Source: Rugalucina vietnamica
Taxonomy: Eukaryota > Mollusca > Bivalvia > Lucinida > Lucinidae
Length of the DNA stretch: 64,000 bases
NCBI GenBank assembly: GCA_964017185.1
Contig: OZ024874.1
Location: forward strand, 19,514,457 to 19,578,456
Direction: 5' to 3'
Within the stretch, counting starts at the first letter, position 1, and each line of letters starts with the position of its first letter. The position numbers were made by a program, and so were the translations under genes. Under the pieces are notes generated by a model. The model searched no databases and was not told where the DNA came from. It worked only from the letters and a program-made list of their open reading frames with translations. Shown here in pieces: positions 1 to 64,000 of this stretch.

Positions 1-38
1 CAGAAACCCAAATTGTTGGTTTTCTCAAATGAAGGCTC
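1..38. repeat. MITE-A, right end only
   Basis: The right terminus of the ~230 bp palindromic MITE family (called MITE-A here): TTGGTTTTC followed by GGCTC at its end. The rest lies before the window. It ends 43 bp from the donor of the UBA exon. Confidence 0.7.
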
Positions 39-80
39 ATATAACAAAGGAAATTTTCATGTAAGGAGCTGGGTGTTTAC

Positions 81-244
81 CTCAACTTTTGTAATCATGA
101 GATCCTCCTTCTTGGGTGGGACTATCTTGGCATTCTTGGTCAACCAGACTGCCGCCTCCTCAGTTACCCCATTGGAGGCCTCTAGGGCAGCTTGACAGTC
201 TGACTGACTGAATCCCAGCTCCTGTAGCTGATCTACTTGAGATT
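81..244 (-). CDS. VPS13D: VPS13D exon 21 of window: UBA domain
   Basis: Acceptor CTCTCTTCAG/AATC, donor GTTGAG/GTAAAC. Encodes VDQLQELGFSQSDCQAALEA, SNGVTEEAAVWLTKNA, a full UBA three-helix domain with the LGF loop (the MGF-type ubiquitin contact) and the AALEAS and AVWL helices. It matches human LQELGFSMDDCRKALLACQG. This is the only intact copy of the exon; seven damaged copies lie upstream between 297 and 1373. Confidence 0.94.
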
Positions 245-3200
245 CTGAAGAGAGAATAAACTAAACATCATACAGGGTCACTGTGAAATAAATCACTGGT
301 CAACCGGTCAGCTGCTTCCTCAGTTCCCCGTGGGAGGCCTCCAGGGCAGCTTGACAGTCTGACTGACTGAATCCCAGCTCCTGTAGCTGATCTACTTGAG
401 ATTCTGAAGAGAAAATAAAATAAACACCATACAGGGTCACTGTGAAATAAATCACTGGTCAAGCAGACAGCCGCTTCCTCAGTTCCCCATTGGAGGCCTC
501 TAGGGCAGCTTGACAGTCTGACTGACTGAATCCCAGCTCCTGTAGCTGATCTACTTGAGATTCTGAAGAAAGAATAAACTAAATATCAAAAGGTCTCTGT
601 GAAATAAATCACTGGTCAACTGGCCAGCTGCTTCCTCAGTTCCCCATGGGAGGCCTCCAGGGCAGCTTGACAGTCTGACTGACTGAATCCCAGCTCCTGT
701 AGCTGATCTACTTGAGATTCTGAAGAAAGAATAAACTAAACATCATACAGGGTCACTGTGAAATAAATCACTGGTCAACCAGACAGTCTCTTCCTCAGTT
801 CCCCGTGGGAGGCCTCCAGGGCAGCTTGACAGTCTGACTGACTGAATCCCAGCTCCTGTAGCTGATCTACTTGAGATTCTGAAGAGAAAATAAAATAAAC
901 ACCATGCAGGGTCACTGTAAAATAAATCACTGGTCAAGCAGACAGCCGCTTCCTCAGCAACCCCGTTGGGGGCCTCTAGGTTAGCCTGACAGTTGGACAG
1001 ACTGAATCCCAGGTATTGTAGATGATCTACTTAAGATTCTGAAGAGATAATAAACTAAACATCATACATGGTCACTGTGAAATAAATCACTGGTCAACCA
1101 GACAGTCTCTTCCTCAGTTACCCCGTTGGAGGCCTCTAGGACAGCTTGATATCCCTGTATCCCTGACTGTATCCCTGACTGTATCCCAGCTCCTGTAGCT
1201 GATCTATCTGAGATTCTGAAGAGAAAATAAACTAACATCAATCATACACGCTGACTATGAAATGAGCCATTGGTACAACAGACAGTTGTCTCTTCTGTTA
1301 CCCCTTGAATGCCTCTAGCATGGTCTGACGGTCCGACTGACTAAACCCCAACTATTTGAGATTCTGAACAAATTATGAATGCAATCAATTAAACAATTGA
1401 CTCGGGACTGGCTGTTAAGAACTTAAGAGCATGAGTCAATGCTGAAGTAAAATGTTTCAAGTTCCATATTTTTGTTAGACACCGATTTTTTTCACATGAC
1501 TTTATTTCCTGGCAGCATTTGCAAGCAATATTTTGGCAATTTTCGTGAGGATCTGAATCTGAATAGTTTACTGGTGACATGCCAAATGAAATTATTTCAC
1601 CAGGGGGTTCGGATGGGGGAGAAATTAGTCCCCCTAGAAGGCATGAGCGAAGCAAACTTGGGCACACAAACATCTAACATTTCAACGGTGGAAAACAAAG
1701 AGTCAGGGAGGTCATTCCAGTCCCTGATAGTCTGGGGGAAAAGACACTACATTTACAGACATCTATACTAGCAGATGGTATCTGATATGCCATGGAGTGA
1801 TTATTTCTACAATGCCTAGTCTTGGGGATAAGGTCATTTGTAGGTATTCTGGCTTTACCCTTCAGACCTTTGTATAGCAATATAAGTTGATTATCTGTCC
1901 TTTTCTTGAGAGATTCCCAATTGAATTGTTCAAGAATGCCAGTCATACTTCCTTCCTCACAAGTATAATTCCTCGTTAAATCAAGCGGCACAATTCTGTA
2001 CTGTCTCCAATTCCTCCTGAAGGCCTTTAGTATGAGGATCCCAAACAGAACTTCCATAGTCCAGGACTGGACACACCAGTCCTTTATAAGCTGCTTCTTT
2101 AACATATTGGGGGCAAGCAAATAAAGAAAATGAATTTGCAAAATATATCACTGGCGAAATGTCCATTTTGATATAATGTATATCATTCTTGTGCAGGCCA
2201 TCTTCGCAATATGAGAAACATGCTTATAGACAAAATCACAAAGTTTAATAGCCCCGTAAAGAAGTTAGTTTATAGTAATAGTTACCTGAATAAGGAACAT
2301 CTGGGCTTCTACTGGTACCCTGCTTCTTCTTCTTCGCCTGTAAGGCCTGCTTTGGCAGTGAGTTCAAAATGCCGAGAAACATCCTGAGATCCAAATATGA
2401 CAGTCTAACATTCATTGTGCTGAACCCTATCTCTAGAAGTAGTTCCCTCTTGTCTATTGCCTTTGCATCGAGGAGACCTGCCGATTTTTCAGTTTTCAAA
2501 TCCGGTAATGGATTGGCATTCAGTTCAATGCCTATCGTCATGGGGTCAACAATGGACATGGCTGTGTCTTCTTCGGCAAGCAGGGAACAAGAAAACACTT
2601 CCAGGCTCTGCAGGGTGCAAGCCATCAATTTGTCCTGGGCCTTGGGCCGGAACGATAACACAGCTGTACTCTGGAAAAAGAAGAATTAAAAAATAATTAC
2701 TGTACAAGTACAATCCCAAGGATTTCTGAAATGTAAATATAATTACAATCCTAAAATTAAGTACTGCCTCTCTGCATCTTATAAAGACATTACACTACAT
2801 TGTTAAAATGTATGTAATACACCTGGACCTCTTTATAACACACTTCGTTAAAGCATGGTTTTGGCTATAACACGGATCATCCATGGACCCCAAATGGTCT
2901 ATTATTACTATATATCTATACATTTTATTCGTTATAACATGGGCTGGATAGCTAACACGGAAATTGTCTTGGACCCCAACAATAGTGTTATAAAGAGGTT
3001 GTGGTGTACATTGTTAATGCAGTTAAATCAAAATTATTCAGGTGTTCATTTTTTTATCATGTAAAAAGATCTAAATGTAACAAATGTCTTTGCTTGAAGT
3101 CTAAATGAGCCACGTCATGAGAAAACCAGATTTTTGCATATGCGAAAACAAAGCCGCAGATCAGCTGTGCAGTAACTGCACAGCTGATCAGCACCTTTGT

Positions 3201-6200
3201 TTTCACTTCTCGGACAGTACAATTCCTCTTCTTCTTAAATTAGAAATGTTGAGCTTCAAACCATCTTCTATACCTGTACAGGCCGGTTTGTATCGGACCT
3301 GGTCGTAAACCCCAAAGACCGGTTGTCTTGCGTCATGGCTCAAATTTCATGCTGCAAACTCAGCAAGCACGTAAAGAGTCTCAGCTGAGTTGAGCATGAA
3401 AAAAGTTTTATAATCTTGGGCTCAGGAATTGTTATGGCAAGTCTCTTTTCTGTCTTTGTATCTTTTCAAAACATCTGTTTCCCAAAAGTATCAGACGTAT
3501 GTAATATTATACTAATATACCTTCAATATAACTGCATTTGTATCCAAAGAAGCCAAGTTCTCCACAACAACAAACTGAGTCTCCGTCACATTCAGCTTAA
3601 ACTCAAATGCCACTTCCGTCTGATCAACCTGTGGCCCTCTCTTTGTGATTATCCCCCCTGATGTTGTCAGCGGGCTCGCAGTTCGAGATCCTGAACTTTT
3701 GATGGAAATGTCTGTGTCCGCGACACTCTCTCTTACGTCTTGTTCACTGTCATCACCTAAAATAAATCAACAGATGAAGTAAGTCAAGGTCATTGACTTG
3801 CTTTGTGATTATCTCCCCTGATGTCGTCAGCGGGCTCGCAGTTCGAGAGCCTGAACTTTTGCAGGAAATGTCTGTGTCCGCGACACTTTCTCTTACGTCT
3901 TGTTCACTGTCATCACCTAAAATAAATCAACAGATAAATTAACTTTGATTTATGATTATCCCCCTCCATCAAATGTGATCAAAGACCCCCTGATGTCGTC
4001 AGCGGGCTCGCAGTTCGAGATCCCGAACTTTTGCAGGAAATGTCTGTGTCCGCGACACTCTCTCTTATGTCTTGTTCACTGTCATCACCTAAAATAAATC
4101 AACAGATGAAGTAAGTCAAGGTCATTAACTTGCTTTGTGATTATCTCCCCTGATGTTGTCAGCGGGAGCCTGAACTTTTGCAGGAAATGTCTGTGTCCGC
4201 GACACTCTCTCTTATGTCTTGTTCACTGTCATCACCTTAAATAAATCAACAGATAAAGTAAGTCAAGGTCATTAACTTTGATTTATGATTATCCCCCTCC
4301 ATCAAATGTGATCAAAGAACTGGCCATCCGGGAGTGTGAAATCTTACACGAAATGTCTGTGGCAGATTTAGTCTCTCTTACACTTTGTTAACGGTTGTGA
4401 CCTAAAAATAGATTAACATAGAATTTAGGACAAGGTCATTAACGTTTCTTTGTGGCTATACCCTTGAGGTACACAGCACCTCTTGATGTGCCTGAGTGAG
4501 GCTTGAAGCCACAAGTCATCACGATAACATGTCTGTGACATGTATACCCCCTTGAACCCCACTTTTATATAGCAAAACTGGGGTATGCAGGGGTATACCT
4601 ATTTTTTCTTATTTTTGCTCCAAAATATAGATCGTGGGTACTTGTTAGAACCGCCAAATTTTACAACTTAGGAAAAATCTGTATATTACATGGGCATGTT
4701 TTTGTAATGGTTAGAAAATCATTAGTAAAGATAAAAACAGTTATATGATCTCAGATTGCGATAGCAATTAACAAGGTGAATCATTTTTCACACCTCTAAA
4801 ATAATTTCAAATGAGCCACCTCATGGGAAAACCAACAATCTGCATATGCGAAAACAAAGGCGCAGATCAGCTTCGCGGTAACCGCGAAGCTGATCACACC
4901 TTTGTTTTCGCTACTCGGATAGTACAATTCCTCCTCTACTTAACTCCAAAATTTCAAGCTTCTAGCCTGCTTCTGTAGCTGTACAGGCCGGTTTGTGTCA
5001 GACCTGTTCAGAAACCACATTGTTGGTTTTCCCACGAGGCGGCTCAAATACCTGTCAAAAAGGGATCCTCGGCCTTCGTCATAATAAACTCATTAACTTT
5101 GATCAACCAGTCAAAATTGCACATGAGTTTCATGTTGTTGAGCAGTATCATGAAGCGTGTTCCCTCCAGCGTGGACCTGAAGTGCAGTTCCAGCTGCAGA
5201 CTGTCGGGGCTAGCCGTCTTTGAGGGCTCTAGTATTCTCTCGAAAACACTGGGTTTCAGGTTCACTGCCACATCTGTAAATAGATTTCTAATTATACCAC
5301 AGAAATGACTAACAAATGAACAACTAACAAAAAACAAGAATTTAGAAAAAAATGCCATTAAGGATTTAATTAATCATGCAAGGGTTTATAATGGTAAACT
5401 ATCAAGAGTAAAAGGTATAAAATAACAAGTAATTTGTGCAATGTACTGAATCTTGATTTCCAGTTTTGGTTTGCACTGTTGGCCAATGTTTTTCTTTCCA
5501 AAATCTTTGGTGCACTTCACTCCAAATAATTACCTCTAAATCGTGTATCACTGGCCAATATCTCATGTGAAACCAGATCCGTCTCCTTTGATTGGTCAGA
5601 GTAACTATCATAGGACAATCGAGAGCGAATGAAATCCAGTTTGGCTATAGAGACTTGCGGGAGTTGTGGCCCTTGTTCATGAGATGTGAGGAGTTCCAAT
5701 GTGACATTTGTGAGATCTATTGACATTGATATCACTCTATATACATCTCCGGTGAGGACAGTCTGAAACAAAATGGAAGACAACTCTGTGATATTTGTGA
5801 CATGTATTGACATTGATATCACTCTATATACATCTCCGGTGAGGACAGTCTGAAACAAAATGGAAGACAACTCTGTGATATTTGTGAGATCTATTGACAT
5901 TGATATCACTCTATATACATCTCCGGTGAGGACCGTCTGAAACAAAATGGAAGACAACTCTGTGATATTTGTGAGATCTATTGACATTGATATCACTCTA
6001 TATAAATCTCCGGTGAGGACCGTCTGAAACAAAATGGAAGACAACTCTGTGATATTTGTGAGATCTATTGACATTGATATCACTCTATATACATCTCTGG
6101 TGAGGACCGTCTGAAACAAAATGGAAGACAACTCTGTGATATTTGTGAGATCTATTGACATTGATATCACTCTATATACATCTCTGGTGAGGACCGTCTG

Positions 6201-9200
6201 AAACAAAATGGACGACAACTCTGTGATATTTGTGAGATCTATTGACATTGATATCACTCTATATACATCTCTGGTGAGGACCGTCTGAAACAAAATGGAA
6301 GACAACTCTGTGATATTTGTGAGATCTATTGACATTGATATCACTCTATATACATCTCCGGTGAGGACCGTCTGAAACAAAATGGAAGACAACTTTGTGA
6401 TATTTGTGAGATCTATTGACATTGATATCACTCTATATACATCTCTGGTGAGGACAGTCTGAAACAAAATGGAAGACAACTCTGTGATATTTGTGAGATC
6501 TATTGACATTGATATCACTCTATATACATCTCCGGTGAGGACCGTCTGAAACAAAATGGAAGACAACTCTGTGATATTTGTGAGATCTATTGACATTGAT
6601 ATCACTCTATATACATCTCTGGTGAGGACCGTCTGAAACAAAATGGAAGACAACTCTGTGATATTTGTGAGATCTATTGACATTGATATCACTCTATATA
6701 CATCTCTGGTGAGGACCGTCTGAAACAAAATGGAAGACAACTCTGTGATATTTGTGAGATCTATTGACATTGATATCACTCTATATACATCTCCGGTGAG
6801 GACCGTCTGAAACAAAATGGAAGACAACTTTGTGATATTTGTGAGATCTATTGACATTGATATCACTCTATATACATCTCTGGTGAGGACCGTCTGAAAC
6901 AAAATGGAAGACAACTCTGTGATATTTGTGAGATCTATTGACATTGATATCACTCTATATACATCTCCGGTGAGGACAGTCTAAAACAAAATGGAAGACA
7001 ACTCTGTGATATTTGTGAGATCTATTGACATTGATATCACTCTATATACATCTCCGGTGAGGACAGTCTGAAACAAAATGGAAGACAACTCTGTGATATT
7101 TGTGAGATCTATTGACATTGATATCACTCTATATACATCTCTGGTGAGGACCGTCTGAAACAAAATGGAAGACAACTCTGTGATATCTGTGAGATCTATT
7201 GACATTGATATCACTCTATATACATCTCCGGTGAGGACAGTCTGAAACAAAATGGAAGACAACTCTGTGATATTTGTGAGATCTATTGACATTGATATCA
7301 CTCTATATACATCTCCGGTGAGGACCGTCTAAAACAAAATGGAAGACAACTCTGTGATATTTGTGAGATCTATTGACATTGATATCACTCTATATACATC
7401 TCTGGTGAGGACCGTCTGAAACAAAATGGAAGACAACTCTGTGATATTTGTGAGATCTATTGACATTGATATCACTCTATATACATCTCTGGTGAGGACC
7501 GTCTGAAACAAAATGGAAGACAACTCTGTGATATTTGTGAGATCTATTGACATTGATATCACTCTATATACATCTCCGGTGAGGACCGTCTGAAACAAAA
7601 TGGAAGACAACTCTGTGATATTTGTGAGATCTATTGACATTGATATCACTCTATATACATCTCTGGTGAGGACCGTCTGAAACAAAATGGAAGACAACTC
7701 TGTGATATTTGTGAGATCTATTGACATTGATATCACTCTATATACATCTCCGGTGAGGACAGTCTAAAACAAAATGGAAGACAACTCTGTGATATTTGTG
7801 AGATCTATTGACATTGATATCACTCTATATACATCTCCGGTGAGGACAGTCTGAAACAAAATGGAAGACAACTCTGTGATATTTGTGAGATCTATTGACA
7901 TTGATATCACTCTATATACATCTCTGGTGAGGACCGTCTGAAACAAAATGGAAGACAACTCTGTGATATTTGTGAGATCTATTGACATTGATATCACTCT
8001 ATATACATCTCCGGTGAGGACAGTCTGAAACAAAATGGAAGACAACTCTGTGATATTTGTGAGATCTATTGACATTGATATCACTCTTTATCATATATTT
8101 ACTGTAAAATACGTTCCTTTTACATATGCGATACAGGCGCAAGTCCTATGCACGTATCGGGACACCATATCTCGAAAGCTGTATCAGTTCAAAATTTGTC
8201 AAAATCCATATCTCCCTAGGGAGATATGGACTCATATCACACCCCCATATCACACCCCAAATCTCGAAAGCTGTATCAGTTCAAACTTTGTCAAAATCCA
8301 TATCTCCCTAGGGAGATATGGACTCATATCACACCCCCATATCACACCCCAAACCTCATATCACATCTCACGTGACCCCCACATTCAGAGCGCTCTGTTC
8401 TATTCAATAGTACGTTGTAAATTGTTCTCAATTTATAAATCAATTTTTTGTATTTGAATTTTCTGTATTAATGGTTAAATGTTATTGAATAAAATTTGTG
8501 ACCAGATTTTTTTTTTCATTCTTTCTTTTTTCCACTTGAAATTATGTTGGGAAACATTTTGTGCATTGAACTGTATCAAACACTTTTTTTTTCAACAAAA
8601 ATATATGATAAAGAGATCATGATATGGCAATTTTCATATCATACCCCGTATCAACCCTCGACCCGTATCAGCCCTCGACTCCCATATCAGCCCTCGGGCC
8701 TTCGGCCCTCAGGCTGATATGGGAGTCTCGGGCTGATACGGAAGTCTCAGGTTGATACGGGGTATGATATGAAAATTGCCATATGATAATCTCTTAATAT
8801 ACATCTCCGGTGAGGACATCTGAAACAAAATGGAAGACAACTCTGTGATATTTGTGAGATCTATTGACATTGATATCACTCTATATACATCTCCGGTGAG
8901 GACATCTGAAACAAAATGGAAGACAACTCTGTGATATTTGTGAGATCTATTGACATTGATATCACTCTATATACATCTCCGGTGAGGACATCTGAAACAA
9001 AATGGAAGACAACTCTGTGATATTTGTGAGATCTATTGACATTGATATCACTCTATATACATCTCCGGTGAGGACATCTGAAACAAAATGGAAGACAACT
9101 CTGTGATATTTGTGAGATCTATTGACATTGATATCACTCTATATACATCTACGGTGAGGACAGTCTGAAACAGAATGTGAGACAACTCTGTGATATTTGT

Positions 9201-12200
9201 GAGATCTATTGACATTGATATCACTCTATATACATCTCTGGTGAGGACCGTCTGAAACAGAATGTGAGACAACTCTTGCACTGAATTATAAATAGCTTGG
9301 CTGTAAATCAGGGCCTAGTTGTTCAAAACTTTGTCAGCTTAACATCATCATTAAGAACTTTGTTAGCTTAACATCATCGTTAAGACCTCAACTCCTTAAG
9401 TAAATGCCGACTACACAAGCAAATACATTGTCATTTTTTGCTGATAAAATGTGAGAATCCTTTGCAATGCAAAGGATTCTCACTTTTTTTCAACAAAAAA
9501 TAACAGTGTACATGTATTTGTAATATTGCCATTTTAAAATTTTAACGAATCGTTAACTAACGGCATCTTTAATTTTGAACAACTCGGCACAGAATTCTAC
9601 AATCAAGCCCTGTGGTTAAAAAATTAATATTCTCTGCGACTGGTGATGAATTAGATACCACACATGCAGAACCCGCACTTGGAGTCTTTTGGGCTCAGTG
9701 GAGAGTCAATATTAATTGTTGAGGGTATCAACCATCTAATCATTCTTAATCATGGAATGTTCTATAAAATATCTTAAGGTCTTTCACCTTGCTTCTAAAA
9801 TTTGATCGGTACTGTTTCATATTTTTTATGGCAAACATTTACACTTTGTAACTTTTATTTCAACAATTTTAATGACACGTTAGAACCACTGTTTTGGAGC
9901 AAAAATAAGAATTAGAGGACCAATGGTCCTGTAAACGCCACCTGAGATCTGGGTTATATACCAATAAACATGACCTTGCCATAAGATAGGTCAAGGTCAT
10001 TACAGCGTCATAATTTATGTATACATTGTAGTACTCTTGTCAATAATGTTACATGTCAAGTTTTGTTTAACCTGGTCCACTGTTTCCGGAGATGAAGATT
10101 TTGGAAGGGGTTTAACCATATATGGGCATGTGGCCATCTTGGTCATGTGACCTAAATTATTTATGTACACATTGGTTCCCCCTTCCAATAGATACTTCAT
10201 ATCAAATTTGGCTTTGATTGGCCGAGCGGTTTCAGAGAAGAAGATCTTTGAATATTATGATTAAATACATGTATACTTAACGACACTTCCAACGCTACCG
10301 ATAGAGTTTTTGCTATAATTTCAAAACTACTCAAGATATTGAAATGAAAATTGCAGGTACGATAGAAAAATTCATTAGACATGTACAGAAGGCAAAATGA
10401 TGCCAGCAGACTTTTATAAAGAAACGCTCCGGGCGTATGGACACACCAACCCCCATTTTCAAAAGTCGCAAAACCATGTGTAGCAAACAAAGATCTTCAC
10501 AACAGTTCCTCCGTATTTCTTTCTCATTTTGTTTTCTCTTTTTGCCACAGCACATGACTGGAAGAACAGTTCTCAGAAAAAAAACAAAAAAACAAATCAT
10601 ATGCACGGACTCACAGGGATATGCATCTGAGCGACGTTTCATACAGCAAGCAATACTGTAAACCCTCTGCAAGCAAATAAAGTTAAATATTTAGCCACCC
10701 AAATCATCGACTTAAATCAAATCGTCCATATCTGTCCCATATCTGGGACATTATCGGCTGTGTAGGAAGGAGACGGTACCCTGCTAACGTTATACAGTTT
10801 TAGCAATTTGTAAGGTATGGGTGGATGGGTATAGCACAGTGCCAGTAGTACGTATACGGTACGTGGCTTTGACGCGTAGTTGTTGGCAAGCTGTCATTCG
10901 AATAAATGGCAGCATAACTAGGTAATGTGGTTGGATCAGATGAATATTTTGGTGTGATAGTTTAGTTTCAATTGTTTTGTTTGTTGTTTTGTTTTCTTCT
11001 TTCTTCATGAATAAAATATACAAAAAGAAATACACTATGGCAATAAATATTGTAGATGTATTGCTGAAATGATGTTTTCTTTAATCCCTCAACTTCAAGT
11101 TTTGCGACTTTTGAAAATGAAGTGTAGTTTGTCTAAACGCCCGGGCTGTTTCTTAATAAAGGTTCGCTGGCATCACACGTCTCATGAAGTTTCCTATCGT
11201 CCCTGCGATTTTCATTTCAATATCCTGTGTAGTTTTGAAATTACAGCAAAAACTCTATCGGTAGCGTTTGAAGTGTCGTTAAGTATATATTGCCACTGGG
11301 TGGGGGCAGACAAGCCCCTGGGGTCAAAATTATTTAAGAATCACAAATCTTCAGTCCATTTGCCCATTTTCTTCAAGTTTTTACCTTCAAATGACATTTT
11401 GACAATTTTCCCTATTCAAATGAATGGGTGACCTATGATGACCTTGCTATAAAATAAGTCAAGGTCATCTCAAGGTCATGATTTATATAACTTTTAAAGA
11501 GCTCCACTACCTGATGCTTCATGCCAAGTTTCAAAATCATAGGCCTTCTGGTTCTGGAGATCTGAAGAAGATTTTTAAAGGTTTTTGCTATTTATAGCCA
11601 TGGTGGCCATCTTGGTCATGTGACCTGGACCATTTATATAAACTTTCATTCCCCCTTTCCTAAAAATGCTCCACATGAAGTTTGGCTTTGATTGGTTTCA
11701 GAGGAGAAGATCTTTGAAATTGTGGACGACGACGACATACGATGACGGATGGACGCCGGATCATGGCCATCCTATAAGCTCACCTTGTAAGCCTTCGGCT
11801 CAGGTGAGCTAAAAATAGGTATACCCCTGCAAACCTTAGTTTTGCTACATAAAATTGGGGTTTAAGGGGGTATAAATTTCACGAACATGTTTTTTTGACA
11901 AGGAAATCCATTTCCAAGGATACAGCAAACACCAGATACAAATACCATATTAAGGTGGGATAATACTGCACCACATTTTCCAAAATATTGCCAGTACTAG
12001 AGAATTGATATTTGTGTTATGGTTTATCGCTTTTGCAGTGCAATGTAAATTAGAAGCTGATGTGAAAATCTGTTTTTCAATATCTTTATAATTGAGCCAC
12101 CTCGTGGAAAAAAACACAATGTGGTTTCCGAACAGGCCCAACACAAATCAGGCTGTACAGTCATAGAAAAGAGCTAGAAGCTTGAAATTTTGGAGTTAAG

Positions 12201-15200
12201 TAAAGGAAGAATTGTACTATCCGTGTAGCGAAAACAAAGGCGCTGATCAGCTTCACTGTTTGCGCCTTTGTTTTCGCCTAGGCAGATTGTTGGTTTTCCC
12301 ATGTGGCGGCTCATCTTTATATGTCATATAAATAATTCTGTTTATATGGAATATGAACTTATTTCTAGCTATGGGTGAAATACATGAAATGAAGCTTTGC
12401 AATGGTAGGAAGGGTAAATAAGAAAGCATTACCATAGAATCAATGAAAAACTGTTCCGCCTGTAATATAAGTCTATCAGTATCAGGAAAAAGCTATTTTT
12501 TTGGTAATATTTTTGTATCCTTAAAAACGAAGGTGCAGATCACGTTTCACCACTTTGATAGTACATTCCTTTTACCTCAAAAGTCCGTAACTTTCAAGCA
12601 TATGACCATCAGAACAGCCTAGGCATCAGACCCAATTCTGAGATACTTGAATTGCTTCCCTAAACAATTTACATACAGCAAGTATTGAACAGACTGATAC
12701 CCCATCTGATCAGAGTCTAACTCAAAATGCACATATACATGTTTGAGTTGAGGCGTCAAATGCCAATAATCTACATTTCAGTCATGCCAGGATGTGGCTA
12801 CCATTCCTGGCCCCAAGGTTATAAAACTTTTTTCATGCTTAACTCAGCTGAGACTAAAACTTATCCTGATCATAAATGTTAAAATGCCAACAACTGTTGA
12901 CATTTTAACATTCATTAGCAGGATAGATTACAGGCTTTGAGGCTCTAAATCTGAAATTTCAATTTATTTGGGCTATTTCAGTATCTATGAGCAGTTTAAA
13001 TTTCATGCTAGGGTACGCTGAGTATGAAAAAAAAACTTTTATAACCTTGAGACCTGGGCACTTAAGCAATAATCCTTAGAATAATGTGTCTTGCTCAAGG
13101 ACACTCCAAAGCAAAAGTACGCAACAACAATATCAAATAAAACCCTGCTAAAATAAAATCTTTAAATAAAAGTAAAAGCACAATTATCAGAGATAATAAG
13201 AACAGAAAATGCTACCTTTATATTAGGGTCCACCATGTGAGTCATCAGGTCCTTTTTAAACTTCCAAATCTCAAACTTCTCCCCGAGATTATGATCTAGC
13301 AGGCCTCGTATCAGTTTATACTGCTCTATGTCGAGACAGCAGTAGACAGAAGATAGCGCCCCTTGGACACACCAGTCGGGGACGGCATGGCTGATGTCCC
13401 CGTCCAAGTTTCGCTCGATGGTCAAGTTAAGCATGCATTTTTCTTTCAGTAATTTGCCACCCTGTAAATGAATCATGTTTGAAAATCATTTGGGGCCCTA
13501 GTATAAAAGTGCCAAAGCAAAAATATTTGAAGAGACCCCTCTCAGACGGCATGCCAAATTTACAAGGATGACAGCATAACTTAGGATGAGGGTATAAATG
13601 CCTTTTATGTGTGCATTCATATATTTAAATAAGTTGGGTAAAAGTGGCCCCCTCTTGGATATAGCTGCTCACGCAACTTACGATATGTTCTTTTTGTATC
13701 AGACTGATTGTCAACTTAATGCCACCTTGGTTATTAGGATGGGACTTTGGTTCTGATTGCCCCTATTCCTAATCATGGCTTACGTTTACCTTTTCCAAAA
13801 TTCAAATCTTTATTGTTAGAAAGTAAAAAGTCATGGAGTTACCCTTCTTTGTATGATAGAAGATGGAAATTCCAGGTCTTGTTTCTTATTTTTCTTCTTA
13901 TACAACTTCTTATCAACCCTTTCTGCTGAAAACAGGTCCATGTCAGACAGCTTCACCTCCAGAATGTCAAGTAAACACTTGTGCTGGGTCGTATCCATGG
14001 CAACAAATGGTGTCTCCGAGGGCGACTCTTTGTTATTTGAGAAAACATTTCTATCTCTCGTGCTCACCTCGCTAGTTGATGAGCAGGACCTGAGCAGAGC
14101 TGGGCTAGAAGGTGGATGTAACAGTCTGCTGGTCGTTCTGTCAAAACTTGTGTCTAGCAGCAGATTTTGTCGAGATGACCTTGATGATGACCTTGGAGAG
14201 ACTGGGTCAACGCTGGAGCCATCTGGTGGAAGGGATGACCCATTTTTGTCAGTTGGATCATAAATTTCATCAACAGTCTCTGAATTTATATCTTCATTTC
14301 TAATGTCATGTTCCAGACTGCCATAAATACTCTGCGTCATTAAGTCCACATTTGACCTTGGTGGTTGAAGTTCATCGAAGATGCTTTGAGTGAGTGGGAG
14401 GGGTAACTCCGTCTGCACGACACTATCAAGTCCTTGTGATACAGTTCTTGCCCTAACACCTCCAAATGACTGAGAAGATGACCTTGATGCGGCACTGTCA
14501 GATTTTTGTGAAATTTGAGAATCCGTTCGGAACAAACTTGTCCTCGATCCATCGGCTCGGTCTAACTCTTCAGATTTGGCATAATTAAAGGTCTCAGGAT
14601 CTCCATCAAATTTGAAGCAGTTTTTGACTGAGAGTGTTCCAAGGTCAGCTACAAGGACATCTGTTGTCCTTGAACTATGGGGAACCAGAATAATGGGAGA
14701 ACCAGCCTCTATGTCTAGCAATATCCTAGCCATGTGGAAGGCTGCTTCATGGATCTGAAAGGTTTTTTGAAATACACTGTCAGTAATGGGTTCAAAATTT
14801 CAGGTAGACTGGTAGGTCTGGCAAGTGAGCAGGCCAGCTTAAACCACCAGTAGGGGTCTAATCATGAGTCTGCACTCCTGAATGAATCTTTTAATCTCTA
14901 ATTGTTTCATTTTAGTCAAACTAGAAGCAACTGCTATGAAACTGACAAGTCACCACAGTTTGGGTGCCTAGAGAAACTAGGTTTTATATTTATTATTCTG
15001 ACTTAGATTTTAATATTTGAATAAACAACAGATCCATGCATGTCCAAAATCATTTGAATATACTGTTATATTCAATGTATAGGTATTTTACTTTCCAAAA
15101 TCTATGTTAAAAACGAACATGTCCAGACACATTTAGGTAATTAAAATCAAAACATCATCTTACATTTTTGCCAGCAGAGGATGCCCTCATTCTCCCTAGG

Positions 15201-18200
15201 ACTTCCTGAAGCTGTAGAAAATGTTGAATGAAGCCTAGAAGTTCAGCGTGGAAATGGTTCGTATGAGTGTATCGTACTGAAGCCATGGTCAATTTGAGTT
15301 TTGAGTCATAGTCACGCTTCAACCAGGGATCAGGGATACCATATCTGTTTAATAAGAGATCAATAAATGATTAATCAATGTTGTATAAAAAAAACTAAGA
15401 AGTTCCACATGGAAATGGTTGGTGTGAGTGTATTTTACTGAAGCCATGGTTAGCTTCAGTTTTGAGTCATAGTCAGGCTTCAACCAGAGGTCAGGGATAC
15501 CATACCTGTTGAATGACAAAAATAAATATTTTTCACTTGATATGGCACCTATTGTTCATTGTGAATGATGAAGTAATGCAAAGCTAGCCAGCTACTTCAC
15601 TGTTAAATTTGTTGCAAACCATGTACAGACATGTTCCCAGTAATATATGCTAATTAGCCACTAAAAGAAAAAGGAATTATTTTCAATGGTAAGTAATAGA
15701 TCTAAATCATGTAGTGTGTTCAGGATTTTCACTTGCACACTGTAGAGGCGCTACTCTGAAAAATATCTTTTGTTCGCTTGTTTAAGTTAAAAACAAAATA
15801 AAGACATTGCTGAAATTTTTGGAAAATCATGATACACATTTCCAGCAATTCTTACTTGAAGAAGTGGAACTCCATAGCCTGATCCCCGACAGTCATAAAC
15901 TTCTCCCTGTACAGCACACCATGGGGAGACAAATCTATCAGCATCATCTTCCCTAACTGGCCAGTCATGTCAAAGTTACCATCCCTTAGTGAGACATGGG
16001 ACGTTAGCTTAGAGACGCTGGCCTGGGCTAGTTCATACTCAGTCTTGTTGAGAACGATTGTGAGATTCTCCACTTTAAGGTTGATTTCCGAGTTGACCAC
16101 TTGCTGGACATACTCATCTGTAACAGTAAGGATATTACTAGGGATGATATGACCCTTATCTGTCCTCAAACCTTAAGTAAAGTCCCTTACCCTTATTGTT
16201 CAAATATTTTATAGATCCCATTTTCTTTTAATAATTTACTTACAATTTACAGGATGTAATGATTTTGCATAAGAATTATTTCCAAATTCCCATCACACTG
16301 CTTATCTTTACTTTTGTCATTCGTCTTTTGTGCATCCTTTTTTCCAAACTTCAAGAGTCTCTTTCATTCTCTAACTATACCTTAGACAGAATAGAGTCTC
16401 AATTGTAACTACTTGGCATACTGTACCTGACTCTGTCCTATCTGGCTGTGCGGGTGGAGCAGTGGGGTCCTGCATCGTCTCCATATCATGGACCTTAGCC
16501 CCCAGTCCGAGGAAATCTAGCAGAATCACCCAGGTCTGGAGGTTTATCTTGGTGTCAAGGCAGTTAAAGTCTACATCTATAAACCTCTTGGTCTGAAACA
16601 ACAAGATGCATGTAGTTTCTATTGAAGTATGATAAATCCATAGCATTGTCATTATTTTGGCACACAAAAATGTTCGCTGTAAGATTTAAACTTAAAGCCT
16701 AAATTATTAAGACATTAAGCAACTCAAAACAAGAAATTCAACACACTGAGCTAACCCCTTGTGTATCAATTCTTCAACAGCATTAAGGACTTGCATTATG
16801 GCCTAGAGGTCGAGGAGTCAGACTCTGAATCCAGAGGTCCTGGGTTCTAACCCCACTGGTGCCATGATTATGTCCTTGAGCAAAGCACATTTACTTCCTG
16901 TAGTACTGCTTAATGTCCAGAAAGTGGTAACACTGTCCCAACATGACTGAAAAATTGTTCACTTGGACGTTAGATTAAATTGAATACAAAGCATTCTCAC
17001 CAACTATGTATTCACATATTCACTATGGGAATATGGATCCCTGCCTAATGGAGCCAGTGAGAAATAGATGGGCTGCTTGTGCCTCCAGGCAAAGCTTATA
17101 AACTACAGAATGGCCATCAGATTACTGGTAAACAGCTCAGAAGGTCTGGGTCTGCCCTGGAAAAGTGGTTCCAGTCAAGCCATTCATACATTATATACCT
17201 TAGCTTACACAGTGGTTATATTTCAAGCATATTTTGAGTGTGATGACATCTAATGTTGGGTGGAAGTCCCATTAAATTGAGGCAATGTCCAAACATGACC
17301 ATAGCTGTTGACTGGGATGCTAAGCCACAAATAAAACTAGAAATGTGTGTTTGTAAAACACTATGCCCCCAACTGTATGGTTGTCCCTAAGCAGCTTGTA
17401 TGATTCATTTATTTCATTTGAATGAAGTGAAATTTAATTTCCTGAAGCTGTTCGGTTGCCTCTGTTTTGACCTTGATCCAGAAACAGAATGTAAACTTTT
17501 TGCAGATAAGTTAGAAATGGGAGTAAAAATTTCAAAATGGAGTAATTTTGTCAAAATTTGACGGAAAGTCCTCAAAAGTTAATCAGGTGATCTTCTTCTC
17601 AGCCCCAACCAGTGTACCAAATATGAAGGCTCTAGCTTAAATACTTTTTGAGATATCTTGCACATAAGAATTTCAAATTTTGTTTTAAAAGGGGCATAAC
17701 TCCAAAAAGGTGCATAACTTGAACATAAACAAAAATATGGGTCAACTATTTTTTCATAAGGAACCTGTATATGAAATTTCAAAACCCTAACATTCACCGT
17801 TAAAAAGTTACAAATTTCACCGAAAAGTGCAAAAATTAATCAAAATTTCGAAATTCCGTATTTTTGTCAAAATTTGACAGAAAGTTCTCAAAAGTTAATC
17901 AGGTCATCTACTCCTCAGCCCAAACCAGTATACCAAATATGAAGGCTCTAGCTCGAATACTTTTTGAGATATCTTGCACACAAGATTTTCAAATTTTGTT
18001 TTCAAAGGGACATAACTCAGAAAAGGGGCATAACTTGGACGTGAAAAAAAATATGGGTCAACTATTTTTTAATGAGGAATCTGTATATGAAATTTCAAAA
18101 CCCTAGCAGTCACCGTTCAAAAGTTTCAAATTTCACGGAAAAGAGGAAAAATCAATCAAAATTTAAAAATTCTGTATTATTGTCAAAATTTGACGGAAAG

Positions 18201-21200
18201 TTCTCAAAAGTTAATCAGGTCATCTACTCATCAGCCCAAACCAGTATACCAAATATGAAGGCTCTAGCTTAAATAGTTTTCGAGATATCTTGCACACAAG
18301 ATTTTCAAATTTTGTTTTCAAAGGGAAATAACTCAGAAAAGGGGCATAACTCCGACAAGAAAAAAAATACGGGTCAACTATTTTTTCATAAGGAATACAC
18401 ACATGAAATTTCAAATCCTTAACATGCTCCATTCAAAAGTTAACAGACGTACACACACACACACACACGCACAGACAGACAAGCCAAAAGCAATATGCCC
18501 TTCCAACTTTTTCAAAGTTGGGGGCATAATAAACAGACTCACCTCATTATATTTCTCTGTATATTCTGGTGAGTTTTTGTCGACCAGTAAGATGGAGATT
18601 CGAACCAGGTTGTCCTCATCTGAGTCCTCTGTTTCACTTCTCCTGGTCACCCTGGGGGTAGGGGGTGGGGCACAGGGGTACTCAGAACTCTTGCTGTGGT
18701 GGAAAAAATCAAGAGTTTGATGCAAAATACTGAAGGTTTTGCAAGAGACTCTTTCGCAAATGATCAGATTACCCTTTGAATCAATGCAGCCTGATGATCA
18801 GCCTGCACATTTGGTTAAGTACTAAAGGCAATCTTCATCACATGTAAAGCCCTTGCTTGTTTTTGTAGATGAACAGGCACTTTATATCTTCTCATGAATA
18901 TGAAAATTCACAACTAAGAGATGATGCATAGCTTGAAAAAATCCCACATCCCTGATGTGATTCAAACCCAGGACACCCTAGACAGAAATCCAGTGCTCTA
19001 ACCACTGAGCCAGAGTGGATCCCTGACGCAGTATGTCAGAGATTGTACTTATATGATACATTGTATCAAATAGCTGTGCTTTTTATAGAAGCTATTTATA
19101 GTAACTGCAAAGCTGATCAGTGCCTTTGTTTCCACTACAAGGATATTACAATTTCTCTGCTTTCTAAAACTAAAATTTCTAGCTTCTAGCTATCTTATGT
19201 GACTGTATTGGCCGATTTGTGTCGAACCTGGTTGGAAACCAAAATTTTTGGTCTTCTCATGCGAAGGCTCACATATAAGTATATTACCTTCTTGACACTT
19301 TTTCTTTTCCTTGAGGAGATATTGGAAGAAAACCAATGTCACTTGTGATCTGTATAGGATTGACCTTCACCTTTCCCATGTCGTTATGGAAACTACTTGG
19401 CAACGATGGAGGCATTATGGGTACTGGAGCAACTATGGCGTTATCCGGGCATGACTGTGAAAGAAATACATGCGGCTCCATTTCCGAGATGTCTTGGTGT
19501 CTTGAGGCCTTTGATGCCATGATTTGTCTGTGTTTTGAGTCAATCGATTCCAAAAGGTCATCCATTAATAGGGATTTCAAGGTCACTTGCATATTTGTAG
19601 TAGCAGGATTGTCTTTTGTGTAGTCTAGGAGAAATTTGTGTAGTTTTAACTCCACTAATCCCTGTTCGCCTTCTCCAAAATCTCCGCGGAGCTCCACACT
19701 AAACAATGGCACTTCAAATTTCACATGCTTTGACATAAACACTGCCGCTTTTTGTGATCCACTCGAGCTTGAACTAGAAAGCTTGTGTGACTGGGACCCT
19801 GCATTGAATAGGCTGTCCGAACCTAGAGTTGTGTAAGACGCCTCACTTCCACTAACATCTGCATTAGTGTTCCTGTTTTTCATAGTCACATCTTCAACAT
19901 AGGATAAATTATCAATCGTCTGTAGCATTTGTTCATAGACATTTTTAGACAAGACTAGTTTGACTGGTGTCTTAATGGCTGCATTTATATCCAACAATGG
20001 CTGGACCTCTTGCACAGTGAATGAGTCATTTAGTCCTTTGTTCATTGAAAATTCCATACTTTCCGCATTGTTTGAGTTTATCACCCCAATTTCGGGAGAA
20101 ACGTGATCTAAAGTCAGCTGTATTGTGGTGTTGTACATTATTGGAGTCCCAGCTCTATCAATATTGATATCATTAATCAAAGTACTATCAGTACCAAGAT
20201 TTCTGTCTTTGTCCAGATTCACAGAATGCAGGTTCATATCCCGAACTTCCATGAAAATCCTATCAGTTCTAACACTTTTTTCACTATCATCAGCCTCATC
20301 TAAGCGAGATTTGTGACCTTCACCTTTAGCATTTGACACAGTTATCTGACCTAGATTTGCAACAAACACTTGAGAACTGGTAGCACTTTTTGGAATTACA
20401 ATAACTGGCGTTTCTAGGGAGGCATCCAAAATAATCTTTGATTTGATTGGTTCCTCCTGATCAGGGGCATCAACTCCTTCTAGGAATTCCAATTCAGTTC
20501 TCACAGCTGATTGGTTGAGTTTCAATTTATGTGCCGAGTAGGTGTCAAGACTAGATAAACTTCCATATAAGGAATTCTGGCCTAAGTCTGGTCGCTTAGC
20601 AACCATTCCCTTAGCAACATCTGCTGCCGCCTTTTTCAAAGAATTAGCAACAGACAAAGCATAGTCCTTGAATTCTGTCAAACACTGAGACATTTCGTGC
20701 AAAACACGAGGGGAATGTGTGTATAAAAGTGAGGCCACTTGGAGGGAAACTTTTGTACAGTTTTTGTCATCTGCAACTTGAGTCTCATCAAGATATGTTG
20801 ACATATACTGGTCAGGGGAAGACAGAGGCTTGCTGAGACTGAACTCAAATGCTTTAGTTTCACAACCTAGTTCATCTAGAAGCACTGATTCCTGCGCTGT
20901 TTTGTACATGTTGTGTGAGCTGTACACCTGTCTCGGAACGTTTGTATGTGAGATGTCCTGTCCGACACTAAATACCCGCTGGTGTTTCTGCACATCTGGG
21001 CTGATGTCAAATACATGGAAACCTCCGAGAGAACCATGCATACTGAGTTCTGTATCTGCAAGGAAAGTAAAGGGGAAAGTAAATGAGTTTATCATATAAA
21101 TGTAAACTTACAGTAAAATTTCTAAAAAAGATTTTACACACCCAATATAAATTAGGTCCCAACTGGCACTACAATTCAAACAAAGAAGCTATTTCATGCA

Positions 21201-24200
21201 GAAATCTGCCCTTGCTATACAGAGGCAATGGAACACAAAATAGATGCTGTCCTGGTATCTTCTCCAGCAGCAGTCAGTCTGGGTCTACAGAAGTTATGAT
21301 GTCCTTTTCTGGTGCTCAATTTTTCTAACATTACATTTTCCTAAGAAGGACTGACTTAACAGACAATAAGCCAGTGCTCACTCTTAATCAGTAATGAAAA
21401 ACTATGGTGCTTGGGGATCAAGATAACAAACACCTGAATGCAAGCCAAGACCAGCTACTAACTGCATTTTGCAGGTTTAAGGCAGGGTGATGATTTGAGT
21501 CCTACTCTTTTCAACAGTTTTATTGATGATATTCCTACATAATGTGACTCTTCCTGTGATCCAATTTGTTCGACCAAAAATCACATTATAGTTGTCTATT
21601 ATATGCAGATGATTTAGCATTATTATCTAACAGTAAAATGAGACTTCAAAATTGTATGGCAAAACTTTCCCCATCCTGAAATGATTGGGGGAATGTTATA
21701 TGTTTTGCAAATAAAACTGAGTTTCGTTGAGTTGCATTACAGGAATGCATGTACAACATACCAATGGAAGCTTGAAGTCTGGCACAAGACATAGTAGCTG
21801 TTGACACTTTCCTTGCTGTTTTAATTCCCGAGGTTTCATCGAGCCTCATAAACATCACACTGAGACGATTAAATTCTGCTGTTACTTCTAGTTTTCTTTT
21901 GTCCTCCTTAAATTGCGAAAAGGTCATAATTCATTTACCAAGATCATTCTATTAGTTTCTTATTTACACCATAATCTCTATTGTTGGGGTCCTAGCCCAT
22001 TTTCATGTTAGCTAACCAACCTGTGTTATAATGAGAGTAAAATGTATAGATATATAGCAATTATTGACCATTTTAAGTCCAGCAATGATCCGTGTTATAC
22101 CCAAATCCATACTGTAACAGACCGTGTTATAAAAAGGTTCAGCTGTACTTATACAGTTGTACTTATACCTACCTTTCTGTGTCATTTTCATAATTTCCCA
22201 ATCTGATCGAGAAACTGTGTGAAGGAAGGCTAAAACTCCAGTGACATGAGCGAGAAATGGAATGTTTTTAAACAATATGAGCTTATAAATGGCATAAACA
22301 TATAGGAAAAGAAGACATACCAATGAAAAAGACAAACGGTAACTCAGACAGGGTGAAATATCTACCTTCTCTTGTGTATAGAATAGCTCTGTAGTTGACT
22401 TTGACAGGTCTTTCCTGTCGGCTAAAGACTGTGGGGTATGCTTTGTAGATTTTGGTGCTATCTGCTTCAGAAAACTCAGGATTTCTACAACTGTCTCTTG
22501 ATTGGCTATAAGGAGAATGGCAAAAAAATGCTTTTGTTCGTGAGTTTTTAGATTGGATCTTGTGGTAAACATTGTCTTATCTATCATTACTATATGTCAT
22601 CCTGTCACAACATCATTGTTTACAATCATATCAGTCTTGAAATGAGACAACCTGTATTCGAGGTTTGAGAAAATGCTGCATATATGCTTGTTGAAGATTA
22701 TGAAATGAAATGATCATTAATGCAAATAATTATTCTCGACTACTACCAATGCTTCATTGTCTTCATAATTCATGAACTTGAAAGAAAGCTACAAACCTAT
22801 AATATCCAGATTATTAAACTGGAAGTTAGCGATTGTCATCAGTCCTTCGTTGTTTGAGTTGCTGGGGGATTTGGCACTTATCAACTCCAACTCAACAACT
22901 ATCAAAGCCTCACTGTCAACAGTCGGTGACACCATGCCGTCATGTCTGTCGTCATGGGGTGAAGATGCTGGGGATCTTGTACCTGTAATGCCAAATTAAA
23001 TCATATGTGTCAAAAACAATGTCTGAGGTCTGCCTTTCGTCATTTTTCTCAAAAGGAGCATTGATACATCAGGAAAACATGTTCATGAAATATATACCCT
23101 TCATACACCACTTTTATATAAAACTTGGAGATGCAGGGGTTTACCTATTTTTCCTATTTTTGCTCCAAAACATAGATTGTCTGCGAGGTGGTTCTAATGT
23201 GTACCCACAATCTATGTTTTGAGCAAAAATAAGAAACCAGAGGACCAATGGTCCTGTAAATGCTCACCTGAGATCTGCTGTATATACGAATGTTATAGAA
23301 AATAGTCCCAGTATAGGGGCAGATGAAGCCCTTGGGCCATTTTTTTTTCAGATTAATCAATATACTGTCCATACAAGTTTTTCCCTTCAAATTACATTTT
23401 AACAGTTTACGGTTACCCATTCAAATACATAGGCAGCCCATGTTGACCTTGCCATAAGATAGGTCAAGGTCATCACAGGGTCATCATTTATATATACATT
23501 GTAGTACTTAAGTCATTGATGCTTCATGCAAAGTTTCTTCGAAATCGGTCCACTGGTTCCGGAGAAGAAGATTTTTGAAGGGTTTATACCATATATGGGC
23601 ATGGCGGCCATCTTGGTCATTTGACCTTGATTATTTACATACACATTGATTCCCCCATTCTATAGATGATTCACATGAAATTTTGCTTTGATTGGCCATG
23701 CGCTTTCACAGGACAAGATGTTTGAATATTATGGTAATATACATGTATAATGCCCCGGGGGCTGGGGCAAATGAGCCCCTGGGGTCCGATTTTTTTCAGA
23801 ATCAGAATCAATCCTACTGCCCATTTCCTGCAAGACTTTCACTTTAAATGACATTTTAAAAGTTTTCCCCATTCAAATGCATTGGCGACCTATGTTGACC
23901 TTGCTGTAAAACAGGTCAAGGTCATCCAAAGGTCATAATTTATAAACACATTGTAGTACTCTAGTCCCTGATGCTTCATGCCAGGTTTCGTTCAAATCGG
24001 TCCTTTGGTTCAGGAGAAGAAGAATTTTAAAGGGTTTTACCATATATGGGCATGGCGGCCATCTTGGTCATGTGACCTGGATTTATAAACACATTGATTC
24101 CCCCTTCCCATAGATATTTCCTATAAAATTGGGCTTCGATTGGCCAAGTGGTTTCAGAGAAGAAGATCTTTGAATATTTTTGTAATATACATGTATATTG

Positions 24201-27200
24201 CCCTGGGGTGGGGGCAGACCAACCCCTGGGGTCCAATTTTTTTTTCAGAATAACCTACCTTCAGTCCATTTACCCATTTCCTGCAAGATTTGCCTTTCAA
24301 ATGACATTTTAACAATTTTCCCCATTCAAATGCATGGGCGACCTATGTTGACCTTGCCATAAAATAGGTCAAGGTCATCCAAAGGTCATAATTTATAAAC
24401 AAATTGTAGTACTCTAGACCCCGATGCTTCATGCCAAGTTTCTTTGAAATCAGTCCAGTGGTTCCGGAGAAGAAGAATTTTAAAGGGTTTTTACCATATA
24501 TGGGCATGGCGGCCATCTTGGTCATGTGACCTGGATTATTTATAAACACTTTGATTCCCCCTTCCCATAGATGCTTCCTATTAGTCCAGTAAAGTTAGCG
24601 ATATTTTTGGCAAACCCACCACAAATTGCAACACAAATGTTTCTTGCATCTCTGTGGAGAAACAACCTTTCTAAATAACATACTAAAAGTAGGACGGAAT
24701 CGGAAGATATGAAATTTGATTTTTTTTGGTCTTATTTCGGAGTATCAATTTTCATATTGCATTTTTTAAAAACATCAGCAATAATGGTCGTTTGCATTAT
24801 TACCAAGGATTTTCTTTACATGATATAAGTTTGATAACATGATTAGAGGCTATTTTACTTATAAACAGTTGTGGATGAGATTTATTATTGCTTTATTTTC
24901 TTGAAAAGAGCGTCAGGTTAATATGGTTTTACCCCACCCACTGTATTTTGTACAGGTCTCTAAAGCTTCATACTACAACTTACTTATACATGTTTTCTCT
25001 AGTTTATAAAGTGTAACCTCATCTAAGATTGTTTGTTTTGTGTTTATCATCCCAATCAACAGTTTTTCAGTCATTTCAAGATGGCCTGATAAAGTGCTCA
25101 GATTTCGCAGATATTACACATATCTTGTGTCAATAGCAAATAGCTATGCCCCGGGGAATCATATGACCTACCTTGTAGGCCCCTACCCTAAAGCAATTTT
25201 TCATGGGTGCCAAATCGTGCCATGATTGAAACTCCAAAAATGAAAAGAATTTTTAACCTCAAAGATAAACTCTTTTGCACTATGAAAAAAACAAAAACGC
25301 ATGGTTTCCATTGCAACCATTAACGTGATTCTTGAGCATGGGGTGTACTTACAAAATGGGCCATAGCTCCGCTGTTACTTACCCTAAACCACTGTTCCTG
25401 GTCTCAATATAAAACTTAGATATAATCATTTTATCCTAATTGTAAGCTATCTAAGTGCAAGTTATCTAATTTGCACATTTATGAAATTTAATGAAAACAT
25501 TAAAATGGCAGAAAAATCTACAATAAACTAATTCTAGGCTCAAACTGTTAGTGTGACAGTTTATTGAGCCAGTTTACCATATAACATATTTATTGATGTC
25601 ATGGGCCTTAATGAAAATTATCTCATTTGCATATTCATTAATATTATTAAATATGTTGAAAATCGAGGAAAACGAGGGAAAATCTATAGCCATTAAAAGG
25701 TTTTTGATCTATCGTGCATCCCTGGGACCAATATTCATGGCTACCACTGTGGTCAGAGGGACCACCTTAATGCCATAAAATATTGTTCTCAATAATGAAC
25801 ATGTTTGCATAATGTAAAATTACATAGATTCTACATCCACAACTGGTGTTATTGTAAATAAAAATAAAGTAAAGAATAGGGTGTACTCACAAAAATACTC
25901 ATATACCGTCAATTGTATGCTCTAAAATATTATTATTGGTCTGATAGTGATGTAGGGACCTAGCAATATATTTAACCTCAGTACCTATTATTCAAATCAG
26001 TGATCTTGCTTATTCATAAAAAATTAATTAAAGAATTAAAAAAAAAGAAATCAAAGAAAAATCTTGAAAAAATTGGGTATGCGTACAAAATCACTTGTCC
26101 CAGATCTGTTAAAAACCACAGGCCACTGAAAAAGTATCAAATGAATGTTATGGCAATGCACTATGACCCTAAAGTATGATATAATAATGATCTTAATTTC
26201 AATTTCATTAATTTTTTTCTGATTGCGCCTTTTCCTGATCTTTGCCTACTTGTACCTTTTCATGAAAACTTTAGAACTAGGAACGGAAAGGTGGAAAATT
26301 AAATGGGTAAACCAACAAAATGACATGTATCTTGACAATTAAAAGCCCCAACATGATGCTGAAATGGCATCAAATGGTTGGTAGGGCAATATTATACTAT
26401 CTTGTACGTACAACATTATACCTTTCATTTGATTTTTAGTTTTATAAATATCAACAAACCTATTGAACAGTATAATCCCATCATAGCAACCATTTGATGC
26501 CATTTTCAGAATGTTTAGGCTTTTGATTGCCAAGACACAAGTCTTTTAGTAAATTTACCCATTTAATTTTTCCACATTTTTTCTTTCCTAAAGTCTCCAT
26601 TAAAACTCATGAAATTAAAAATCAAATTATTCTTATATGAGACTTCTGGGTCATACATGTAGTACATTGCCATAGCATTCATTTGATACCTTTTTCAGCA
26701 TCCTGGGCTTGTTAACAGCTATGGTACAACTGATTTTGTATGAACACCCTATACTTTCCAAGATTTTTCTATGATTTTGTAGGTACACCCCATGCTTAAG
26801 AATCATGTTAATGGTTGTCGTGGAAACCATGCATTTTTTCATAGTGCAAAATACTTAATCTTTGAGGACTAAACTTCTTTGCATTTCTGTTGATCTAATG
26901 AACGATCTGGCACCCATGAAAATTGTCCTTGTGTGAAGGACCTGGGTTTTGGTACTATTTTCAAGATTTTTAGGGGTATTACTTTTTGTCTTGGTCATTT
27001 TACCTTATTTTACCTCATTTTGATATAAAAACTAATTCTTAGTAAAAAAGACTTGTATTTTGCATTTTCTAACAATGTTAATGCTTTTATCTGACAATAT
27101 TTAAGAAAATCTCATATTATATGTATTATTATGTAATTTGCTGAAGTTTTAACCATATTTACTGTGGTCATAAGTAACCTTTTTCTTGACACACCTGTGT

Positions 27201-30200
27201 CATGTTCAAGAATTGTGTATCCAAGATTAGGTCAAGAAGTATAATGCTTCAGTTCTTGTATATTGACCCCATTTTTGGGAGTGTCCATTATTAATAGGTA
27301 AAGCAGATTTTGGTTTAGGATAACTGACTTTAAATTGGTCTTTTAAATGCTTTTTGTCATATGTTTTGAATTGTTATGTTCAAGTGTAATACTGTTTTTA
27401 TACCATTTTCTGTATTTAATGCTTATTTATGCTTTAAAACCTGCTTTTTGAATTGGATGAGAACATTTATGTTATGGGTTAGGCAGGTGGCATTTCTGTG
27501 TATAAAAAGGCCTGTTTTTGGTCAGTTGAGAGAGTCAATACACATTTTGGAATACACTAAACCTGCGACACTTTGGATTAAAATTATTAATTAATTATTA
27601 AATACTTATTTATTTTGTATTGACTTGTTTTGGACTTTAAACACTTCAAAATTATCAGAAATTGATAAGGAAAATTAGGAAAATTAAGAAAAATCATTTT
27701 GTGTTAAATTTGGCATTTTCAATATTTTAATCATTTTTGACTTTTGGACTTAGTAAAATTTGCTGAAATTATATAAATTCTAGTTAAGTGCTATTTATCT
27801 GAAATTCAGAGATATTTAGGCTTTTTAAGACATAGTTATGTTTATGTGATTTGCTTCTGTTGTTTCATGTTGTAAATTACAGAAAAAGAACAAAAATATC
27901 AAAATTATAACAGTGAAATTAATTCTTTGTTGTGTGTTTGTTTGGCAGGCGGGGGTTGTGTTTGTCTTGTGGTGGGCCTGAGCCTGGTTTGCTAATTAGG
28001 CTTCTGACTTGGCCTTATAATTTAAGTCAGTGGTGTCGGCAATCTTGACAAGTGAAAGTTTATTCCCTCAAAGCGGATTTATTTACAGTTAATTCAAAAC
28101 AACACTCAAAGTTGCGGAATCTGTCGACCAGCCTAAGATACAAACCTATCATTAAATCCGGGTATCTGGTCGAAGTAATTTGAGACCATTTTGCTTTGCT
28201 CCAGTTTTACCCGGGTTTACTACAAAAGTGGTGTCAGAAGTGGAGATTATTTCTCTCAGATTTCTGTGTTTATGACATAGCTGGGAAAATAATCATATTT
28301 GGAAAAGAACTTGTGCTAGACAGATTGCAAAAATTTTGAGTGCTGTTGTTTCCACTAACTGTTTTCTGTTTTATTTCAGAGTGCTGGTGTTTTCACTAAC
28401 TTTCTTTTATCTTCCAGAACACTTTGAGCTGTGTTATGTTATTTCACTGTATTTTTGTTCTGTGTTGTGCATGCCCAGGTGAGAAATTGCGTCATTAGGC
28501 AAACTTACCATATCTACTTATGTTATTCACTTTCAGGACATAGAACTGTTAGCTTTATATGGGTTAAGTAATTAAGTTCTAGTAATTAAGTTCTGTGTTT
28601 TTGTGTCCGCAAGCTCACACGTCTTTTAGTGGTTAAGAGTAGACTAGTCCTGCCTCGTGGTTTTGAAGCATGTAAAAATCGCTAGAAGGCAAACTAACCA
28701 CTTTCGTTAAGTCATCACTAACAAAATTCATGTTATATGTTTTGTGTTTGTCTGTGAGTGTTTTTAGTGGTTAAGAGTAGATTAGGCCTGGCTCGTGGTT
28801 TTGCAGCATGTGAGAATCGCTAGAAGGCAAACTAACAATTTTCGTAAATTCATCACTAACAAAATCTATGTTATATGTTTGTGCTGTTGGTTAGAGATTG
28901 CGTGATTAGGCAAACTCACCTTGTCTTATAGTTTATGTTAGCATTTATTTTACATGTGTTAATTTAGTTCTGCATGTGTGTCAATTAATTGCTTTTTGTT
29001 TGTTTCTAACACAGGTCTAGCAGAATTTGAACCAAGCCACTGCCGCCTGTGTACCATTTTTTCTTGTTTGACAATTTTCTATGATTTTGCATGTGTGACA
29101 GAGGAATGCGTCATTAGGCATCTCTGTCAATTAATTGCTCTATTTGTTTCTAACACAGGTCTAGCTGAATGTGAACCAAGCCACTGACGCCTGTGTACCA
29201 TTTCTTGTTTGACAATTTTCTATGATTCTGCATGTGTGACAGAGGAATGCGTCATTAGGCATCTCTGTCAATTAATTGCTCTATTTGTTTCTAACACAGG
29301 TCTAGCTGAATTTGAACCAAGCCACTGACGCCTGTGTACCAATTCTTGTTTGACAATTTTTATGATTTTACATGTGTGACGGAGAAATGCGTCATTAGGC
29401 ATCTCTGTCAATTAATTGCTTTCTTTTGTTTCTGACACAGATAAAGCTCAATTTGAACCAAGCCACTGACGCCTGTGTACCAATTTTCTTGTGTGACTGT
29501 TTTATTTGATTTTACATGTTTGACAGAGAAATGCGTCATTAGGCATCTCTGTCGTTTCTTACACCTTCAATTTCTGACATAGGTTGCCAAGATATTTCTG
29601 AAGCAAGTCAAGTAATGTTATTCATTTTGTTATTGATTAAATAATAAATTTGACAGAGAAATGCGTCATTAGGCATCTTTGTCAAATATTGTTCTCTTTA
29701 CTTCAGTTGCCTAATTATCTATCACTGACAGATGACTGGATTAAAGTGAAAATTGTATTCTGTGACAAATAGTGTGATAATTACTAAGTGTTGGATATAT
29801 TTGTTTCTGTGAGTGGATTATTTATTTCTGTGAAGAAAACTCAATTGTGACCATTCTAACTTACTTCAAGTGTTTGGATTAATATGGAGTTCAGATCTAG
29901 GAGTTTCGGATTCTACCCCTTTCCGGGCCCAAGTCCAGATGACCAGAGAAGAGGGCCTACTACTCCAAGTCAGAGTAGACTAAACAGTCCAGACCCTCTA
30001 GAAGATGCCTGGAGACTCCAGAGACAACCTACCTACACTGGACCTGACAGGGTTATCATCCAGAATGATTTCAAGCCCAGACCACCCTCATTTGACGGAA
30101 AGCCTGACACATGGGAACCATTCCTCATGCAGCTAAAACTGATGGCCAAGAGCTATAGATGGTCCGACAGAAAGTTTAGGGAGCAGTTGATGTTTGCTCT

Positions 30201-33200
30201 GAGGGGTGAAGCATTGCTTTTTGCTTCCAACCTGCCGCACATAACGGTCGAAGATACAAACAGCCTCTTACAAGCCATGGGACAGCGATTTGGGCAGTGC
30301 CTTCTAGCTGAAACACATAGAGCCAATCTGTACAATCTTAAAAAGCAGTCAAAAGAAAACCTCCAACAATACAGCGCTCGAGTCAGCCGACTTATGTCTA
30401 GAGCCTATCCAGGTATGCAGGGAACTCCTGTGTTAGAAAATTTGGCTATTGAACACCTTCTCAGGGGGCTTCCAGACCAGAAATTGGCCTATGAGATATT
30501 TACCAAAAGACCAAGGGATTTATCAGCTGCTATAGACATGATCAACTGGCATAAGACAAGCCACTTAATTATAAGCACTTCTGCAAAACATGAAGGTGCA
30601 GGGACACAGAGTAAACCACAAACAGACTGTCATAAAATTGACCGTGTGAGAACTGAAAAACATCTGACAGAGAGGAACAGAGAAATCTGTAGTAGTAAAA
30701 GCAGAACCAAGTCGCAACAGTCATTAATATCTCACCCATTAGAGACTGCCACTGCTGGAACTACCAACAATGGAGAGTACCGACGACTACGACCAAGTAA
30801 ATGTTACAATTGTAGAAGACGTGGACATCACGCTGACTTCTGCCCAGACAAGACATCAACGAGGACCCTTCAACACTGATGCCAACTTAATCAGACAGAC
30901 AGACAGAGACTGTCAACTTGGATTCATTATTATTCTGTGTTAGTGTAGAATATGAATATAGTATTAATCATTGCATTCATGTTATCTGGATGATTATGTG
31001 AATTCAGATTATTCAGTGGATTTAATTTAAATTTTGTGTTGTCATTTAGCATAGTCAATGATCATTCAAACTACATGTACATGTATCCGAGAGATACATG
31101 TATTCTTCTGGATATATAATACCAACTGTGACCTTCCAGGATATAGAATACAATATCTAAGAACTCATATCATCAATATGTTAATCATTATGAAGGAGTA
31201 TATGAAACATTTGATCAAGTAAACAGAGACTTGATGGAAACACTGTTTTAAGAAACTGTTTTAAATTTGATATTTAATGTGTAAGCTGTGTATACATTTG
31301 CTTTGGGGTAATTTTAGAGGCCCTACAGCTTGTGTCTGCATGTTGTAATACTCATAAGGCTGCTAAAGTTGTTTGGGGGTAAAGTTACATGTAAGTTGGG
31401 CTTGTGTTGGGCTGTGAGCCATGTTATTATGTTTTAAGTTCATGTGAACTTTGGGGTATTTTTGGGTTGTAGGTGGTATCTTAAAGGACATGATCCACGA
31501 AAGGTCAAAATCGGCCCTGTATCAGAAACTAATGAAATTTGGATACAAGATAGATGTAGATGTCCTGTGATCGAAAATGAATTTTTGAAACATGTGACGT
31601 AATTATTAAGCATTTCTGACGTCATAAACTTACCCTACCTCACGCGACGTGGTTAGTGAATCTATAACGTTAGTGACGTTATTACGTTTTTTGTAGCAGC
31701 GTTATGTATGCAACATATTCTGCTCGCACTCACTGACCATCAGCTGGAAATGGATATCATTGCTACCGTGACTCTGTTAGTCTTTGATTGGTACACCGTG
31801 TTACACAGGTGCGATCCCGGCACGTTAAACTTCATCCATCAGCGATGAACGTAGGATACGAAATGAACGTGTGACACAGTTTCCATTGTGACGGTTATAA
31901 CTCCAGCTAGTAGTCCGATAGCTACAGTGCGCTAATCTAAATTGGCAGCCATTAGATATGCTCTATGATTGTTACAGTTTTCCAAAATATGAGATTGATG
32001 AGAAATAAATAATCTTGAGACCCAAATCCTTTACACCGAAAAATGTACCAAAAACTTCATGGGGAAATGCAGAGTTTGTTGCACTTGCACAAAGAAGTAA
32101 ATACCGGGTCGTGACATCAGTCTGCAAAGTCAGAAAAAGATCATTTTTGTTCGCTCGATCACTTATCATGCCTTAAAACTGCAACACAAGCATGTGCAGT
32201 TAATCGCGCAAAAACGCTTACTACGTGAAGAGATAGCCTATTACAGCAGTGCACGTTCCAGACCCATGGCGAGGAGAGCAAAGAGTACAATGTGTAAATT
32301 CTAAAATGTTTACTTGTAAATGTAATTTATTAGTTACAGGCGTTTATAAATGAAGACGAAAGCCTCGAAGTAATTGGGCAATTCGCAAGCGCGCGCTGTT
32401 AATACACAATTTTATTTAGGCTTATTCTATTTAACTGTTATCGGGCGGCATGCAAAACACGTGCTGATAATGAGAAACTGCAATATAAAGTTTCGGTACG
32501 CATGAAAATGTGACGAGGCTTCATTTATACCTATACAGTCGGGATGCGTAGCCAAGGCGCAATGATATAATCAAAATCGTAGCAACCAAAAACGTTCGAA
32601 AATTAAGCCATCAACTTTGAACCGAGAGACAGTGCCTATAGTAATTCCATTCGTGTGTACCAAAGACGAAACTGATTTTCATCAAACACGCAGCCCATTT
32701 TAAGCAATGCTATATCCGACCTATGAAGCTGCTTTGTTGCCATGACAGTTTGTCGGCGCATTGATTTAGGGGATTTTCCTTCGCGAGTCAACTGTCGAAA
32801 ATGCCAGTCGTGTTAAATCGTTTATTTAACGAGTATTTGATTTTCTCCCGTGTCGAGGCCGATATTTTCTGAAAATTTAATCTTTTGTGAGAATATTGAT
32901 GTATAAATCACGATATGATCGGTGTGAACAAATTTTTGTTCTAAAAAAGAAAATTGGTACTGACGATGAGAATGGCGTTTATGCCCCAAAATTAGGCTCA
33001 AATTGGTTGAACTTTTATGAAAAAATGTCAGCATAAACGCTATTGATCCGTCAAATACGGTTCATTTCAACCGATGCTATATAAAACATTGTCACTTTCA
33101 TTCAGTTTTCAATTTTATCGAGAAATATTTGAGAAAAGTACAGCTAAATTGGAAATTGTCGCAGTTCGACACTATTTTTAGAACACAAGTAAAAGCTTTG

Positions 33201-36200
33201 ATGAAAATATCAATGTTGAAAAAGGTAGCAGGAGATTGTCGGTAGATCCTATATAGAGGGCAATATGTTAGACTGACAAAATTATCATTTTCTTTTTATT
33301 CTGTACTGAGGTGATCAATATCTGACTATTATCTTAGGAAAAACATATAAATCCAAGCCTCAGGCTATGGTGGTTCTGATTTTACCCCCATGCTCAGGCT
33401 CAGGAACTGTGTAATGCCCTGTGACTTGCTCAAGGCCACAACTTTTAAGGCACTGTCTGTTGTCAATTACCTCAAGGTGCTAATGCCCCCTTCTGTGCGA
33501 TTCTCTATGTACTTATCATTTTTTTTTTTGAAATGGTGGAGGGACACCAGAGCATAGATATGTTGAATGCTCACCTAGTAAGCCTGAAGGCTCAGATGAG
33601 GTAAATATGTTCAATAATTGCCACACTACGACTGATATTGTCCAGCGTTTCTAGAAATCATGCTTTTGTCATTTTCTAATAGTTTGATTTGTTGTTTTCA
33701 GTCTGGTAGTAAACATATGAGGCTGTGTCAAGCAGTCCTGGTCCCGAGGTTATAAAACTTTTTTCAATCTCAGCTCAGCTGAGCATGAAATTTCAACTGC
33801 TCATAAATGTTGAAATAACCAAAATTAGTGGAAAATTCAGGTTCAAAACTCAAAAATTAGTAATTTATCCTGCTAATAAATGTTAAAAAGCCAACAATTG
33901 TTGGCATTTTAACATTTATGAGCAGGATAAATTTTAGTCTCAGCTGAGCTGAGCATGAAAAAAGTTTTATAACCTCGGGGCCAGGCCCCGAGGTTATAAA
34001 ACTTTTTTCAAGCTCAGCTCAGCTGAGCATGAAATTTCAACTGCTCACAGATGTTAAAATAGTAAAAAATAGTGGAAAATTCAGGATCAAAACTCAAGAT
34101 CTATTAATTTATCCCGCTCATAAATGTTAAAATGCCAACAATTGTTGGCATTTTAACATTTATGAGCAGGATAAATTTTAGTCTCAGCTGAGCTGAGCAT
34201 GAAAAAAGTTTTATAACCTCGAGGCCAGGCCACGAGGTTATAAAACTTTTTTCAAGCTCAGCTCAGCTGAGCATGAAATTTCAACTGCTCATAAATGTTG
34301 AAATAATCAAAATTAGTGGAAAATTCAGGTTCTAAAGTCAAAAACTAGTAATTTATCATGGTCATAAATGTTAAAATGCCAACAAATTAACATTTTAACA
34401 TTTATGAGCAGGATAAATTTCAGACTCAGTTGAGCTGAGCATGAAAAAAGTTTTATAACCTCGGGACCAGGCCCTGAAGCTATAAAACTTTTGTCAAGCT
34501 CAGCTTAGCTGAGCATAAAACTTCAACTGTTTATAAACATTGAAATAGTCAAAAATTGTGGAAAATTCAGGTTCAAATCTCAAAACCTAGTACATGTAAT
34601 TTAACCTGCAAATAAATATTAAAATGCCAACAATTGTTTGCATTTTAACATTTATGAGCATGATAAATTTTAGTCTCAGCTGAGTTGTGCCTGAAAAAAG
34701 AGTCATTACCTCTGGCCACCAGTCATACATGTGATGAGTTTTAGATGCATCAGAGATTCTTTCTTTCATTTGATGGAGGTATTTGAAAAACATATATAAA
34801 ATCAGTAAAATGTAGATTTAAGAAAATCACTGGAAGTATCACATGTATAAAGTATTTTATTAGCGATTTTACAGCTTCAAGATTATAATTCAGTCGTACA
34901 GACAACTGATGGAGCTGTCATGAGTACTGGGCTCACAGAACATTTCCTCGTATTATTCAACTTCATGTATGTAGAAGCCTTCTATGTTTGTACATGTAAA
35001 ACCTCTAAGGTGTTGTGTGAATCTGGCTTGGTTTTGGCTCATTAACTTTGATGAATTAATATATATGCATGAAACTTCTATGGTTTGAACTTTTATTTCT
35101 GTACATACATGGTACATGTATAACAAGACGAACAAAGCATTTTATACAATAATTGCATATTACCACCAAGGATTGGGAAGGAAAACCTCAATCTGTGGGA
35201 AGCTCTGCCTGTGATCAATGTTTTTGACATAAAATGTTGGTCAATTTTGTGTTTTACAACCCACAACATCGAAGCTCAGCTTTTCCATACTAAAACTGGT
35301 TCATAAGAAATGACTTCCGGATTTCTGAGTTGGCAAGGAGTTATAATAAAAACACATTTTCTTTCATTTCTCAAGTCATCTGCAAGCATGTATACTTTAG
35401 GCCTAAAATAAAAAAAGGGGTTTGTTTAGGGTAACCTGACCCTACCTGGATTTTTGGTGAATCCTATTTTTTTTATCTCGATATTTCTAAGAAATTGAAG
35501 AAAACAACAGCATTTTATATGGTGAATTAATGACTTTTTTAACAGAAAAAGAATAAAATTAAACTAATAAATAAATATGCACCTATATAGTTTTTCCATG
35601 ATGTTACCCTAAACAAACTACATTTTTCCAGGCCTTGTGTATCTGAGTTCATATATATGAGCTGCATCACGAGAGATTCCAGTTTTAGCCTAGGTGAAAA
35701 CAAAGAAACAGATCAGCTGTGCAGTGATCAGTGGCTTTGTTTCCGCTACAGGGAAAGTACAATTCCTCTTCTTCATAAATCCGAAAATTCAAGTGGGATA
35801 CAATACGAAAACACACCCATGCAGATTTATAGTTGAAAAATTTTGATAACTAAGGATGGTTGTTTTTGCTGTAAACCTATATTGTGGGTACTACATATTA
35901 TAATGGCCTTGGTGAAACAAGTACCCATAGACAAAAATCTTTGGATCAAAAATAAGAAAAATAGACTTTTAAATAGTTACACCCATGTACACTCCAGTTT
36001 TACTATATATAAAAGTGTGGTATAAATTTCAAGGCCCTGTTATCCTAATTTTCTCTACTTTAACAATTGTTTCTATAGTTTATATCACAGTGCAGAATTT
36101 TCCTGGGTATTCACATCATGTTGTTGACCATGTCAAGGGATCACATCACATTCCTTGCATGCCTCAGACCTCTGAAAGATAATTGAAATCATGTTTAATA

Positions 36201-37033
36201 AAGTTGCATGGTATGTAGTAATTCACCAGCCATTTGTATCCACAGTCACTATGGTGCCAGGAAAAAGCAGGGCATAAAAGCCAGACTAGAAAAGTAGTAA
36301 AATACGAAAGATACAACTACTAGTTCATTTGAATTAAATGTGACTGTATCCTGTCATATCTTCGACACTCATCGGAGGTTATAACCTGGCACATAAGCCC
36401 GCTGTGCCCCTATCCCAGGTCACATAGGGGCTGGGGATACGAATGACTGGTGCGTATGGTAACGCATATATTTTTCCCTAGCCCACAAAAACTGTTTGTT
36501 TGAACACTGTTGGAAGCCATTGACCCCACAAATACTGTCCAAGGAGACAGGGAAAATTGATGTTCCCCAAAATTCTCTAATATTTCCTGTTTCCAGAAGT
36601 AAATATAAATCAGCATTGACATCAGGATAACATGTTTGTGTAAGGTATATCCCTTCAAACCCCACTTTTATATACGGTAATAAAACTTTGGTATGCAGGG
36701 GTATACCTAGTATTTTTCTTATTTTTGCTCCAAAGCAAAGCTCCATTGTGGGTACTCGTTAGATTAGAACCGCCTCGCCGTGGTGGTTCTTTGTGCACCC
36801 ACAATCTCTTTTTTGAGCAAAAATAAGACAAATATTAAAAATTTACTGGTGAAAATTTTCAATCTTAACAACATAAGAAAATGTATGTTACATGGGCATG
36901 TTTTCCTAATGTAACAGCAGAGTACTAACAGTGCATACCCACAAGAATAGACTGATAATGATTAATACACAGCTTTTCTTCATTAATACACCACACTTGT
37001 TAATATGTTAAAAAAAGCAAAAAAAAAAACAAC

Positions 37034-37072
<39 letters not shown>

Positions 37073-40000
37073 GCAAAGACAACAAAAACATAGAACTAGA
37101 ACCACAACAGAAGCGGCCTTAAAATGTACAGAGAAGCTTAGACCTGATTTATTAATTTCTCATTTCTGCCGTGGTTCATGGTGGTTCACCTGTTCACACC
37201 AATTTATGCACAAGACATTTGTAGCCACTGCTCCGCCACCTACGGTGAAGGGCGGGGATTATGATAAGCTTTCAGTGCCCTGCTATAAGCCCAACCCCCA
37301 GGGGGCAAACAATGAGGTCAAAACTTTGATCTTTGCATTGCCCTTTGCAGTACAAAATCTCTCTGGGGTTAGGATCCTATTGTCAACCCCGTCATTTCCC
37401 CTACACTGCAGGGACACTCGAAAAGTAACTGCCCTGCACTTTGGCCCAGCTTTCCCCTACCCTTCCCCGTAGGTGGGGGGATGGGGCAGTGGTTACAAAT
37501 GACTGGTGCAATTACTATTGAATTAGGGCACAGGCGCTTGAAGTTATGGCCATAAATCATAAAAATATAGCATCAAATAAGTGTCTACGTAGCAATACTG
37601 TATTTTGTTATTTATTTTAAATCCGAGTAATGAAAAAAAAAATAGTCTGAACACGTCGTAAGCGATTTTAACTTTTTATTATGCCTGTCTCTCTGTAGTG
37701 CTCGTTGCCTATCGTTCCTGTTGAAACTTGGCCGGATAGATACCTTGTTGGGAAAGAGCTAGTCATTCTGCTCTTCGAGTGTGTTGTCGGAAAATGTTTT
37801 GTTGTGTTTTATGTATTTTCTTTCCCACCCGCTGTCTATGATGGGACTTTAAATTTAATTGCATCGATTCCTGGTCCCTCTATTTTTACTCTAGAAGTCA
37901 TCGGTACTGATTATAGTTGTTAAATCATTCTTTCCCTGTTCCAGCGAAAAATTGCATAGCTGTAGAAATATGAAAAAAAAAATCATTTGACCATATGAAA
38001 GGAGACTTAGACTTCCAACCTACCAACGGTGAACCTGTGATGCCACTCTCTCGTACATCACCGAGCACTGTATTTCCATCCCTATTTGAGCGTGCACACT
38101 GCATGACTTTTGATATGCGTTTGTGAACAAGCGCCACGCAAAACACGTGCTGAATTAAGAATTATGTGTATGCTATTTTTAGCAGCCGAAATAAACATAG
38201 CTACTGTTCTATTGACTACGTATAAAAGATGTGTGCATGTATGGTCATGTATTATAATCCAATTTTGTAAACATGTCATGTTTTTGTACTTTTAAATATC
38301 GACTAATCCACGAAAACGGGCGTGCAGGTCAACAAGCGAAAGCAGACGACTGACAGCGGAGATTTTCGTTCAAGTCCGTTATGAGGTGAGGTGCATATTA
38401 AAATATGTGCATTTTCTTCGTTGGTACATAGTTGAAAAGTAGTCTAGTGGTTATGCGTCCTTCCGCACTCCAGTCAACATAACTTTTAAAGGGGGCGGAG
38501 GTTCGAAACCCACTTTTTCTTTTTTTTTTCTTTTTTTTTTTTTTTTTTTTTTTCATTCGTTAAGTAGACTTCTTGATTTTAATATATACCGTACTATATA
38601 ATAAAATCATTATTACAAACACAGTTAATTCTATAACACGGATGGTGGGTGCATGTATGTGTATATGACACATGTAGGCCTAGTTCATGTAGGTTTAACA
38701 TGTACTATGTAAGATATAAAGTTTTGTTAAACACGGTAAAAGCAAAGCGCAATCGAACTGGTTTAAGCCCCCCCCCCAGTAGTTTTATATTACTGATCGT
38801 TCCAAGGCGATACCTCTGTTGTGGTTCTTTTTTTCCATGTTTTGGAGTCGATTTTTGTGCTGTTTGAACCTTGTGTACGTTTTCATAGTTTCAATAGTTC
38901 TGGTAACTGAGTGGCCGCCTTTTGGGAAATAGCTGCTCACTCGGCTTACGATATGTTCTCTAAGTGTAAGTACCTAACTGTCGATTTGAATTTTTTCCGC
39001 CTCGGTTTTTGATTGGGCCTCTTCCTGATCGTTGCCTACTTGTACCTTTTTATTTGGATTTCCAAATGACTTATCCATTGTTATTCCCTTCATTCTGCGA
39101 TCTTGATTGAGCCAAAGAAGTCTGAACATTTGAACAAAAAGGGCAAGGAAACTGTTAAGAATGTTATCATGAGGTTTGTCGAAAAAGAAGAATTGATCAT
39201 GTTGATTGCCATATAAATGTTCTGAAAATTATCGAATTTAATTTTAATTAAATCTCTCACACATATACAGACAAAATAGTTCAATAAATATAATAATAAT
39301 AAGAGAAAAAAATGATTTGAAAAAATAAATAAATAAATAAATAAATAAATAAAAAATAAATGAAAAATGGGGTTCGAACGCATACCAAAACATACATTTG
39401 TTCTGTGAGAAAACGGTGAACCACGACCGAACCCTCACGGCTATGCCACTATTATTTATTTATAGTAGAATCTAAATGATTTAACATAAACGAGAAAACT
39501 CTCGGATTCTCCGGAACAAGGCGAACACTTTTCGCATTGCTATTTATAACATGTTTACCTATTTCGACGTTTCAAATGGAATGCGCGACCTATTGACATG
39601 ACAATCAACATTGCGCGGATTATAATCATGCACACGTGGCTCGTAACCATTGGAAATGGCAAAAAGGAACCATAAACGTTGTTTTGACGGATCATGTTCG
39701 AAGCCTGTTTCACTCGCCGCGGACAACAGAGCCAGATCGCAGACTGCATTTTCCAGATAGAACCAAACATGGGTCGGATTATGTAAAAGAATAAACTGAA
39801 TATTAAATAAAATATAGAATAAAAATCTTAATGAAATTCGAAAAAAATATGAAGACTTGCTTACGTCTCACTGCAGCAGTGCCGGACAGAGATCGGAAAG
39901 AAAATGCTATTGCGACAGCTGTACGTTACATAATTGAGCTGCCCCATGGGAAAACCAACAATCTGCATAGGCGAAAACAAAGGCGCAGATCAGCTTCGCG

Positions 40001-41592
40001 GTAACTGCGAAGCTGATCAGCGCCTTTGTTTTCACTACTCCGATAGTACAATTCCTACTCTTCAATTTCAAGCTTCTAGCCTGCTTCTGTAGCTATACAG
40101 GCCGGTTTGTGTCAGACCTGTTCGGACACCACATTGTTGGTAACTTCTCCACGAAGCGGCTCATTATTATTTGATTATTCACACCGCATGGCTGCCACCA
40201 GTGGAAATTCATCGTCACAGACAGTAGTACGGATGTGAAACAGGCTGACAATAACATGCACAGGGAAGCAAATTTGAGTCTTAACACCAGTTAAGCTGCA
40301 TAGATTTTTAAGAAAGCATATTTGCATGCACGTGAGAAGATATGATTAAGAATGGATGGTTCTAAAATCCATGTTTGAATATATGATCCCCATTATGACC
40401 GGGAACACCTATGCGAAAATAAAGTAGACGTATATCAGATGTGCAGTAACTGCACGGGCTGATCAGCGCCTTTGTTTTCGCTAAAAGGATATTGCATTGA
40501 TAAGGAAACTCTGTCTTAAACTGCCTCGGTCGATCAGATGAAAATTTTGCATTTAATTAGGAAATGTAACTGTTGTGATTAACCTCAAGTGACATGTTTC
40601 TTATCAAGTAAAATCATTCGGTCAGGAAAACACATAGCCTGTCTGACTATAACAAAACGCAAAGATTGTCATTCCCATAAAAATAGCCATATTTTCTGCA
40701 CCTGCCCCGCCACCGAATTCGAAAAAAAAAAAAAAATAAATAAATAAAAAAAAAAAAAAATAATAATAATAAAACTTAATAGATAAAATATACGAGGTCG
40801 TAAAATTCGGACAAGGCAATATATATGCATCAAAATTTAGAAAAGTCTCCTCTCCTAAAAGCCAGATTTTTTGTCGAACTTTTTCCATGTTTAATAACAT
40901 TCTTGCGTGACATTTTATGCCGTTCTTTGAATGTCTAAGAAATCATCATACCCAGTCATCATAATAGAAATGACGATAGTCCTATGGTTTGTTACTGTGT
41001 TATGATTGTGTGACCATCAAATGGGATGGTGTTACTTTTAAGCTTTTGACCGTGTCCTGAATACTATAATAGGGGACTCCTGAACTTTAACAACAATAAG
41101 CCAAATATAACACAAAAACATGGTGTGGTGTTGAAGTAGCACCACCTCCTCCCCGCCCCCCCCCCCCCCCACAGTGAATGTTTCAAAAATATAGCCAATC
41201 CCCCGCTCACTGGGTCCTAAAGAAACGGCTATATTCTCTTCCGTCACTCAAACTCAAACTCGAACTCAACTCGCAAGAGTATGGCTGGAGTATGAGTCGA
41301 GTGGGATTAAATTGAGTGTGAGTGGAGTATAGATTTGGTATGCACAACAGTCACTCAACCATCACTCACTGGAGTGCCAGATTTTCATTATAAAACAAAG
41401 ACATTTGAAATCTTATGGACATTCAATGTTATTATTCTAACATCAAATTATCAGCAAAGATTCTGACTAGACGCCACATATTGCGGTGAGCTGTTTTATA
41501 ATTTTGATGTGCATACATGGTATCGTATTTGCTTCTACTCATTCCTTCTTTATTGTTTGTTTGTCTGCTTGTTTATTTGTCTTTCTGTGTTG

Positions 41593-41642
<50 letters not shown>

Positions 41643-44600
41643 GGTGGGTGGGTGAGTAGGTGTGCATGGGGGTGGAGGGGGTGAGTATGTGACAGCGATA
41701 TCTAGCGTAAAGGCACAAATGTTTCTGCATCTGGAAGTACTATGTTGACCACTCACTTAAAATATGGATCATTGCTTTTAATGTTCAAAATAGTCGCAAA
41801 TGACATGCCTTGGGAAAATCGAAATCTGTTCTAGAATTCGCGACTCCTCTCAAGAAAAGATTTGTCCCGGGCATAAAGCTTGGTCCAGGTGATGTATGTA
41901 ATCTGCTATTATTGGACTTTTTGAAGAAAATGTGGATAAATAAGGGTCCAAAATATTTCGAGTAGCGCTCGAGTGTTGTGTCGCCTTCACTCAACGTTTA
42001 CTCGAAATTTGAGTTGAGTTCGAGTGTGAGTGGGTCATGTGCATACCAAATCGAACAGTTATGCGCTCACACGAGTGACTGATCAGATTATTTGAATGAG
42101 TTTGAGTGGAGTATGCCTTGAGTGTAGGTTGAGAATACAGCCGAAAAAGATGGACTGCTTGTGCCTCCCGGCAAAGTTTCTGCGCTACTGACTGACCTAG
42201 ACAAAAACATTTACATCGGTGGTTCCGTTAGATCTCTCCTCACGGAAGTGGTGCGATGTCACGAAGTGTATCGGAATGCAGGTTAGCCAGCTGGTCTATG
42301 ACTGACCATCTGATTATACTGGTTAACCACTCAGGCGTGAGCCTGCTCAGGAAAAGTGGTTCATGTCAAACCAACCATACATATATGCCTTATTGGCTTA
42401 GGCGTTGGGTAGTTATATTTGAAGCACTTTTTGGACCTCATGACATCCTAATTTTGGGTAAAAGTCCCATAAAATGGAGGCAACGTATCGACATGACCAT
42501 AGCCGTTGACTAGAACGCTAAACTACAACTCAACTAAAAATATTGTCATAATCAAATAGCGACGGCTATTAACATTAAGCCTTGTGACCATTATTTTTCC
42601 CACTTGCCACACCCGAAAACTTGAAGTGCGTCAATATATTTTGTGGGCAGTCGTTTAAGAAAAGCGACGGCTGGATTTTCTCTTGGAAGGTATGATTATT
42701 CAGCAGCGAAACACACTTAGACGGTCTTAATCGTCAAGTGCAAGGCGCGGTATTACGTTTGACGTCGTGTTTCGCATTTCCCCATTTAACGCCCCACAGA
42801 CGTAGCGCGTGACGTTTGACGCTTTCAAAACAACAAACAAAAGTGGAAGTCGTGTTTTAACCGCATTTGAATGCAAACAAGTGTTTTGGAAGAATATATT
42901 AGATGATAAAGAATTGAGCAAAGAATTGTTTTCATGGTTACCTTGATTATTACGTAAATAAATTTAAGCCACATCTGGCAGCAGTGTTCATTCACTGCGG
43001 AATCTGGAGCCAAACCGGAACTTACTGAGCGAATGGCTAGGAAAATTTGGACAGAAATTTAAGTTCCAACTACGTTTGCTAGCGAGCAGATTTGAAAAAG
43101 TTATCCATGCCTCCGAAAAGCTCTTGATCTGATTCTTCAGGGAAACAAAGGAAATCTCCATACTGCGTCAGGTAAGGTCGCAAAAGACTCTCCAATTTTG
43201 GTATGTTTTACTTGCATACCTGGCAATACCTACGGTATTGCTATGTAGACACTATTGTTTTAGGGCATATTTTAATGATTTATGGTAATAACTTCAAGCG
43301 CCTGTGATTAGGGTTCCGCAAAGATCTTTTAGAGACCATTGTCACGATTGTGGATAGAGCTATGCTGTAATAAACATATTTGTGGGTACTTACGAGCAGT
43401 GCTAGAGTCTCACATGTCTAATCTGCCAGGTGTACACCCTATACATTATCTCAGGAAGGTAGCAGTATTCAGAGTATTACATGACCTTCCCCCACCCACT
43501 CCTCCTCATGTCCATGGAATGATGGTTTGATAAATCCAGAATTACATGATGAAATTTCACGAAACTGATTAATTAAATCCTTTCCACAAAATGGAGAAAG
43601 TTGACAACATTTTAAGTATCACACATTTTGATTTACAGAGAAGAACGTGTCATGATGTGACTGTTTACACCACAGAAATAGCGTAAAGGGACCAGTGATC
43701 GATCAAAAATAGCCATGTTTGATAAATTTGCAGATCAGACATGCACTGGAGAATGCATAAGTACATACCATATCCAAGCTTGAACCTTCGCCATGTTTTT
43801 CAATACGTCACTATATGACGTCATCACGTCACGTTCTCAGTGACGTCATTTTAACACACCCACCATCATACAGCGTGAATCAAGGCCAGGTGGACCAGTG
43901 ATCGATCACCTTCTTTTTCTCTCCAAAATCGCGGCTTACTTGGAAGGTATGTTCATTTTTAGAAAGAATAATTATTGTTTACCTCTAGCCACCAAACACA
44001 GTTTGAAAATTTTCAGTGAGCTAAAAGAAATAAAGCAGCGAAATAAGGTGGTCAAAAAGCATAAACGCCCATAGAAACAATGGAAAACTGTTGAAAAAAT
44101 AGCTCGAAAATCACAGAAATCGTCCATTAATCGCAGCGTTATCCAATACAATTTGGAATGTGGATCAGATTTGTTTAGTATACAGTAAAGTTAAAAAATT
44201 TAGCCAGTCGGAACGAATGCAGGTTGTTTCATCTTGAAGAATTTATTGAACAATCACCACTTTTAAGCAGTACAACTAAGACCCCCTCTTCGTAAAGTGT
44301 CAGAAAATTCAAGATAGAAAAGCTTTCCAAATAAATTTAGATTAGTGTTTGTAAGGTTATATAATGCGCTTGAAGTTGAGACTAGCATAAGATTTACTTC
44401 AGGTATCCTTTGAGAATTAATAGCAGATAACCACTAGTTGATCGATCACTGGTCCCTGATCGATCACTGGTCGCCTTACGCTACTTCAAAAACGACCGCC
44501 GACTTTACACATGTGGTGTGACGTAATACGATCTTCTCCAATACACAGAATTAGCCTCAACACGGTCAAATCTATCTTGATGACTTACGTACGGTCAAAT

Positions 44601-45728
44601 ACAAGATCCGAGTGTGAACAAATTTTTGTTCTAAAATAATTGGCACCCTCTGAAATTGGAAATTCAGGGGAAAGCTGTGACAGGCAATATTGTTTTGTGT
44701 CGTTTTCGTTGAAAAGAGTTTGTCATGTGGCGTCTCAGTGTTACACGGTAACATGAAATCCTGGACAAGGCGGATCTAGCTGTACCGTATAGCCGCTATT
44801 GTTTTAAGCACAGCAATAAGCGTGTCATTTTGATCGAAATTTCGACCAAAAAGTGGTCGCCATTTTGTTTCGGATTATTTTGCGTCGAGTAAGGTTTCAA
44901 AATAAAATACAATTACCGCTTGTACGCTGGCTGCGTCCTCACTGATATGTCTCTAAACAGCACTAATGGCTATATTCTCTCCCGTCACTCAAACTCAAAC
45001 GCGAACTCAACTCACGAGAGTATGGTTGGAGTATGAGTTGAGTGGGATGAACTTGAGTGTGAGTGGAGTATAGATTTGGTATGCACAACAGCCACTCGAC
45101 CCTCATTCACTGGAGTGATGGATTTTCCTTAAAAAAAAAAAACAACAAACAATTTGAAATCTTGTGGATATTTGGTGTTATTTATTCTGTATAACATCAC
45201 AGTACTCGTAGCAGTAAAGACTCTGACTAGACGCCACATCTCGCGATGAGTTGTTATATAATTTTGATATGCACGCATGGTATCCTGTTTGCTTATACTC
45301 TTTCGGCTATATTCTCTTCCGTCACTCAAACTCAAACTCGAACTCAACTCGCGAGAGTATGGCTGGAGTATGAGTCGAGTGGGATTAAATTGAGTGTGAG
45401 TGGAGTATAGATTTGGTATGCACAACAGTCACTCAACCATCACTCACTGGAGTGTCAGATTTTCATTATAAAACAAAGAAATTTGAAATCTTTTAGACAT
45501 TTGATGTTATTATTCTACCATCATTAGCAGCAAAGACTCTGACTAGACGCCGCATATTGCGGTGACCTGTCATCTTATTTTGATGTGCACGCATGGTATC
45601 GTATTTGCTTATACTCAATCCTTCTTTATTGTTTGTTTGTCTGCTTGTTTGTTTATTTGTCTTTCTTTCTGTGTTTCTCTCTCTCTCTCTCTCTCTCTGC
45701 TTGCTTGTTTTATTTGTCTTTCTTTCTT

Positions 45729-45793
<65 letters not shown>

Positions 45794-46342
45794 GTGGGTG
45801 GGTGAGGAGATGGGTGTGCGTGGGGGTGGAGGGGGTGAGCCTGTGACAGCGATATCTAGCGTAAAGGCACAAATGCGTCTGCATCTGGATGTACAATGTT
45901 GACCATTCACCTAAAATTTGGATCATTGCTTTTCATGTTCAAAATAGTCGCAAATGACATGCCTTGGGAAAATCGAAATCTGTTCTAGAATTCGCGACCC
46001 CTCTCAAGAAAAGATTTGTCCCGAGCATAAAGCTTGGTCCGGGTGATGTATGTAATCTGCTATTATTGGGCTTTTTCGAAGAAAATGTGGAGAAATAAGG
46101 GTACAAAAATTTTCGAGTAGCGCTCGAGTGAGGTGTCGCCTTCACTCAACGTTTACTCGAAATTTGAGTTGAGTTCGAGTGTCAGTGGGACATGTGCATA
46201 CCGAATCGAACAGTTATGCACTCACACGAGTGACTGATCAGATTATCTTAATGAGTTTGAGTGGAGTATGCCTCGAGAGTAGGTTGAGAATACAGCCGTT
46301 TGTCTGTTTCTGTGTTTTTTCTTGCTTTTTCACGCTTTCTCC

Positions 46343-46409
<67 letters not shown>

Positions 46410-47256
46410 GTCTGTATGTCTGTCTGTCTGTCTCTCTGTGGGTGTGTGGATGGGTGTATGTGTGTGGTTGTGGAGGGGGTGAGTCTGTGATATGTCTGCA
46501 TTTTGCTTCGCAATGTAGACCACCGGCGTAAAAACATCGATCATTGCTTTTCATGTTCAAAATAGTCGTAGATTACAAGTCTCAAGAAAATAGAAAAATA
46601 TGTTCTGGAATTCGCGATTGCTCTGAAGGTACGATAAGTCCCAAGCATGTAGCTTGGAACAGGCGATGTATGTAAACTGCTATTGTTGGCCTTTTTCGAA
46701 GAAAATGTGGGGAAATAAGAGCCCAAATATTTTTGAGGTGAGGTGTTGCCTTCCCTCAACGTTTACTCGAAATTTGAGTTGAGATCGAGTGTGAGTGGGA
46801 CATGTGCATACGAGTGACTGATCAGATTATCTCTATCGGCTATATTCTCTTCCGTCACTCAAACTCAAACTCGAACTCAACTCGTGAGAGTATGGCTGGA
46901 GTATGAGTCGAGTGGGATTAAATTGAGTGTGAGTGGAGTATTGATTTGGTATGCACAACAGTCACTCAACCATCACTCACTGGAGTGTCAGATTTTCATT
47001 ATAAAACAAAGAAATTTTAAATCTTATAGACATCTGGTGTTATTGTTCTGCCATCAAATTAGCAGCAAAGACTCTGACTAGACGCCGCATATTTCGGTGA
47101 CCTGTTATCTAATTTCGATGTGCACGCATGGTATCGTATTTGGTTATACTCATTCCTTCTTTATTGTTTGTTTGTCTGTTTCTTTGTTTATTTATTTGTC
47201 TTTCTTTCTGTGTTGCTCTCTCTCTCTCTATCTGCTTGTTGTTTTATTTGTCTTTC

Positions 47257-47322
<66 letters not shown>

Positions 47323-48798
47323 GGGTGGTTGGGCGAGGAGATGGGTGTTCGTGGGGTGGAGGGGGTGAGTCTGTGACAGCGATATCTAGCGTAAAGGCAC
47401 AAATGCGTCTGCATCTGGATGTACAATGTTGACCACTCACCTAAAATATGGATCATTGCTTTTCATGTTCAAAATAGTCGCAAATGACATGCCTTGGGAA
47501 AATCGAAATCTGTTCTAAAATTCACGACCCCTCTCAAGAAAAGATTTGTCCCTAGCATATAGCTTGGTCCGGGTGATGTATGTAATCTGCTATTATTGGG
47601 CTTTTTCGAAGAATATGTGGAGAAATAAGGGTCCAAAAATTTTCGAGTAGCGCTCGAGTGAGGTGTCGCCTTCACTCAACGTTTACTCGAAATTTGAGTT
47701 GAGTTCGAGTGTGAGTGGGACATGTGCATACCGAATCGAACAGTTATGCACTCACACGAGTGACTGATCAGATTATCTTAATGAGTTTGAGTGGAGTATG
47801 CCTCGAGTGTAGGTTGAGAATACAGCCGTATGAGTTTGAGTAGAGTAAGCCTTGAGTGTAGGTTGAGAATACAACCGTAAGTGATCTAAACGAAGAAGTA
47901 TGTATAATTTATATATCAAACATACAAAGTGCTTTCGAGAAGATTTATTTATTATTATTTTTATTTATTTTTTTTTTTTCATTTTAAAGACCTTTTAAAG
48001 TGTATTTTGATCTTTGATTGACGAAACTCCTATTTAATATAAAAGAATCCCACCTGATTTGATTGATAAAGAAAACATCCCCATTATAATATCCAAATTA
48101 ATAAGGGAAAATGATTATTATTTGCCACATTATTTTCAAGGGAAGCAACTCCAATGCATCTATGATATTATCATGTTTTGTATGAATTGATGGTTAACGT
48201 CTCAGTAAACAGCTATGATCATGTCGGGACGTTGCCTCCATTTTATGGGATTTGTAGCTTACCCAAAATTAAGGATGTCATGACACTTAAAAAGGGCTTT
48301 AAATATAACCACCTAACCAAGCCAATACAGCACGCCCAAATGCCGGGGCGGGTGCCCAGGACATTCATACGGACAAAACATGTAAACCACAAAAAAAAAA
48401 AAAAAAAAACAGAAAGAAAGAAAGAAAGAAAGAAAGGTGTTTTGTCGATGAGTTTCATGGTTTACACGCGGTCGTGAGCCCGGGTTGGAAACCTCAGACC
48501 TCTTGCGGCACCGCACAGTCAAATGGGCTAACATAAGAAACGTCACGAAAGGCTCTTTTATATCAACAGATCAAGGAGCTAAATGTTTCAATACATGTAA
48601 TTATTTGCAGTTCTGTGTACGCTTACAAGTTCAAATGCCGTCACGAGCCACTTGAATGGCAATCTACATGTACTTCTGTTTAAGGTTGTGACAAACCCGT
48701 TTGAATCAACCAACATTTGAAGCAGAGTCATGGAAAGGGTTAAACATTGGATCATTTCCGTTTCAGTTCAAAGGATCGCCAGAACGATAGCAAAATTT

Positions 48799-48854
<56 letters not shown>

Positions 48855-51800
48855 TCCTCCTTTCATTCTTTCTTTCTTTTTTTTTTTTTTGTGGTTTAGC
48901 ATACAGGTCAACAGCTATGGTCATGTCGGGATGGTGCCCACATTTTATGGGGTAATTACCCAAAATTAGGTTGTCATGGCATCCAAAAAGTGTTCAAATA
49001 TAACCGCCCAACTAAGCCAATATGGTTTGTAAGTATGGATGATTTTGACTTGAACCACTTTTCCTGGGTAGGCTCAGACCTGAGCGTTTAACCAGTAATG
49101 TGTAATCAGATGGTCAGTCAAAAGCGTAGAAGCTTTGTCTGGAGACACAAGCAACCCATCTATTTCTTTACATGCCAGTGGACGGGGCCCATATGTTTAT
49201 TTATTGTCTGTGCTGAAATCATATATGGACGACCCATGCTCTCTCTGGCACTTGAAGCCTTAGTTATATTAAGTAAAAACAAGCACAGATAGCTACAATA
49301 TGTTACGGTGTAAGCTGTCAACCCCGGAGAAGCAGATTCTCCTTGGTGTCCTGTGAAATATGGTTGGTATCGGGGTGGTGTGTATTCCCAGTACACTAAT
49401 GAGTTGAGTACAAGCAACCGTTTTAGATTGGAAGGAATGCAAGACCGGCGCAACGGAAATTTCAAGCCTTGGGAACAAAGGCTATTGTTGTCCATTTTGC
49501 CGAATTATCAAGTGGTAGGCCGTGTGTAGACTTACAAGCAGACAGAGAAAGAAGCCTCCGTGACATAGTGTTTTAAACTAATCGCCAAGTGCAACGCTGA
49601 CATCCTGAGTTCGATTCCGAACTTGTCTTACCGGGACGAGACTTTAAACCGTGGTCCCGTCTCCATATGACCATGGCCATTGCACGGAATGTAAAACTCT
49701 ACAATACCAATACAACCAATCAATAGACAGAGACGTAGAAGTACGAATATACAGTGAATGAAATATATACCGTTATGATTTCGGTTCATGACCTCGGAAT
49801 AGCAAGGCTTTGGTGAAAATGCGCAGATGCCCTGGCTCAATACAGTCTTTGTTTTAACGCATTTGTGATGCAGTTGATAAAGTATTCCATGCTACGTTGT
49901 GGCTCAAATAAGATTAAGAGGATCACGCCTCATCAAGTTTTGTCATTTGGAAAAAAAACTAGATCTTGCCATATGCGAAAAGCAAAGGGAAACTACTCAG
50001 ACGGAAAAATAATTACCGATCTTTTTTGTGAAATTTTAAACATCGCATCAAGTTTACGTTAATGATACAACGTTCAACATTGTTTTTACTCTTCCAATAA
50101 TAAAAAATACACAAACTATGGAGACGGAGCAGAGTGTAACATGTTTTTCGTGTTAAAAAGCGAACTTGAAGTCCGGTCTTCTTGCCTACTCTTTACAATG
50201 CAACGACATTTCCGTCAGAGCAGTTGGTGCCATGAATTAAGAACGTGAACTAAAGATGAAGACCATCATGCCTAGCAAGATTTTTTTCTTTAACTAAGCA
50301 CATCATTCTTTGTTGACAATGTCTTGCACAACGGAAGAAGCCAGCATACACAATAAGCTCCGTAATGTAAGATTTCTAAAATACCACATGTAGTAAACTT
50401 AATTTCGTGAGTATAAAGACGTTACTGTGTGTTTGGGCATGCATATATGTGTGTTGATTGGTCTGCATCAATCACAATAGTATAGGGCTTCAAAATGTTT
50501 CCAACAGGGTTGAACAGGAGCACCCGTAAAATTGGTTTCATAATTTTAGCTCTTTGAAGTCACCATAATCAAATTAAGCACGTCTTGTCCACAAGAACAT
50601 GTTTTGTATGTAAGTTTCTTTGCTTGTTTCTGTTTGTTTTTCTCTCAGCGAGCATTTGCACATTTTTACGCAACAAATCTTATAACAGCACAATCAATTA
50701 TCGTTTCTGCAAGGTGCGCTTAATTGAATGACGTCATACTACGTGCTCCGACTCAATGACGTCGTCGTTCAATGGCGTTATCTTTGAACGTTTTGGAAGA
50801 CAAAAAGAGAAGAAAAGTTTATTTTTCACCATGGCCACATGCAATAACAACAATGAGACCTGAACAAATCTAAAACATATTGCAATACTGTTTTACTCTG
50901 AAAGTTTCATTGTTGTTAAAGGCTGTGGCCACAGTCAAATCTGAGACTAAATACGCAAAATCGGGCCAAAAACACGAAAAACCGGCTACCTACCCATGTT
51001 TAACACCCTGTAGTGCAGACCAGGGCCATTATAATCGGGAAAAACGTTCAGACCCTGAGAGATGAAATGTTACTTGTGCTATTGAATACGTTTTCTACTC
51101 AATACAACGAGTTTGATTTTTCCGCAATTTACAGGGCCGATTCAGCTGGTTCGCGAATTTTGTCCTTTATGGATTCAACAGTTATCTGTATCTGATACCA
51201 CTGAACCTTTTTTGGGTGTGCTTCCCAGTGGGTGTGATTCCCAGGCAGATTTATTTCCTTTTAGGGTGTGTTTCCCAGATGGGTGTGTTTTCCCTTAGGG
51301 TGTGTTCCCATGAGATTAATAAGGGGGTGTGATTCCCATAGGGTTGGTTTTTAAAAGTGGGTATGTTTTATGTAGGGCTAGACCCGAGCTTCTTAATTGA
51401 TACTGCAGCACCTTATGAAGTTTACACATTGTGACGTGAAGTGAAAATTGTGAGTTACTCTAAGTTGATTTGTGACAATTCTGAGTGTAATTAAGGCTTT
51501 ATACCAAAACCCAGGAATAATTTCTATGTGATTTGGAATTCCTGGTCTGAATTTCCTCTGTTATTTTTGAATTCCGGGGACGGAATTAGAATGTATTTTC
51601 TGTAAAATACATTCTTTTTCCAAAGGGAGAGCAGTGTGAAGGACCTGGGTTTTGGTACTATTTTCAAGATTTTTAGGGGTTTTACTTTTTGTCTTGGTCA
51701 TTTTACCTTATTTTACCTCATTTTGATATAAAAACTAATTCTTAGTAAAAAAGACTTGTATTTTGCATTTTCTAACAATGTTAATGCTTTTATCTGACAA

Positions 51801-54800
51801 TATTTAAGAAAATCTCATATTATATGTATTATTATGTAATTTGCTGAAGTTTTAACCATATTTACTGTGGTCATAAGTAACCTTTTTCTTGACACACCTG
51901 TGTCATGTTCAAGAATTGTGTATCCAAGATTAGGTCAAGAAGTATAATGCTTCAGTTCTTGTATATTGACCCCATTTTTGGGAGTGTCCATTATTAATAG
52001 GTAAAGCAGATTTTGGTTTAGGATAACTGACTTTAAATTGGTCTTTTAAATGCTTTTTGTCATGTTTTGAATTGTTATGTTCAAGTGTAATACTGTTTTT
52101 ATACCATTTTCTGTATTTAATGCTTATTTATGCTTTAAAACCTGCTTTTTGAATTGGATGAGAACATTTATGTTATGGGTTAGGCAGGTGGCATTTCTGT
52201 GTATAAAAAGGCCTGTTTTTGGCCAGTTGAGAGAGTCAATACACATTTTGGAATACACTAAACCTGCGACACTTTGGATTAAAATTATTAATTAATTATT
52301 AAATAATTATTTATTTTGTATTGACTTGTTTTGGACTTTAAACACTTCAAAATTATCAGAAATTGATAAGGAAAATTAGGAAAATTAAGAAAAATCATTT
52401 TGTGTTAAATTTGGCATTTTCAATATTTTAATCATTTTTGACTTTTGGACTTTTGGAAATTTGCTGAAATTATATAAATTCTAGTTAAGTGCTATTTATC
52501 TGAAATTCAGAGATATTTAGGCTTTTTAAGACATAGTTATGTTTATGTGATTTGCTTCTGTTGTTTCATGTTGTAAATTACAGAAAAAGAACAAAAATAT
52601 CAAAATTATGACAGTGAAATTCATTCATTTGTTGTGTGTTTGTTTGGCAGGCGGGGGTTGTGTTTGTCTTGTGGTGGGCCTGAGCCTGGTTTGCTAATTA
52701 GGCTTCTGACTTGGCCTTATAATTTAAGTCAGTGGTGTCGGCAATCTTGACAAGTGAAAGTTTATTCCCTCAAAGCGGATTTATTTACAGTTAATTCAAA
52801 ACAACACTCAAAGTTGCGGAATCTGTCGACCAGCCTAAGATACAAACCTATCATTAAATCCGGGTATCTGGTCGAAGTAATTTGAGACCATTTTGCTTTG
52901 CTCCAGTTTTACCCGGGTTTACTACACTTGGAGTGGTGCAAGGAAGATCAAATTAGCTCACGGGGTCTATGTTCAAATTAGGAACAAATTTTGTTCATGT
53001 TTTTTAACAGGTTTTTTAACACTTCCGACGTTAAAATCAGTTAAACACATAAAATAGTATTTTAAGTTCATGTTTTACATCTGCAAAAATAAAATAATGC
53101 CACTTTTGTTTTCATTTTAGCTAGAAAAAACGACAGCTGAGGGGCATTTAAAACAGACAAGGAAGGGCCTGAGAAACTATTTATTTATTTCATTTGGCCT
53201 TAGAAACATAAAAAATATATGTTAAGAACACTTGTTATCCACAAAGACTCGCTTTAAGGTCATCTATACATTCCAAATACAAGCCAGTGTGACAAAAATA
53301 TCAGTTGTCCAAAAGACAAACATGAAAAAATTGTATAGGTGGGTGGGGTAAATCAGTGCTCATTTAACATAAATATAGCCTGTTTGGCTTATAGTTTTGG
53401 GATTATGCTGAACCATACTCTGGAAGATTATCATTTCCCATCTAAATACTATATAACTAGCTGAAAATGCCTTCTACAATACTGTTAAGAGCCGATTACC
53501 ATGTCAACAGTAGTTTCTCAATGGGAAAAATCATCCGAAACCAAAACATTGAAAAAAATCAAATTTCATATCCTCCGATTTTGTCCTACTTTTAGTATGT
53601 TTAATATATAGGTCTAAGGTACCTAAAAATGTTAAAATGATTTGTGTTGCAATTTGTGGTGGGTCCTCCTACAATATGACTGGGCTATATAAAATTGGGC
53701 TTCGATTGACCAAGTGGTTTCAGAGAAGAAGATCTTTGAATATTTTTGTAATATACATGTATATTGTCCCCGGGGTCCAATTTTTTTTCAGAATTACCTA
53801 CCTTCAGTCCATTTGCCCATTTCCTGCAAGATTTGCCTTTCAAATGACATTTTAACAATTTTCCCCATTCAAATGCATGGGCGACCTATGTTGACCTTGC
53901 CGTAAAATAGGTCAAGGTCATCCAAAGGTCATAATTTATAAACACATTGTAGTACTCTAGTCCCTGATGCTTCATGCCAAGTTTCGTTGAAATCGGTCCA
54001 GTGCTTCCGGAGAAGAAGAATTTTGAAGGGTTTTTACCATATATGGGCATGGCGGCCATCTTGGTCATGTGACCTGGATTATTTATAAACACATTGGTTC
54101 CCCCTTTCTATAGATGCTTCATATAAAATTTGGCTTTGATTGGAAAAGCGGTTTCAGAGAAGAAGATCTTTGAAAACTGTGGACGACGACGGACGGACGA
54201 CGGACGGACGCCGGATCATGGCCATCCTATAAGCTCACCTTGTGAGCCAACGGCTCAGGTGAGCTGAAAATTTAAATTTTTTTCCTACTGAAAATTCTCA
54301 TTTTTTTACAACTTAAAAAAAATCTCTGTACATGGGCAAGTTTTCGTAATGAGCTTGCAGGCCACTTTATTTCAGAAAATGCATTTTTGACCTTACTCAC
54401 ACATGAACATTATTTTTTACAGAAACAATTTTCAAGAAAACAACTGACACCTAAGAATATTCTGAGATGCATTTATAGAATAGTTTGCTTTTGAGTGTAC
54501 AAAATTCAAGATTTAGCCTACAGATTTATGAAAAGAAATGTTAATCAAAATGCAACATAACTATTCTAAAGGACTGTACCTTTAGCAAGAGGAGCCTGGA
54601 AAGCCCTGGATACAGCATCCTGCACCGTCTGAAGACTACTGGTCACTGAGCTAGTGGGCAATTGTTCTACTGGTGAGCCCGGGATACTGCCAGGAGAAGC
54701 CACGGCTGGAGAAGTAGGGCCTGAGTCCCTTAGACTACCACTAGTACTGTCAATTCTGGAGAAGAAAATGTTAAATGTTTTGCAGTTGTATTAATCACCT

Positions 54801-57800
54801 CTAATATATTTCACATGCACAATAAATCCATGTCATTTTAGTCTGAAAATGTGTGTGTGTGGGGGGGGGGGGAGGGGGGGGGGGAGGGTATAAATAATTC
54901 TAAGATTTAAGGAAGGATGTTGCAAGAGTTTTCCCTTGCTACAACTATTGTTGACTAAAAACTTTGCAGTGGGTGAATGTTATAATATAGGGATCAAACA
55001 TGATTTTCCATTCATTAACATTCGCCAGGTAGAAAACCGAGGGCATAGCCGGAGGTTTTCAACACTCCCGAGGGACCTAGCGAATGTTAATGAATGACAA
55101 AATCATTTTTGATCGCAATTATTGCATAAATTCTGCAAAAACGAAAGAAATAAGGTGCAGAAACTAAAGAAATATGGTGCACTATATTTTACAGCCTCAT
55201 CACATTTTCATACGCGTAAAAGATTTCGTTTTTATGCTCGTTCCGGGCGGACTTCAGTTTCTCATTACTAGCACGTGTTTTGCGTGGCGCCCAGTAACGA
55301 GCATTAGTAAAAGCCATGTATTAACAGCACGTGCGCGCGTGAATTGCAATATTAATGCATGGCTTTCTCTTCATTAATAAACGGCTCTTAATATCGTGTG
55401 ACACGGGTATTTATGCAATAATAAAAAATAAAAGCGCTGCAGGCATGCATGATACCCCGCCACGCAAATTTAATTTAGCAAAAATGTTTCTCAATAAATT
55501 CTCAAGATAAAGAGAAGAACAAAATTTTGTCATAAATGAAGGACCATAACTCTGTATACATTGATAAAATTTACCCATCTTCAATCCCAAACCACTACTT
55601 CCTGATTTGAACTTTTATACAAAGTTTGAATAAAATTGGTTGATAAATGCACAAAACAGAGGCAGCAAACGAAATTTTAATGTAAATCATGGGCCATAAC
55701 TCTGTACTTATGTAACTAAATTTATTCATTTTCAACCCCAAACTACTCCTTCCTGATATGAACTCCTATACAAAGATTGAAGAAAATCGGTCAATAAATG
55801 CTCAAGATAGAGTTCGGAAACAAAATTTTAATGTAAATCAAGGGCCATAACTCTACTTATTTGACCAAATTTACCCATCTTCAATCCCAAACCACTCCTT
55901 CCTGATATGAACTCCTATACAAAGATTGAAGAAAATCGGTCAATAAATGCTCAAGATAGAGTTCGGAAACAAAATTTTAATGTAAATCAAGGGCCATAAC
56001 TCTGTACTTATTTGACAAAATTTACCCATCTTCAATCCCAAACCACTCCTTCCTGATATGAACTTCTATACAAAGATTGAAGAAAATCGGTCAATAAATG
56101 CTCAAGATAGAGTTCGGAAACAAAATTTTAACGTAAATCAAGGGCCATAACTCTGTACTTATTTGACAAAATTTACCCATCTTCAATCCCAAATCACTCC
56201 TTCCTGGTATGAATTCCTATACAAAGTTTGAAGAAAATCGGTCAATAAATGCTCAAGATAGAGCCCGGAAACAAAATTTTAACGTAAATCAAGGGCCATA
56301 ACTCTGTACTTATTTGACGAAATTTACCCATCTTCAATACCAGACCACTCCTTCTTGGCATGAACTCCTATACAAAGTTTGAAGAAAATCGGTCTATAAA
56401 TGCTCAAGATGGAGTCCGGAAACAAAATTTTAACGTAAATCAAGGGCCATAACTCTGTACATATTTGACAAGATTTACCCATCTTCAATCCCAGACCACT
56501 CCTTCTTGATATGAACTCCTATACAAAGTTTGAAGAAAATCGGTCAATAAATGCTCAAGATAGAGCCCGGAAACAAAATTTTAACGTAAATCAAGGGCCA
56601 TAACTCTGTACTTATTTAACGAAATTTACCCATCTTCAATCCCAGACCACTCCTTCATGGTATAAACTCCTAAACAAAGTTTGAAGAAAATCAGTCAATA
56701 AATACTCAAGATAGAGCCTGGAAACGAAATTTTAACGTAAATCAAGGGCCATAACTCTGTACTTATTTGACGAAATTTACCCATCTTCAATCCCAAACCA
56801 CTCCTTCCCAATATAAACTCCTATACAAAGTATGAAGAAAATCGGTCAATAAATGCTCAAGATAGAGCCCGGAAACGAAATGCTGACGGACGGACAGACG
56901 GACGGACGGACGCACGGACGGACGCACGGACGGACGGACATTCGAACGCAAATTTTTTTGGAGGGTATAACATAATACCCCGCACTTTTATAAGTGGCGG
57001 GGTATAACAATATTTATTCATATGTTTAATTTTTCACATATTTGCATGGACTTACGTTATGTTTCTATGTGAAGCCATGAGCAGTTCAAAATCAGGCCCA
57101 TATGCCTGTAAAGCATCAACGACCAATAGGCTGTGTACTGTCAGAGTTACAGAGGTATCATAGGGTCTCTTTGTTAAGTTGGTTTTCACTCCAGATACTT
57201 GAAGTTCTGCAACTGCACGCTCTGTGGACAAAAATAAATATATATAATTTGACCAAAAAAATATTTAATAATAAAATAAATTCAAAATGGAATATCTTGT
57301 CAGTTTATCAAAACTGCTAAAAGAAGAATTTATTTATGTGCAGGATATGGTGTATTTTATATTTTGCCCTCAATATTGTGTAAGAGTTATATGCAACTCA
57401 ACAAAAACCCCGGATGAAGAGATAAAGAGTTAAGCATGTGGCCCAATTTGACTTAGATCTTATATACAATCATATTTATAATCTTGTATGACATATGTCA
57501 CATATGCTATATGAGCCACATCATAAGAAAACCAGATTTTTCCTATAGTATGCAAAAACAAAGGTGCAGATCAGCTTTGCAGTAACTGCGAAGCTGATCA
57601 GCACCTTTATTTTTGCTACACGAATAGTACAAAGCCTCTTCTTCTTAAATCCTAAATTTCAAGATTCTATCGATCTTCTGTATCTGCATATGCTGGTTTG
57701 TGTCGGACCTGATCAGAAACCCCGAAGACCGGTTTTCTTGCGTGGCGGCTCATATTTACCCCTGCTTTGTATTTCTAAAGACAACTGATTGATAGAGAAC

Positions 57801-58346
57801 TGCATCAGCAGCAACTGTGAATCCTCTGTCCCTTCCTGCATCAACCTTTCCCCACCCACTCTACTATCATCAAAACTGTCAGAAAGAGTGACTTCCCTTA
57901 GCTCGTCCAGACCACCAGAGGACTCTGCTAGTGACATAGATGGGGAAGAGGTCGGGAAATGGCTGGACGGCGAGGCCTTGGAGAATGACTGGAGACATCT
58001 GTTGATTGTCTGGACCTGGAAAAGATTATTGCGTTCTAGCTATCACTCTTTAATAATCTTATCTTTCTGCAGATTTAACTAATCTGGGTCCTGTTATATG
58101 AAACTAGGCCGGTTAAAGACCCAGTAAACTTATTGACAGCTTTACTTCTGTAGCATAAATGTCTATGTAAATCAACAAAAGTGTCTACCAAAAATTGTCA
58201 TTAGCTTATGTAGCTCCAGATCTACTTTAAAATTGTTGTATGCAACAAAAAGAAATGTCATCTTAACTAATAGACTCCTTAAATTTAATGGCAGCTTAAG
58301 TTTTAATGACAGCATAAGTTTATGCAACAGGGCCCATTGGCGGATC

Positions 58347-58381
<35 letters not shown>

Positions 58382-60372: not shown

Positions 60373-60389
60373 CTGGGAAATAGTTCATA

Positions 60390-60892
60390 CTACAGTCAAT
60401 GGCCAAAAGTATTTCCACAACATCGGGAACTCCATAGACTTACATGCATTTTCATGTTTACAAGAAAACTTATTCTGTGCCTTCTGGTCAACATATTTGC
60501 ATGATTTCGGTGTATTTGAATGTTACAGCAATAAACAAAGGTTATTTGGTGACATTTCAACGTTTCATTTTCTATATACAACAGTTTGAAATTTTAGGAA
60601 TTTTTTAAAAAGTCACTTTCCCATTGACGTCAATGGTGACGTTGCCCAAAAATTGTTAAAATAAATATCACATACAAATATTTAAAAATTGGTAGCTTTA
60701 AAACACGTGCACAGAATTGACTGAAAATACCTTGTATATTGCTTTATTCGTTCACCTTTCAAATGACACCAAAATCATGAAAATATGTTGACCAAGAGGG
60801 ACGGGATAATTTTTCTTGTAAACACGAAAATACACTTTATAAGTCTACGGAGTTTTTGACGTTGTGGAAATACTTTTGTACCTTGACTGTAG
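60390..60892. mobile_element. TIR MITE next to exon 1 acceptor
   Basis: CTACAGTCAATGGCCAAAAG and its relative CTTTTGTACCTTGACTGTAG (60873-60892) form inverted ends that continue through GTATTTCCACAAC. It begins 18 bp from the exon 1 acceptor, so the branch-point region is at or inside its edge. Confidence 0.75.
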
Positions 60893-60973
60893 TTATTGAA
60901 ATATTGAATAATATACCAAGAGTAGGGGCACTGTGGTAAATGTTTATGATGTACATAAAGACTAAACACTTGA

Positions 60974-61481
60974 AACCTCAGTGGGACATAAAACCCCAAA
61001 CTGAAGTGCAAACATTCTTACTTTAACTATGACCTCGGTGGGACATAAAACCCCAAACTGAAGTGCAAACATTCTTACTTTAACTATGAACTCGGTGGGA
61101 CATAAAACCCCAAACTGAAGTGCAAACATTCTTGCTTTAACTATGACCTCGGTGGGACATAAAACCCCAAACTGAAGTGCAAACATTCTTGCTTTAACTA
61201 TGACCTCGGTGGGACATAAAACCCCAAACTGAAGTGCAAACATTCTTGCTTTAACTATGACCTCGGTGGGACATAAAACCCCAAACTGAAGTGCAAACAT
61301 TCTTGCTTTAACTATGACCTCGGTGGGACATAAAACCCCAAACTGAAGTGCAAACATTCTTGCTTTAACTATGACCTCGGTGGGACATAAAACCCCAAAC
61401 TGAAGTGCAAACATTCTTGCTTTAACTATGACCTCGGTGGGACATAAAACCCCAAACTGAAGTGCAAACATTCTTGCTTTA
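60974..61481 (-). repeat. 57-bp tandem array
   Basis: Nine direct copies of a 57-bp unit (CCTCGGTGGGACATAAAACC ... CAAACATTCTTGCTTTAACT). On the gene strand 57 is a multiple of three and one frame is open throughout (ARMFALQFGVLCPTEVIVK per unit). Each unit contains a CACTTCAG acceptor-like site. No exon of VPS13D that I recognise matches it. The last unit is cut by the LINE tail. Confidence 0.92.
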
Positions 61482-62278
61482 GTAAGTAAGTAAGTAAAGC
61501 CTTTATTTATAGAGGGTAACAACATTTAGCACATACATATAGATACAAAGACATGTAATAGCTAATCTTCCATGAGGCCCTCATAAATATATATTTACAA
61601 ATATACAAGTGAGCAAACAATGACAGAGTACATAACTATATATCTGTTTGCAGCTTGAGTTTGGTATATTGCCGGATAAAGTAATAACAAGTTCAAGATA
61701 TCTTACCGAAACGAAATGCAAGAAACCTGGTGAAATTACTGGGCAGCATGATTTTAATACATGCATATCTAATAGCAGTGTTTGTATGTACTATACAAGA
61801 CCAATATGACCAACCAAACTGCAAGTAGACAGATAGTTACTTGTACTGCAGTGACAATTTATAAAACAACAAAATACACAAACAATACAACATGATTACT
61901 AAGTACATTCACTAAGTTATCATGTAGAAATCAATAAAAATTAAGAATGTGAGGATTATTTATAATACAAGTTAAATAAGTTATACATAAATTACACATG
62001 TTCATTTCTGTTTCCTGACCATTTCAGGTATCTTGTATGAAATGTATCAATGGTTTGGGCTGTTTTGATTTCCTCTGGAAGATTATTCCATACAAGGCAG
62101 CCAGAGTATCTCATGCTTTGTTTAAAGTATTCAGTCCTAGGCTTGGGTGGGATAAAGCAACCGGCAGCAGTTGATCTTAGATTTATACTTGTATTGGCAC
62201 TGTTTCGTAAAGTAAAGTTTTCTGATATATATGTAGGTACTAAATCATTGTAGACTTTGAACATAAATTTGGCTTTCC
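61482..62278 (-). pseudogene. LINE 3' end: RT C-terminus, 3' UTR and (TTAC)n tail
   Basis: Minus strand. KAKFMFKVYNDLVPTYISEN and RTEYFKQSMRYSGCLVWNNL, PEEIKTAQTIDTFH are the C-terminal RT signature of CR1-like non-LTR retrotransposons, with a stop at about 61992. A ~490-bp 3' UTR and a (TTAC)n tail at 61482-61499 follow. It is inserted into the 57-bp array, and the coding part continues beyond the TIR transposon at 63951. Confidence 0.85.
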
Positions 62279-62283
62279 TTAAA

Positions 62284-63945
62284 CACGGCTACCAAACAGT
62301 TAAATGCGTAACCGCGGTTAAGAAAAGAAATCCGATTCACGTCCTTCCGGTTTTGCGTGTGAGGTGCAGTAAAAGGTAAACAAACTTTCGCAGCTCGCGT
62401 TTCCAAGTAATTTATTTTCACCTGGAGAAAGTTATTAAAATTTTCTCAATGCTATTTTGTTAGTTATAAATTGATCTTATCGTATCTCAAAGGGTTTCCA
62501 GATTTGTCTCCTTATAATCGTGATTTTTATTCCCTCCTCCAAAATGCATGTTGAGATTGCATTGTACATGAAGAAAATGTGGGTCAGTCATAGGGATATT
62601 TTTAGATCCCCGCTAATTGCGTCATTATAAACGGACGGCAAGGCAGCGAATAGATGATTTTAACATTGTATAAGTTCTGTGAACACTTTCCTTGCCACTG
62701 ACCGCTGCATTCTATGTAAATGTGGCTAAAAGCTGTGTCAAAATTTCGGTCACGCATTTAATCATTAGAATGATAGCAAAATAATCGACATTAAAAGCAC
62801 CTGTATTTTAGTTTCTCTCTCGAGTTCTACGTTTAACAATTTAATTATCACAGTGTCTCGTCATCTTTGTATGGTTATTACCTCGACAAATCAAGTTTTA
62901 TTGAAGCGTTTTTGACTTACAGTGGTGTGCAAGAAAAAACAAACAAACGAGAATCTGCATATACAAAAGCCTTAAATATACCTTGGTTTTCCTTTTAGTT
63001 TAAACATATTTATTCGATACTCAATACAACATACAAACATAAAAACAAATACAAATCATAGGATGAGAACGAAAGCACAAGTACTTATAGAGTTCTTCTC
63101 CTTTTGCTCATGGTTTTAGTGAGTGATAATGTTAAAAATAATTAACCCATTTAATACATATAGACAACCCCTCTCAAGGAAAATGAAAAAAAAAAAATCC
63201 AAAATTGGTTTATTTGTGATGTTTGCAGTGAGAATACTTGGTATATATCAAAATACAAACATTTTTGCAACAAACATGCAATACAAAACACTGTAATTCA
63301 CATGTATGGTATTCCTGTTTATGATAAAACTTAGACTTTAAAACATTGTGAATACTGTAATTTGCTTTTTTTTTCGTTTGCTTTCATCTAAAACGCTGTA
63401 CAGAGAATGTTAAATATCATAAAACAGGCAGAGGTTTTCAAACATATCTTGAAATAAATCCTTCTTATTTTAATGATTAAATGCTTAACCATTTTTTTCT
63501 TCCCTTCGAAAAATAAATGTTGAACCCTAAGAAAAGGGAATACTGTGGCAGACATCAGTTGTAATTTATTTAATATATAACTACAAATTTGTTGCGGAAC
63601 AATCACAAAAACATGATATTTAACAGCAAATTGACCAATTTTTAGTTGTATTTTGCCGTTCTTGACCGTGTTGAAACACATGTTTCGAAGGAGGGAACAA
63701 ATAACCCCCAAAACATCAAGTAATGTTGCAAACTGTTTTGGTGCTGTCTAACAATGATAAATAAGTGACAAAATAGCATTCTTAGATTTTTGATACCGTT
63801 CTGTACTACAAAAAAATTATCGATCGATCCGAGTAGTGTATGTTTTGTTTACATTTTATTGCACCTCACACGCAAAACCGGAAGGACGTGAATCGGATGT
63901 CTATTCTTAACCGGCGGTTACGCATTTAACTGTTTGGTAGCCGTG
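62284..63945. mobile_element. TIR DNA transposon (1.66 kb) inside the LINE
   Basis: Inverted ends of about 95 bp: CACGGCTACCAAACAGTTAA ... GTCCTTCCGGTTTTGCGTGT, and the complement at the right. TTAAA lies on both sides (62279-62283, 63946-63950). Depending on where the ends are set, the duplication could be TTAAA, TTAA or TAA. No transposase frame is visible, so it is non-autonomous. Confidence 0.88.
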
Positions 63946-64000
63946 TTAAATGGACTCGGTCATATATTGACATGATTCTCAATGTATTCATAGCTTCATC
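63946..64000 (-). pseudogene. LINE RT fragment, continuation
   Basis: On the minus strand it reads MNTLRIMSIYDRVHLR, which joins in frame with KAKFMFKVYNDL once the transposon is removed (GTC CAT TTA AGG AAA). It runs off the window edge. Confidence 0.8.

Follow-up and report, generated by a model that had tools for sequence, protein, structure and literature searches.

Mirages in amphioxus are tandem duplications of an intron-exon boundary that are reported not to disturb splicing (PMC3087553, PMC3902484). The cases given there are the globins BflGb6 and BflGb9 and Adh3 (PMC3087553), together with a troponin C mirage and similar repeats in PGBD5 (PMC3902484). The BflGb6 unit of 150-160 bp, which consists of the end of the intron and the start of the exon, is repeated 6 times in one haplotype and 3 times in another, and in BflGb9 the opposite boundary is duplicated (PMC3087553). 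Many of the described mirage copies retain splice signals, and the Adh3 data and RT-PCR of the globins suggest normal splicing (PMC3087553).

We analysed a repeat array at one exon of VPS13D in the bivalve Rugalucina vietnamica. The window, i.e. the whole stretch of DNA analysed, is 64,000 nucleotides long. A tandem unit spans an exon-intron boundary in VPS13D, as in the mirages, with which the array was compared by structure alone; as in BflGb6 as described (PMC3087553), the unit holds the end of the intron and the start of the exon. The VPS13D array is thus a long boundary-spanning minisatellite with the arrangement of the amphioxus mirages, unusually long and partly in frame. We found no mirage in molluscs in the open-licence literature.

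The exon and its array

VPS13D lies on the minus strand of the window. Its identity, as proposed by an earlier sequence-only reading of this DNA, was confirmed by Pfam domains and protein matches: the UBA domain match passes Pfam's own cut-off, and VPS13_M matches occur in several exons, each under Pfam's own cut-off. The closest proteins among the matches listed were bivalve VPS13D, from Mercenaria (52% identity over a 2307-residue model) and from Mactra antiquata (72% identity across residues 2390-2700 of a longer model). In our provisional gene model, VPS13D measures about 137 kb in total and extends past both ends of the window. The gene looks functional, the sole ground for this judgement being conservation across about 60 exons. 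The upstream exon (13216..13461, minus strand) ends in phase 0 at the donor AAG/GTAGCA, and the authentic exon (5534..5762, minus strand; 229 nt; TVLTGDVYRV...DTRFR) starts in phase 0 at acceptor 5762 and ends at the donor GAG/GTAATT. These two had been numbered exons 16 and 17, but the latter is approximately the 34th coding exon of the provisional model.

At this one exon we counted 33 acceptor-like sites of the form GTTT[CT]AG/A on the minus strand, namely the true one at 5762 with 32 copies upstream of it, in agreement with the "about 30" noted earlier. The main block of 87-bp units (5763..8091, minus strand; delimited by TRF and direct reading) contains 26 upstream acceptors from 5849 to 8024 in 87-bp steps. 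Six more distal acceptors lie in a distal block (8797..9276, minus strand) made up of copies with a one-base deletion (8819, 8905, 8991, and 9077) and two 87-bp copies (9164 and 9251). An insertion of about 705 bp (8092..8796, no strand assigned) splits the array and contains a hairpin of about 185 nt (8611-8795), which was strong when folded as DNA (z = -20), and donor-like sites at 8644 and 8354 on the minus strand. Of the 31 measurable units, 28 were 87 bp, as had been proposed, and 3 were 86 bp and hence shift the reading frame. TRF reported 27.5 copies (97% matches, score 4553) and a further 5.6 copies in an 86-bp version, a copy number and match level far beyond chance, which rules out a chance origin. 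When one 87-base piece was searched as DNA against its own genome, at least 33 matches were obtained, every one inside the array; such counts are lower bounds, very common words being skipped. The sequence-only reading had held every copy to carry an acceptor identical to the real one, which is inaccurate: TTTTAG occurs at three acceptors, and TCTCACATTCTGTTTCAG at the two most distal.

By exact identity the unit consists of 57 exonic and 30 intronic bases, and in this sense the earlier description stands. The exon reads ...AAATGTCACA, the unit ...AAATATCACA/GAGTTG, and the flank of the most distal copy ...GTGCAAGAGTTG. Over the next bases, TCACA, unit and exon still agree, and GAGTTGTC is shared with the intron flank beside the most distal copy; this places the original break probably after 62-63 exonic bases, 5-6 bases further along than had been described. 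The unit would then probably comprise about 62-63 exonic and 24-25 intronic bases, and the break would involve about 1 bp of microhomology.

The copies are also ordered on a larger scale. A nine-unit (783-bp) block is duplicated (6459..8024, minus strand; from comparison of the copies): the units starting at 8024-7328 and those starting at 7241-6545 are identical at 780 of 783 bases. This indicates past turnover, the array having grown at least partly by block duplication. The same order bears on whether the array was misassembled or inflated. Long arrays of 97%-identical units are prone to error, and an aberrantly assembled mirage is described in the amphioxus draft (PMC3087553). In regards to the present array, single-base variants, 86-bp copies, the nine-unit block, and the internal insertion form an ordered structure, and the host contig is 72 Mb in an assembly of 1.09 Gb in 47 contigs. 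An assembly artefact is therefore highly improbable, and any error would be confined to the copy number.

The frame test indicated that the 14 nearest upstream copies (5763..6980, minus strand; acceptors 5849 to 6980) are open and would each extend the protein in steps of 29 residues (n x 29), exactly as had been claimed. The array as a whole is in frame only in this part, since the remaining 18 of the 32 upstream acceptors run into a stop. A simple gene finder started the exon at 6980 and thereby swallowed all 14 open copies. The array is thus a warning for gene predictors, which may absorb open acceptor copies into an exon.

Splice signals, relatives, and variation among copies

The common acceptor scored 7.86, exceeding 48 of the 59 acceptors of VPS13D, and the variant copies scored 6.47 to 6.97. 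Because the majority of the upstream acceptors score identically to the true acceptor 5762, signal strength fails to account for a rejection of the copies. In regards to donors, the best site in the 87-bp block scored 3.3, compared with a VPS13D median of 5.27 and 6.49 for the donor of the true exon. These values would fit exon definition. In the insertion, the donor-like sites 8644 (5.21) and 8354 (4.9) are close to the median, so that their pairing with a distal acceptor, for example 8819, could give rise to a cryptic exon of about 175 nt.

A recursive splicing site consists of an acceptor immediately followed by a donor (AG/GT). Such ratchet sites were considered and rejected, since all 33 acceptors precede ACT, ACG, or ATG and none reads AG/GT, although the acceptor search pattern itself required A after AG.

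We compared the junction with related proteins. The protein set comprised 233 entries (the best 120 from each of two lists and seven obtained in another search, shared entries being counted once), of which 149 matched both exons and 144 spanned the junction. With the three exons that surround the junction as query, 7 relatives were obtained, their identities being 39-66%. The authentic exon is intact beside the array: the upstream exon and the exon at 5762, joined in frame through the last acceptor, aligned without a repeat insert to all 144 junction-spanning proteins among the matches listed, and none of these carries the repeat. Within 10 positions of the junction, extra residues were absent from 142 of the 144, with 1 residue in one protein and 5 in another (Glossina), and the total of gap positions was at most 16 in every junction-spanning alignment listed. 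When one repeat was added to the query, the score fell for all 144 listed spanning proteins and rose for 4 of the 149, all of them non-spanning. Ten of the 144 listed proteins are from bivalves, and many others are near-identical vertebrate proteins, so that the independent evidence is smaller than the number 144 suggests. The relatives are mostly gene predictions, with at most 79% identity in the alignments inspected, and among the protein matches listed this species was represented by neither a transcript nor a protein.

Variation among the 28 copies of 87 bp gave no sign of coding constraint, with few sites and thus weak power. The 62 exon-derived bases contain 7 variable sites, 1 synonymous and 6 non-synonymous. 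The site opportunity in this part is 45 synonymous to 127 non-synonymous changes, plus 8 to stops, which gives an expected synonymous share of about a quarter without constraint, compared with the 1 in 7 seen. The 25 intron-derived bases contain 6 variable sites, including CAG>TAG in 3 copies. The 14 nearest copies are free of stops, whereas the sister arrays described below have them; two of the three TAG copies are counterparts within the nine-unit duplication, and freedom from stops is thus a weak argument.

These observations bear on whether splicing makes use of any of the 14 in-frame acceptors, yielding VPS13D proteins with n x 29 added residues. Such an isoform ladder would draw on 14 consecutive open copies whose acceptors are mostly identical to the true one, and on a structural hint: AlphaFold2 without an alignment predicted beta strands over four repeats, with block pLDDT values of 67-88 over the repeats. 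With four repeats plus the exon, strands appeared in all five models (mean pLDDT 64.5-66.8). However, a control frame assumed to be non-coding, which lies open in a 57-bp satellite of the window, also gave a beta ladder (best model 74.3; others 40.7, 36.4, 35.6, and 23.3). As four of the control models are poor, the control is unclean and indicates only that a satellite frame can give a ladder, less consistently than the array does. No PDB structure matched the array model at E <= 0.001 (best 0.25). The beta-ladder prediction is weak evidence at best and has no bearing on which acceptor is used, and a beta-ladder protein was rejected as a candidate. The raw repeat frame also had Pfam matches (to MINAR1_N and others); since no stretch passes alone, these were likewise set aside as repeat artefacts. 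Against use of the in-frame acceptors stand the 144 listed junctions without an insert and the amino acid changes at 6 of the 7 exon-derived variable sites. We consider the isoform ladder unlikely. That it exists at low abundance or is confined to certain tissues, in 29-residue steps with a copy number varying between individuals, is quite doubtful.

Sister arrays and duplication within VPS13D

Four other VPS13D exons carry upstream acceptor copies. A second array of 159-bp units (137..1362, minus strand) precedes the UBA exon, with the true acceptor at 244 and copies at 403, 562, 719, 878, 1038, and 1215, five of which outscore the true acceptor. A third, of approximately 160-bp units (3641..4477, minus strand), precedes the exon at 3756, and two of its four copies (3916, 4088, 4235, and 4401) equal or exceed the true acceptor score. 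A fourth, two-copy duplication (15237..15527, minus strand) precedes the exon at 15344; its copy acceptor 15505 leads to a stop and scored 5.93 compared with 4.42 for the true site, on slightly different profiles. The exon at -2954, outside the window, has 1 upstream acceptor copy, which scored above the true site. At these four exons, all 12 upstream copies lead to a stop, and the score of the true site is equalled or exceeded by 9 of them (UBA 5/6, 3756 2/4, -2954 1/1, 15344 1/1). Frequent use of these copies would abolish VPS13D; as the gene looks functional, the copies would normally be passed over. Since every copy truncates while most match or exceed the true site, VPS13D seems to rely on whichever acceptor lies closest to the exon body.

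Other duplications in the gene take different forms. Upstream of the exons at -10286 and -14661, exon sequence is copied but no clear acceptor accompanies it, the exon at 71169-70986 has donor-side copies, and the exon at -15352 has a decayed whole-exon copy downstream.

Local duplication is widespread in VPS13D: 78 of 300 random intronic points fell in local duplications, as did 10 of 45 points lying 400 bp upstream and 6 of 45 lying 400 bp downstream. Among 62 exons, a count that includes three with a boundary off by one base or lacking AG, local duplication covered 5 acceptors and 3 donors, and two of the three donor cases are a single 33-bp cross-match between neighbouring donors. With corrected boundaries (61 exons) and a rising overlap threshold, the counts were 6, 5, and 5 for acceptors and 3, 3, and 1 for donors, one acceptor-side case being the downstream whole-exon copy at -15352. 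Exon boundaries are thus covered less often than random intron. An acceptor-side enrichment of boundary duplications was considered, and any such bias is too slight to be asserted. With tandem duplication rife in VPS13D, the array is a striking instance of a common process.

This background also bears on whether the copies act as decoys or yield transcripts with stops and thereby adjust how much VPS13D is made. The 18 upstream acceptors that would reach a stop and the donor-like sites in the insertion would serve such a role. The copies show no sign of constraint, however, and arrays at several exons together with the duplicated intronic points look like general turnover, which makes a regulatory role highly improbable.

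Acceptor choice and comparison with known systems

The sequence-only reading had left two alternatives, a ladder of isoforms or a neutral array of which only the last acceptor is used. Our results favour the latter: the 144 listed relatives, the variation without visible constraint, the weak donors, and the 12 truncating copies all point to it, and the ladder is unsupported. It is very probable that the array is a boundary minisatellite of the mirage kind, whose copies leave with the intron while the last acceptor is used. A segment across the boundary, of about 24-25 bases from the intron end and 62-63 from the exon start, would have been duplicated in tandem and expanded into a minisatellite, partly through block duplication. 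Every unit retains a full acceptor, and the last copy alone runs on into the exon body with its strong donor. Under exon definition, the spliceosome would pair the donor of the true exon with the nearest acceptor, 5762, and the copies would be removed in the intron; we infer exclusive or near-exclusive use of 5762, with exon definition as the cause. With about 24-25 bases of former intron before each internal acceptor, the branch point would lie within this short intron tail or in former exon sequence.

Studies of how the spliceosome chooses among equal acceptors usually rely on artificial constructs. Here, one native gene presents 33 acceptors, mostly identical, before one exon, which constitutes a quantitative test of acceptor choice, and four other exons of the same gene present upstream copies that mostly match the score of the true site and yet would be destructive. 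The acceptor distances in these arrays would allow a proximity rule to be measured over a range. The suggestion that the locus is a natural test of acceptor choice was thus right, with repeated acceptors of which 14 are in frame, and the value of the array lies in this test rather than in an expected isoform ladder.

Competition of several acceptors for a single exon is shared with tandem alternative acceptors, which include NAGNAG and other alternative 3' splice sites. There several are used, whereas in VPS13D one is expected to be in use, with competitors 87 to 3489 nt upstream of it. The gain of introns through tandem duplication (PMC2891723; model in PMC3087553) also starts from a duplication that includes exon sequence; unlike in that process (PMC2891723), the VPS13D array has no sign of a new intron, and its unit is without a donor of usual strength. 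The closest likeness in structure is to the amphioxus mirages described above, in which, as within VPS13D, both boundary types may be affected. Compared with those accounts, the VPS13D array differs in its length (33 acceptor sites, as against 6 and 3 units in BflGb6), in a unit divisible by 3 with 14 open copies, in the presence of several arrays in one gene, and in its bivalve host. The array thus extends to a bivalve an arrangement that we found in the open-licence literature only for lancelets.

Further acceptor arrays in VPS13D

Further acceptor arrays were found in VPS13D, which lies on the minus strand. The array in front of the UBA exon (137-1362) is composed of 159-bp units; 5 of its 6 upstream acceptors scored higher than the true acceptor in the splice-site profile, and a stop is reached from all six. 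The array in front of the exon at 3756 (3641-4477) is composed of ~160-bp units, and its copies break the reading frame.

Insertion and open frame

The main acceptor array, with its ~87-bp units, contains an insertion (8092-8796) with a ~185-nt hairpin. The minus strand of this insertion carries donor-like sites, and the insertion is possibly a mobile element. A plus-strand open frame of 339 aa (29860-30879) is flanked by two exons of the provisional VPS13D model. Its PNMA match was slightly over the cut-off and its zinc-knuckle matches were weak; the frame probably encodes a retrotransposon gag.

Tandem repeats

The 57-bp satellite (60962-61525; 8.9 copies, 99% matches) is located between two exons of the provisional model. 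Its frame is open on the minus strand, and this open frame served as the structural control for the repeat frame of the main array. Separately, the plus-strand unit of a 141-bp tandem array (28972-29553) includes an acceptor-like stretch (TTTGTTTCTAACACAG) where there is no known exon.

Exon copies beyond the window

In coordinates continued past the window ends, a small exon with its acceptor is directly followed downstream by a decayed copy (the region -15332 to -15610, below the window). Beyond the other end, ~3 more degenerate copies of an exon end with its donor (71082 to 70568) extend into the intron, a donor-side counterpart of the acceptor arrays.
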